Positions 1 to 48,239 of a DNA stretch of 48,239 bases are shown here, one piece after another; the first letter of the stretch is position 1; every line of letters starts with the position of its first letter. The translations under genes and the position numbers were made by a program. The DNA lies in assembly GCA_017621815.1 (NCBI GenBank), contig JAGASK010000024.1, positions 1 through 48,239 on the forward strand. The letters are read 5' to 3'. This DNA is from Lachnospiraceae bacterium (GTDB lineage Bacteria > Bacillota > Clostridia > Lachnospirales > Lachnospiraceae). Below the pieces are notes generated by a model. That model saw only the letters and a list, made by a program, of their open reading frames with translations. It had not been told where the DNA came from and searched no databases.

Positions 1-80
1 AACTGATATAAATATGCGAAAAGTAATACGGGAATCAAAGAAGAAAAAGTAATAATATATAGCTACATTTTCAGCTATAA

Positions 81-125
81 AAAAATCCGCAGAAAGCTTG
101 ATTTTAAAGCAATCTACGGATTTTT
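81..125. terminator. Bidirectional hairpin terminator
   Basis: An A-run followed by TCCG, a long loop, then CGGA and a T-run (AAAAATCCG ... CGGATTTTT, with an inner AGA/TCT pairing) makes a stem that has a T-run on either strand. It lies 76 bases past the stop of the minus-strand gene at 202-1119 and would end that operon; it could also end a gene entering from the left. Confidence 0.7.
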
Positions 126-201
126 GCTGTCAAAGATGGGATATAATATCATCCGGACGCGAATAAGTCAATACTTTTTTTAATTTTTTTCAGAATCCTT
201 C

Positions 202-1119
202 TCAAGAATCTTTTCTGCGCTCATTAACAGCCTTTTTTAACTCCTCTAGGGCATCATTAAAATGTTTGGAACGCATGCCCGGATTTCCCTTAATCAGATT
301 TCTTTGATAAAAGTCTTTAATTCTTCCGAACTGAAGTCTGTGCTCTTTCTCAACCAGATATTTGCTGCGCAGTTCCATAAGTTCATCACGTACATCCCCT
401 ACAAACTCACCGGGTTCTGTTATCAGGCGCTCTTTAATGCGGTTAAACTTCTCTTCCAGGCTATCCATCAATTCTTCAGTACGGCTTTCCCTTTCCTGCT
501 TTCTTAACTCTCTTTCATCACTGGCTACAGCAATCAGCACATCCAAACGCTTCTGGATACGTTCCATCTCTTCTCTTGCTTTTTCCAGACCAATAAGAAT
601 ATCCCGTAAGTCCATTGCAGCCTTGAAGGATAAAGTAAAATCAACCACAATATAGACGGACAAAACAATTGTCAAAACAGTCACTATGTTTCCCGGTATG
701 GCAAATACAACCTTTTCCACACCCTTATGCAGAAACTCTGTCATTAAAATCGTCAAAAATCCCCATGCAACCGTGGATGACAGACAAATATGTCCTTTAT
801 AATTGAATTTCTGATTAGAATAGTCCCAATATCTAACTTTAAAAAGGGCTTCCATAACTACGCCTGTAACAAGTTCCAGGGCTGTTGCCCCGATGCAGCC
901 TGCAATATAGGTAAGGAAAATATTGTCCTGAAAGGGCATGGAAACCACCAGCATCATAATAGCGCCGCTTCCATAAATAGGAAGAAACGGTCCCCGCATA
1001 AAGCCTCTGTTTACAAAGTGCCTGCTTTTAACGGACACAAAAGTGGATTCAAAGATCCAGCCAAAGAAACAATAAAAATAAAAGAAAAACAACCATTGAA
1101 CAGCTGTGTAATGTAGCAT
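202..1119 (-). CDS. Putative ABC-transporter type IV family membrane protein (CmpB-like)
   Basis: The 305-residue protein begins with four or five hydrophobic segments (about residues 5-165) containing the aromatic FFFYFYCFFGWIFES start and the GFMRGPFLPIYG motif typical of the Pfam family ABC_trans_CmpB (DUF1113). The second half (about 170-300) is a charged, coiled-coil-prone cytoplasmic tail. The start has AAAGGAG upstream. It is the last gene of the CobW operon, 16 bases after its neighbour. The family has no settled biochemical role and the name 'transporter' is historical; a link to metal homeostasis rests only on operon position. Confidence 0.7.
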   Translation of the reverse strand: MLHYTAVQWLFFFYFYCFFGWIFESTFVSVKSRHFVNRGFMRGPFLPIYGSGAIMMLVVSMPFQDNIFLTYIAGCIGATALELVTGVVMEALFKVRYWDYSNQKFNYKGHICLSSTVAWGFLTILMTEFLHKGVEKVVFAIPGNIVTVLTIVLSVYIVVDFTLSFKAAMDLRDILIGLEKAREEMERIQKRLDVLIAVASDERELRKQERESRTEELMDSLEEKFNRIKERLITEPGEFVGDVRDELMELRSKYLVEKEHRLQFGRIKDFYQRNLIKGNPGMRSKHFNDALEELKKAVNERRKDS

Positions 1120-1135
1120 CTGTCAATTCTCCTTT

Positions 1136-2065
1136 TTACATAAAACTGATAACTTCCTCTTTAGGCGGGCGGGTCTGCTCCACACTGATTGCCTTAAGCA
1201 CGGGGCCCTCTCCCCTGTAATCCGCGAAATATTCCTTGGCTACCTTGGCAGTCACCTTTACCCACTGCTTTTCTGTCAGGTTTGCAGCTTTATCATATTC
1301 ACATGCATAACCTAAAAATGCCATATCCTCTGCGCAGCAGGTCATAGCCATTCTTCCGGGTATAAAATATCCCTTGGGAAAATCATCCGGTTTTAATACC
1401 ATACCAACGAATTGAATCGTCTTTCCAACATATCTGTCAAGATTCTCCATAGTATCCAAATACCAGATACCATAACCTTCATTATCAAGTTCAATAATCG
1501 GGTCATTCAAATTGTAAGGAAGGTCATCTTCAAAGATTTGATTTACTTCTCCCTGGGAATCCTCAAAAATAATATCCGCTCCCGGATTTATCGCTTTTAC
1601 ATTTCTCTTATATACGCTTAAATCCTCTATGTTATCGCAGCGGTTGAAAATAATCATCTCTGATTTCCGAAGCATTTCCGCAAGCAGAGATTTCATGTTG
1701 GTAAAATACATGGGAAAGGTGGATGCATCTATTGTGGTAATCTGCTGCTCCACATTCCAATGCCAGGGCAGCTTCATATTCTTAAAATTCCACATACCGT
1801 TATATTCAATAATAATTCTCTCCGGCTTATACTTCTTTTCCAGCTCAATTAAATGAGAAGTATTAAATTCCTCTTCTTCCTCAATTACTTCCATGATTGT
1901 CCTGCTCTTTGCAAGAAGCTTTTCATCATATTCATTCTCACCTTCCTCGCAGACAATCAGAAGTGTTTTCCCTTTAATCTGAAAGTAAGGCTGAGCCAAT
2001 GTATAGCAGATAAACTCCGTTTTTCCGCTTTCCAAAAATCCATTAATAATATATACGGGTTTCAT
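1136..2065 (-). CDS. CobW-like P-loop GTPase fused to a YcgQ/DUF1980-like C-terminal domain
   Basis: The N-terminal half has a CobW/COG0523-type P-loop (GFLESGKTE near residue 5) and a later NRCD motif resembling the guanine-specificity NKxD. It lacks the CxCC metal motif of true COG0523 proteins. The last ~110 residues resemble the C-terminal domain of the YcgQ/TIGR03943 family: a GK..QF.G stretch, GRMAMTCCAEDM, then KQWVKVTAKV. In Bacillus, YcgQ-YcgR belongs to the Zur regulon, so the fusion fits zinc handling. An upstream ATG at 2086 is possible, but the GAGGGAG site sits just before the ATG at 2065, which I take as the start. It follows the His-rich GTPase directly. The exact job, such as metal allocation to a membrane target, is inference. 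Confidence 0.75.
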   Translation of the reverse strand: MKPVYIINGFLESGKTEFICYTLAQPYFQIKGKTLLIVCEEGENEYDEKLLAKSRTIMEVIEEEEEFNTSHLIELEKKYKPERIIIEYNGMWNFKNMKLPWHWNVEQQITTIDASTFPMYFTNMKSLLAEMLRKSEMIIFNRCDNIEDLSVYKRNVKAINPGADIIFEDSQGEVNQIFEDDLPYNLNDPIIELDNEGYGIWYLDTMENLDRYVGKTIQFVGMVLKPDDFPKGYFIPGRMAMTCCAEDMAFLGYACEYDKAANLTEKQWVKVTAKVAKEYFADYRGEGPVLKAISVEQTRPPKEEVISFM

Positions 2066-2095
2066 TCCGCTCCCTCTTTCCTTCATTCATACATA

Positions 2096-3325
2096 TTATT
2101 TATTAAATAATTTCTTTAATGCATCTTCATTCAGCTTGGAACCAATAACACAGAACTTGCCGGTCACATCAGGTTTGCCGTCACGCACGTTGCTCTCTTC
2201 CGGAACATAATCAAAATAAATCCAGCCGCCGTTTTCAGCAGGAACCATACCTTTGGCACGGAGAACCACCCCATAGGTTTCTTCCTGTCCGAGAGCTTCC
2301 AGAATCTTTTCAATTTCTTCCTTACTGTAAGCTGCAGGTGTTTCCATACCCCAGCTGGTAAATACTTCATCAGCATGATGATGGTGGTGGTGATCATGGT
2401 CATGACAGCCGCAGGTGCAATTCTCATCATGTTCATGATGATGGTGTTCATGCTCGTCCTCGTCATGGTCGTGATGATGGTGATGTTCATGCTCGTCTTC
2501 ATCGTGGTCATGATGATGGTGATGCTCATGCTCGTCTTCATCTTCATCATGGTCGTGGTCATGGTGATGATGCTCATGTTCATCTTCGTCTTCATCATGG
2601 TCGTGGTCGTGATGATGGTGATGTTCATGTTCATGCTCATCTTCGTCATGGTGGTGCTCATGATGGTGATGATGCTCGTCCTCATCATGATGTGCCATAA
2701 TTTCTGCCATCAGTTCAGCTTCCAAATCCTTCGCCCCCTCAATAGTATCAAGAATGTCCTTTCCGTCCAGTTCATCCCATGGCGTAGTAATAATGGTAGC
2801 CTTGGCATTATGCTCCCTGATCAGGCTGATACAGGTATTTAATTTTTCTTCAGAAATATTGCCGGTACGGCTTAAAATAATGGTACCTGCATGAGCTATC
2901 TGATTGATAAAGAACTCACCGAAGTTCTTAATATACATTTTGCACTTGGAAGCGTCCACTACTGCAACCGCACTGTTTAAAACAACTTCCTTTTCGTCAA
3001 TCACATTCTGTACTGCTTTCATTACATCGGAAAGCTTGCCCACCCCTGAAGGCTCAATTAAAATACGCTCCGGCGCATAGGTTTTCATTACTTCTTTTAA
3101 AGAAGTTCCAAAGTCACCTACCAGGGAACAGCAGATACATCCGGAATTCATTTCCTTTATTTCAATACCTGCTTCTTTTAAAAAGCCGCCGTCAATTCCT
3201 ATTTCCCCGAATTCATTTTCAATCAGAACCACTTTTGTATCTGCCAAAGCATCCTTTAAAAGCTTCTTAATTAATGTTGTTTTACCTGCACCCAGAAATC
3301 CGGATACAATATCAATTTTCGTCAT
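2096..3325 (-). CDS. COG0523/CobW-family metal-chaperone GTPase with extended His/Asp/Glu tract
   Basis: Residues 9-17 are the Walker A motif GFLGAGKTT, the ENEFGEIGID segment is near 36-45, and C63-I-C65-C66 is the CxCC metal site defining COG0523 (ZNG1/YeiR/YciC-type zinc chaperones). From about residue 212 to 320 the chain is almost only His, Asp and Glu, ending in a CTCGC cluster. This is a far longer metal-binding tail than usual for the family. The C-terminal ~90 residues form the CobW_C domain. It should bind GTP and deliver Zn(II) to client enzymes under zinc limitation. It is the first gene of the operon, directly behind the promoter/operator at 3361-3402. The substrate metal is inferred from family and operator, not shown. 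Confidence 0.88.
   Translation of the reverse strand: MTKIDIVSGFLGAGKTTLIKKLLKDALADTKVVLIENEFGEIGIDGGFLKEAGIEIKEMNSGCICCSLVGDFGTSLKEVMKTYAPERILIEPSGVGKLSDVMKAVQNVIDEKEVVLNSAVAVVDASKCKMYIKNFGEFFINQIAHAGTIILSRTGNISEEKLNTCISLIREHNAKATIITTPWDELDGKDILDTIEGAKDLEAELMAEIMAHHDEDEHHHHHEHHHDEDEHEHEHHHHHDHDHDEDEDEHEHHHHDHDHDEDEDEHEHHHHHDHDEDEHEHHHHHDHDEDEHEHHHHEHDENCTCGCHDHDHHHHHHADEVFTSWGMETPAAYSKEEIEKILEALGQEETYGVVLRAKGMVPAENGGWIYFDYVPEESNVRDGKPDVTGKFCVIGSKLNEDALKKLFNK
2376..2700. repeat. In-frame tandem repeat encoding the His/Asp/Glu tract
   Basis: On the plus strand this is a low-complexity CATGATGATGGTG / TCGTCTTCATC alternation that encodes repeated DEDEHEHHHHHDHD-like blocks (14 and 17 residues, so 42 or 51 bases) inside the GTPase gene. 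Four to five blocks can be counted. Such a tract is liable to length change by slippage. It also creates long spurious open frames rich in Met, Ile and Thr on the other frames. Confidence 0.85.
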
Positions 3326-3360
3326 TTCTATTCCTTCTTTCTATTACTGTAAACATTAAA

Positions 3361-3402
3361 TCATTATCATAATATTATAATGACTCATCCTTATAAAGTC
3401 AA
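3361..3402 (-). promoter_or_regulatory. Strong sigma-A promoter with overlapping Fur/Zur-type operator
   Basis: Reading the minus strand, TTGACT (3402-3397), a 17-base spacer and TATAAT (3379-3374) give a near-consensus promoter about 50 bases before the GTPase start. TCATTAT (3361-3367) and ATAATGA (3377-3383) form a perfect 7-base inverted repeat with 9 bases between, overlapping the -10 element. This AT-rich dyad resembles Fur-family boxes, and its position would block RNA polymerase. Zur is the natural candidate because the operon encodes COG0523 and YcgQ-like proteins, but the family member is inferred. Confidence 0.65.
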
Positions 3403-3583
3403 ACTGCCGTTCTATCTAATATATAAAATTTTTATAAACTAATTGTCAGAATATCATTTCTCTGTTACACTATTTCCATAATCTAATTTTCAAAGGTTTC
3501 TGAAAAGTCATTTTTCTTTAATTCTTAATACTTCAGTTATTTCCCTTGAAAAGTCAAATCTATTATTCTAAGGAGGATTCTCT

Positions 3584-4705
3584 ATGTCTGAAAACACACA
3601 CATTTTTTCCGGCGAGGAAACTGCCGTTCCGAAGGTTCCTCTGCCTTCTTTTCTTTCTAAGGAAACTGTAGAGGCTTATTTCAAAAGTCATCCGGAAGTC
3701 TGGAATTACTATTTGCAGCTCCCATCATCCATGCAGGAAGAGCTTATATGTTTCTGCATGGGAAAGCAGGGTCTTAAAATAACATACGATTCTGTTTTTA
3801 AACAAATTTTTAATACAAACAGCGAAACCGGCTTCAAAAGGATTGAAAGGCTTTTGTCCGCCATCCTCTGCCGTTCCGTAAAAATCATCAGATTCATGCC
3901 AAGGGAAGGCACTCAGATGAGCGAATCTGCCAGCTTTGTAGTTATGGATATTCTGGTTCAATTGGAGGACAAATCTTTTGCCAATATTGAAATGCAAAAA
4001 ATCGGATATAACTTTCCCCTTTCCAGAGCCGACTGCTATGTTTCCGATATCATCATGCGTCAGTATGTAACTGCAAAGTCAGAACTTGGAAGTGAATTTT
4101 CTTTTAATGACATGCATAAAGTATACTGCATCATCCTAATGGAATATAGTCCTAAAGAGTTCCACTCTGTCCCCGGGAAATATATGCACAGACGTATTCC
4201 TTCTTTTGATACGGGTATTTATAAAAATTCTTCCGGGCTTCATGAAGATATCTTCATCTGCCTTGACAGTTTCCGTTCAATCGTACATACTATAACTAAA
4301 GAAAGTAATGAATTGGAAGCCTGGCTCACTTTCTTAAGTGCCACAGATGTGAATATCATCAGCGCACTAATTGAAGCTTTCCCTTCTTTTACTTCCATCT
4401 ATCAGGAAATTGCTGATTTTGTAAAAAATCCGGAGGAGTTGATTCATATGTTATCAAAAGAACTGTATATTATGGATAAGAATATGGAACGGCTGATGGT
4501 AGCACAGCTTCAGGAAGAAGTAAATGCTGAAAAAAAACGGGCTGATGACATTACAATTGAACGTGACAATGCTGTTACCGAACGTAATAATGCTATCGTT
4601 GAATGCCAAATTCTCAGACTCTCACGTAAGAACAGAAGTCCGGAAGAAATTGCCGATGCTTTGAAGCTTTCACTTGAGTATATAAATTCAATTTTAGACA
4701 GATAA
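3584..4705 (+). CDS. Rpn/PDDEXK_2-family nuclease (transposase-like) protein
   Basis: This 373-residue protein matches the Rpn/PD-(D/E)XK transposase-like family. The core D122-I-L-V and E136-x-Q138 (NIEMQ) are the D...ExQ catalytic signature, followed by a basic R/Y-rich helix (SRADCYVSDIIMRQY). Residues ~300-345 are a charged coiled coil rich in 'ERDNAV' units. The end (SPEEIADALKLSLEYI) looks like a short helix-turn-helix. Rpn proteins are DNA endonucleases that promote RecA-independent recombination, and they are usually chromosomal orphans in Clostridia. AAGGAGG lies before the start. It stands alone and converges on the chemoreceptor gene. Confidence 0.8.
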   Translation: MSENTHIFSGEETAVPKVPLPSFLSKETVEAYFKSHPEVWNYYLQLPSSMQEELICFCMGKQGLKITYDSVFKQIFNTNSETGFKRIERLLSAILCRSVKIIRFMPREGTQMSESASFVVMDILVQLEDKSFANIEMQKIGYNFPLSRADCYVSDIIMRQYVTAKSELGSEFSFNDMHKVYCIILMEYSPKEFHSVPGKYMHRRIPSFDTGIYKNSSGLHEDIFICLDSFRSIVHTITKESNELEAWLTFLSATDVNIISALIEAFPSFTSIYQEIADFVKNPEELIHMLSKELYIMDKNMERLMVAQLQEEVNAEKKRADDITIERDNAVTERNNAIVECQILRLSRKNRSPEEIADALKLSLEYINSILDR

Positions 4706-4771
4706 ACAACCAAACGATGCTCAGACACATCTATTTGGCTCGTGTTCGCCGAAATTAAATAGTTTTTCAAT

Positions 4772-4898
4772 AATATAAAGTACGCTTTGCGAACTTTATA
4801 TTATCATGAATAAAACAGAAGACATATCTCCGAATTCAGATATGCCTTCTGTTTTATTATTCATGACAATAGAAAGTTCACAGAATGTGCCTTCTATT
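4772..4898. repeat. Hairpin repeat pair flanking a long bidirectional terminator
   Basis: At 4772-4802 a nearly perfect hairpin (14-base arms, TTT loop) is followed by TCATGAATAAAA. A diverged copy lies on the minus strand from 4898 to about 4852. Between them a long stem (ATAAAACAGAAG ... CTTCTGTTTTAT, extended by ATGAA/TTCAT) spans 4804-4866 and would terminate both convergent genes. A third copy is at 7262-7305. Stem positions differ in a partly compensatory way between copies (ATATAAAG/CTTTATAT against ATAGAAG/CTTTCTAT), which suggests a structured multi-copy element. Confidence 0.65.
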
Positions 4899-4900
4899 TT

Positions 4901-5845
4901 TTACTCCATTTCCGCTATCATCGGGGCAATCTGGGAAAGCATATTGTCCATGCTCTCAAACATAGTGCTCTTGGTTGTTCCCAGTTTGCTTACCTTCTCT
5001 ATGTGCTGAAGCACATTCTGATACTGCCCTTCTATCCTGTCAAATGACCTGCCGACTTCTGCAAGTTCATCGGCAGCTGCCTCTGCTGCCTTTGCAATCT
5101 GCAGCTGCACTGCATCAGCTCCGCCTGCTGCAGTTGTTATTTTATCAAAGGTTTCATAAGTAGCATCCACATTTTCAATGCTTTGTCCAAGGGCTTTCTG
5201 GGAAGTTGCAATACTTGCATTGAGTTTATTTGTTCCCTGCTCAACATCATTAATACTGATATCAACCGTACTGACCAATCCCTTTATTTCATCAGCAAGC
5301 TTCTTTACTTCTTCCGCAACAACCGCAAATCCCTTTCCCTGTTCTCCGGCTCTTGCCGCCTCAATTGATGCATTGAGCGCCAGCATATTGGTCTGATTTG
5401 CGATGGAAATAATCTGACCCATGCATTCTGCAATCTTCTGTACAGCTATCTGGAAATCAGCGAATATACTCTGCATTTCGCCGAACCGCTCCTGAACCTC
5501 CTTAGAGCTTGTTTTAAGTCCTTTTACCTTATCCTGAGCTTCTTCCACGGTGCCCTTAATTTCCTTCTTTACATCAGCAAATCTTCCCGAAGCCTGTCCC
5601 ACCGATTCAAAGACACTGTTGAAGGAATTCAGTTTTTCCTTTAATGCATTGTTTCCCTGCAGAACTTCGTCAAAGGAAATCTGAACCTCCCGAAGTTCCT
5701 TAAGGGAATCCACTTCCTTAACAACCAGCTGCTGCTGATATTCTTTCAGACTGTTTGACACATAAACAATAGGATAATAATCTTTCTTTTGTACTGCCTG
5801 ATTTACTTCTGTTTTCTTTTCTTCTTTTTTACCAAATAAAAACAT
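4901..5845 (-). CDS. Soluble methyl-accepting chemotaxis-type signalling protein
   Basis: The 314-residue protein has no membrane segment. Residues ~145-185 are the conserved MCP hairpin tip ([20 protein letters not shown], then [16 protein letters not shown]). Long heptad helices flank it, and the N-terminal ~45 residues are short and lysine-rich. It should form the usual antiparallel four-helix bundle that contacts CheA/CheW in a cytoplasmic array, or signal independently of motility. It has no sensory domain of its own; the FIST protein encoded 21 bases upstream, in the same operon, is the obvious sensor partner. No che or flagellar operon is nearby. The start has AAGGAGAGG. Confidence 0.88.
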
Positions 5846-5866
5846 ATGCCTCTCCTTATCTGCCGT

Positions 5867-6922
5867 TTATTCAAATACAACACAGGTCATAGACTGGTTT
5901 ACAAATTGATTATTATAGTGCTCTCCATAGCCAATCAGGCCGCAGTGATTTCCCAGGGCGCTCATGGATTTTAAATATTCCTGCATATTATTATTCTGTG
6001 AAAAAAGCAGATAACGGAACAGGCAGTTTACCGAAAAGACAGCGGAAATATGGTTAAAATCCGCCCTGATATTCTGAATCGTTTCTTCCACAATCTGCTT
6101 ATAATCCCTAAGTTCCAGCAAGGTAAGGACATCAGAGTCATTTACCTGCCTGAAACAGGCAAGGCCGCTTCCCATAACTTCTTTAATGGAAATTATGCAT
6201 ACATCCTGCCCGCTGATTTTCCCGAAGGGATTTTTAAAGGTCTGGGTGGTAATATCGCTCTCTTTAATATGTAAAATATCCTCATAAACCTGCTTAGCCG
6301 GTTTTCCGTTCAGCTCACCGATATAATATTTACTTCTGTCGGTTTTGGATGCAATCAGCCTGTAATCGGACAGCGGCCTGTATATATTTTCTTTATAAAC
6401 CTTTACCTTCCCGCCGTTGTTTTTAACAAGGGCATATGCAACCGCATCTTCATATACTTTTCCGTTAACTGAAACCTTACCTGCATCACCTGTTCCTCCC
6501 ATAAGGGAAATATTCTTTTTCCCAAGAACACTGTACATGGTAGTAAGCACACAGGCATCATTGCCGGCACACAAATCAATACATACCGTATCTTTGGAGG
6601 CAGCATTTATCTGCTGTATATCCTGCTCAAGCCGCCTGATATACTTTACAGGCATAGAAGAAACCTGCTCAAGCACATTTGCAACTGCTGTAACGCCATC
6701 CGTAAAAGCGGTAATTCCAACCCCTTCTTCCACAACTTTAGTATCATAGCTCATTCCGATACATCCGATGCTGGGCACATCAGGATACAGCTGCTGCAAT
6801 TCCTCCACATGCGCCTCGAATTGCTTTCCGTTTGACATCAAAATTATCAATTTCGGATTTTCAAGCCCCCTGACAGCCTCTTTTATGTCCCCTTTTTGGC
6901 TCATTCCATAAAACTGTTTCAA
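5867..6922 (-). CDS. FIST-domain sensory protein
   Basis: The 351-residue protein has the FIST_N/FIST_C layout: an N-terminal domain with PSIGCIGMSYDT and the MGGTGDAGKVSVNGKVYEDA stretch (~140-160), and a C-terminal domain with NCLFRYLLF and CGLIGYGEHYNNQFVNQSMTCVVFE at the very end. FIST domains are proposed sensors of small ligands, possibly amino acids, and usually occur with or fused to MCP, kinase or GGDEF outputs. Here the output is the separate MCP just downstream. The start is TTG (6922), preceded by AAAGGAGG at about 11 bases; I see no better ATG start before the conserved region. Confidence 0.8.
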   Translation of the reverse strand: MKQFYGMSQKGDIKEAVRGLENPKLIILMSNGKQFEAHVEELQQLYPDVPSIGCIGMSYDTKVVEEGVGITAFTDGVTAVANVLEQVSSMPVKYIRRLEQDIQQINAASKDTVCIDLCAGNDACVLTTMYSVLGKKNISLMGGTGDAGKVSVNGKVYEDAVAYALVKNNGGKVKVYKENIYRPLSDYRLIASKTDRSKYYIGELNGKPAKQVYEDILHIKESDITTQTFKNPFGKISGQDVCIISIKEVMGSGLACFRQVNDSDVLTLLELRDYKQIVEETIQNIRADFNHISAVFSVNCLFRYLLFSQNNNMQEYLKSMSALGNHCGLIGYGEHYNNQFVNQSMTCVVFE

Positions 6923-7050
6923 AATTATATATCCTCCTTTGTTATTTTCTTACATTTTTATATTCCATAAGCACTGCTTTTTGTACAAATTCACCATACG
7001 CTCTTATTATACCGCTTTTAACATTTATTTACAAATATTTTATACAATAA

Positions 7051-7196
7051 GAACGGCATGTTTCGCAGATATGTCAGGCTTCCGGCGAGCTGACGTGTTA
7101 TGCGATTTTGCGGCAGGCATAATTCCTGCATGTTCCCAATACACATTATTAATCGAAGGGTACCCGCAAAGAAATAGCAGGAAAACTGCTGCTTTT
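7051..7196 (+). ncRNA. Candidate small structured RNA (hairpin cluster)
   Basis: Several pairings fall in a short, locally GC-richer stretch. TCGCA (7063) pairs with TGCGA (7105) around GTCAG/CTGAC. GCAGG/CCTGC (7113-7129) forms the next hairpin. GAAC-CATG (7051-7060) can close the whole domain with CATGTTC (7129-7135). Then AGCAG/CTGCT (7176-7190) is followed by GCTTTTCTT, a weak plus-strand terminator. No known riboswitch signature was recognised. The strand is inferred from the terminator only. Confidence 0.3.
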
Positions 7197-7261
7197 CTTA
7201 TTCACATGAGCCAATTTATTGGGAAGACCCGCTTTTTTCTTATTTATATAAGACTTGCAGC

Positions 7262-7305
7262 AATATAAAGCACGCCTTGTGAATTTCCTATTGTCATGAA
7301 TAAAA
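7262..7305 (+). repeat. Third copy of the hairpin/TCATGAATAAAA repeat
   Basis: It aligns without gaps to 4772-4815: AATATAAAG, CACG, CTTGTGAA, then CCTATTGTCATGAATAAAA. As with the other copies it leads directly into a terminator stem, here the one at 7305-7340. Confidence 0.65.
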
Positions 7306-7340
7306 AATATCCGGCGGTTATCATTATATGCCGGATATTT
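7305..7340. terminator. Terminator overlapping the 3' end of the MBL-fold gene
   Basis: AAATATCCGGC (7305-7315) and GCCGGATATTT (7330-7340) form an 11-base perfect stem. The right arm encodes the last codons of the MBL-fold protein, so the hairpin overlaps its stop. T/A-rich flanks on both sides allow use in either direction. Confidence 0.65.
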
Positions 7341-8070
7341 CAAATACCTGTCCTGTTTTCTCTATTATTTTTATTTGCTCTCCATACTCCGGATATTTTT
7401 CCAGAAATGCCGGAATGATATTAAATTCACCCCAAAAGTGCATCGGAAAAACATGTTTGCTTTCTGTATATTCCATAAAAGATGAAAGTCCGTCAAAGGC
7501 ATGATTTTCAAGTCTGGGGTCAAGGGGCACAAAAGCAACGTCAATTTTCTTATCCTTAAGTTTTTCAAGCTCTGTGAAATAAGCTTTCCGCATATTGTTA
7601 TTATATTGTTTGGATTCTCCTTCCCAGATCCAAAGATTCAAATCGCCGGCATGATAAATTACTTTTTCATCATAAGTAAGAAGATATGCGACTCCCTCGT
7701 CCGTGGATTTCAGCGTTTCCAGCTTAAGCTTTTTTCCGTTTGTAAGCGTAATAAGCTGTTCCGTATTTTTAGCTGCCGCCAAAATATGTGTTTCCAAATC
7801 AATGCCTTTTTCCCTGTACTCCAATATCTTCCACTTAAGGCGAACATCCCTGGAAATCACAAACTGCACCTTCGGATACTTTTCCAGCAATCCGAATATT
7901 TCAGGATTATAATGGTCACCATGCTTATGACTGACAAAAACAACTAATGCTTTTCCTGCGCTGATTTCGGGAACAGCTCCCTTATAATAATCAAATAAAA
8001 AGCATACATCCTCAAGTTCCGCACAAAAACCGCTGTGTTCAATATAAGTAATTTTCATCTTCACAATCAC
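7324..8070 (-). CDS. MBL-fold metallo-hydrolase
   Basis: The 248-residue protein carries the metallo-beta-lactamase metal motif (SHKHGDHYN, residues ~47-55), a second metal ligand region (YHAGDLNLW) and a late MHFWGEF histidine. This resembles the UlaG/YtnP-like small MBL hydrolases that cleave ester, lactone or phosphodiester bonds with two metal ions. No signal peptide is present, so it is cytoplasmic. The start is most likely GTG at 8070 with GGAAGGG upstream; an ATG four codons later is possible. It follows a small gene by 17 bases. The substrate cannot be read from sequence. Confidence 0.8.
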   Translation of the reverse strand: MIVKMKITYIEHSGFCAELEDVCFLFDYYKGAVPEISAGKALVVFVSHKHGDHYNPEIFGLLEKYPKVQFVISRDVRLKWKILEYREKGIDLETHILAAAKNTEQLITLTNGKKLKLETLKSTDEGVAYLLTYDEKVIYHAGDLNLWIWEGESKQYNNNMRKAYFTELEKLKDKKIDVAFVPLDPRLENHAFDGLSSFMEYTESKHVFPMHFWGEFNIIPAFLEKYPEYGEQIKIIEKTGQVFEISGI

Positions 8071-8087
8071 CTAATCCCTTCCGATTT

Positions 8088-8285
8088 CTATTTTCTAAAT
8101 AAGCCATACAGGAACAAAATAATTTTTTCATCAATGGGGAGCAGATTTTCTGCCATGCAAATTACACTTCCATTTCCTATATCCACCTTTAATTCTTTCA
8201 TTCCTCCAAACTTTTCCGGTATTTCTATGAGATTCAGCACATGAAAATTTTTAATTGCAGTCCGCCCCGGTTCATCCATATACAT
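8088..8285 (-). CDS. Small hypothetical protein
   Basis: About 65 residues, starting MYMDEPGRTAIKNF; no family recognised. The AAGGAG at 9 bases before the ATG at 8285 is a good ribosome site and favours this start over the ATG three codons upstream, which overlaps it. The gene runs into the MBL-fold gene with a 17-base gap, so the two are probably co-transcribed. The sequence has a regular beta-like pattern (ELKVDIGNGSVICM) and no membrane segment. Confidence 0.5.
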   Translation of the reverse strand: MYMDEPGRTAIKNFHVLNLIEIPEKFGGMKELKVDIGNGSVICMAENLLPIDEKIILFLYGLFRK

Positions 8286-8294
8286 ATAAAGCAT

Positions 8295-8634
8295 CTCCTT
8301 GCGGCCAAGTTAAATCCTGATTTTATCATAGTCACTTTTCTTATTATCGTCAATATTGTTAATTCCTGAGTGCTAATTACTGAGCATTTTTTATATTAGG
8401 TTTACAAACTTTCATATTAAAATAATCATTTTTTTTACAAAATTTTCCATTCAACTTTTTTGTAAAAATCTTCAACCTTTCAAGTTTTCGACATTTTTCG
8501 ACAATTTGCGACAATTTGAACAATTAAATTTTTATTATCAATAACTGTGGCGGCAAAAAAAGAATTTCCCATTTGTCTTGCTATGATAATTCCAGAATCA
8601 AGCAGCAAATATAAATCTGGGAGGGGATATTTTT
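8295..8634 (+). promoter_or_regulatory. agrB upstream region with 10-bp-spaced CGACA repeats
   Basis: This 340-base AT-rich gap contains no gene. CGACA occurs at 8489, 8499 and 8509, exactly one helical turn apart (unit CGACAATTTG), followed by a related AACAATT. A possible -10 (TATGAT, about 8580) has no good -35, as expected for an activated promoter. The phased repeats could bind a regulator such as one of the two LytTR proteins nearby, but they do not match the usual 9-base LytTR repeat, so this is inference. GGGAGGGG before 8635 is the agrB ribosome site. Confidence 0.4.
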
Positions 8635-9207
8635 ATGGATGCACTTATGCAGAAAGTGCAAAATGAATTTGGCTATTCTGACCGGGAAATCAGCCTGATA
8701 CGATATTCTCTTACTGCCATATGTTATGACTTCAGTAAAATTTTGATTTTCAGTATATTTTTTTACTGTACCGGCAAATTTATACAGTTTCTGTTTGCAG
8801 TGGTACCTCTGATATTGTTACGAAGCAAGACCGGGGGAATTCATTTTAAGACTTATTTAAGATGTCTTTTCTTTTCTTTTGCTTATCTTTACACAGCCAT
8901 AAATATCCTTCCTGCGCTGATACCTCTTCAGCCGTGGGCAATTTATTTAATACTATTACTGTGTGCAGTAACAGATTATATTGTGGGTCCTAATTCACTG
9001 AACAGGAAAGCAAAAAAGGATGATGCCTACATTAAGAAAGCCCGCTGTCAAACACTTCTGCTGATAGGATTTTTAGCAATGCTTGTTTTCCTGTTCTCAG
9101 CAAATGAATTTTTATTGGCAAGCTTTTGGACGATTGTATTGCATTCGATTCAATTGGCAATAACTCCCAAACTAAAGGAGGTGAAATATCATGAAAAGTT
9201 GGATTAG
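8635..9207 (+). CDS. agrB: AgrB-family accessory gene regulator peptidase
   Basis: The 190-residue polytopic membrane protein has the AgrB signature RSKTGGIHFKTYLRC, with catalytic H70 and C77 seven residues apart as in Staphylococcus AgrB (H77/C84). About five or six hydrophobic segments follow, and a GPNSLNRKAKKDD loop is typical of the family. It should cleave the AgrD C-terminal tail and cyclise the remaining peptide. GGGAGGGG precedes the start. Its 3' end overlaps the AgrD-like gene by 17 bases, giving coupled translation. The kinase and regulator genes lie convergently on the other strand instead of downstream as in classical agr. Confidence 0.92.
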   Translation: MDALMQKVQNEFGYSDREISLIRYSLTAICYDFSKILIFSIFFYCTGKFIQFLFAVVPLILLRSKTGGIHFKTYLRCLFFSFAYLYTAINILPALIPLQPWAIYLILLLCAVTDYIVGPNSLNRKAKKDDAYIKKARCQTLLLIGFLAMLVFLFSANEFLLASFWTIVLHSIQLAITPKLKEVKYHEKLD

Positions 9208-9319
9208 AAAGAATATTTTCAGCATTTGCAGTTTCTGCCTTGCAATGTCTTTTTTTGTAAGAGCTAATTTTGTAAGTGGCTTCTTCTTTGGAGAACCCCA
9301 GCATCCATTTGATGAGTAA
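9191..9319 (+). CDS. agrD: AgrD-like cyclic lactone autoinducer precursor
   Basis: A 42-residue peptide not covered by long-ORF calling: MKSWIRKNIFSIC at the start, then a hydrophobic amphipathic leader, a short core and the tail GEPQHPFDE. The E-P-x-x-P acidic tail is the AgrB cleavage/recognition tail of AgrD peptides. A perfect AAAGGAGG lies 8 bases before the ATG, inside the end of agrB. The expected ring position five residues before the tail is serine (SGFFF), not cysteine; the two cysteines (13 and 16) are in the leader. A serine-lactone ring is known for Staphylococcus intermedius AIP. The precise N-terminal cut is unknown. Confidence 0.85.
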   Translation: MKSWIRKNIFSICSFCLAMSFFVRANFVSGFFFGEPQHPFDE

Positions 9320-9328
9320 AAGAAAAGG

Positions 9329-9360
9329 GTAGACATTCATAAGAATGTCTACTCTTTTTT
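9329..9360. terminator. Bidirectional terminator between agrD and agrC
   Basis: GTAGACATTC (9329-9338), loop ATAA and GAATGTCTAC (9343-9352) form a perfect 10-base stem, followed by TCTTTTTT on plus and CCCTTTTCTTTT on minus. It serves both convergent transcripts; the agrC stop codon lies inside the right arm. Confidence 0.88.
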
Positions 9361-10638
9361 GTTTATTATTACACCAAACTGCAGATAATTAATTCCACTT
9401 CTCTCACTATTGGTAACAATTAAATCCCCGTCCATTTCATGAACCATTTTCTTCAGCTTGGTTAAACCAATACCATGGCCTTTCCCTTTACTGGTAAAAT
9501 CCTTTTGGAAAAACTTATCAATTTCATCCTGACTAAACACCCTGCTGGTATTCTCTACCAAAAAAGCAAACTGCCACTTTCTGTCGCCTATTTCCACACG
9601 TACCTCCTTCGGCGTTATCTCGCTTTCCTCCTCAGCTTCTATGGCATTATCCAGAAGAATACCCAGCATCTCAACTAACTCATATTCCGGAATATAAAAG
9701 TCCGAGCTTCCCGCTATCACTTTATATTCCACATCAATTCCTTTTTCTTTCGCCTCCTGAATTTTACGATACAAAAAGCCTGCAATAAGAGGATTACCTG
9801 CTGTTAACAACAGCTTTGTTTCTTTACTCTTTTCCATTACCTTATTACAATATTCCTTTTGACTGCGAACCAGTTCATCATAATTATCAATGGTGTAAAC
9901 CATACCTAATATTGCACTGATATGATTCTTCAAATCATGCTGTCTTTCTCTGACCAATGTCAAAAGCTCATCATATGCATCATAATACAGCTTATTCATT
10001 TCAAGCTGCGTCTTTTTTCTTTCTGCCTCGGCTATTGCTTTCTGCCATTCATTAATGGCCAAAAAGAACAAAATAATAAAGAAAATAATTTGTATAAAAT
10101 CTTCATTATTTATTGATAAATTTATTTTCATATAGAATATATTAACAAAAAGATACAGCATTATTGAAACAAATAAAATTTTCATAATCCAACTTTTCTT
10201 TAATATGAAATCTGAAATTACCTTTAATTTTACTTTATTTCTTATCAACAAAACTGTACAAACACTTGCAATATTAACTATTAATTCTTCCAAACTAACG
10301 ACTTTCTCGTAAACACCCATAAAATAAAATACAGGAATATAGAAAATCAGTTGTAATACACTAATAATTGCAAATGATAACAAACAGTTTACTATTGTTA
10401 CTTTAATATTCCTTTTATACACGAACAAACTATATATAAAAATTGCAATATATGCTAAAAATGCCATATAGGCTGGAAAACTATATGAATTAATACCTGT
10501 AAATATAAACAAGTATACAATTATTAATACTATCATATACCTATCAAACTTCACTTTTTTATCAAATAAATTAGACAAACTAATCAAAACTACAAATAAT
10601 TCTAAAACCAACGCAACACTTTCAATTATCCCTGACAT
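9349..10638 (-). CDS. agrC: AgrC-like sensor histidine kinase (GHKL, HATPase_c_5 type)
   Basis: About six hydrophobic helices (residues ~5-195) form the sensor. A dimerisation helix with RERQHDLKNH follows (phospho-acceptor H234), then an N-box LLDNAIEAEEE (N331) and a GHGIGL G-box (387-392). This is the layout of AgrC and other HPK10 peptide-pheromone kinases. It should sense the AgrD-derived cyclic peptide at the membrane and phosphorylate the LytTR regulator encoded just upstream, with which its start overlaps by 17 bases. Ligand identity is inferred from the adjacent agrBD pair. Confidence 0.88.
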   Translation of the reverse strand: MSGIIESVALVLELFVVLISLSNLFDKKVKFDRYMIVLIIVYLFIFTGINSYSFPAYMAFLAYIAIFIYSLFVYKRNIKVTIVNCLLSFAIISVLQLIFYIPVFYFMGVYEKVVSLEELIVNIASVCTVLLIRNKVKLKVISDFILKKSWIMKILFVSIMLYLFVNIFYMKINLSINNEDFIQIIFFIILFFLAINEWQKAIAEAERKKTQLEMNKLYYDAYDELLTLVRERQHDLKNHISAILGMVYTIDNYDELVRSQKEYCNKVMEKSKETKLLLTAGNPLIAGFLYRKIQEAKEKGIDVEYKVIAGSSDFYIPEYELVEMLGILLDNAIEAEEESEITPKEVRVEIGDRKWQFAFLVENTSRVFSQDEIDKFFQKDFTSKGKGHGIGLTKLKKMVHEMDGDLIVTNSERSGINYLQFGVIINKKE

Positions 10639-11347
10639 TTCTCATAAACCTCTTCTTAAATATGATTCCTATTTCAACTAATTCTTTTCTGCCTCTTAAC
10701 TTTATATATCGGTTAACTTCGTCAATACTTTCAATAAAATCTTTATTAATTATGGTAAATCTGCTGCACTGAACGAACTTACTTGAACATAGCTCTTCCA
10801 GGATTGCCTTGCTGGGCTTGTAAGGCAATTCCAAATCTCCATTTACAGCATGAATAATTCTGCCGCTTCTTGCATTTTCAATATACATGATTTCAGAAAT
10901 TCCAAGCTTGTACAAAATACCTTCTTTACGAAAGAAAATGCTCTGATCGCAGCACTTCTCCACGGGAAGATACAACGCATCTTTTATAATCTGAGTTACT
11001 TTCACTATATTGTATGGCTTTTCAATGTACTGGAAACAATGGATTTCACTATAGGCATATAGCTTAGGATCTTCTAAAGAAGTTATGAAAATAATCGGAG
11101 TATATGTATATCTGCTAAAACTTCTTACATTATTTGCAAACCTGATACCGGAAACATCACCACTATCTTGAGGATTTAATATAATGTCGACCAAAAACAA
11201 ATCAACATCATTTTCTACAGCCAGTAAATAAGCAGTTTCTATAGAAGATGCTGTCTTAAGGTTAATATCTCTATCAATACCCTGAACAATCTTTATCAGT
11301 ACTTCCAAACTTCTGACATTATCCTCAACAATCAAAACCGTTTTCAT
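10622..11347 (-). CDS. LytTR-family response regulator (AgrA-like)
   Basis: The 241-residue protein has an N-terminal REC domain (VEDN at 8-10, phospho-acceptor D54 in LFLVDIIL, K110 in IEKPY) and a C-terminal LytTR DNA-binding domain (FFRKEGILYKLGISEIMYIEN ... SRFTIINKDFI). It is sandwiched between an XRE regulator gene (17-base gap) and the AgrC-like kinase (overlap), so all three form one operon. Its natural targets would be direct repeats at the agrB promoter and its own regulon. It resembles the second regulator at 11999-12733 along its whole length, suggesting duplication. Confidence 0.88.
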   Translation of the reverse strand: MKTVLIVEDNVRSLEVLIKIVQGIDRDINLKTASSIETAYLLAVENDVDLFLVDIILNPQDSGDVSGIRFANNVRSFSRYTYTPIIFITSLEDPKLYAYSEIHCFQYIEKPYNIVKVTQIIKDALYLPVEKCCDQSIFFRKEGILYKLGISEIMYIENARSGRIIHAVNGDLELPYKPSKAILEELCSSKFVQCSRFTIINKDFIESIDEVNRYIKLRGRKELVEIGIIFKKRFMRNVRDN

Positions 11348-11364
11348 CTCAATCCTCTGGTACG

Positions 11365-11772
11365 CTATTTCTTTTTATCTTCAAACAGTTCTTTAAATTT
11401 CTCAGTTGTCTCTTCCCAATCCGGGCCTTGTTTGAAAATTCTACGCTTGCCTTCTACAAAATAAACCATTAAGTGTGCCAAGGCTTTCATTTTATCATTT
11501 TCTGACGCATTTTCCAAGAGAAAGAGCAGTTTTTCAGAATCAGTAATCTCGCCAAACAATAAATAATCTATGGAAACATTAAAATTCTGCCTCAATAACA
11601 GCATTACATCTTTAGAAATACCATAATTACCTTTCTCATAGTCTCTGACTGCATTTGTTGTTACTTTTAAAATTTCAGCCATTTGCTCCTGAGTTAAATT
11701 GTTCGATTCCCTTATTTCCTTTATTCTCTTACCAACTTCTTCATTATTAATAGAACCTTTATAATCACTCAT
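11365..11772 (-). CDS. XRE-family helix-turn-helix regulator
   Basis: The 135-residue protein has a Cro/C1-type HTH at about residues 14-70 (GKRIKEIRESNNLTQEQMAEIL, split here at VTTNAVRDYEKG), followed by a helical tail of unknown role. It is the first gene of the XRE-regulator-kinase operon. GGAGG lies 8 bases before the ATG. A role in controlling the quorum operon, possibly by autoregulation at the palindrome upstream, is likely but unproven. Confidence 0.8.
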   Translation of the reverse strand: MSDYKGSINNEEVGKRIKEIRESNNLTQEQMAEILKVTTNAVRDYEKGNYGISKDVMLLLRQNFNVSIDYLLFGEITDSEKLLFLLENASENDKMKALAHLMVYFVEGKRRIFKQGPDWEETTEKFKELFEDKKK

Positions 11773-11786
11773 TTGCAGGCCTCCAC

Positions 11787-11860
11787 ATATACTTTTAACT
11801 TATTATATATGGGTTAGAAATTCGTTAACAGAAAGTATAACTATCGGTAAAATATACTTG
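11787..11860 (-). promoter_or_regulatory. Promoter region of the XRE/response regulator/kinase operon
   Basis: On the minus strand a TATAAT -10 (11817-11812) lies about 40 bases before the XRE start; the best -35 (TTAACG) is at a short spacing. AAGTATA (11833-11839) and TATACTT (11853-11859) form a 7-base dyad just upstream, and another TATACTT lies near 11788. They could bind the XRE protein. Confidence 0.4.
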
Positions 11861-11926
11861 TACTTCGTATTTAATTAAAATTTCTTCTCCTTTAGATTTA
11901 TATTTTTATATTTACCGAATAAATGC

Positions 11927-11983
11927 AAAAAACCCTTTTCTGACAAGAATTACCCATTCCAGAGTCTTGCCAAAAAAGAGTTT
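11927..11983. terminator. Terminator after the second LytTR regulator
   Basis: On the minus strand AACTCTTTT, then CAAGA, loop, TCTTG and AAAAGGGTT followed by TTTT form a long interrupted stem about 16 bases past the stop of the regulator at 11999. A/T runs at both ends make it usable in both directions. Confidence 0.6.
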
Positions 11984-11998
11984 TTCTATTATTTGTTG

Positions 11999-12733
11999 TT
12001 AATTTATTGTTTTGAAAAATGCTTTCAGGGATTTTTTATAACTATGCCCGATTTCCACTCTGCCATATCCGTCTTTTAGCTGAATTACTCTATTGGTAAT
12101 ATCGATATTGTTAATAAATGCAGAATTAACAACAGTGTTTCGGCGGCATTGAACCATATCAGGATTATCCATCCTGTCTATCATCTGCCGCAAAGTCATA
12201 TACGGAATATGAAGCAATTTTCTTTCATTCGTATGTAAATACAACTCCTGCTTCACCATTTCCGCATATACGATTTCTTCCCTGCCGATTGCAATGATGA
12301 TTCCATCTTTACGAAAATAAAGAATTCTGTCATCACGATCGTTTCCCGGAAATTTCAAGCTTTCCTCAACAAGCTTTTTTACCCTGCCTTCATCAAAAGG
12401 CTTTTCAATAAATCCATAGCAATGTAGTTCTTCATATGTATACAGCCTGGAATCCTCCAATGCAGTAACGAATATAACCGGAGTAAACAAATACTTATCA
12501 AGATGGCGCATATCATCCACAAATTTTAAGCCGGATGAATCCCCCATAACAGAAGGCTCCAATATGATATCCACGATAAATAAATCAATAGTTGTATTCA
12601 TGGCACATTTGTATGCTTCGGCTACATTATCCAATGCAAAGATTTCAACCTTTCCACAAGATTCTACAATGCGCTCCAACCACGCCAGTGTATTCTTCTG
12701 GTCCTCTACTATCAGTACTTTTTTCAAATGCAC
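11999..12733 (-). CDS. Second LytTR-family response regulator
   Basis: It has a REC domain (KKVLIVEDQ start, phospho-acceptor Asp in LFIVDIIL, lysine in IEKPFD) and a LytTR domain (YFRKDGIIIAIGREEIVYAEM ... NTVVNSAFINNIDI, ending in a basic KKSLKAFFKTIN). It is a close paralogue of the regulator at 10622-11347 but has no kinase gene of its own. The likely start is GTG at 12733, preceded by GAAGAAGGA; an upstream ATG at 12769 would add 12 residues not seen in the paralogue. It may share the AgrC-like kinase, giving a branched pathway. Confidence 0.85.
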   Translation of the reverse strand: MHLKKVLIVEDQKNTLAWLERIVESCGKVEIFALDNVAEAYKCAMNTTIDLFIVDIILEPSVMGDSSGLKFVDDMRHLDKYLFTPVIFVTALEDSRLYTYEELHCYGFIEKPFDEGRVKKLVEESLKFPGNDRDDRILYFRKDGIIIAIGREEIVYAEMVKQELYLHTNERKLLHIPYMTLRQMIDRMDNPDMVQCRRNTVVNSAFINNIDITNRVIQLKDGYGRVEIGHSYKKSLKAFFKTIN

Positions 12734-12907
12734 GTTTCCTTCTTCAGAGATATCCCGATATTTGCACACCGGAATATAACTTCTTTTCTTCCTCCCATTT
12801 TATTCTGTTTCTGACTGCAATCTCTATCAATAGACTTATTTTAACACATTTGAGACCGCAAAACTATCTTTTTCTTTTCTGTACAAAAAAGTATAAATAT
12901 TATAACC

Positions 12908-13152
12908 GCGGCAGCGTTATCCTCCTGCATCACCTCGGCCGGTACCGTGTATCAACAGTACCGTTCGCTGCCGTCCCCATAGATGATGCAGGAGGCTCGG
13001 CCATTCCTCTTTCATATCCCACAATCCCATGTTGGCAAATACTTAAGAAGAATGCCAGGAATAACACCGGAAAGCCTGAAACCACTTGGCGGACTTTCCT
13101 ATGTCATGAAATATAGAAGCCGAAGTAAATCGGCTATCCGAAAAATATTCGG
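12908..13152. ncRNA. Candidate structured non-coding RNA with large pseudoknot
   Basis: A GC-rich island inside a 750-base AT-rich gap. GCGGCAGCG (12908-12916) pairs with CGCTGCCGT (12966-12974), and CCTCCTGCATCA (12921-12932) pairs perfectly with TGATGCAGGAGG (12984-12995). The two stems interleave, forming a pseudoknot or an either/or switch. CGGTAC/GTACCG (12940-12963) forms a hairpin within the loop. Four more hairpins follow: TGGCA/TGCCA (13033-13057), GGAAAG/CTTTCC (13069-13099), AGCCGA/TCGGCT (13118-13135) and CCGAA/TTCGG (13138-13152). Frames across it have no coding character. The strand is unresolved: plus has a weak hairpin plus T-run at 13262-13290, minus has a TATAAT at 13236-13231 and would lead into the second LytTR gene. 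I could not assign a family. Confidence 0.6.
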
Positions 13153-13516
13153 TCAGCGAAGCATATGCAAACAGGATTCTTTTCCGCACATTACCTGGCT
13201 GCTTCTGCTGTCCGCCCTTTACACATTTAGATTATATACCTAATGGGCGAAAAAAATAGTACATTGTATCGAAATGTGTTTTTTTATACCACGAAACTAC
13301 TTTTTTTACCATTTTTTGCTATTTTTTTCGTTTTTATACAAAAATTTGATATATTCAGCAAAAAATTTCAACGAAAACATATCTAAGAAATTATATCATA
13401 TAAATTATATTAGTTTAAACAGATGTAACTTCTTATCCCCCCTTTTATGGAAAGAAATACTAAAGCCAAAAGAGACTCCGGAAGAAATCCTCAAAATCCC
13501 TGCTGCTGTTTCGTAT
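13153..13516. other. AT-rich gap, no gene
   Basis: After the structured segment the sequence falls to AT-rich, T-run-laden DNA. GTACATT ... AATGTGT followed by seven T (13259-13290) is a weak plus-strand terminator. A minus-strand TATAAT is at 13231-13236. The short plus-strand frame near 13440-13558 shows no family resemblance. Confidence 0.45.
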
Positions 13517-15247
13517 TCACATATTAAAATAAGATTTCATTTCTGCCTGAAAAGATGAATGTCTGGGAAATTTTCTTTTATATTCTGAAAAAACCTGCCT
13601 TCTGGCACTCGTCTGTCCCATGCTCTCCTTTATTTCCGCAGTCATTGCCAAAAGAACAGCAACCTCTCCATAATGTCTTCTGTATTGTCCGCCTACAATT
13701 GCATCTGCCCTGCTGTTCACGATTCTCTCCACCCAGCCAAGATACTTTTTCTTTTCTTCCTGAGTCATTGGGAAATAAGCTTTCCACCGCTGAAAATAAT
13801 TCCAGAATGTACTTACTTTACACCTGCGGCTCTCTTCTATGATTTCCCTTTCAAAGCCCATTAAACAGTTTGAATCTGTATCATCCCTGAAACCAATATC
13901 ATCAGCAACGCTTGCTGCAGCCCTGGAGGGCAGCTTTTCTTCATATAGGTATAATAAAAACAGCCGGATGCCCTTCCGGATAAATCTGCTGCTCCATCCC
14001 AGTGAGCCGTTGGGATTCTTTGATGCTGTCCTTGCCGTGTTAAAATCACCTGTATAAAAGCTCAAGCTGTAATAGCTGTCATCATCTATACTATTCCGGC
14101 AAGATTCTGCATTGCTGCTGCCTGCTGCCGGATTTTCCTTTTCTCTCCCGCAAAGGACTTCCCTGCCTCTCATCCCATACTCTTCCGCCATTTCCTTTGT
14201 TCCAAACAAACGCAGAAAATTTCTATCCGTGGAATCAGAACGGAAAGCTTCCCAACAAAACCGCATAACATTGTCCGTATGCATCAGGCAGGATGCGGCA
14301 TAAGCCGCCATCAACGCTGTTTTGCTCCTGATAATCAACCAGGCATCCAGCTTTCTCAATGCTGTTTTCCCAATCTCTTCTATCCGCTCATAATCATGTT
14401 CTTCATTATATGCCTTCATTGCTGTCAGATACAGGGAAGGGTGAATACGATAGTTTTCATCTGCTGCCTTTACAAGCCCTTCTATGCCTTCCGTATACAG
14501 AAGTGCTTCCTTTAAAAACCTTCCTTCCGCTTCTCCGCCTTTTGTTTTCAATAACGCAATCCAGTCCTGCCAGAACTGCCCGGCTCCCGGCAAATTTTCC
14601 CTGCCCATACGGAACATATCTTCTATATGCAGCCTTCGGAATGTATAATAACAGAAATAGGCGTAAATCTTTTCTGCGCGCTTATCCGCTTCCGTCACCT
14701 GATAAGCTGCATAAAGCGTCAGTAGTGCCAGCTGCTCCATATCCGTATGGATAATGTCCTTTTCCGCCAGCATTTCCAAATCAACAGGTTCAGCATCATA
14801 TTCACTGTCGGTACTCACATACATTTCCCACAGCCAGTCATAGATAAAACAGGCATCCTGATATTTCAGGTCATCAATGCAATCCTTTGCAAACAAAATC
14901 ATCACTTCCAGCTTGTTTCCGATTTCCTGATTATCATAATAATCCGTAATCCAGTCGCTGTCCCAATATCCGCTGGAATAATCTTCGTATTCATCTATGT
15001 CAAGATACAGTTCCCCCTCATCAATCTGTTTCATCCAACTTTTAATCTGTTCCATTTTTTCTGTCACAGTTTCCTGTGACATTCTTACCTTCGACTTCGC
15101 TTTTTCAGTTTCCGTCCTATCTTCACCATAGCCTTCCACCAGTTCTTCCAGTTTCAGCCGCTGTTCCTCCGAAAGGAAATCCGTCATATCCAGCAATATT
15201 TCCTGCAGTTTTTCTTTACTGAGTCCTTTCAGTTTTTCCTCCATCAT
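13517..15247 (-). CDS. Large helical hypothetical protein, partner of the SEC-C protein
   Basis: About 576 residues from the ATG at 15247 (AGAGGTAG upstream); an earlier in-frame ATG lies inside the preceding gene and is unlikely. The protein is helical and acidic. It opens with a KLKGLSKEKLQEIL segment of the kind seen in SWIM-type zinc-finger proteins, but no CxC...CxH zinc motif is visible. The middle has repeat-like helical pairs (IHPSLYLTAMKAYNEEHDYERI), suggesting a TPR/ARM-like solenoid. No catalytic motif was recognised. It is encoded 10 bases after the SEC-C protein and follows the primase-helicase gene, so it may be part of a three-gene defence-type unit. Confidence 0.6.
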   Translation of the reverse strand: MMEEKLKGLSKEKLQEILLDMTDFLSEEQRLKLEELVEGYGEDRTETEKAKSKVRMSQETVTEKMEQIKSWMKQIDEGELYLDIDEYEDYSSGYWDSDWITDYYDNQEIGNKLEVMILFAKDCIDDLKYQDACFIYDWLWEMYVSTDSEYDAEPVDLEMLAEKDIIHTDMEQLALLTLYAAYQVTEADKRAEKIYAYFCYYTFRRLHIEDMFRMGRENLPGAGQFWQDWIALLKTKGGEAEGRFLKEALLYTEGIEGLVKAADENYRIHPSLYLTAMKAYNEEHDYERIEEIGKTALRKLDAWLIIRSKTALMAAYAASCLMHTDNVMRFCWEAFRSDSTDRNFLRLFGTKEMAEEYGMRGREVLCGREKENPAAGSSNAESCRNSIDDDSYYSLSFYTGDFNTARTASKNPNGSLGWSSRFIRKGIRLFLLYLYEEKLPSRAAASVADDIGFRDDTDSNCLMGFEREIIEESRRCKVSTFWNYFQRWKAYFPMTQEEKKKYLGWVERIVNSRADAIVGGQYRRHYGEVAVLLAMTAEIKESMGQTSARRQVFSEYKRKFPRHSSFQAEMKSYFNM

Positions 15248-15257
15248 AACACTACCT

Positions 15258-16316
15258 CTATTTTTTGCCGCAGCATTTCTTATATTTCTTTCCGCTTCCG
15301 CAGGGACACGGATCATTGGGATAAATCTTCTTTTCCTTTACAATGGGTTTTTGTACCGGTATTTTGAAATCATCATTTATATCATTATAATAGTCTGCTT
15401 CTTCTATGGTTTTCCAACAAACCTCAAGCTGTGACTCAATCCATTTTAAATCATCCGTCAGATTAAGATGCTTTGCCAGAATTTTTGCCCTTTCAAACAA
15501 AAGGCTGTTATTCATTGTGCAGGGAACGCCAATCACTTCTTTTCGAATCAGATAATAAGCTGCCTCTGCCCCTTCCTTCGCCTCCACGCACCAGCTGAAT
15601 GCACTCCATGCATTTTCATTATGAGGTTCCCTTTTCAGCCAGTTTTCAAACCACTCCCTGCCTTCTTTTTCTTTCCCTTCAACATAAAGTTCTTCGCCAA
15701 CAGCCGATAAAAAATTACTGTCATCATCATAGGTCCAATCCAGCATCTCCAAAACGGCGTTGCAGAAATCCAAACGTTTTTGGTGCTCTCCTGCATTTCC
15801 AAGTTCCATCTCAAAATCCTGAAGCCACGCATCCACCGGATACCGATAATCCTGCTCCTCCATCAACCCGCTGACGCTGTTTTTTTCCTTTTCCTGTCCG
15901 ATTATCTTCCGGAATATTTCCCATGCTTTCCACCAACAATCTATTAATGCTTCATTCTTCTGCTTTTCCTGAGCTTCATATCCGCACTGCACAAGCTCGT
16001 CCCATTCATCCCATTCTGTAGGAATTGCATGGACATCTTCAAAATCCAGGCTTTGCTGTACCATCTCCTCTAATGCCTGTGTATATCGTTCCTCATTATA
16101 AGCCTGCTTTTCTTTCAGGACATCATAAATTTCCGACAGCACGACCGCACCGATTTTCTCCTTTGCTTCCCTTCTGGAATATCCTGCATCAAGAAGTTTT
16201 TGATATGCCATGCCCGTTTCCGGCGGATTATTATCCCTTAACTGATTGTCCACAACTTCCAATATCGTTTTCTTCAACCGTAAATTTGCCATTTCCTTTT
16301 TCTTACTCCTTATCAT
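15258..16316 (-). CDS. SEC-C motif protein with helical repeats
   Basis: The last 20 residues are a clear SEC-C zinc motif, [15 protein letters not shown], as at the end of SecA. Before it the ~330-residue body is helical and acidic with TPR-like stretches ([19 protein letters not shown]). SEC-C motifs bind Zn and act as adaptor modules to proteins or ribosomes. The start is uncertain: ATG at 16316 has a weak ribosome site, while the ATG eight codons later is preceded too closely by AAAAGGAA. The gene is 150 bases after the primase-helicase and 10 bases before the large helical protein. Its function is unknown. Confidence 0.7.
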
Positions 16317-16465
16317 TTGTCGATTAATCCGGAACCAGCATATGATTAATGGACTCCTCTGTATATCATTGTATCAAATGGGATGTATATCGACAAGTTG
16401 AACTGTAAATCAACTGTCGATAAAACAAAAACTGTCTATTCAAAATTTATTGCTTCAAAATTTAT

Positions 16466-19417
16466 TTAACTTTCTTCTTTCAGTGCAATTTCCAACAATT
16501 CCGCTGCGACCTGCGCAGATTTAATCCGCATCAGATTATCCCACGCATCTTCTTTTCCAAGCAGATTCATGCCACCGTGCCATACAAGTTCATCATCTAT
16601 AATGGCAAAATGCTCTGCCACCTCATCCCTTACAATTACATGAACGCCATTTCCCTGCATTTCTTCAATCAGTTTCTGACAGAATTCTGAACTTCCATAA
16701 AATATATTCAGCGGATTTGTTGTTATGACCGTAACCGTTATTCCGGCCTCCTGTCTTGCTTTTACAAGATAAATAAAACGTTCCACCTTATTATGCGTAA
16801 GCCCAGGGCTGGATACAATAACCTTATTTTCAGCCTCGACAACATCCCGTTCAAATACATCCGCATAATTTCCAGAATCATAAATCGAATTTACGGTCTG
16901 TTTTGAAAGAATGGCATTTGTAATCAACTGAAACCCTGTCCGCTTATATGTACGCAGCCTCTTTGCATACATATTGTCAAAAACCCGAATGTGGGCGTCC
17001 ACATAATCATAGACTATGACTTCCTTTTTTCCTTCATAGTCACGATTCAATCTTCCAATGTACTGCTCAAGCCTTCCTGCAAAGGATACCGGAGCCGCCA
17101 GCATCAGGGTATCCAGTCTCGGATAATCAAAGCCTTCACCGATCTTCTGGCCCGTTGCTACCAGAATCAGGCTCTGCTCCCTTAACACTTCTTTCATTTT
17201 TCTTCTCACATCAGAATTTTCCTTATCACTGTTATCCCCATATAAAAGAAACACTCTATCTGCATCCTGTTGCAGATTATCGTACAGGTATTTCGCCTGT
17301 TCTTTATACCTTGTCAGAATTACCGGAGTTCTTCCCTCTTTCACACACGTTCTCGTATCTTCAAGAATCATATCATTTCTGACAGAACTTGTACTGATCA
17401 GAGAATATGCTCCGTTAATATCACTTCTGCTTTCATTCGTATCGACGACCCTTGTATATCTCGGATACACATAGTGCCCAATTCCCTGTTCGACAGCGCG
17501 TTCTTTTGCAGTATAACTGTGCCTTATCGGCCCTAACAGCATATGAATGATTTTCTCCAGATTATCCCCTCTTTTCGGCGTTGCCGATACACCGTAAACA
17601 TATCTGGCATTGACTTTCTGCATGACCTCAATCGATGTATTGGAGCCGCAATGGTGGCATTCATCCATTATCACCATACCATAGGAGTTAATCAATTCAT
17701 TAAAATCTCCCTTGCTGTACATGGAACCGACCATGGCAACATCAACAATACCTGTCAATGTATTTTTACTGCCATGTAAAATACCAACCACACTGTCTCT
17801 GCGCTTTTTCCTGCCGCTTTTCGTTTTATAAACCGGAGGTTCCTCATCTATGTGCAAAAATTTATTTAATTCCTCTACCCACTGTTCCAGCAAATCCTTA
17901 CTTTGAAGCAAAATCAAAGTATTTACTTTTCTTTCTGCGATAAGATAGCTGCAAACCACGGTTTTACCAAATGCAGTGGCTGCACTGAGAATACCATGAT
18001 CATATGCAAGCAGACGTTCCGCTGCCAGATTCTGCTGTGTTCTCAAGTCTCCACAAAAGGAAACTCTTATGGGCCTCCCCTTTTCTCTATGATCCACAAT
18101 TTCATAATCAATGCCTGCCTCTTTGCAGGAAATGATAAGATTATCACGAAGACCTCTGGGAATGCGGATATATCCATCCGTATCCTTTCCCATGTAAATA
18201 GCGCTGAAATTATAATAATTGGAATATCCAAGCCTTTTATTTTTATAAAAAACGGGATTGTCAAAGGCTGCCATACTTCTGATCTGATTCTGCAAGCGCG
18301 GCATCAAATTTAATGTATCAACATATATGCCATCTCCAAGAACGATATGCATTTTCCCTATAACATCTGATTTTACAAAACCATCTTTTTTCTTCCAGGG
18401 CTTCGGACGATTTTGGGGAATTGAAGAAGGCAGCATTCCCTTTTCTCCGGCAAGTTCTTCCTGCCAGCATGCCATGCACTTTTCTATTTCTTCTATTGAC
18501 AGCTTTTTCGTTTGCTTCAGCAGAACATCCCACTGGTCAGGATATGCGTTCCAATTTTTATCAACAAAAGCACTGTTTCCATGTTTCAATGCCTGTCCCT
18601 GTAATGGTAATGCAATCAGATTCCCGATACTGCTGGCAACATCCTGAGATGGATACATACGATCATAATAATGAAAAGATTTCAGATTAATCAAAGCTGA
18701 CCCTTTATCCAGCAAAAGGAAACCAAAATTTCTTGCAAGAGATGCGGATACCGGCTTTTTGAAAAATATCCATACATGTGCACCTTTTCCTGACCTCGAC
18801 CGTTCCACCAGCGGCGTTATACCATTACTTTCACAAATGACTCTTAAAGCATCAACCTCTTCATGCCATTCATCATCCACATTGGCAAAATCCGTCTTTT
18901 CAGCGCCTTTTTCATGATTATCAAAATCAAAAACCAGAAAACGGCAGGTTCCATCCGGAAGCAGCGGATATATCCCCAATACATCTGCGCCATCTTCTCT
19001 ATATCCACAAAGGTGCTCTATTATTTTCTTTGGTTCAAGCTTTGTCCATGACCTGTGTGCGCAGGCTTCACAGCTGATTTTTTCACCATGCTGTTTGGGG
19101 CATATCTGATTGTTCCACCTGTTATCGCATTGTGGAAAATAGCCGCCCTTTACGCCTCTTTTTGCATAAACGTCTGTCCTGCCCCAAAACATTGCAAAAT
19201 ACTTATTAACCAGATTTTCCGTAATGTATTTATTCAGAATTCGTCCTCCCTGATCAGGATCATATTCTTCTGCGTTTTCTATTTTTCCTTCAAATACATT
19301 CTCTGACTCATAAACAATACCAGCCTTTTTAAGCTGGGTTTTTAATTTTCTGTTTTCATTCTGAAGGCTTCGGACCAGTTTTCGAAGCGAATCAAGATTG
19401 TATGCTTCTATGTTCAT
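16466..19417 (-). CDS. TOTE-type primase/SF2 helicase/PLD-like protein
   Basis: A 983-residue multidomain protein. Residues 5-35 are a coiled coil. C97, C106, C116 and C119 form a zinc cluster. An archaeo-eukaryotic primase domain has the catalytic FDFDN (D164, D166) and the SGKGAHVWIFF strand. An SF2 helicase core follows (Walker A TAFGKT near 481-486, DECH 585-588, SATPKRG, GEGFDYP, QYIGRLNRD). The C-terminal ~130 residues are PLD-like (HFAIIDDELVWHGGMN) with the usual HKD lysine absent. This order matches the 'TOTE conflict system' primase family, predicted nucleic-acid-targeting defence factors. It should act on invader DNA or replication intermediates; the target is unknown. The start follows AGAGGT. 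Confidence 0.82.
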   Translation of the reverse strand: MNIEAYNLDSLRKLVRSLQNENRKLKTQLKKAGIVYESENVFEGKIENAEEYDPDQGGRILNKYITENLVNKYFAMFWGRTDVYAKRGVKGGYFPQCDNRWNNQICPKQHGEKISCEACAHRSWTKLEPKKIIEHLCGYREDGADVLGIYPLLPDGTCRFLVFDFDNHEKGAEKTDFANVDDEWHEEVDALRVICESNGITPLVERSRSGKGAHVWIFFKKPVSASLARNFGFLLLDKGSALINLKSFHYYDRMYPSQDVASSIGNLIALPLQGQALKHGNSAFVDKNWNAYPDQWDVLLKQTKKLSIEEIEKCMACWQEELAGEKGMLPSSIPQNRPKPWKKKDGFVKSDVIGKMHIVLGDGIYVDTLNLMPRLQNQIRSMAAFDNPVFYKNKRLGYSNYYNFSAIYMGKDTDGYIRIPRGLRDNLIISCKEAGIDYEIVDHREKGRPIRVSFCGDLRTQQNLAAERLLAYDHGILSAATAFGKTVVCSYLIAERKVNTLILLQSKDLLEQWVEELNKFLHIDEEPPVYKTKSGRKKRRDSVVGILHGSKNTLTGIVDVAMVGSMYSKGDFNELINSYGMVIMDECHHCGSNTSIEVMQKVNARYVYGVSATPKRGDNLEKIIHMLLGPIRHSYTAKERAVEQGIGHYVYPRYTRVVDTNESRSDINGAYSLISTSSVRNDMILEDTRTCVKEGRTPVILTRYKEQAKYLYDNLQQDADRVFLLYGDNSDKENSDVRRKMKEVLREQSLILVATGQKIGEGFDYPRLDTLMLAAPVSFAGRLEQYIGRLNRDYEGKKEVIVYDYVDAHIRVFDNMYAKRLRTYKRTGFQLITNAILSKQTVNSIYDSGNYADVFERDVVEAENKVIVSSPGLTHNKVERFIYLVKARQEAGITVTVITTNPLNIFYGSSEFCQKLIEEMQGNGVHVIVRDEVAEHFAIIDDELVWHGGMNLLGKEDAWDNLMRIKSAQVAAELLEIALKEES

Positions 19418-19549
19418 AATGCTGGTACCTCTACAAAAACAAAACCATATTTTACATGATTCCTAAAGTGAAATATCCATTACCAGGTATACTCAATTAT
19501 TCTGGGAAAAGCAATATTGCTACTGCTTCCAGAAGATGATTCCTTTTTA

Positions 19550-19621
19550 TCATCTTCCGGTGTCTTCCTGTTCCAGATAGCGGATAACTGATGTATCCAG
19601 ATAAACTTTCAATTTTCGCAC
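19550..19621 (-). pseudogene. Truncated PIN-domain toxin remnant
   Basis: From GTG at 19621 the frame reads a few residues then LKVYLDTSVIRYLEQEDT, the unmistakable N-terminus of a PIN/VapC-type ribonuclease (first catalytic Asp in YLDTS), and stops at TGA (19552-19550) after 23 codons. The following ~60 bases do not restore a convincing PIN frame, so the gene is frameshifted and deleted. Confidence 0.6.
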
Positions 19622-19677
19622 AATATCACCACTTTCCCCTATTGTGTTTCCTAAATAGCGTATATCTGATTTTCTTT

Positions 19678-19893
19678 TCAATCGTGCATTCCCACTAGTT
19701 TATTTACTTGATATTCTGCACCAAGTTTCATCCCGTCAATCATAAATATACGCTTTATCTATTGTTCCCACTCAATTTGTTCCAGTTTCGCAATACTATT
19801 CATAAAATCCTGCTCCACAGGAGAAAGTAAATCTTCCTGCATTTTCTTTAATAATGTACTTCCCAACGCAACAATTATTTTTTCTTTTACCAT
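19678..19893 (-). pseudogene. Small antitoxin-like ORF interrupted by an in-frame TAG
   Basis: From ATG 19893 (AGGAG upstream) 44 codons are open (MVKEKIIVALGSTLLKKM ...), then TAG at 19761-19759, then 26 more codons in the same frame (IKRIFMIDGMKLGAEYQV ...) to TGA. The FxxGMKLGAEY ending is like small helical proteins common in Lachnospiraceae. Read through the TAG it would be a 71-residue protein located just upstream of the PIN remnant, the usual antitoxin position. It may be a real pseudogene or hold a single base change. Confidence 0.5.
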
Positions 19894-19930
19894 AAACTAC
19901 TCCTAAAAATCAAATTCAATTATACTTAAT

Positions 19931-21259
19931 TTATCTGCTCTTTTTACTCTGTAGCATATTCTGATCCCTTATATTCACAATCCATTGTCCATTTTTCTTG
20001 GCACCAATTCTCTCAATAATACCCATTTCTCTTAATTGACGAATCCGCTTTGTAATCGTAGTCGTTCCCAATCCAACCAGTTTGCTGATTTCACTAACTT
20101 TAATACTACTATTTTTTTTCATTAATCTAAGTATTTCTTCATCACGCTCATCAATCAACTGTTCTTCTTTTTTCAACAAATCATTTTCTGCTTTTTTCTT
20201 CTTATTTAATGGAATTGTTACTGTAATAAAATTTTCCGTAATGTCAAATACCTCTTTTCCATATTTCGATACAATCAAAGGGACTCCATGTCCAGTCTGC
20301 TCAATATAATCTAATTGAACCATAATCTGTTGAAGTTCCAGATTTACCGGCTTGCTTTTTCCTTCATAAAACTCTTCCAGTGTGAGTCCATCCGGCAATC
20401 CCCCAACTGATACAATTTCTATGCGGTCATCAAACATATACACAGCCGGCGGTGTCTGTCTTGACCAGCGATTATGCAGACATGCGTTCAACCACGCTTC
20501 CCTGAAACATGAAAAATCAAACAACCTGCTCTCCTTTCTAAGACTGCCGCCCACATCCACTACAGTATCATTTAATGCCTCCATATAGTCCAGCACCTGC
20601 TTCACTGCTACAAGCATGCACTTATAACCATATTCATTCCTCTTAACCAAATCCGTCTTGTCCGTCCCACGGAATACTGCGACTTTAATGGAGTAGCTGT
20701 TGATGTCTGCCAAAATAGCCGCCATTAAATTGTAAGCTCCATCGCGTGTTAAAAGATTCAAATTCTGCTTAAAAGTATTCTCCCGAAGCGTAAGTCCATT
20801 TCCGACATACAACATTTTCAATTGGTCAAAGGTTAACTCCTGATTATTCGCCTCAATATTTACAATGGAATCCGATACACTAAGCATCAGACTACGTAAT
20901 TGCTGCGGTGATATTTCCCTGTCTTCGTCAGCCGATCTCATATAATACTTCCCATATGCCGAATAAGGTCTTTCATCTCCTTCAACAGTAACTTTTATTA
21001 CATTTTTATCATCACACAATTCCATAATAATCGTCGGAATAACCTGTGGTTTAATTGCATTAGCAATTCCCTGGGATATCTCACGCAATGTACGATCTCC
21101 AATTTGCTGACCTATGACTTCGCCATCATTTCTTACTCCGAAATACAATGTGCCTTTTCCATTTTTATTCAACATAGAAGCCAGAGAAACGATACCTTCT
21201 TTTAATTCGCCGGTTGTTTTTTTGAACTCGACTAGTTCCGTTTCCATTCCAAAATTCAT
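19931..21259 (-). CDS. AlbA_2/Schlafen-type ATP-binding transcriptional regulator
   Basis: The 442-residue protein begins with an AlbA_2 domain (ETELVEFKKTTGELKEG, GTLYFGVRNDGEVIGQ, residues ~5-125). A GHKL-like ATPase segment follows (FREAWLNACLHNRW, DDRIEIVSVGGLPDGL, TGHGVPLI, about 250-345), and a C-terminal winged helix-turn-helix (DEEILRLMKKNSSIKVSEI, then SKLVGLGTTTITKRIRQLRE). This is the common 'ATP-binding/RNA-binding domain-containing' regulator class, often near mobile or defence genes; its ligand is unknown. GGAGTGATGGT precedes the ATG; a second ATG four codons later is also possible. Confidence 0.8.
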   Translation of the reverse strand: MNFGMETELVEFKKTTGELKEGIVSLASMLNKNGKGTLYFGVRNDGEVIGQQIGDRTLREISQGIANAIKPQVIPTIIMELCDDKNVIKVTVEGDERPYSAYGKYYMRSADEDREISPQQLRSLMLSVSDSIVNIEANNQELTFDQLKMLYVGNGLTLRENTFKQNLNLLTRDGAYNLMAAILADINSYSIKVAVFRGTDKTDLVKRNEYGYKCMLVAVKQVLDYMEALNDTVVDVGGSLRKESRLFDFSCFREAWLNACLHNRWSRQTPPAVYMFDDRIEIVSVGGLPDGLTLEEFYEGKSKPVNLELQQIMVQLDYIEQTGHGVPLIVSKYGKEVFDITENFITVTIPLNKKKKAENDLLKKEEQLIDERDEEILRLMKKNSSIKVSEISKLVGLGTTTITKRIRQLREMGIIERIGAKKNGQWIVNIRDQNMLQSKKSR

Positions 21260-21314
21260 ACCATCACTCCTTTTATATATAGTATATCTCTTTTTGTTAT
21301 TTTAATCAACAAAT

Positions 21315-21360
21315 AATAAACACTTTATTCAACACATGGATGATGAATAAAGTGTTTATT
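21315..21360. terminator. Hairpin after the subtilisin gene
   Basis: AATAAACACTTTATTC (21315-21330) and GAATAAAGTGTTTATT (21345-21360) form a perfect 16-base stem with a 14-base loop, 20 bases past the subtilisin stop. The T-run is interrupted, so it may act as an mRNA-stabilising or terminator hairpin. Confidence 0.6.
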
Positions 21361-21379
21361 AAACTAAAAAATCTTCAAT

Positions 21380-23290
21380 TTAAATGGGTATACTCTCCGC
21401 CACACACAGCGCCCCATATCCCACCCTCTCATTGGGATACACGCTCTCCCCTCTCACCGGTCTTGCCCCCCGCCTGAAATATGCCTTCACCTTCTCCCCA
21501 TACAAATACGGGTCATTTCCACGCACAATCCCCCATTCCATCAAGAGGGCGGCGCTTCCTGTGGCAAAAGGCACCGCAAAAGAAGTTCCGGAAACCTGCA
21601 CAAGGGTATTGTCCGGTCCTACTGTATTGATTGCCACCCCCGGCGCCGCTATATCGGGCTTAATGCTTCCCTGATTTACCCTCTCTCCGGCTATGCTTTG
21701 AAGAGGGTATCCCCTTCCTGAAAAATCAGCATAGGATTCATACCCTGCATCATAAGCCCCTACAGTTATGACCTTTGCTGCAGTGGAGGGAATTGTCAGT
21801 GTTTTGTCCGGAGTGGGGGTGAAAAAGCGGGTGGCGGCATTGAGCACCGTATTGCTTGGAAGATAAAAATCGTAATTTCCCGAAACAATGCTGATTGGGG
21901 CAAGTTCAAAAGTCCATATTCCTGCATTCACATAGGACTGCAGCGGCAGAAAGTCAAAATAAATCTCCTGATTTACAGAATAAGGGGACGGCTCCCCTAT
22001 ATAAAGAAGAATCTTCGTCTGTTCCATAATATGAGTCTGCATTCCGGTTCTTAAGCTGTCAATTTCCTGACGAATTCCTGCAGGCGAAATCAATGCTATC
22101 TGAAATCTGTCCACATATTCCTTCCAAAGCTGCACACTGACAGAAGGCTGATAACTGCCGATATTCAATTCCACCCTTCCTACTATCTGCTCCGGCGGAA
22201 ACCGTCCCGGTGTGAACTGTCCCGGTACCAACTGTCCTGCCGTTGGCTGCCCTGCTAAAACCGGACCGCCCAAAGCATTTCCCCGTCCCTGCAGCAGGTT
22301 TCCGGAAACGTGTCCTCCTGCGGCTCCCTCATTTCCGCTTCCCACACAGATAACGGTCCTGCCTATTTCCGCTATATTATCAAGGAAACGTTCTACCAGT
22401 GAAGTACCGTCATGAGAGCCGTAAGTATTTCCAAAGCTCAGATTAATGGCTACGGGCCTCCCCAATTCCACAGCCTTTCTTACCACATAAGTAAGTGCAC
22501 GCATCAGCTCTGTGGTTCTTGGGAAAGAATCAGGTGCAGGACTTCCCAATTTCACCACAATCAATTCACTTTCCGGCGCAACTCCCTTAAATCTTCCGTC
22601 CTGCAGGTTACCGCCTGCCGCCGCAATAGCTGCCACTGCTGTTCCGTGGCCTGAGGTATCAAAGCTGGGCACCAGACTGTCCGGATTTGCGGAATTCAGA
22701 GCCGCATCAATTCTTGCTTTGCCAAACTCCACCCCTGTGGAAAAACCTGCCGGTGCCGCAGCTCTGCCTGCAAACTCACTTTGCACCTCCCCTTCTGTCT
22801 GTCCAAGCCTTGCATTAACCGCTGCAGGTGTAAGTGTCTGATCCCACAAATACTGAATTCTGCTGCCTGCAGTATTGATAAATTCGCTGTTTTTATAATC
22901 TATTCCGGAATCAATTACTCCGATTAAAACATCCCTGCCGGTCAAAAAAGGCTCCCTTGCCGTCACCGGCGGAATGCAGGATGCCTGTTTTCCCTGAAGA
23001 GTGGAAAAATACAGTCTTTTAGGCTTTTCCACATACTCCACCTCATCAAGTTCCGCAAAGGCTTGAATCAGATTTTCAGGAATTGTCACAATCGCATATC
23101 CCGCTATCAGTTCCTCTATCTGAATCAACTCATTGTTCAGTCTTCCAAGGTCTCCGTTATATTTAACAATAAGCTCCCATTTTCTGCTTTCCTCCGAAAA
23201 ACCTACATTTAACTGCATGGAAGCAAGCCTTTCATTTTCTCCTGCCGAAAGCGCCAGGTTTAACAAATTTTCCAGTTTTTGACTTGCCAT
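21380..23290 (-). CDS. S8 family serine peptidase (subtilisin-like, Csp-type)
   Basis: The 636-residue protein has the full subtilase triad: D127 (VIDSGID), H215 (DTSGHGTAVA) and S570 (SGTSFAVP), plus the oxyanion Asn in GSGN320. It has no signal peptide; a ~90-residue prodomain-like segment precedes the catalytic domain. This layout and the long beta-rich insertion (about 375-480) fit the clostridial CspA/B/C-like subtilases, some of which act in spore germination. A Gly/Pro/Gln-rich insert (about 328-368) follows the oxyanion segment. It is monocistronic, with a hairpin downstream. A germination role is a family-based suggestion only. Confidence 0.85.
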   Translation of the reverse strand: MASQKLENLLNLALSAGENERLASMQLNVGFSEESRKWELIVKYNGDLGRLNNELIQIEELIAGYAIVTIPENLIQAFAELDEVEYVEKPKRLYFSTLQGKQASCIPPVTAREPFLTGRDVLIGVIDSGIDYKNSEFINTAGSRIQYLWDQTLTPAAVNARLGQTEGEVQSEFAGRAAAPAGFSTGVEFGKARIDAALNSANPDSLVPSFDTSGHGTAVAAIAAAGGNLQDGRFKGVAPESELIVVKLGSPAPDSFPRTTELMRALTYVVRKAVELGRPVAINLSFGNTYGSHDGTSLVERFLDNIAEIGRTVICVGSGNEGAAGGHVSGNLLQGRGNALGGPVLAGQPTAGQLVPGQFTPGRFPPEQIVGRVELNIGSYQPSVSVQLWKEYVDRFQIALISPAGIRQEIDSLRTGMQTHIMEQTKILLYIGEPSPYSVNQEIYFDFLPLQSYVNAGIWTFELAPISIVSGNYDFYLPSNTVLNAATRFFTPTPDKTLTIPSTAAKVITVGAYDAGYESYADFSGRGYPLQSIAGERVNQGSIKPDIAAPGVAINTVGPDNTLVQVSGTSFAVPFATGSAALLMEWGIVRGNDPYLYGEKVKAYFRRGARPVRGESVYPNERVGYGALCVAESIPI

Positions 23291-23361
23291 AATTTATTTT
23301 CATCGGGACTTAAGCCGGCCTTAAGTCTCATACCCCAAAATATGTTTATTAAATTATATAC

Positions 23362-23404
23362 AAAAACAGCAGCCTTAGAAGCTTGCCAGCATCTTAAGAC
23401 TGCT
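23362..23404 (-). terminator. Terminator of the HD-GYP operon
   Basis: On the minus strand AGCAGTCTTA (23404-23395) pairs with TAAGGCTGCT (23377-23368, one G-U pair), followed by GTTTTTG. It lies about 105 bases past the HD-GYP stop, after the tandem repeats. Confidence 0.75.
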
Positions 23405-23439
23405 ATCCTTTTTCATATTATTCCCATTTACCCGGCTTT

Positions 23440-23497
23440 GCATGCCTAAACAGACTTTGCATTCATAAACAGACCTATGCATCCATAAACAGGCCTT
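23440..23497. repeat. Three tandem 19-20 base repeats in a 3' untranslated region
   Basis: Units GCATGCCTAAACAGACTTT, GCATTCATAAACAGACCTAT and GCATCCATAAACAGGCCTT follow one another between the HD-GYP stop (23511) and its terminator. The core is GCATNCATAAACAGRCCTT. Confidence 0.7.
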
Positions 23498-23510
23498 GCC
23501 TTTTCAGGGC

Positions 23511-24620
23511 TTACTCATCTTCATTGTCTTCACTGTATTTCTTTGCAAGAGCTTCAAATTCTGATTTCACTGCAGAAAAAGCTTTTAACAGCTTAGGTGA
23601 GAAGGTACCGCACTCCCCATTCAAAATCATGCGATAGGCCTCATCCACACTATATGCGGCTTTATAAACACGTTCTGAAACAAGTGCATCATATACATCC
23701 GCCAATGATACTATCTGTGCGGCAATGCCGATTTCTTCGCCCTTAAGCCCGTCCGGATATCCCTTTCCGTCATATCTTTCGTGATGATGCCTTGCAATAT
23801 CATAACAGTAATTATAAAATTCCTCATCATCCAAATGAAGCAATTCCTCTACCATTTCCGCTCCCTTTGTGGTATGGGATTTTATTATTTCAAATTCATC
23901 AGGCGTAAGCCTTCCGGGCTTTAACAAAATACTATCTGGAATGACAATTTTTCCGATATCATGCATAGACGAAGCCTGACCTATAATTTCCAGTTTTTCC
24001 GGCGTAATTCCATACTCAGGATACAGCTGCATTACAGCTTTTCCCAGACATTTTGTAAATTCACGAATTCTTTTTACATGCTGTCCGGATTCCAGATTTC
24101 TGAATTCCACAATATTACTCATGGAATCAATCAGCATCTCATTCATTTTACGAAGCTTCTGAGCCTGCTTTTTAAGCAGCTCGTTTTGCGCTTCCAGTTT
24201 TGCAGTCTGGCTTTTTACCAGAGTTTCCAACTGGTTCTTATACTTGAACAGCTCGATTACATTTTTAACCATCTGTTTTACAACATCCGGATGGTATGGC
24301 TTTTTAATGTAATCCACAACTCCGTATTCATAGCCTCTTTTCTCATATTCTACAGAATCTTCACCCGTAATCATAACGAAGGGCACCTTGGACAAAAGGT
24401 CCTTCTTGCTTAAAAGTTCAAGAACCTGGAAACCATCCATAACCGGCATCACCAAATCTATCAGCACAACTGCTATGGACGAAAAATTTTCAACAAAAAG
24501 CTTAATTCCTTCTTTCCCGTTAGCTGCTTCAAGAATCTTATATTCATCCTTGAATATTTCTGCAAGCAGAAGCCGGTTAATTTCCATATCTTCAATAATC
24601 AGTATCGTATCTTTTTCCAT
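23511..24620 (-). CDS. Response regulator with HD-GYP phosphodiesterase output
   Basis: The 369-residue protein has a REC domain (IIEDMEINR, phospho-acceptor D55 in VLIDLVMPVMDG, K in KKPYHP), a coiled-coil linker (~125-165) and an HD-GYP domain (SSMHDIGKI, KSHTTKGAEM, ARHHHERYDGKGYPDGLKGEEI). HD-GYP proteins hydrolyse cyclic di-GMP, so a phosphorelay would lower c-di-GMP. No kinase is adjacent. The gene lies 17 bases after the FapA-family gene, in one operon. Confidence 0.9.
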   Translation of the reverse strand: MEKDTILIIEDMEINRLLLAEIFKDEYKILEAANGKEGIKLFVENFSSIAVVLIDLVMPVMDGFQVLELLSKKDLLSKVPFVMITGEDSVEYEKRGYEYGVVDYIKKPYHPDVVKQMVKNVIELFKYKNQLETLVKSQTAKLEAQNELLKKQAQKLRKMNEMLIDSMSNIVEFRNLESGQHVKRIREFTKCLGKAVMQLYPEYGITPEKLEIIGQASSMHDIGKIVIPDSILLKPGRLTPDEFEIIKSHTTKGAEMVEELLHLDDEEFYNYCYDIARHHHERYDGKGYPDGLKGEEIGIAAQIVSLADVYDALVSERVYKAAYSVDEAYRMILNGECGTFSPKLLKAFSAVKSEFEALAKKYSEDNEDE

Positions 24621-24637
24621 TATTTCATATCCTTTAT

Positions 24638-26767
24638 TTACAATCTCAACATTACCACATTTCTATTTCTTTTCTTTAATATTATCCTGCTTATCTCCTG
24701 GGGAAGCACATATTTAATATTATCAATATAAACAATGCTGCCTGTAAATGCTTTTCCCCTGACCCAGATTGGAACCTTCATTTCACTGCCGGACAGGTTG
24801 GTAAGCTTGGTCATCTCCGCATCCAGCACTTTCAGTTCATGTTCCTTCATTGACATGGCAATATCAATTTTCTTAAGATAATCCTCTGCATGAGCCCTGT
24901 TTACAGAAAGGACTCTGGTCATTTTTTTCCTTCCTTCTTCAAAAATTGCTATTTCATTCAATATCTTTTCTTTCTTCTCATTAAGCTTCTTCTCTTTCTG
25001 CGCAAATTCTCCGTTTCGGCCTACCTCCAGCACTGTTTTTATATGACTGCTGTTTCCTAAATTATAAGTGTCAACGCCTTTCACCGCACAGATTCTTCCC
25101 CCCAGAATCATCCCCTTGCTTCCTGATACAATCACTCTTCCCATAGTTTTAATTTCGCTGTTCATGATGTAATTTGCCCTTACATCGCCTGTTGCCTTAA
25201 TATCAGCCGATTCAAAGAAACTGCCCGAAACCTCTCCTTCTGCCTCAATCCAACAATCGTGCTTAGAACAGCTTCCCCTCTTAATCATAATGTTTCCGCC
25301 TGCTGTCAGCTTAGCTGCTTCTACATTATATTCAACAATAATATCCCCTGTTGCTTTGATACAGCCCCCTGAATGAACACTTCCGACCACATATACGGAG
25401 CCGTCCACCTCTATTTTTCCATAGACACCTGTTACATCCTCACGAACAATCAGCACATTTGTGATAATAATGCGTCCGTGCAGAAATTCAAATTTTCCGC
25501 TTATCCGCGCCCGGTAGGTTATTCCGTCTGCATCCAGAATAAAGCCTTCTCCCTTCATGGTAGGCTTTTCAAGACCGTTTCTGGCATGAACCGCTTCTCC
25601 AAATACATTGCTGCCATCCTTTCCCTTTTCAGCAGCGTGATAAACAGCTATTTTCTGCCCTTCATCAACCATTTCAAAGGCTTCTATATTGACATAATCC
25701 ACACCTCCGTCCGGAAGGGGTGCCGGAATCCGGGGCAAATCAATTCTTACGAAAAATTCATACCAGCCGTCTTTTCCGTCCACGGGAAGAGTTCCTTCTG
25801 CAACCAGTACCCTCTCATTCATTCTTTTCCTTTGAACCATGTCGCTAATTGCATCCGAATTAACCCCGTGTACAATGCCTCTTTTCGCCAGTTCATCATG
25901 TATATCCGCTTCTGTAACAGAATTACCTGAAATCCATGGAATTACCGCATATACCTTATTGCCATTATCTTCTATGAATATATTGATTTCCTTCTGTTTT
26001 ACAAGTTCATCCTGCTTTACAATTTCCTCCTGCTTTATGTAATTCATTTCCACAGGATCCGGCAAAAGCGCATTGTCTCTTTCCTCTAAAAGCTGCTGCC
26101 GCATTTTTTTCATATCAGTTTTGGAAAATACCAGTTTGGCATAAGAGGATACATCAAGACCTTCTTCGAGACCGGAACGTATTTCGTACATTTGGCGGTA
26201 ACTGAACAAAGGATTTGCATAACAGGAAACATCCAGCCTTTTTTCTATTCCAAGGCGGATTTCCTGCATCTGCAGCCAGGTATACTCCTTTTTGGCATAG
26301 ACTGAAACATCAATTCCTTCTTCCATACCTAACCTTATCTGGCATATCTGCTGTGCCCACATATCATCAGTAAGCCAATTATCAACAGAAAATTCCTTTT
26401 CAAGGCATAATCTTATTTCCTCAAGTTCCTTACCGGTAAATCCTCTTTTCAGATATGGTTCCAGATTAACAAATGAACGCCACGCAAGCCTTATCTGCTT
26501 CATGGTCTCATAATTATAAGAAGGGTCTGCATATCTGGTAATATCTGCTTTCTCCTCAAGTCCCAGACGAATCTGCTCCATCTGAAACCAGTCAAATTCC
26601 GGTTTGGCATATAAAGAAACGTCCAGCCCTTTTTCCAGTCCAAGACGGATTTCCCTCATCTGCCCTGCCAGATATTCCGGATTCTGCATAATGGATACAT
26701 CTAACCCCTGAATTCTTGCTGCTTCTAATTCCTGTTCCTGTGTCCAGTCAAATTGTAATTCATTCAT
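24638..26767 (-). CDS. FapA/DUF342-family protein with N-terminal 26-residue repeats
   Basis: The first ~235 residues are seven or eight copies of a 26-residue repeat with the pattern M.EIRLGLE.GLDVS.YA.P.F; the third and fourth copies are diverged. From about residue 260 the protein is a FapA/DUF342 protein: an N-terminal KVYAVIPWISG domain, a right-handed beta-helix with Gly-rich turns (GKIEVDGSVYVVGSVHSGG, GDIIVEYNVEAA), then a coiled coil (~590-660) and a short beta cap. FapA-like proteins are polar-organising or surface-behaviour factors in other bacteria. Co-transcription with the REC-HD-GYP gene suggests c-di-GMP-linked cell behaviour. The repeat fusion is unusual. Confidence 0.82.
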   Translation of the reverse strand: MNELQFDWTQEQELEAARIQGLDVSIMQNPEYLAGQMREIRLGLEKGLDVSLYAKPEFDWFQMEQIRLGLEEKADITRYADPSYNYETMKQIRLAWRSFVNLEPYLKRGFTGKELEEIRLCLEKEFSVDNWLTDDMWAQQICQIRLGMEEGIDVSVYAKKEYTWLQMQEIRLGIEKRLDVSCYANPLFSYRQMYEIRSGLEEGLDVSSYAKLVFSKTDMKKMRQQLLEERDNALLPDPVEMNYIKQEEIVKQDELVKQKEINIFIEDNGNKVYAVIPWISGNSVTEADIHDELAKRGIVHGVNSDAISDMVQRKRMNERVLVAEGTLPVDGKDGWYEFFVRIDLPRIPAPLPDGGVDYVNIEAFEMVDEGQKIAVYHAAEKGKDGSNVFGEAVHARNGLEKPTMKGEGFILDADGITYRARISGKFEFLHGRIIITNVLIVREDVTGVYGKIEVDGSVYVVGSVHSGGCIKATGDIIVEYNVEAAKLTAGGNIMIKRGSCSKHDCWIEAEGEVSGSFFESADIKATGDVRANYIMNSEIKTMGRVIVSGSKGMILGGRICAVKGVDTYNLGNSSHIKTVLEVGRNGEFAQKEKKLNEKKEKILNEIAIFEEGRKKMTRVLSVNRAHAEDYLKKIDIAMSMKEHELKVLDAEMTKLTNLSGSEMKVPIWVRGKAFTGSIVYIDNIKYVLPQEISRIILKKRNRNVVMLRL

Positions 26768-26945
26768 TTTCCGCTATACCATCTACTTGTTCTCAAAATA
26801 TACACACCTATGATAACTATATCAGGAATACATTAAAAAATCTACTATTTTTCTTAGTTGAATATCTTTTCAAAGTAAATTAAAATATGGTATATAATTA
26901 AAAACAGGTAATTGATTAATACCTGAAAGAGGAAAGGAGCTTTCT
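26768..26945. promoter_or_regulatory. Divergent promoter region of fapA-like and araC-like genes
   Basis: Plus strand: TATAAT near 26891-26896 is a likely -10 for the AraC gene. CAGGTA (26905-26910) and TACCTG (26920-26925) form a dyad in its leader, followed by AAAGGAG before the ATG at 26946. No clear promoter was seen for the minus-strand gene. Confidence 0.4.
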
Positions 26946-27908
26946 ATGTCCGACAAATCTGATTCCACTGCTTCAAAAACTGCCCAGGAAATGCCAGACC
27001 ATGGCGAAATAGGCTATCCTGTTCAGGTTTACTATATTGAACTTTCAAAAATGTATCTGCACAGAATCCGCTGGCATTGGCATGATGAAATTGAAATTAT
27101 GATTGTAAATCATGGGGAGGCTTTTTTTCTTGCCGATGATCAAAAGCTCCACTTGTGTGCAGGACAGGGCATCCTAATCAACCAGAATATCATGCATGCC
27201 GTTCAGCCTATCGGTGCAGGAGCAAACTGCAGCATGTACTCGGTAACCTTTCATCCTTCCTTTTTATTTGGCTACGGAAATACTATGATGTCCAGCAAAT
27301 ATCTGGTTCCCATTTTAAATTCCCCTGCCTTGAAAATTGTGGAACTTCATGAACGTGACCCATGGCATGAAAAGCTTTTAGATACAATCAACAGTGTCAT
27401 CGCTATTAATCTGACTAAGAAATATGGTTATGAACTGCTTACCAAATCTTATCTCTGTCAGCTGTGGTCCCTGCTGCTTGAGCAGATCACTCCTCAAAAT
27501 ATAGCAAAAAGCAAACAGCTTACATTATCTTTGGATGAAACCAGGGTAAAAGAAGCAATTCTTTATATTGAACAGCACTATCAGGAGCAAATTACGCTTG
27601 AACAGCTGGCTGCATCCATTCATATAAGCAAAAGTGAATGCTGCCGCTGTTTCAAACGCACTCTTCAGCTGACTCCTATTGAGTACCTGATGAAATACCG
27701 CATCTTTCAGGCTGCCAGCATGCTTCAGAAAGATGCTCCTGAGGCCCGTTCCATGTCATCTCTGGCCTTCAGCGTAGGCTTCAATAATGCAAGCTATTTT
27801 AATAAAGTGTTTAAACAGTATCTGGACTGCACCCCCAGTGAATACAAGCGCAAAGTTAAAAATGATGCTTCAGCGGATGACGGTCCGTTTAAGAAGCTTA
27901 AATTATAG
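26946..27908 (+). CDS. AraC-family regulator with cupin sensor
   Basis: The 320-residue protein has an N-terminal cupin (RWHWHDEIEIMIVNHGEA, then GQGILINQNIMHAVQP) and a C-terminal double HTH (EQITLEQLAASIHISKSECC; AFSVGFNNASYFNKVFKQYL, PSEYKRK). The HWHDEIEI cupin motif is typical of sugar- or metabolite-sensing AraC proteins. AAAGGAG precedes the ATG. Its 3' end overlaps the convergent FMN-dehydrogenase gene by 6 bases. Target genes are unknown; the convergent dehydrogenase is a candidate. Confidence 0.88.
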   Translation: MSDKSDSTASKTAQEMPDHGEIGYPVQVYYIELSKMYLHRIRWHWHDEIEIMIVNHGEAFFLADDQKLHLCAGQGILINQNIMHAVQPIGAGANCSMYSVTFHPSFLFGYGNTMMSSKYLVPILNSPALKIVELHERDPWHEKLLDTINSVIAINLTKKYGYELLTKSYLCQLWSLLLEQITPQNIAKSKQLTLSLDETRVKEAILYIEQHYQEQITLEQLAASIHISKSECCRCFKRTLQLTPIEYLMKYRIFQAASMLQKDAPEARSMSSLAFSVGFNNASYFNKVFKQYLDCTPSEYKRKVKNDASADDGPFKKLKL

Positions 27909-28793
27909 TCCCTGCCAGATGACGGAGGAGTCCATATGAGCCAGGTCATAACAGCCCGTTCTTGCCATAACCCCTTTCAGTTCATTGTTCATTTTAAGAA
28001 TAGTGTCTCTTACACCCTCTGCTCCGTCTTTCTTAAGAGGCTCCATAATCACCCGTCCTGCGCTGACAGCCGTTGCTCCCAAAGCCAGCGCTTTAAATGC
28101 ATCCATGCCGCTTAAAATTCCGCAATCCACAAAAACCGGGATTTCTCCTCCGATTACTTTAACAATGGACGGCAGAACCTTAAGAGGCGGCACTGCATAA
28201 TCCATAATGCCGTGATGATGGGAAACCACTATGCCTTTTACACCTGCCTTCAGACACTTATAAGCATCCTTTTCGCTCAAAACTCCCTTTATGATAAAAG
28301 GAATCCCGGCAGCGCCTGCAAATTCCCTTATTTCATCTGCTGACTTAGGCCTCATTTCATATCCCAGCACCGTATCATAATTTCCGGAACCGTTAAAAGC
28401 ATGATCCACATCAATTCCCACTGCAAGCACACCACATTTTTTCGCATGCTCTATTCTTTCAAAAATCATTTTATTATCCGCATAAGGCTTAATAATCTTA
28501 ATGGTTCTGGCGCCTGTGGCAGTAATTTCTTCAAGTTCATCCATCTCTCCCATTCCTGCCCAGTTTACGGCGTTAGCCATTTTCGCTCCCTTTGCCATTT
28601 CCACCATACCCTTTTCATGCAGATTATCCAAATGAGATAATGCCGCCATCATTATCGGTGTGTCAAAGCTTTCTCCATACAAAGAAAATGAGGTATCCGG
28701 CAGTTTGCCGTCAATATGCCTCATTTCCACCAGAAGAGAGTCAAAATACTCCCTTGTAATTCTGTCTGCGCTGCCTCTTAATTCCTGTCCCAT
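27903..28793 (-). CDS. Alpha-hydroxy-acid oxidizing-type FMN-dependent dehydrogenase, atypical
   Basis: The 296-residue protein is a short member of the FMN_dh TIM-barrel family: PIMMAALSHL near residue 46, K169 in PFIIKGVLS, SHHHG (191-195) where the family has S-N-H-G-G-R, VDCGILSGMDAFKALALGA and GRVIMEPL at the phosphate end. The catalytic histidine is kept (H193), but the substrate-binding arginine that follows the two glycines is Ile196, and one glycine is His. Many Clostridia carry such proteins, of unproven substrate. Classical 2-hydroxyacid oxidation is therefore doubtful. It has no close operon partner. Confidence 0.78.
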   Translation of the reverse strand: MGQELRGSADRITREYFDSLLVEMRHIDGKLPDTSFSLYGESFDTPIMMAALSHLDNLHEKGMVEMAKGAKMANAVNWAGMGEMDELEEITATGARTIKIIKPYADNKMIFERIEHAKKCGVLAVGIDVDHAFNGSGNYDTVLGYEMRPKSADEIREFAGAAGIPFIIKGVLSEKDAYKCLKAGVKGIVVSHHHGIMDYAVPPLKVLPSIVKVIGGEIPVFVDCGILSGMDAFKALALGATAVSAGRVIMEPLKKDGAEGVRDTILKMNNELKGVMARTGCYDLAHMDSSVIWQGL

Positions 28794-28895
28794 ATTGATT
28801 CTCTCCTTTGATTCAAATTATAGATACATGAATTTTATCATACTATGAAAGGCTTGAAAACTGCTGTCAGGCTATTTTGCCGGTCTATTTCAGCT

Positions 28896-30284
28896 CTATT
28901 TCAGCAGTATTTCATCTGCAGCCCGGACATCGCATTCCATATAAACTTTTATAATTTTTTCCAGCATTTCCGACAGTTTCCTAAGTCCTGACTCCTCTTT
29001 TCCCAGACCGTCAGCTTCTGCCTTTAAACGGCGGCACAAATTCCAGCTGTTCTTCATGAAAAGGGGCATCCTGTCAAGCACATTTTCCGTCTCTTCCCTG
29101 CATTGCTTAACTTTATCCGCCATCTGCAAAAGCACCTGAGTCTGCCTTGTGAGTGTCAGATAATCTGCCATCAGGATAATTTTCCCGTTCATATCCTGTG
29201 AAAATGATTTCTTAAGAAATGCATCAAAAATCATTTCCTGCCCTCTGCCTGCAAAGAACAGGCTTTCCGTTATTATGGGAATTCCTGTGCCGATAAAATC
29301 CCCGATATCGGAAAGGGTAAGCTTTTCACCGTTTATACCTGTTTTCCTGCTGCCTGCAAGCTCCATCAGCTGCATAAGCGTTGCTGCGCATCCATCCCGC
29401 TTTTCCGGCTTCGTCTGCATCAAAAGCGCCGAAAGCTGTGCCGCGTAGCTTCCGAGGCTTCCCTGTTCCATAACATAATCATTCTTTTTGCCATGAAAGA
29501 CCATTCCGGTTTCCCCCGTCACAGAGTCCTTTTCCATAGATGCAAACATATATTTAATATCATGATAGCCGGCAAAATTCTCCACTTTAACCGGAGTTTT
29601 TACATAATGCACCTGCTCTTTTGGAACGATGGAATTGCCAAGTACATTGACATAATCATTTTCTCCGTAAATTCCCGTTATCTTATGAGTCCTTTCATGA
29701 AAGCCTTCCTTTCCCCAGGTCTCTTCCCATCCGGTAATTGCCTTTTCTGAAAAGCCCTGGCCGTCAATATTATAGCATGCGTCCAGAAGGCCATTATATT
29801 TAGTGGACATGGTGACATACTGAGCCTTATTTCCTCCCTTGGAATGCCCCGTTACAATGAGCCTTTGCTCTTGTGTAATCTGCTGTCTTTCCACAACAGT
29901 TTCAAAATAATCAAGAGCTCTTTCCTGCTGCAGGGTGCTTTCCTGTGTCATGCCAAGACCGTTGTCCGGCCATTCTCCGTCTCCGGTTCCTCTGTAAACA
30001 ACATAAATGCTGCCCCCGTCAGCTTCTGAAAAAGTGCATGCCGCCGTACCTTCATCGCATCCCATTAAATAGCTTTGGTTACTGATTATCAGCTCACCGA
30101 TTTCAGGATTTTCCGCTGCCTGCGAAAGCACGGTATACTCTCCGAAATGCAGCCCGCCCTCCTGACAGTCCGGCATATCAGAAAGGTCGTCCAATATTTC
30201 ATTCAAAGTCATTCCGTCATCCGCTTCCCTGTAATCCACATACATAAAAGTATTCAGCACCATGCTGACTTCTTCCTCTGTCAT
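28896..30284 (-). CDS. Mbeg1-like (DUF2974) lipase-domain protein, candidate type VII effector
   Basis: The N-terminal ~280 residues are an alpha/beta-hydrolase of the DUF2974/Mbeg1 class: YRGTG near 98, nucleophile S148 in GHSKGGNKAQY, candidate acid D210 (YGENDYVN) and H241 (GYHDIKYM). The last ~180 residues are helical and end in charged heptad-like stretches with no enzyme motif. There is no signal peptide. It is the final gene of the EssC/WXG100 operon, 7 bases after a membrane protein gene. This lipase-first, helical-tail-second arrangement resembles the type VII lipase toxin TslA of Staphylococcus aureus. Secretion by the adjacent EssC is inference. Confidence 0.75.
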   Translation of the reverse strand: MTEEEVSMVLNTFMYVDYREADDGMTLNEILDDLSDMPDCQEGGLHFGEYTVLSQAAENPEIGELIISNQSYLMGCDEGTAACTFSEADGGSIYVVYRGTGDGEWPDNGLGMTQESTLQQERALDYFETVVERQQITQEQRLIVTGHSKGGNKAQYVTMSTKYNGLLDACYNIDGQGFSEKAITGWEETWGKEGFHERTHKITGIYGENDYVNVLGNSIVPKEQVHYVKTPVKVENFAGYHDIKYMFASMEKDSVTGETGMVFHGKKNDYVMEQGSLGSYAAQLSALLMQTKPEKRDGCAATLMQLMELAGSRKTGINGEKLTLSDIGDFIGTGIPIITESLFFAGRGQEMIFDAFLKKSFSQDMNGKIILMADYLTLTRQTQVLLQMADKVKQCREETENVLDRMPLFMKNSWNLCRRLKAEADGLGKEESGLRKLSEMLEKIIKVYMECDVRAADEILLK

Positions 30285-30291
30285 AAACAGT

Positions 30292-31038
30292 TCACCTTCC
30301 TTCCGGCACAGCTTCCTTCAGCCATCTCATATATCTGAAATTTCCGTTTTCATCCATGGAAAATACAAGCTCTGCCAAAGCTTCGTAACCTGAGTAATCG
30401 CTTTGCGCAAAATTGTCGGCAGTTATCAGTGCAAAGTCTTCTTTTGATTTTGCCAGGCTTACCGTTCCCCTTATCTTATAATGCAAATCCGCATTCATTT
30501 GTCGGAACTTCCGGACTTTCTCCTCCCATTCTTCCCGGCTTCCGAAGCTGTTTGCCGGATAAATGTAAAACTGAGGCATGGCATAGGTGTTTTTCAGAAA
30601 TTCATCAGCTTTCATGTCCGCTTTAAACCATGCCGGAAATACAAAACCCGGGATTTTATAATAAACCTTGCATTCTCCAAAGCACTCCTTTGCCAGATTT
30701 CCGATTTTTACTTCCAAATCCTCCTTTAAAAGATAGGAAAGATAATTGTCCTCAAAATACCTTCTGCCCCCTCTTTCAGAAAGCCGGACCAGCGCCCGGC
30801 GCTCAGGATGACTCCGGCTTACTGCCAGTATCATGGTATATTCCTTACCTGCCTGTCCTGCATAGCTTTCCACGAAATTAAAACTTTCGCCGTATTTTTG
30901 CTGCATATAGGCAAGCATTTTTCTTTTTTCATTGTCCTTTCTCATTTTATACCCCATACTTCCCATAAAAAGCATGCCTGCGGCAGCTGTCAGAAACAGC
31001 AGCCGCAAAACCAGCTTTCGTCCTTTTTTCATTATCAT
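30292..31038 (-). CDS. Membrane-anchored hypothetical protein, candidate immunity protein
   Basis: The 248-residue protein has a basic start (MIMKKGRKLVLR), one membrane helix (~residues 9-30) without a lipobox cysteine, and a ~215-residue soluble domain that would face outward. No family was recognised. Its start overlaps the stop of the first WXG100-type gene by 4 bases, and it lies 7 bases before the lipase gene. A single-pass exposed protein next to a secreted lipase is what a surface immunity factor or inhibitor would look like; in Staphylococcus the lipoprotein TilA has this role. Here it is inferred from position only. Confidence 0.55.
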   Translation of the reverse strand: MIMKKGRKLVLRLLFLTAAAGMLFMGSMGYKMRKDNEKRKMLAYMQQKYGESFNFVESYAGQAGKEYTMILAVSRSHPERRALVRLSERGGRRYFEDNYLSYLLKEDLEVKIGNLAKECFGECKVYYKIPGFVFPAWFKADMKADEFLKNTYAMPQFYIYPANSFGSREEWEEKVRKFRQMNADLHYKIRGTVSLAKSKEDFALITADNFAQSDYSGYEALAELVFSMDENGNFRYMRWLKEAVPEGR

Positions 31039-31349
31039 GATATGATGTTGATATTCAGGCTTCCGCCCTGATCCATGTTGCCTTTCTCGGCAGTCTGATA
31101 ATGCCTTGCCATATCCTGTAAGTCCTGTACATGCTCCTGCACCATGCGGTAGAGCTTTTCCATATCCGGAGAGAGAGAATCAAACCGGTTTCCGTAAGCT
31201 GAAGCCGCCTCGCCCTGCCAATACCCATTCATTTTATTTACAAGTGAAAGCATTTCTCCTGTCAGATTTTTCATCTGATTTCCCAATGTGGAAAATTCTC
31301 CCGATGCCTGCAGCAGTTTTTCCGGTGTTACTTTTAACATTCCTTCCAT
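31035..31349 (-). CDS. WXG100-family protein (copy 1)
   Basis: 104 residues with the W-x-G turn YWQGEAASAY between two helices and a C-terminal helix with HYQTAEKGN, a Y-x-x-x-D/E-like secretion signal. It is the usual small EsxA-type substrate or chaperone of a type VII system. GGAGGTAAG precedes the ATG. It sits between copy 2 and the membrane protein, all on one transcript. Confidence 0.85.
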   Translation of the reverse strand: MEGMLKVTPEKLLQASGEFSTLGNQMKNLTGEMLSLVNKMNGYWQGEAASAYGNRFDSLSPDMEKLYRMVQEHVQDLQDMARHYQTAEKGNMDQGGSLNINIIS

Positions 31350-31360
31350 TTTCTTACCTC

Positions 31361-31660
31361 CTAATAATTTCTGGTTAATGCGATTTGCGCATTTCTTGCC
31401 TCTGCCTGCTCATATCGCTGTGCTATTTCAAGCAGAGCCTGTATGTACTGATTAATCAGCCTGTAAAAAGCATCCATTTGCTGGCTGTCTTTTGTAAATG
31501 CGGTGTGAAAGGCATCTTTTGCCTGCCCCTCCCACATCTGGCACAGCGACTGCTCCTTTCCCTGCAGTTCCTGGGATTTGTTTTTAAATTGACCGTTCAA
31601 ATTCTGCAGCTGTCCTGCAGCGTTTCGTAATTTAGCTGATGTTACCTGAATCATTGCCAT
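31361..31660 (-). CDS. WXG100-family protein (copy 2)
   Basis: 99 residues, hairpin turn MWEGQAKDAF, tail RYEQAEARN. It is a canonical EsxA-like helical hairpin with an AGGAGG ribosome site. It is 62 bases after copy 3, and 11 bases before copy 1. Tandem WXG100 genes may form heterodimers. Confidence 0.85.
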   Translation of the reverse strand: MAMIQVTSAKLRNAAGQLQNLNGQFKNKSQELQGKEQSLCQMWEGQAKDAFHTAFTKDSQQMDAFYRLINQYIQALLEIAQRYEQAEARNAQIALTRNY

Positions 31661-31722
31661 TTCTTTTTCCTCCTTTTTTGCTCATGACATTAGTCTTTTC
31701 TGTAAAGCGCGCAGCTTATTGT

Positions 31723-32034
31723 TTAGCGGTAGCTTCTTGTTTTTGCTGTCAGAGTATTCCACATTTCCAGATTATAAATCTGCTCCGCTTTATCCTTTAT
31801 ATTAAGGGCAAGAGTATTTAAATTTCCGGCCGTTTCTGTAATCTGCTCCATTAATTTCACCTCCTTTCCAGCAAAAATATCAGCATTATCGCTTATCCAT
31901 GCAGCTTTTGTATCTGATATGGTTTTCATTCCCATCGTATCTGTCATCTGATGCAATTCTGCCGCCGTCTGCGCCAAAGCATCACTTAAACCTTTCATCT
32001 GTTCAAAATGAATCTCAATTTCCGATGGAGACAT
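31723..32034 (-). CDS. WXG100-like protein (copy 3, degenerate turn)
   Basis: About 103 residues from the ATG at 32034 (AAAGGAG upstream; a longer frame to 32061 starts inside the neighbour). The turn is AWISDNADIF, keeping W but replacing the G with S. Heptad helices on both sides fit a WXG100 fold. The start overlaps the 3' end of copy 4 by 20 bases. Confidence 0.7.
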   Translation of the reverse strand: MSPSEIEIHFEQMKGLSDALAQTAAELHQMTDTMGMKTISDTKAAWISDNADIFAGKEVKLMEQITETAGNLNTLALNIKDKAEQIYNLEMWNTLTAKTRSYR

Positions 32035-32317
32035 TCTGATTTCTCCTTTCCGCAGCATCATACTCTTTTGCTATTTCCTGTAATTTTAAAGGGTATTTCT
32101 TCACATTTTCCAATGCAAACACTCCCTTCTCCTTTTTCTTTCTTATGGCTTTTCTTATTCTATCTGCACTTTTTCCCTGAAAACAGCTTTTCGTGCTTTC
32201 CGATATTTCCTCAATTTCGCCACAGGCTCTTTCCGCTTTCAATATCAGATTCTCCAGCTCTTTTGCTTTTTCCAAAAGCTTTTCCGGCGTAACCAGTATT
32301 TCTCCGTATTCTTCCAT
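32015..32317 (-). CDS. WXG100-like protein (copy 4, Trp replaced)
   Basis: 100 residues; the turn reads CFQGKSADRI, with F in place of W, and the tail EYDAAERRN keeps the Y-x-x-A-E pattern. The first helix starts ILVTPEKLLEKAKELENL, similar to copy 1 (VTPEKLLQAS). This suggests duplication within the locus. Confidence 0.72.
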   Translation of the reverse strand: MEEYGEILVTPEKLLEKAKELENLILKAERACGEIEEISESTKSCFQGKSADRIRKAIRKKKEKGVFALENVKKYPLKLQEIAKEYDAAERRNQNVSIGN

Positions 32318-32332
32318 ATAACCTCACATCCT

Positions 32333-32629
32333 TTAATTCATAATGGCAGAAACTTGTAACTCACAGATTTCAAAAGAATTTTCCACATCGGTAAGCAGAT
32401 ACACCATCCTTCCCATTTCCTCTGCACAACTGAACAGTTCCGTAAGCTCTTTTATAAATCCTGCACAGAATATTTCTTTTGCATTTCCTTTCCATAGGGC
32501 AGATAAAACCTCTGTTTGCTCCCTTAATTCATTAACTGCATCAAAAATCTCTGTCATCCTTCCCTGCAGCTGAGTCTGCTTTTCCTTTAATTCCGGTGCC
32601 AAAAGCCGTAAATCCCATTCCGTTCCCAT
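32333..32629 (-). CDS. WXG100-family protein (copy 5)
   Basis: 98 residues with turn LWKGNAKEIF and two amphipathic helices. The tail lacks the Y-x-x-x-E motif seen in copies 1, 2 and 4. It is the first of the five WXG100 genes on the transcript, about 57 bases after the YukD gene. Confidence 0.72.
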   Translation of the reverse strand: MGTEWDLRLLAPELKEKQTQLQGRMTEIFDAVNELREQTEVLSALWKGNAKEIFCAGFIKELTELFSCAEEMGRMVYLLTDVENSFEICELQVSAIMN

Positions 32630-32686
32630 CCATTTCCTCTTTTCTTATTCAACCTTAAGTCATTGTAAAACTCATAAACCTGCGCC

Positions 32687-32932
32687 TTAAAACAAAATCA
32701 GCCTCTCTCCGCTTTTCACTCCCTGTCTTTTTAATGACAGCTCCTGATTTAATATTCCTCCATGGCAGAATGCATACAAGTGCATTTCTGCATCGCAGTT
32801 CCATTCCATATTTTCCTGTTTAGCCGTCAAAGCGGCTATTTGCGGTATCAGGTCTCCTGCAGGCAGGTTCTCATTTAATTCAAAATCATAGATTTCATTT
32901 ACTGCCGGGACATATATATCCACTAAAATCAT
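32687..32932 (-). CDS. YukD/EsaB ubiquitin-like type VII protein
   Basis: About 81 residues from the ATG at 32932 (MILVDIYVPAV); an upstream ATG at 32962 lacks a good ribosome site. The beta-grasp pattern (VDIYVPAVNEIYDFELNEN, GDLIPQIAALT, LSLKRQGVKSGERLILF) matches YukD/EsaB. It overlaps the 3' end of essC by 38 bases. YukD proteins are small cytoplasmic type VII accessory factors; its presence with EssC and WXG100 genes confirms the locus. Confidence 0.85.
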   Translation of the reverse strand: MILVDIYVPAVNEIYDFELNENLPAGDLIPQIAALTAKQENMEWNCDAEMHLYAFCHGGILNQELSLKRQGVKSGERLILF

Positions 32933-35900
32933 CCTCTGTTCTTTCCTCTCCTTTCTCTTCATAAAGAGGCAGGCGTATTCTTTCCGTCCTGCTGCCGAAT
33001 CCCGGCTTCAGATAGCCTGTTCCCGGCATTTCCCACTGGTTCATCTGGTGATAGCCCAAATCATCAAAGGAAAGCATTCTCTGATTGCCGGGATTGCCTC
33101 CCAAATGAATTCCCCATTGACGGCTTATCATCGTTTCAAATACAGGTGTTCCCAAAGCTTCCATTTCCCTGCCCGGCGTCTGCAGTGCAATAACAGGCAG
33201 CAGTCTGTTTTCTTTTATCAGCTCTTCCATACTTTCCTTTACTGCCAGAATTTCCTCTTTACAGCCGTCCATCATACGGGAAAAATCCGTAAGTTCGCAG
33301 ATGCAAAGGCAGCTTTTCACTGTGCGGTTATGTTGTTTTACATACTGCTGATACCATTTTGCAAATTCCTTCTCATCCGTAATAATGTGCAGCAGCTTTC
33401 CTGTGTTTTCCCTGTCCGCAACTCTTTTTACCTGCTCCGATATGATATGCTTTCTGTCAAAAAGCACTGTCTCCGTTTTCTGTTTCCACATCCCATGTAT
33501 CATACAAAGCAGCAGATTTCTTTTTCCCGTCTGTACCCCTCCCGAAATCAGGAAGAAAAAGCCCTCTTTTATGGAAAGTGTTCTTATATAACCGCTCTTT
33601 TCTTCATAGCCGAGGGGTATCTCCCCGCAGCAGAAGTTTTCTGTATTTTTCCCTAAATCACAGAAACTGTTAAACAGGGAATGCCAGAACGGCTTTTCCG
33701 GTATCCGGGGAAACCTTTTCAAATCTTTTATTCCTGCATAAGTCTCCGTCAGGCTTTCACACAGTTCTTCCACCCTGCGTATCCGCAGATAATCATCCTC
33801 TTCCCCTGCCGGTAAAGGCACCTGAAATTCCAGAATTCTCTCCTCTATTCTGCAAAGCCCCCTTCCCTTTACATTTTCCTTCGGCCACAAAGACAGCTGA
33901 TACCTGCGTAAAACATCCCCATACTGAAATCTGTCACTCATTTCCAGCGAAAAGGTTGTCTTTATCTTCTCAAACAGTTTCCCCGGAATTTCTCCTGTCC
34001 CCACATTCAATGCAGTAATCATTAAATAAATTCCGTAATTAATCCCTTCCCCTGCCATTCTCTCCATCAGAGGCTGATACTTATCCTCCGTCATCTGCCG
34101 GAAACCGCCATAATTATCAACAATGAAAAATACAAAAGCATGGTTTTCCGCTGCATGTTTCCGATACTGCAGAAAATTGATTCCCTTGAATGCCTTTTTC
34201 CTTTTTTCCAGAAGTCGCTCTGCATGATAAAAAAAGCATTCCGCATCCTCCTTTCGTTTCATATTTCCAAGGCAGTGAGGCATGTTTTCGTAACAATTCA
34301 CCCCAGCATTGTCAGAAGCCAGAATAAGAAACTGTACCTGCCCCGGAGTATATTTTGTACACAGCTGCCACAGTATTGTCTGCAAAAATGTACTTTTTCC
34401 TGTGGCGGGAGCACCGCACAAAGATAAATGACCGTCCGCCTCAGGATTATAAAACAGCGGATATTGTTCCTGTTTTTCAGGGTCATCGCATACGCCGGGA
34501 CAGATAACAATATTGCCTTCCGTATTGCCGGATTCCTCTATTCCTGTCTCTTCCAGAAAAAGCTTTTCGGGAAGCTCCGGCATCCACAGCTTTTTGGCGC
34601 TTCCGCTTCCGGTCTGCTCTGCCGTCCGGCATATATAATCCGTAACTGCCTGAAGCTGGGTGGGGTGCTTTTCCGCTTTTGTCCGGTTTACGGCACTTCT
34701 TTTTCCCGTTCCTGCAACCATGTAAACAGCATCCTTTGGCTGCTTTGTGCCGTCATATTCTTCTCCGCTGTAGCCTGCCTGAAAAAGCTCATACATTTCA
34801 TTGTTTCCCACCTGTATATAACATTGCCCCGCTCCCGTTAAATAAGCTGCTTCCGGCCTGTGCAGCATATCCATGCTGTCCTGTTTATCAGCCACCCGCA
34901 GGCACAGCCGGAATCTGGTATTGCTCCATATTTTGTCATCTACGGTTCCCGCCGGCTTTTGGGTTGCCAGTATCAGATGTACGCCAAGGCTTCTTCCAAC
35001 CTGCGCCACACTGATAATTTCCTGCATGAATTCCGGCTCTTCCCTTTTCAGTTCAGCGAACTCATCCACTACCAGAATCAAATGAGGAACCGCTTCCGGC
35101 ACCTTTCCTTCCTTATACAGCCTTGTGTAATCCTCCACATGATTGACTCCCGAAAGGCTGAACAGTTCCTGTCTCCTTCGGTTTTCGCTTTTAATAGAAG
35201 CAAGGGCACGTTTGATTTGCCTGCCTGATAAATTGGATATGACCCCGGCACAATGGGGCAGGCTGCAAAGCACATTTCCCATACCTCCTCCCTTATAATC
35301 AATGATAAAGAAATTAATGTCCTCCGGACTGAAGGAAACTGCAAGGGATAACAGGTAAGTCTGCAGCAATTCACTTTTTCCGGAACCGGTTGTTCCGGCT
35401 ACAAGACCGTGAGGTCCGTGAAATTTTTCATGCACATCCAGGTAAACGATTCTGTCTCCGCATCCCATTCCCACAGGTACCCTGATTCTGTCTGCCGTCC
35501 TGTTTTTCTTCCACCTTCCGTAACAGTTAAGCTCTTCTATCTCATTACAGGAATACAAATCCAGGAAAGAGACTTTCTCTCTTCGTTCTTCGCCCTGTCC
35601 GCTGTTTTGCATCTTTAAATCCGCCAATTTACGCATATAGCTTTCCGTTTGCTCCAGACTGCAGGTTTCCAGCATAATTTTCCTTTTGGAAATCCCTTCT
35701 TTTTCATAACAGATGATTTCTTCTTTTTCCTTATCCTTAATAACAAGATACTGACAGTCCCCCGGAATCGCTTCCCTGTCTCTGTGTAAAAACAAAGTAC
35801 AGACCCGGTTTTCCCTGCTTTCCGCCAACAATTCCAAAAGCCCTTCTCCCTTAACCAGCTCCTGATTTGCCGCTGCCAAAACATAAAATTCCTGGTTGTG

Positions 35901-37493
35901 CCCTTTTTCCGATTGGCTTTCCTTTTGCAATTCCCTTATCAGTTCCGGAAGTATTTCTCCCGCTTCTTTTTCATTTCCCGCCAGAAGACGCAGCTTTCTT
36001 CCGTTTTTCCAGACATGGGGCAGCCATTTGATGCAATCTGCGATTCTCCTTTCCTCCGGCTTTTTTTCATCATAAAAGAATGCTATTTTCATTTCCTGAA
36101 AGCTGTAACAGGCCGCCATCTGAACAAGTGCCTGCAGGAAAACAGGATATATCAGGCTTCCTGCAAAGCCTGCAGACCTCACTTTCCGCAAATCAAATCC
36201 TACGGGAACATCCGGCAGCATACAGTATTTATCCGCAAGGGCAAACGCTTCCTGCATCAGCGAATCCGCATTTAATTCCCTGTTTACATTCCCGCTTTTT
36301 ATTACTATTTGAAAAGGAATTTCTCCAAGACCCAGCCTTACAAACATACAGTCCTTCTGCCCTGTATTCCGGTTCCAGAATATTTTTCCTTCCGCTGCGA
36401 AATAGCTTTGACAGGAAGGAAAGTTATGCAGTAATGCCGATTGATTTTCTTTCAGACGCACAGACAGATATTGCTCCGTCTTTGCGAGATATTCTCTATA
36501 GACTTCTTTTCTTCTTATGATTTCCTTTTGACTGACCTTCTTTTTATATACATGATTGATTATTCCCCAAAAAACACTGAATACGGCTGTAGAAATTGTC
36601 ATAATAATTGATAATTTATAATATTCCGCCCCGGTCTGCCCCAGTATGGCGCCGCCAAATGAAGCCATCAGAAGCATTGGTATTGTCATCGTTATTGCCG
36701 GTCCGAGGGACAAAACAAGAGGAGTGCCCCTTTGTATTCTTTCGGTTTCCGGCATGGCAAGCTCCAGTTCTCCTTTGTGAAGGGGCTTTTCCTCAGCAGA
36801 CATTTCCTTAATCCCGCTTTCCCCGGCTGATATTTCTGCCGCATTTTCCTGTGCTATAAGCGGAAGCACATATTTTCCTTCCGCCGTCCTTAAGGTACCG
36901 TAAAAATAAGTACATACAAGAAGCTCCTGCAGATACAAAAGCGTCAGTCCCCAAAGCTCAATGAAATCGCCTCTTTTTAAGATACACTTTTTCACTGCTT
37001 TTCCGTTGACATACAGGCCTGCCTGTTCTCTTTTGTCTCTTTTTTCCCCGCAGCTTTCCAATATCCAGTTTTCATCTTCTCTGTAAATGCGAATATGCCT
37101 GGGAAGGATAAAGGAAAAACATTCATAAAATATTTCATTTTGAAATGCGCTTCCTGCATTAACTTCCGACTTCTTATAAAGCAGTATTCTTCCACAGGGC
37201 AAAAGTTCCGTCCTGCCTCTTGAAATCACCAGTATAACACCTTCACCCGCTTCCGTTTTCAGCGTAAAAAAACTGTTTTCGGAAACAACAGTCTGATTCA
37301 GTTTCCATACCTGTCCTTCTTTTTCCAAAACAAAAACTGCAGGATACGCCGTGTGAAGCCTTTCCGCTGATATTGCAATACGCCGTCTTTCTCCCGGATA
37401 AAACATTATTTTTTCATGCATACTGATTTCTCCGGTATAAAAATGTAAAAATACAGTCAGCCCATTCTCTTTTTGACTCCGGGCATTTGACAA
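32895..37493 (-). CDS. essC: Type VII secretion ATPase EssC/YukB
   Basis: A 1532-residue protein with the complete EssC layout: two FHA-like domains (about 10-105 and 110-205), two membrane helices (~258-312), then three FtsK/SpoIIIE ATPase modules. Module 1 has an intact Walker A (GTTGSGKSE, 700-708) and Walker B (ILVVDEFAE). Module 2 has GAPATGKST (1027-1035) and FFIVDNYG. Module 3 is degenerate (GGVQTGKRN, CICELTD). EssC is the motor and channel core that recruits WXG100 and LXG-type substrates. The start appears to be TTG at 37493 with GGGAGG nine bases upstream; ATG 24 codons later is an alternative. It heads the operon. Confidence 0.93.
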   Translation of the reverse strand: MSNARSQKENGLTVFLHFYTGEISMHEKIMFYPGERRRIAISAERLHTAYPAVFVLEKEGQVWKLNQTVVSENSFFTLKTEAGEGVILVISRGRTELLPCGRILLYKKSEVNAGSAFQNEIFYECFSFILPRHIRIYREDENWILESCGEKRDKREQAGLYVNGKAVKKCILKRGDFIELWGLTLLYLQELLVCTYFYGTLRTAEGKYVLPLIAQENAAEISAGESGIKEMSAEEKPLHKGELELAMPETERIQRGTPLVLSLGPAITMTIPMLLMASFGGAILGQTGAEYYKLSIIMTISTAVFSVFWGIINHVYKKKVSQKEIIRRKEVYREYLAKTEQYLSVRLKENQSALLHNFPSCQSYFAAEGKIFWNRNTGQKDCMFVRLGLGEIPFQIVIKSGNVNRELNADSLMQEAFALADKYCMLPDVPVGFDLRKVRSAGFAGSLIYPVFLQALVQMAACYSFQEMKIAFFYDEKKPEERRIADCIKWLPHVWKNGRKLRLLAGNEKEAGEILPELIRELQKESQSEKGHNQEFYVLAAANQELVKGEGLLELLAESRENRVCTLFLHRDREAIPGDCQYLVIKDKEKEEIICYEKEGISKRKIMLETCSLEQTESYMRKLADLKMQNSGQGEERREKVSFLDLYSCNEIEELNCYGRWKKNRTADRIRVPVGMGCGDRIVYLDVHEKFHGPHGLVAGTTGSGKSELLQTYLLSLAVSFSPEDINFFIIDYKGGGMGNVLCSLPHCAGVISNLSGRQIKRALASIKSENRRRQELFSLSGVNHVEDYTRLYKEGKVPEAVPHLILVVDEFAELKREEPEFMQEIISVAQVGRSLGVHLILATQKPAGTVDDKIWSNTRFRLCLRVADKQDSMDMLHRPEAAYLTGAGQCYIQVGNNEMYELFQAGYSGEEYDGTKQPKDAVYMVAGTGKRSAVNRTKAEKHPTQLQAVTDYICRTAEQTGSGSAKKLWMPELPEKLFLEETGIEESGNTEGNIVICPGVCDDPEKQEQYPLFYNPEADGHLSLCGAPATGKSTFLQTILWQLCTKYTPGQVQFLILASDNAGVNCYENMPHCLGNMKRKEDAECFFYHAERLLEKRKKAFKGINFLQYRKHAAENHAFVFFIVDNYGGFRQMTEDKYQPLMERMAGEGINYGIYLMITALNVGTGEIPGKLFEKIKTTFSLEMSDRFQYGDVLRRYQLSLWPKENVKGRGLCRIEERILEFQVPLPAGEEDDYLRIRRVEELCESLTETYAGIKDLKRFPRIPEKPFWHSLFNSFCDLGKNTENFCCGEIPLGYEEKSGYIRTLSIKEGFFFLISGGVQTGKRNLLLCMIHGMWKQKTETVLFDRKHIISEQVKRVADRENTGKLLHIITDEKEFAKWYQQYVKQHNRTVKSCLCICELTDFSRMMDGCKEEILAVKESMEELIKENRLLPVIALQTPGREMEALGTPVFETMISRQWGIHLGGNPGNQRMLSFDDLGYHQMNQWEMPGTGYLKPGFGSRTERIRLPLYEEKGEERTEDDFSGYICPGSK

Positions 37494-37661
37494 ACTTATA
37501 CGCCTCCCTTCAACGCCTGCGCAACATCTGAATCATTGCAAAACAACAAGCTGTGGAAATATTCAGATACTATTTTTTTTAGCTGATGGATAATTTCTGA
37601 ATTCTTAAGATACAACAGAAAGTACTCTCAAATTATTAAAGAATTATTTTGAAGTGAACTT

Positions 37662-37690
37662 ATCGTAGCAGATTTGTATTCTGCTGTCAA
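37662..37690 (-). promoter_or_regulatory. Promoter of the type VII operon with internal dyad
   Basis: Minus strand: TTGACA (37690-37685), 17-base spacer, TACGAT (37667-37662). The spacer carries AGCAGA/TCTGCT arms (37667-37672 and 37680-37685), a 6-base inverted repeat spaced by 7, between the two hexamers. It is a good candidate operator. Transcription would leave a leader of about 160 bases before essC. Confidence 0.6.
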
Positions 37691-37763
37691 TGACCTTTGT
37701 AAAACTTTATACTTTATTTCAATTATTTATACTTTTTTAATAAACAACCTGTACCGGCTTTAA

Positions 37764-37785
37764 CGGCGCCCTGCAAAGGGCGCCG
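37764..37785. terminator. GC-rich hairpin after the ZIP gene
   Basis: CGGCGCCCT (37764-37772), loop GCAA, AGGGCGCCG (37777-37785): a perfect 9-base stem just past the ZIP stop. A T-rich run lies only further downstream, so the termination strength is uncertain. Confidence 0.55.
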
Positions 37786-37798
37786 CACAGCTTTGAGT

Positions 37799-38593
37799 TT
37801 AACCCAATGCCACATCCAGAATCATCATAATCAGGAAGCCTGCCATTACCCCCACTGTTCCCAGGTTGGAATGCTCCCCCTGATTTGCTTCCGGTATCAG
37901 CTCTTCCACCACCACATAAATCATGGCGCCTGCCGCAAAAGCCAGAAGCCATGGCATATAAGGGGAAATAAAAGCAGCTATCAATGTAATTCCCACACCG
38001 AAAATAAGCTCTACTATCCCCGATAGGCTGCCGAACGCAAATGCCTTAAACCGGCTCATGCCCTCCTGCCTTAAGGGCAGGGAAATCGCTGCGCCTTCCG
38101 GGAAATTCTGAATACCGATGCCCATGGCAAGGGCAAAAGCTGCCGCATAAAGGGAAGCATCTTCCGGATGCTGGGCCGCCATGGCAAAGGCAAGGCCTAC
38201 TGCCATTCCTTCCGGTATGTTATGAAGCGTTACCGCCAAAATTAATAATGTTGTTCTTCTGAAAGAAGAATGCAGACCTTCCGCATGTGACTCTCCCAGG
38301 TGAAGATGGGGCATGAGAAAATCAAGCAGCATTAAAAAGATGCCTCCGAATACAAAGCCTCCCGCTGCCGGTACCCAGCCGATTCCTCCGTCTTCCACAG
38401 TCTGGTCTATTGCCGGTATTAAAAGCGACCACACTGATGCCGCTATCATAACGCCTGCTGCAAAGCCCAAAAATGCTCTTTGAATATTCTGACCCATTTC
38501 TTTTTTAAAAATGAATACTACGCTGGCGCCAAGGGCAGTCATAAAAAAGGTAAAACCTGTTCCCGCTGCCGCCCACATAATTGCCTGATTCAT
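37799..38593 (-). CDS. ZIP-family metal transporter
   Basis: The 264-residue protein has eight hydrophobic helices with the ZIP metal-site motifs HNIPEGMAVG (helix IV) and IQNFPEGAAIS (helix V), and a His-containing loop (MPHLHLGESHAEG). It should import Zn(II) or another divalent metal across the plasma membrane. It is monocistronic. With the COG0523 operon at the left end it shows active zinc management, though the two loci are 34 kb apart. GGAAAGAGGT precedes the ATG. Confidence 0.9.
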   Translation of the reverse strand: MNQAIMWAAAGTGFTFFMTALGASVVFIFKKEMGQNIQRAFLGFAAGVMIAASVWSLLIPAIDQTVEDGGIGWVPAAGGFVFGGIFLMLLDFLMPHLHLGESHAEGLHSSFRRTTLLILAVTLHNIPEGMAVGLAFAMAAQHPEDASLYAAAFALAMGIGIQNFPEGAAISLPLRQEGMSRFKAFAFGSLSGIVELIFGVGITLIAAFISPYMPWLLAFAAGAMIYVVVEELIPEANQGEHSNLGTVGVMAGFLIMMILDVALG

Positions 38594-38617
38594 ATGTTAC
38601 CTCTTTCCAGCATCCCT

Positions 38618-38633
38618 GCATTTCCGGAAATGC
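38618..38633. promoter_or_regulatory. Perfect palindrome in the ZIP leader
   Basis: GCATTTCCGGAAATGC is a 16-base perfect palindrome, 25 bases upstream of the ZIP start codon. It could be an operator. It does not match a Zur box. Confidence 0.35.
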
Positions 38634-38802
38634 TTTTCTTGTAATATTAATATACCCCGTATATAAATTTTGAGCCTGGCAGATTTATTTTATCATAGAC
38701 GACAGATAAAAAGAATGCTACAATTTAGTAAAAATCTATCAATAATACTGTGTTCATTCAGCAAAGTACATAATGCAGTCTGAACAATATGGGAAAATTA
38801 TT

Positions 38803-39576
38803 ATGACAAATCAGGAAATATTGCAAATAGCCATGCAGCAGTCCGCCTATGACTGCTGCTGCGAACCGGAAGACTTCTGTAAAGAAACGAATATAGTAGT
38901 AACATCTAAAAAAAACCGAAAGGCCCGTAAATATTTATCACTCCCCTTTGACTGCAATCTGGTCTCCTATGGAAACAATATTGTAGCCTCCGCAAGTGAA
39001 ACTTTATCACCGATTGTGGAAAAATATATCAACAGTTATCCTGTGGAGCACTGCTTTGAAACACCGAATTTCCATGTTTTCAACGACAGGCTTCAGGAAA
39101 AGGGCTTCCGTCTCTGCTTTATGGCCGAATATTTTCTTCCCGACATCAATCAATTAAAAAAGCTCCCCAGCAAATATGAGATACGCATTCTTCATCAGAC
39201 AGATTTTGCAGGTTTATATACTCCCCAATGGAGCAATGCCCTTTGTAAAAAGAGAAAACGCCTGGATATTCTCGGTGCAGGTGCATATGACAAAGGGAAA
39301 CTGGTCGGTCTTGCCGGCTGCAGCGCCGACTGTGAAACTATGTATCAGATCGGCATTGATGTCCTGCCGGATTACAGAAGAGAAGGTATTGCAAGCGCCC
39401 TGACAAGCGCTTTGGCCCTGGAAATTATATCCTTAAACAAAGTACCTTTTTACTGCGCTGCATGGTCCAATATCAAATCCGTAAGAAACGCCCTAAAAAG
39501 CGGATTCCGCCCTGCCTGGGTTGAACTTACGGCAAAAAGCTCTCAATTTGTTAACAGAATAAACGGACATATTTAA
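38803..39576 (+). CDS. GNAT-family N-acetyltransferase
   Basis: About 257 residues from the ATG at 38803 (an ATG ten codons upstream is possible; both ribosome sites are weak). The C-terminal half holds the GNAT core: YQIGIDVLPDYRREGIASAL is the acetyl-CoA-binding motif A, followed by PFYCAAWSNIKSVRNALKSGF. The N-terminal ~130 residues match the extension of clostridial GNATs beginning MTNQEILQIAMQQSA. The substrate is unknown. It converges on kdgK with a shared terminator. Confidence 0.82.
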   Translation: MTNQEILQIAMQQSAYDCCCEPEDFCKETNIVVTSKKNRKARKYLSLPFDCNLVSYGNNIVASASETLSPIVEKYINSYPVEHCFETPNFHVFNDRLQEKGFRLCFMAEYFLPDINQLKKLPSKYEIRILHQTDFAGLYTPQWSNALCKKRKRLDILGAGAYDKGKLVGLAGCSADCETMYQIGIDVLPDYRREGIASALTSALALEIISLNKVPFYCAAWSNIKSVRNALKSGFRPAWVELTAKSSQFVNRINGHI

Positions 39577-39609
39577 GGCGCCATGGTCAGAAACCATGAC
39601 GCCTTTTTA
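39575..39609. terminator. Terminator between the GNAT and kdgK genes
   Basis: AAGGCG, then ATGGT and ACCAT around a short loop, then CGCCTTTTT: a two-part stem with T-run on plus. It overlaps the GNAT stop and lies 20 bases from the kdgK stop. Confidence 0.75.
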
Positions 39610-39628
39610 TCCGTGACAACAGCTGCAA

Positions 39629-40660
39629 TTATCTCTGTACACGTCCTGAAGCATCTCCGCCTGCCAGAGTCTCAACTTCTTTTCTGGATACCAGATTGAA
39701 ATCTCCGGGAATCGTATGCTTAAGTGCGGATGCTGCTACGCCGAATTCAAGAGCGGCCTTAAAATCCTTACCGTCTACCATACCGCAGATAACGCCGCCG
39801 GCAAAGGAATCACCGCCGCCTACACGGTCAACGATAGGGCTGATTCTGTATTCTCTGGAATGATAGAATTCCTTTGTATCTCTTGAGTAAATGCATGCTG
39901 ACCAGCCGTTATCGGAAGCTGAATGGCTTACACGCAGGGAAGATACACAATATTCAAAGTTGAATTTGTCTACCATTTGCTCAAAGATTGACTTATAGCC
40001 TGCAAGCTCTAATTCTCCGCTTGTTACATCTGTTTCGCCGGGTTTAAATCCAAGCACCAGTTCAGCGTCTTCTTCATTTCCGATACATACATCAACATAC
40101 TGCATCAGATTTGTCATAACCTTCTGCGCCTTTTCGGAAGACCATAATTTCTTACGGAAGTTAAGGTCAACAGAAACCTTTACACCATGCTTCTTAGCAG
40201 CAATCAAAGCCTTTTCCGTAAGCTCAGCGGCACTGTCAGATACAGCAGGAGTAATACCTGTAAAATGGAACCAGTCTGCATCCTTAAAGATATCATCAAA
40301 ATCGAAGTCCGCTTCAGTAGCTGTGGAAATGGAGGAATGTGCCCTGTCATAAACAACCTTGGAAGGTCTCATTGCGGAACCGGTCTCCAGGAAATAAATA
40401 CCAAGTCTTTCGCCGCATTTTGCAATGTGGTTTGTAGCAACATTATATTTTCTGAGAGCTGCAACGGCACATTCACCGATTTCATTGTCAGGAACTGCAG
40501 TTACGAATTCTGCATCATGACCATAGTTTGCCAAAGATACAGCAACGTTTGCTTCACCGCCGCCATAGTTAATATCAAATTCATCTGCCTGGATAAATTT
40601 CTCATTATTAGGGGTAGATAATCTGAGCATGATTTCGCCCATTGTAACAACTTTTGCCAT
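39629..40660 (-). CDS. kdgK: 2-dehydro-3-deoxygluconate kinase (PfkB family)
   Basis: The 343-residue PfkB/ribokinase-family protein has GGGEANVAVSLA near residue 33 and DRVGGGDSFAGG (PfkB signature 2, catalytic Asp) near the C-terminus. In this operon it should phosphorylate 2-keto-3-deoxygluconate to KDPG for the aldolase encoded upstream. AAAGGA precedes the ATG. It is the last gene of the kduI-kduD-dhuI-kdgA-kdgK operon, 54 bases after kdgA. Confidence 0.88.
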   Translation of the reverse strand: MAKVVTMGEIMLRLSTPNNEKFIQADEFDINYGGGEANVAVSLANYGHDAEFVTAVPDNEIGECAVAALRKYNVATNHIAKCGERLGIYFLETGSAMRPSKVVYDRAHSSISTATEADFDFDDIFKDADWFHFTGITPAVSDSAAELTEKALIAAKKHGVKVSVDLNFRKKLWSSEKAQKVMTNLMQYVDVCIGNEEDAELVLGFKPGETDVTSGELELAGYKSIFEQMVDKFNFEYCVSSLRVSHSASDNGWSACIYSRDTKEFYHSREYRISPIVDRVGGGDSFAGGVICGMVDGKDFKAALEFGVAASALKHTIPGDFNLVSRKEVETLAGGDASGRVQR

Positions 40661-40714
40661 TTTATTTATTCCTTTCTTTCCCTTTTGGTTTTCTTGTTTT
40701 TCTTCCTCAAAATT

Positions 40715-41680
40715 CTACTTCTGCACTAAATGTACTGCAAAGCCGCCGATTTCTTCTTTCAGATAAATTGCCTTTAAAGCGCCTTTTGCATCTCTCTTTG
40801 CGGATTCCTCATTAAATTCCACGCCCAGAACTGTTGATAAATAATTAACTGCTCTTTCGATGTAATTGGTCCTTACCGCAATGTGTCCGTTCTTTCCAAG
40901 ATAAGGGCTCTTCATAACCTCAAGGGCTGTTCCCGCAAAAACAGAACTGTTTCCAGCCTTGGCAGGCATACCGAAGATAAATGCGAATCTGTTAGCTGCC
41001 TTTAATGCTTCCTCTTCGTTTTCAGCATTTACGCCGACATGTGCAAGTTCGAAGCCAAGCATAGTCTGAACTGCTTCCCTTGTAAGCTGCTCAATCTTAT
41101 CCCATTCTCCCGCATTGATCAAGTCACCGGGAACCATCCATGAACCGCCGCAGGCAATAATCTTATTGAAATCGAGATAAGAAGTTAAATTCTTTGCATT
41201 GATGCCGCCTGTAGGCATAAACTTCATATTTACATAAGGAGCTGCCATTGCTTTAATCTTTGCAAGTCCGCCTGACTGCTCTGCGGGGAAGAATTTAACA
41301 ACATCAAGTCCAAGCTCAATAGCAAGTTCAATATCGCTGGGGCTTGAAGTACCGGGTGTAATCGGCACGTTCTTTTCAATACAGTATTTAACAGTATTTG
41401 CATTAAGGCCCGGGCTGACAATAAACTTTGCGCCTGCCTCCACAGCTGCGTCTACCTGCGCTGCATTTAAAACAGTTCCTGCGCCCACACACATTTCAGG
41501 AAAATTTTCTGTCATAATTTTAATTGCTTCTGCTGCCGCATCTGTACGGAAAGTTACCTCTGCGCAGGGAAGTCCTCCTGCACACAACGCTTTTGCCAGA
41601 GGAAGCGCATCCTGCGCCCTGTCAATCTTAACAACCGGAACAATACCGATTTTGCTGATTTGTTCTAAAACTGCGTTCAT
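40715..41680 (-). CDS. kdgA: KDPG/KHG aldolase with VOC-like C-terminal extension
   Basis: From the ATG at 41680 (AAAGGAG upstream) it is 321 residues. The first ~205 are a KDPG aldolase barrel with E41 (EVTFRT), Schiff-base K129 (VVKFFPAE) and GGIN. It cleaves KDPG to pyruvate and glyceraldehyde-3-phosphate. The last ~110 residues (AHVGVNAENEEEALKAA ... GHIAVRTNYIERAVNYL ... GGFAVHLVQK) resemble a vicinal-oxygen-chelate/glyoxalase-like domain, absent in most KdgA proteins but seen in some Clostridia. Its function here is unknown. Confidence 0.88.
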   Translation of the reverse strand: MNAVLEQISKIGIVPVVKIDRAQDALPLAKALCAGGLPCAEVTFRTDAAAEAIKIMTENFPEMCVGAGTVLNAAQVDAAVEAGAKFIVSPGLNANTVKYCIEKNVPITPGTSSPSDIELAIELGLDVVKFFPAEQSGGLAKIKAMAAPYVNMKFMPTGGINAKNLTSYLDFNKIIACGGSWMVPGDLINAGEWDKIEQLTREAVQTMLGFELAHVGVNAENEEEALKAANRFAFIFGMPAKAGNSSVFAGTALEVMKSPYLGKNGHIAVRTNYIERAVNYLSTVLGVEFNEESAKRDAKGALKAIYLKEEIGGFAVHLVQK

Positions 41681-41717
41681 AGTTTTCTCCTTTATTCCTT
41701 TTTTTGAAGACTGCATT

Positions 41718-42356
41718 TTAACCGAGAATTTCCTTTACACATTCTGCCAGCTTATCGCACTTGCAGTTAGCAAAGAAATATTCCTGAAATTTTTCACCGG
41801 ATAAAGCGCCCTTAACAAGCTCTCTGTCAAGATTCTTAAGAATAGTTATCATATCTGTATGTGTAACTTCTTTTACTGCATCCAGAATCTTTTTATTTCT
41901 CTGCTCAGGCACCACTCTCTCTTTGGGATATCCGCCGCCGCCCGGCGCACAGAATAACTTTTCAAATATGTACTGGAGATTCAGCTCTCCGCCCCATCCG
42001 AAGTTTTCCGCAAACGGAAGGGCGATACAGTTGCCGTCATTTACCTGGGAAAACAAATATGCATCCAGTGGAGATGTAATATGCCCGCAAAGTACCTTGG
42101 GGAAGGAATTACATGCAAGCATAGCGCCTTCACCTGTTCCGCATCCTGTAATGACAAAATCAGCTGCTCCGGAATTCAAAAGAACTGCTGCCAGAATGCC
42201 GTTCTGTACATAAGTAAGCTGATGTTCATCTTCTGCGGAATACATACCGTAATTAAATACTTCATGTCCCATGGGCTCAACCACCTGTTTTAAGGTGGTG
42301 CAAATCATTTCATTTTTTGCGGCCTGGCTGTTTTCATTAATTAATGCTATTTTCAT
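41718..42356 (-). CDS. RpiB/LacA/LacB-family isomerase, probable DhuI-type
   Basis: The 212-residue protein has the RpiB-family fold markers: the N-terminal KIALINENSQAAKN and GCGTGEGAMLACNSFP anion-hole loop, plus an extended C-terminus (~150-212) longer than RpiB itself. The length and context match DhuI, the RpiB-family isomerase that converts 4-deoxy-L-threo-5-hexosulose uronate in Streptococcus, where it accompanies DhuD (a KduD homologue). Here it sits between kduD and kdgA. It would duplicate the KduI reaction, so a different stereochemical or sugar specificity is possible. Confidence 0.75.
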   Translation of the reverse strand: MKIALINENSQAAKNEMICTTLKQVVEPMGHEVFNYGMYSAEDEHQLTYVQNGILAAVLLNSGAADFVITGCGTGEGAMLACNSFPKVLCGHITSPLDAYLFSQVNDGNCIALPFAENFGWGGELNLQYIFEKLFCAPGGGGYPKERVVPEQRNKKILDAVKEVTHTDMITILKNLDRELVKGALSGEKFQEYFFANCKCDKLAECVKEILG

Positions 42357-42373
42357 GTCTTTTCCCTTTCTGC

Positions 42374-43177
42374 TTAGGGCTGTTTTCCGATGTAAGCCAG
42401 GATACCGCCGTCTACATAGAGAACATGTCCGTTTACAAAGTCAGACGCATCGGATGCAAGGAATACTGCAGGTCCCTGTAAATCTGAGGTTTCTCCCCAG
42501 CGTGCTGCAGGTGTCTTCGCAATGATGAACTGGTCAAAAGGATGTCTGCTTCCGTCAGGCTGGATTTCACGTAACGGCGCTGTCTGAGGAGTTGCGATAT
42601 AGCCGGGTCCGATACCGTTACACTGGATATTGAATTCACCGTACTCTGAAGCAATATTTCTTGTCAGCATCTTAAGTCCGCCCTTTGCTGCCGCATATGC
42701 GGATACTGTTTCACGTCCAAGCTCACTCATCATAGAACAGATGTTGATAATCTTACCGTGTCCCTTCTTAATCATGCCGGGAATAACAGCCTTTGCCACG
42801 ATAAAAGGAGCATTTAAGTCAACGTCGATTACCTGACGGAACTGATCTGCTGTCATTTCAAGCATGGGGATTCTCTTAATGATACCTGCATTGTTAACAA
42901 GGATATCAATCACTCCTACTTCTTTTTCAATCTGAGCAACCATTGCCTGAACCTGCTCTTCATTTGTAACGTCACATACATAACCATGAGCCTTGATGCC
43001 TTTTTCTTCATAAGCGGCCAGTCCCTTATCAACTAATTCCTGCTTGATATCGTTAAATACAATAGTTGCTCCTGCTTCTGCGTAAGCGCTTGCAATAGCA
43101 AACCCGATACCATAGGATGCTCCTGTTACCAGTGCCACTTTTCCCTCTAAGGAAAATTTCTTCATAAAATCGCTCAT
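42374..43177 (-). CDS. kduD: SDR dehydrogenase, KduD/gluconate 5-dehydrogenase type
   Basis: The 267-residue short-chain dehydrogenase has TGASYGIG (nucleotide binding), NNAGI, S in ICSMMSELG and Y-A-A-A-K. Its overall pattern, with GGIL and GPGYIATPQT near the end, fits the KduD/IdnO (gluconate 5-dehydrogenase) group. Between kduI and the RpiB-type gene it should reduce 2,5-diketo-3-deoxygluconate to KDG with NAD(P)H. AAGGAG precedes the ATG; the gap to kduI is 64 bases. Confidence 0.88.
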   Translation of the reverse strand: MSDFMKKFSLEGKVALVTGASYGIGFAIASAYAEAGATIVFNDIKQELVDKGLAAYEEKGIKAHGYVCDVTNEEQVQAMVAQIEKEVGVIDILVNNAGIIKRIPMLEMTADQFRQVIDVDLNAPFIVAKAVIPGMIKKGHGKIINICSMMSELGRETVSAYAAAKGGLKMLTRNIASEYGEFNIQCNGIGPGYIATPQTAPLREIQPDGSRHPFDQFIIAKTPAARWGETSDLQGPAVFLASDASDFVNGHVLYVDGGILAYIGKQP

Positions 43178-43241
43178 TTCTAAATCTCTCCTTCTTCTTA
43201 AAATATTTTTACTTCAGCCTTCTTAAGCCTGAAATTGTGCT

Positions 43242-44102
43242 TTACATTAAATCCTTATTTGCTACATGGTCCATATCGTCAAATGCCTGATTCTCTCCTA
43301 CCATACCCCAGATAAAAGTATATGCCCTGGAGCCGCATCCTGCATGGATGGACCAGCTGGGAGAAATAACAGCTTCTTCATTTCTCATAACGATATGTCT
43401 TGTTTCTGTGGGCTCGCCCATATAATGCATAACAAATGCATCTTCAGGCATTTCAAAATAAAGGTAAACCTCCATACGTCTGTCATGTGTGTGACAGGGC
43501 ATAGTATTCCATACACTGCCCGGCTCCAGCTTCGTCATACCCATAACCAGCTGGCAGCTTTCCACCTGTCCGGGGAGAATATATTTGCAGATAACTCTGT
43601 GATTGGCGTCCTCTAAGGTTCCAAGCTCCACCTTGTTCTCATCCTTAACGATAACCACACCTTCTTCCGGTGTCCCGTTTGGCTTTATTAAAACTGTGGG
43701 ATATGTTTTATGGGCAGGTGCGCTGTTAATATAAAATTTGGCAGGATTTGAAGCGTCTGCGCTGTCAAATACGATGTCCTTAGCTCCCATTCCGATGTAC
43801 ATACCCTCTTTAAAGCCTACTTCATATTTCTTACCGTCAATAGTAATCATACCGGCTCCTCCGATATTAATTACGCCCATTTCCCTTCTCTGTAAGAAAT
43901 AATCAGCACGAAGCTCATCGCCTGCAGTCAGCACAAGAGGTGAAACCGGCACAGCAGCGCCTGTAATGATTCTGTCAATATGGCTGTATACCAGCTTGAT
44001 TTCTCCCGGTACAAACAGGTTCTGAATTAAAAATTCTTCCCTCAGTCTTTCCGTTGTGTAGTGCTTCACATCCTTAGGTGAAGCGGCTGTTCTTAACTCC
44101 AT
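43242..44102 (-). CDS. kduI: 5-dehydro-4-deoxy-D-glucuronate isomerase
   Basis: The 286-residue bicupin protein matches KduI end to end: TERLREEFLIQNLF near the start, the metal-binding PCHTHDRRMEVYLYF, and SIHAGCGSRAYTFIWGM, ending NKDLM. It converts 5-keto-4-deoxyuronate (from unsaturated uronic acids of pectin or glycosaminoglycans) to 2,5-diketo-3-deoxygluconate. It is the first gene of the operon, with a promoter at 44140-44168 and GAAAGGAAGG before the ATG. Confidence 0.94.
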   Translation of the reverse strand: MELRTAASPKDVKHYTTERLREEFLIQNLFVPGEIKLVYSHIDRIITGAAVPVSPLVLTAGDELRADYFLQRREMGVINIGGAGMITIDGKKYEVGFKEGMYIGMGAKDIVFDSADASNPAKFYINSAPAHKTYPTVLIKPNGTPEEGVVIVKDENKVELGTLEDANHRVICKYILPGQVESCQLVMGMTKLEPGSVWNTMPCHTHDRRMEVYLYFEMPEDAFVMHYMGEPTETRHIVMRNEEAVISPSWSIHAGCGSRAYTFIWGMVGENQAFDDMDHVANKDLM

Positions 44103-44131
44103 TTTGTAACCCTTCCTTTCATACTGATAAT

Positions 44132-44168
44132 TATAGTATACTATATAAAATTAACTATGTCATTTCAA
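44132..44168 (-). promoter_or_regulatory. kdu operon promoter with overlapping palindrome
   Basis: Minus strand: TTGAAA (44168-44163), 17 bases, TATAGT (44145-44140), about 40 bases before kduI. TATAGTATACTATA (44132-44145) is a perfect 14-base palindrome covering the -10 and start point, so a repressor bound there would block transcription. Confidence 0.6.
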
Positions 44169-44225
44169 AAATGAGTATAAACATTGCAAATTTTGAACTT
44201 TTAATCCTTTATCAGGCCATTTTTT

Positions 44226-44239
44226 TGAAAGCGTTTACA
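44226..44239. promoter_or_regulatory. CcpA catabolite-responsive element (cre)
   Basis: TGAAAGCGTTTACA matches the cre consensus TGWAANCGNTNWCA at every position. It lies between the uidA stop and the kdu promoter, about 90 bases upstream of the predicted start point, so it may roadblock or modulate transcription from uidA into kdu or repress kdu directly. Confidence 0.7.
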
Positions 44240-44284
44240 CTTACAGCCGGAAAATGTTTATGCGCCGGCTTCTCCAGCTCCTTT

Positions 44285-46066
44285 TTATTCCTCCATAAGC
44301 TCATGATAGAATTTCTGCAGAGTCCAAAATGCCTGCTTCCGGTATGTTTTATCCGGCGAGCACAGACCTTTCCTGTTATAATATTTCTGAAGACTGCTTG
44401 TTCTTCTGGGACAGCGGAAATCATACAAAATCCATGGCGTCATTCCCTTAATATAGGAAATTCCCCTGAGAGTCTCTATCTGACGTTCATAAACATACGC
44501 CTGACATTCCTCGGTTCCTTTATCCGTTACGGTTCCATGGTGCCCCGGCAGCGCGTCAGCACCAAATTCCGTTATAATTACCGGTTTCTTCGGGCTGCTG
44601 TTCGCCATCAGCTGGGGCAGTTTTTCAAAATCCGGAGTATACCAGCCACAATACTCATTAATTCCGATTACATCCAGATGCTCAATCAGGCGGTCTGCAA
44701 TTGCATTTTTTTCACTGTCAACCAGACATGCCGCCGATACCAGACGGGTTCTGTCCGCCTTGTGGGCTGCGTCTGCCAGCCTTCCCATAAATTTCAGACG
44801 TTCATCGGTATCTGCATTTTCATTTCCCACAGACCAGATGATAACACTTGCCCTGTTGAAATCACGGGTAATCAGCTCCATCAGCTGATTGTGCGCATCT
44901 TCATAAGTGGCTTCCCTGTCAAACCTGATTGCCCAGTAAACCGGAATCTCCTCCCAAAGAAGAATCCCGTATTCATCCGCCAGCTTTGCCATTCTTTCAT
45001 GATGAGGATAGTGTGCGATACGCATAAAATTGCATCCCAGTTCTTTTGCCAACAGAATATTTTCTATCCTTTCTTCATCTGTCAATGCTTTTCCGTTTTG
45101 GGCGCTCTCCTCATGACAGCTTATCCCGCGCAGAAATATGGGTTCCCCATTCAGAATAATCTCTCCGTTTTCTTCCCTGATTTCCCGGAAGCCTGTCCTG
45201 TCACTGACACAGTCCTTTAAACAGGAGACCTTAACCTCATATAATTTAGGATTCTCCGGTGACCATAATTCCGGTTTTGCCGGAATAACGGCTTCACCTT
45301 TTCCCTGCGCAACAGGTATCTCTTCCCTGATTCCCAGCCCCTCTATTGTCAAAAGGGCTGCTGTATCCACGGATTCTGATAATTCTATTTTTACCTGTAT
45401 TTTTTCAAATGTGCCGTCCGGCAAAAGTGCAATTTTAAAGTCCTTAATATAAGTATCCGGAAGACAAATCAGTTCAATGTCACGATATATACCTCCATAA
45501 TTGAACCAGTCCGTATTTTCAGTAGGCACCTGCTCCGCTCTTCTTGTAGCATCCACCACAAGGATAATACGGTTTTCTTCCTGCAGGGCGCCTGTAATAT
45601 CCAAAAAGCAGGGGGTTGAACCTCCCCTGTGCATTCCCATATACTCTCCGTTTACAAAGACGCGGCACAGGTAATTGGCAGCTCCTATTTTTAGAATCAC
45701 ATGCCCTTCCGCACCCTTTTTATATGAAAACTTTCTGGTGAAAACCATGCTGCTGTCATATAGCAGATACTCTTTGTCTACGGTATTCCAGCAAGCCGGA
45801 AGCTGCATGGTGGGCCATTCATCAAAAGAATAATCCACGGGAAGGGTATAGCCGTTCTCATCATACCGTTTTTCTTTGAACCACTGCTGCCGCAGACAGG
45901 TATCATACTGGTCAACCGCATATTGCCATTCCCCATTCAAAAGTTCTTTTTTTCTTCCCCCGTCGAATATCATGGAATGCACATTTGCCTGTTTTCCTTC
46001 ATACTGCTGCGTGTAATCCTCCAGATGAATATCCGACATGTAAATTTTAGTTTTTTCAGCATCCAT
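44285..46066 (-). CDS. uidA: Beta-glucuronidase (glycoside hydrolase family 2)
   Basis: The 593-residue GH2 enzyme has the sandwich, Ig-like and TIM-barrel order. The acid/base E416 is in WSVGNEN, the nucleophile E500 in IITEFGAD, and N564-R-K566 forms the N-x-K motif that recognises the glucuronate carboxylate. No signal peptide is present, so it is cytoplasmic and acts on imported glucuronides. Between WEEIP and the ELITRD helix the active-site loop is short, so it belongs with the 'no loop' class of gut glucuronidases, which handle oligosaccharides or mixed glucuronides. AGGAGGAG precedes the ATG. Divergent from an AraC gene. Confidence 0.93.
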
Positions 46067-46195
46067 TTTCTTCTCCTCCTGTTATGTTTTCCCTGAAACG
46101 ATATTATAGCATAATTATAGCAGTTATTATCTTTGCAGGGAAGCATCACTTTATCTTATAATGCCATGCATTCCGAACAGTAATTGAATTTCTTC

Positions 46196-46224
46196 TTGGC
46201 ATTGCCCGCAGAAAAAATTATAAT
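46196..46224 (+). promoter_or_regulatory. Promoter of the AraC-type regulator
   Basis: TTGGCA (46196-46201), 17 bases, TATAAT (46219-46224), about 40 bases before the ATG at 46266. On the opposite strand a TATAAT near 46110 without a good -35 probably serves uidA, as expected for AraC activation; TATAGCA is repeated nearby (46105-46123). Confidence 0.6.
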
Positions 46225-46265
46225 ATACATAAAATTCAATTTATAAACTGACAAAGAGGAAAAAT

Positions 46266-47120
46266 ATGGAAGAATTATACTCCTGCAGCCAGGCTATGGA
46301 AAACTGCTCCAAGACGCAGACTTTTTCCATTGCACATTTATATAAAGAAGAGAAAACCATGGATATGCATATTCATGACTGTTATGAAATCTATTATTCT
46401 ATTTCAGGCGGGAAACAGTTTCTAATCGACAACAGATGTTATGCCATTGAACCGGGCGATATTTTCATTATCAATCAATATGAAAGCCATAAAATTACCC
46501 AGGTAGATAAAATGGTACACGAAAGGATTGTGCTTTCTATCCATCCTGACTATACCAAGAGGCTTTCCACTGCCGAAACAAATTTAGACGCCTGTTTTTC
46601 TGACCGTCCTGAGCATTTCAGCCACAAAATCTCATTAACACGGGAACAGCAGAACCGCTTTCTGTACTATGTTAACAAGATTACAGGTGCGGAAGGCTAC
46701 GGTCATGACATCATTGAACAAACCGCTTTCATGGAACTGATGGTGCTCATTAACAATATGCTCAAGACCAACGAAACTCAGGAATCCTCTGCTTATGTTT
46801 ACAATCAGCAGGTCGATGACATTCTGGCTTATATTAACTTAAATATCAGCAATCCCATTACCATCGAGCAGCTTGCCGGAGAATTCTTTTTAAGTGAATC
46901 CTACATCTGCCGCATTTTTAAAGCCGCTACCGGAACTACTATCAACAAATACATTTCAGCAAGACGCATCAGCATTGCCAAATCCCTGCTCAGCGACGGC
47001 GTCAGCGTCACGGAAGCTTATGAAAGAAGCGGTTTTACCGACTACAGCAACTTTTTCAAAGCCTTTACCAGGGCTGTGGGAATTTCTCCGAAAAAATATG
47101 CCCAGTGCAGCGTTTTATAG
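46266..47120 (+). CDS. AraC-family regulator of the glucuronidase region
   Basis: The 284-residue protein has an N-terminal cupin (DMHIHDCYEIYYSISGGKQF, PGDIFIINQYESHKI) and a C-terminal AraC double HTH (NPITIEQLAGEFFLSESYI, then ERSGFTDYSNFFKAFTRAVG, SPKKYAQ). It is transcribed divergently from uidA, with 199 bases between. The pairing suggests that it activates uidA and perhaps the kdu operon in response to a uronate or glucuronide. Its terminator overlaps the stop codon. Confidence 0.88.
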   Translation: MEELYSCSQAMENCSKTQTFSIAHLYKEEKTMDMHIHDCYEIYYSISGGKQFLIDNRCYAIEPGDIFIINQYESHKITQVDKMVHERIVLSIHPDYTKRLSTAETNLDACFSDRPEHFSHKISLTREQQNRFLYYVNKITGAEGYGHDIIEQTAFMELMVLINNMLKTNETQESSAYVYNQQVDDILAYINLNISNPITIEQLAGEFFLSESYICRIFKAATGTTINKYISARRISIAKSLLSDGVSVTEAYERSGFTDYSNFFKAFTRAVGISPKKYAQCSVL

Positions 47121-47135
47121 CTGCCCGGGCTTTTT
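47100..47135 (+). terminator. Terminator overlapping the araC 3' end
   Basis: GCCC and GCAGC (47100-47111) pair with GCTGC and GGGC (47120-47130), followed by TTTTT. The stop codon lies at the loop edge. Confidence 0.8.
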
Positions 47136-47193
47136 ATAACCTTATCTTATTCACCGGCTGGCATTTCCGTAAAATTCCGGTCTGCGTTAACCG

Positions 47194-47988
47194 TTAAAAC
47201 ATATAATCCATAATGCTTCCTGAAGAATAAGCATTGCTGTAAGTTCCGAATCCGGTGTATGTATTTGCCTTTGAAGTTTCCCTGCTTGCTGCATAATCAA
47301 TCATAGATGCCTGTGCAGAAACATTATAGCTGTAAGAACCGGTGCCGTTAAACAGCGTCTTTACACTGCTCATATCTGATTTCTTAAAGGTCTCCTCATC
47401 AATAGATAAGGTATTGTCCTTATTAATAGTAATACCCACTTTTGATAACATCTTTTCATTAGCTTTTGTCATATTAATAAGAGATTTTTCCCTTGCCTGG
47501 ATGGAACTTGTGTCAGAACTTCCTGTTTTGCCAAGCAGATTATTGTAATCCTTTGTAAATGCGGACACTGCTTTGTAAATAGCATCCACATCATATTCCT
47601 TAGTAGTATTTTCAAATCCCTGCTCATCTTTTGTTGTTACATTTTTCTTGGCAAATACCGATTTGCTTCCTACTGTAATTAAATCATCTGCCGATTCCTT
47701 CAGGCTGTCCGCTGCCTTCTCAATATCCGACAAAGTCTTGGCTGTGTCAGAAGCAGTTGAAATCGATTTTTTATTATTAGCAGTTGTATCAGTTGATGAT
47801 GTTTTGGTCAGACTGCTGCTGTCTTTTGCATAATATGCTTTCATCAGCTTGCCATAACTGCCGTTTTTAATTGCCGCATAGTCAGAAAGGAAATTTAAAT
47901 TTCCAAGACTGCTGCCGGAACCGGATGAAAGACCCTGGAACAAATAAGAATAATCCTGTTTTGCATTTACATTAATACTGATACCCAT
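47194..47988 (-). CDS. FliD-tail-like Ser/Thr-rich protein
   Basis: The 264-residue protein is Ser/Thr-rich with no signal peptide. The central part (DADAIYKAVSAFTKDYNNLL-like segment, NKDNTLSIDEETFKK, SSVKTLFNGTGS) resembles the C-terminal region of the flagellar cap protein FliD, but the protein is half its length and the usual FliD N-terminus is missing. The C-terminus ends GSIMDYMF. No flagellar gene lies in the window. Such stand-alone FliD-like proteins are known from non-motile Clostridia, of unknown role. GGAGTGATGGT precedes the ATG. Confidence 0.6.
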   Translation of the reverse strand: MGISINVNAKQDYSYLFQGLSSGSGSSLGNLNFLSDYAAIKNGSYGKLMKAYYAKDSSSLTKTSSTDTTANNKKSISTASDTAKTLSDIEKAADSLKESADDLITVGSKSVFAKKNVTTKDEQGFENTTKEYDVDAIYKAVSAFTKDYNNLLGKTGSSDTSSIQAREKSLINMTKANEKMLSKVGITINKDNTLSIDEETFKKSDMSSVKTLFNGTGSYSYNVSAQASMIDYAASRETSKANTYTGFGTYSNAYSSGSIMDYMF

Positions 47989-48158
47989 ACCATCACTCCT
48001 TTGATAAAATGTGGAACCTCCGTGTCCCCAAGTTATTATTTATATGTATATTGCCGCAAAGTTCCTTATAATTAATTATAGTATAACATCCTGATTTTTA
48101 AATTACAAGATTTCATTAAAAATCTTCGGCACGAAATATGATTTTTTTGTAACAAAAA

Positions 48159-48179
48159 AGCCCTTGAAAACCAAGGGCT
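48159..48179 (-). terminator. Terminator of the tRNA-Leu transcript
   Basis: Minus strand: AGCCCTTG, loop GTTTT, CAAGGGCT followed by TTTTT, directly after the tRNA 3' end. Confidence 0.85.
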
Positions 48180-48185
48180 CTTACG

Positions 48186-48239
48186 TGCAGGAAAAGAGAC
48201 TTGAACTCTCATGGTATTGCTACCACACGGACCTGAACC
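48186..48239 (-). tRNA. tRNA-Leu(CAG), 3' part, cut by the window edge
   Basis: Minus strand, reading from the edge: the anticodon loop TTCAGGT (anticodon CAG), 3' anticodon arm CCGTG, a long variable arm TGGTA/TACCA typical of class II tRNAs, T arm GAGAG-TTCAAGT-CTCTT and the acceptor strand TTCCTGC plus discriminator A. CCA is not encoded. The 5' half (expected GCAGGAA) lies beyond the window. Confidence 0.88.

Follow-up and report, generated by a model that had tools for sequence, protein, structure and literature searches.

Here, we identified a candidate structured RNA of about 340 nt on the minus strand of an agr-like locus in a Lachnospiraceae genome (Table 1). With a probability of about 0.4, our main reading is that of a discrete structured regulatory RNA under LytTR control within this locus. 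The broader statement that a structured minus-strand RNA exists here, either as a regulatory RNA or as a leader, appears likely. All coordinates refer to the window, i.e., the whole stretch of DNA that was analysed (48,239 nt).

Table 1. Positions of the candidate RNA, its predicted elements and the neighbouring genes
Feature	Position	Strand	Basis
Structured RNA candidate, ~340 nt, closing stem and six hairpin domains	12885..13224	-	folding statistics
Three TTTCG copies, starts 13296, 13274 and 13252, with a spacing of exactly 22 nt; candidate direct repeats of LytTR type	13248..13296	-	sequence
TATAAT, perfect -10 box, ends 7 nt before predicted start ~13224	13231..13236	-	sequence; hexamers read by eye
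Closing stem, 5' strand: GTGTAAA (13224-13218) and GCGGACAGC (13215-13207)	13207..13224	-	predicted fold
Hairpin A, 19 pairs	13154..13201	-	predicted fold
Hairpin B, 5 pairs	13138..13152	-	predicted fold
Hairpin C, 6 pairs; also terminator-like	13118..13135	-	predicted fold and consensus scan
Hairpin D, 18 pairs	13061..13107	-	predicted fold
Hairpin E, 23 pairs	12998..13057	-	predicted fold
Hairpin F (the CCTCCTGCATCA stem of the sequence-only reading), 15 pairs; inner stems of 4 and 9 pairs	12921..12995	-	predicted fold
Hairpin F loop strand CGGCAGCG, can pair with 12909-12916 (pseudoknot)	12966..12973	-	duplex -17.2 kcal/mol
Closing stem, 3' strand: GCTGCCGC (12915-12908) and TTTATAC (12897-12891)	12891..12915	-	predicted fold
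T6 run, possible 3' end, directly past the last paired base of the closing stem	12885..12890	-	sequence
RR2, response regulator, Response_reg and LytTR; next gene downstream of the RNA	11999..12769	-	Pfam
XRE-type helix-turn-helix protein	11365..11772	-	HTH_3
RR1, LytTR response regulator of the agr pair	10622..11347	-	Pfam
GHKL histidine kinase, AgrC-like	9349..10638	-	HATPase_c_5
AgrB	8635..9207	+	PF04647, E 8.8e-25
Probable AgrD signal-peptide precursor, 42 aa	9191..9319	+	position after agrB and sequence shape only; no Pfam match

Inverted repeats, strand and extent of the candidate RNA

A previous sequence-only reading had proposed a large structured RNA at 12908-13152, with interleaved stems of 12 and 9 bp, in a GC-rich, non-coding segment. 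Both repeats were found in the places it gave: CCTCCTGCATCA (12921-12932) pairs with TGATGCAGGAGG (12984-12995) and CGGCAGCG (12909-12916) pairs with CGCTGCCG (12966-12973), the two stems being interleaved. The length of the longer stem was right, and it extends to 15 nt at 93%, whereas the ninth pair of the shorter one is a G-T pair, leaving a perfect core of 8 bp (8 bp on the minus strand as well). When perfect repeats within 80 nt were counted in 1000 dinucleotide shuffles of 12908-13152, 12 bp was reached in one shuffle, 9 bp in 40 and 8 bp in 153; the 12-bp stem exceeds chance expectation and the shorter stem by itself does not. The base composition was also as described, with a GC content of 0.483 at 12895-13215 versus 0.333 (12740-12880) and 0.255 (13250-13500) in the flanks.

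The most plausible reading of the inverted repeats is as elements of a minus-strand RNA running from about 13224 to 12885. On this strand the segment has a minimum free energy (MFE) of -136.4 kcal/mol and is more stable than shuffled sequence, as would be expected of a structured non-coding RNA (z -6.85, 0/300 shuffles as stable); the plus strand gave z -4.28, likewise with 0/300. The same difference between the strands was observed for 12880-13170 (minus -6.0, plus -4.0) and after extension to 13230 (minus -6.7, plus -4.7). In the fold of 12880-13230, G-U pairs made up 16 of 117 pairs on the minus strand versus 3 of 91 on the plus strand, and the minus strand was preferred because of its lower z-scores together with these G-U pairs. 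Thus, folding statistics agree with the earlier proposal of a large structured RNA, whereas its strand and extent had to be revised, to the minus strand and to about 340 nt rather than 245 bases. The fold extends past 13152, which adds the closing stem and the first long hairpin.

We also tiled the window (146 tiles on each strand, 292 in total, with 12 shuffles per tile) and compared these tiles with a 330-nt stretch from 12885, which lies off the tile grid. The candidate had the largest excess folding energy (-32.7 kcal/mol), followed by tile 4621 on the minus strand (-31.6 kcal/mol), whereas by z-score tile 4621 was more extreme (-6.95 versus -6.27 for the candidate in this comparison). This tile, which has the lowest z-score of the window, contains strong hairpins at 4705-4901 between convergent genes, with sub-threshold Rfam matches only; they are probably a two-way terminator.

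The earlier description of the segment as non-coding was supported. Three open frames (51, 86 and 174 aa) had no Pfam match, and the 51-aa and 86-aa frames had neither an NCBIfam match nor, among the 36 remaining genomes of the genus, a relative at E<=0.01. Another reading is that the RNA encodes a small peptide, such as the product of the 51-aa frame that begins with GTG (13085-12930) and has a hydrophobic start. Such a frame is present with a possible ribosome-binding site (AGGAAAG) 8 nt upstream, and there is a precedent in RNAIII, which encodes delta-hemolysin as stated in the RNAIII passages of PMC4227749. On the other hand, the frame crosses hairpins E and F and shares the absence of relatives and of Pfam and NCBIfam matches noted above, so that we regard a peptide mRNA as highly improbable.

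Predicted RNA ends and competing pairings

Both predicted ends of the RNA lie close to recognizable sequence signals (Table 1). The putative promoter at the TATAAT has no good -35 hexamer and was therefore not listed by the consensus promoter scan. No consensus terminator was called by the scan at the T6 run; the only terminator-like site listed on the minus strand here is hairpin C, which is inside the RNA, and shuffled versions of that region average 1.2 such sites. If the RNA is taken to start at 13224, positions 13224-13218 pair with 12897-12891 and 13215-13207 with 12915-12908 (8-bp inner stem). If the start is moved 6 nt earlier to 13230, the lower part of the closing stem shifts register (13229-13223 with 12900-12894) and the upper part remains the same. 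The closing duplex was equalled by 44/5000 shuffles, the joined hairpin by 32/2000, and 24 of 1295 end pairs in the window did as well. This statistic is modest (about 1-2%) and was tested after the fold had been seen, so that it is helpful, not strong.

Two further elements were observed upstream. One is a second promoter-like site on the minus strand (13390-13419, 10/12, with TG before the -10), which would start at about 13383 and give a longer form of the RNA. The other is a perfect 12-bp inverted repeat, CGAAAAAAATAG / CTATTTTTTTCG, at 13248-13259 and 13319-13330, which spans the promoter region of the RNA and may be either an operator or a hairpin of an upstream transcript.

The 3' strand CGCTGCCG (12909-12916, minus strand) has two competing partners, the closing stem and the loop of hairpin F, with duplex energies of -14.1 and -17.2 kcal/mol, respectively. 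A pseudoknot usually costs several kcal/mol. The nested MFE (-136.4 kcal/mol) has to be set against the best nested fold in which the bases of the pseudoknot are left open (-122.3 kcal/mol) plus the -17.2 kcal/mol duplex, before any such penalty. Given the usual penalty, the closed form is favoured over the pseudoknot by a few kcal/mol in this model, and two mutually exclusive forms of the RNA are possible. The sequence-only reading had held that the interleaved stems require a pseudoknot or two exclusive folds. The pairing itself is indeed feasible, but a nested fold, in which the strand concerned is paired with the RNA's 5' end instead, scores better.

It had also offered two readings, a stand-alone RNA or a long leader of the second LytTR gene, RR2. 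As a structured 5' leader acting in cis, the RNA would control the transcription or translation of RR2 through the choice among three pairings of its 3' strand (closing stem, pseudoknot and a small local hairpin). The RNA is immediately upstream of RR2 on the same strand, no terminator-like site is listed between them on the minus strand, and the 3' strand has three mutually exclusive partners. However, the first listed start of RR2 lies 116 nt beyond the T6 run, two overlapping weak promoter-like sites (9/12 each) lie in between, the RNA has termini that can base-pair and that lie near the -10 box and the T6 run, and no anti-terminator/terminator pair is evident. Because this pairing of the outermost bases varies with the start that is assumed, we slightly reduced the weight of the stand-alone RNA and slightly increased that of the leader. 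Considering both sides, we find a leader somewhat unlikely, and a stand-alone regulatory RNA is the reading to which we assign the probability given at the outset.

As such a regulatory RNA, it would be switched on when either RR2 or RR1, the latter as a partner of the AgrC-like kinase, binds the 22-nt-phased repeats just upstream of the RNA promoter; binding of a LytTR regulator may be what activates a promoter with a perfect -10 box and no good -35 hexamer. The RNA would then act in trans on target mRNAs or on a protein as the output arm of signalling. Its closing stem would join the two ends, and its 3' strand could swap to the hairpin F loop, which may produce two forms.

The agr-like locus and the repeats upstream of the RNA

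Judging from its gene content, the locus is agr-like and is predicted to encode AgrB, a probable AgrD, a GHKL kinase, a LytTR regulator, an XRE-type protein and the orphan LytTR regulator RR2, which has no kinase gene of its own alongside. The candidate is encoded within this agr locus, as is the case for RNAs of the RNAIII type, with AgrB, the AgrC-like kinase and the LytTR regulators adjacent. The kinase matched the staphylococcal AgrC model NF046015 with E 2.7e-11 and 43.3 bits, which is far under the cut-off of 500. Elsewhere in the window, the list of open frames contains two GTPase-like proteins (1136-2086 and 2096-3325), one with a long His/Asp/Glu-rich run, which are perhaps metal chaperones.

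AgrB matches at E<=1e-15 were present in 30 of the 37 genomes of the genus, that of the window included. We examined 30 regions around AgrB from 29 other genomes of the genus: 24 had one regulator locus and none had a second, and the remaining six had no regulator in the stretch, several of them being truncated by contig ends. In a midpoint-rooted tree of 30 regulators (L082 was left out because of a stop), RR1 grouped with regulators of two loci from the same genus (support 100/98), and RR2 with regulators of four loci from other genera of the family (support 100/99). RR2 may be either an arrival from another lineage or an old paralogue retained here. When 84,980 species genomes were scanned for proteins closely related to RR2, one locus was obtained, in which neither of our RNA structure models (R1 and R2, see below) matched; the only named relative was from Lachnospiraceae bacterium UBA7188, with 51% identity. 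In four of the collected loci (L088, L095, L099 and L102), a stretch resembling TCAAATATAGGTCTAAAGTGGGAA...CCGTAAAAT was seen by eye before the XRE-type gene, and it is probably a conserved promoter or operator.

Upstream of the RNA promoter, and counted from the predicted start, the G bases of the first two TTTCG copies fall at about -68 and about -46. Any 5-mer of three or more letters occurring three times at 21 or 22 nt was counted in shuffles of the 198-nt region, and one of 5000 had any such case; the triple had been noticed before testing, and the region was picked after the repeats were seen. Published LytTR sites, as described in the pertinent part of PMC6193735, consist of direct repeats with 11-13 bp between them, slightly upstream of the -35 element. 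For AgrA, the section of PMC4227749 on its promoters describes binding to two direct repeats at both P2 and P3, with the promoter-proximal ones centred near -60. In Clostridioides difficile, RgaR activates agrB1D1 as well as the small RNA SpoZ, and the direct repeats of spoZ have a key G at -51 and -72 according to the promoter description in PMC10602386.

The motif TTTCGANA occurs at four sites in the window when both strands are considered, at 8486 and 8496 (upstream of agrB), 13274 and 20264, and its presence at both agrB and the RNA promoter suggests a shared regulator. The site at 20264 falls outside the agr locus, within a Schlafen/AlbA-type gene (19931-21259). Upstream of agrB in the window there is also a pair of TTCAAC sequences 21 nt apart (8450 and 8471), which differs from the TTTCG repeats, and repeats of the TTCAGT type with the same spacing were seen by eye, uncounted, upstream of agrB in several loci of the genus. 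Neither motif was seen by eye before the RNA, and the missing TTCAGT type makes a link to RR1 weaker. Given their difference from the TTCAAC pair of agrB, the TTTCG repeats are no more than a candidate site for a LytTR regulator.

Further upstream on the same strand, a predicted conflict or defence island is formed by a 983-aa protein (16466-19417) in which AEP-TOTE primase and helicase domains are accompanied by a PLD match below threshold, a SEC-C protein (15258-16316) and a 599-aa protein (13517-15316) without a Pfam, NCBIfam or PADLOC match. No paper on 'TOTE conflict' was found by word search of open papers. The candidate might be a non-coding part of this island, with which it is co-directional and which has an AEP-TOTE match at E 2.7e-76. 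However, about 290 nt of mostly AT-rich sequence with a -10 box of its own separate the gene for the 599-aa protein from the RNA. Relatives of the 599-aa and 983-aa proteins were absent from the viral contigs searched, those of the 599-aa protein from the plasmids, and those of all three proteins from 35 fetched loci, so that there are no relatives for comparison and an island link gains no support. We consider this origin very unlikely.

Homologue searches and known regulatory RNAs

The whole window had no Rfam match at the gathering threshold, raiA included, although raiA is among the 4227 Rfam families. At E<=10, the region 12880-13240 gave a single match of 12.8 bits versus the 77.3 needed, which is noise, as with relaxed E-values in general. 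The suggestion that the segment could be raiA or another large Firmicutes RNA was thus not borne out. The scan at gathering also left out a tRNA-Leu that ARAGORN found in one of the fetched loci (L110, 4676-4759), which calls for caution with the Rfam negatives.

By blastn, the matches besides the window itself were only stretches of 20-47 nt, in one of the 36 other genomes of the genus and in 34 others of a sample of 397 genomes from the family (2/37 and 35/397 when the own genome is counted). The own genome gave 25 further matches at E<=10, the best with E 0.014. As relatives of the RNA these short matches were rejected: a mechanical frame check placed 27 of 37 loci (L002-L038) in open frames of at least 200 codons, and seven loci were inspected (L002, L003, L009, L011, L013, L016 and L027). 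L013 recurred with the structure model R2 at E 0.023 and sits upstream of what reads as a glutamine synthetase gene.

R1 and R2 are single-sequence models, and in the large sets, which were scored with stricter filters, they could miss distant relatives. In the same genus and family sets they gave only three matches besides the window (E 0.023, 0.024 and 0.38), below the number expected by chance; with a limit of E<=0.05, chance alone should give about 20 matches in the 397 genomes, and two besides the window were observed. In the 35 fetched loci, the only match on the RNA strand was to the window, and R1 also gave a weak match (E 0.71) to the window's own stem read on the other strand. The 30 AgrB regions from the 29 other genomes gave no match. 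Plasmids searched for the RNA had no match, one 19-nt pattern did not occur exactly in viral contigs, and the phage search returned five records, all with one common 27-nt stretch around the -10 box.

We then scanned upstream folds (20 shuffles each) in the 29 of 35 loci that hold a regulator (six do not), and 15 of them had a segment below z -2.5. Nine of the 29 were inspected: tRNA genes accounted for L078 and L110 and terminator-like hairpins for L077, and the upstream folds of the other six (L079, L088, L095, L099, L102 and L105) match neither R1 nor R2. L079 was rejected as a counterpart, its z of -6.4 (one segment, 25 shuffles) changing to -2.4 for the chosen stretch (200 shuffles) with an unconvincing alignment. 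In L099, an intergenic stretch of about 450 nt, some 1157-710 nt upstream of the LytTR regulator and on its strand, reached z -5.8 (20 shuffles) and has no R1 or R2 match and no Rfam match at gathering.

With no homologue there is no covariation, and a single sequence cannot prove selection on structure. It might therefore be asked whether the segment is ordinary intergenic DNA rich in inverted repeats and devoid of RNA function, for example debris of the event that brought RR2. That none of the sets searched contained a homologue fits this explanation, and because RR2 groups with regulators of other genera, the stretch may be foreign DNA. It accounts poorly for the largest excess folding energy against 292 tiles, the strand bias, and the -10 box with phased repeats upstream, and we regard it as quite doubtful.

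RNAs driven by response regulators that are named together in a passage of PMC10602386 include RNAIII, SpoZ, VR-RNA, VirT and VirU. SpoZ of C. difficile resembles the proposed mode of action of the window RNA in that a response regulator switches it on from direct repeats spaced by 21 nt, and RgaR, which also activates agrB1D1, is called an orphan regulator, just as RR2 has no kinase gene alongside (SpoZ account in PMC10602386). It differs in its length of 528-560 nt and in its neighbour, a 58-aa antisense ORF, not a regulator (same account, PMC10602386). This is a likeness of descriptions, in which we infer the regulation of the window RNA. VR-RNA, VirT and VirU of Clostridium perfringens, activated by the VirS-VirR two-component system and named beside RNAIII there (PMC10602386), are likewise comparable by description. 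The raiA motif RNA is another large structured RNA in Bacillota and differs in that it gave no match in the Rfam scans.

RNAIII is itself among the Rfam families, and the scan revealed no sequence homology to it. Its ends pair together, as those of the window RNA do in the predicted fold. It also has C-rich unpaired loops, which were not seen in the window RNA and, together with the missing Rfam match, set the two apart. Moreover, P3 of RNAIII diverges from the agr operon promoter, whereas the window RNA points at an extra regulator gene. In Staphylococcus aureus, RNAIII is transcribed from the AgrA-activated P3 inside the agr locus, a promoter preceded by direct repeats of LytTR type and with -35 and -10 elements that are suboptimal as a pair (PMC4227749). 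The candidate likewise lies inside an agr locus, and its predicted promoter has candidate repeats of this type upstream and a poor -35 region. The window RNA matches nothing in Rfam and would be new as a sequence; as a kind, it would be a variant of RNAIII, SpoZ and VR-RNA.

A more far-reaching proposal is that of an undescribed RNA family, serving as the quorum-controlled output of a non-staphylococcal agr system, gained along with an orphan LytTR regulator from a different lineage and switching between closed and pseudoknotted forms via the shared 3' strand; taken as a whole, this seems unlikely. Word searches of open papers found no literature on the outputs of the agr-like loci of this genus, in which such loci are common (30/37 genomes with an AgrB match). 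If our main reading is true, the output of one such agr system would become directly testable as a compact RNA next to an additional LytTR regulator, and the case would illustrate how a regulator and its RNA can join a resident quorum-sensing locus.
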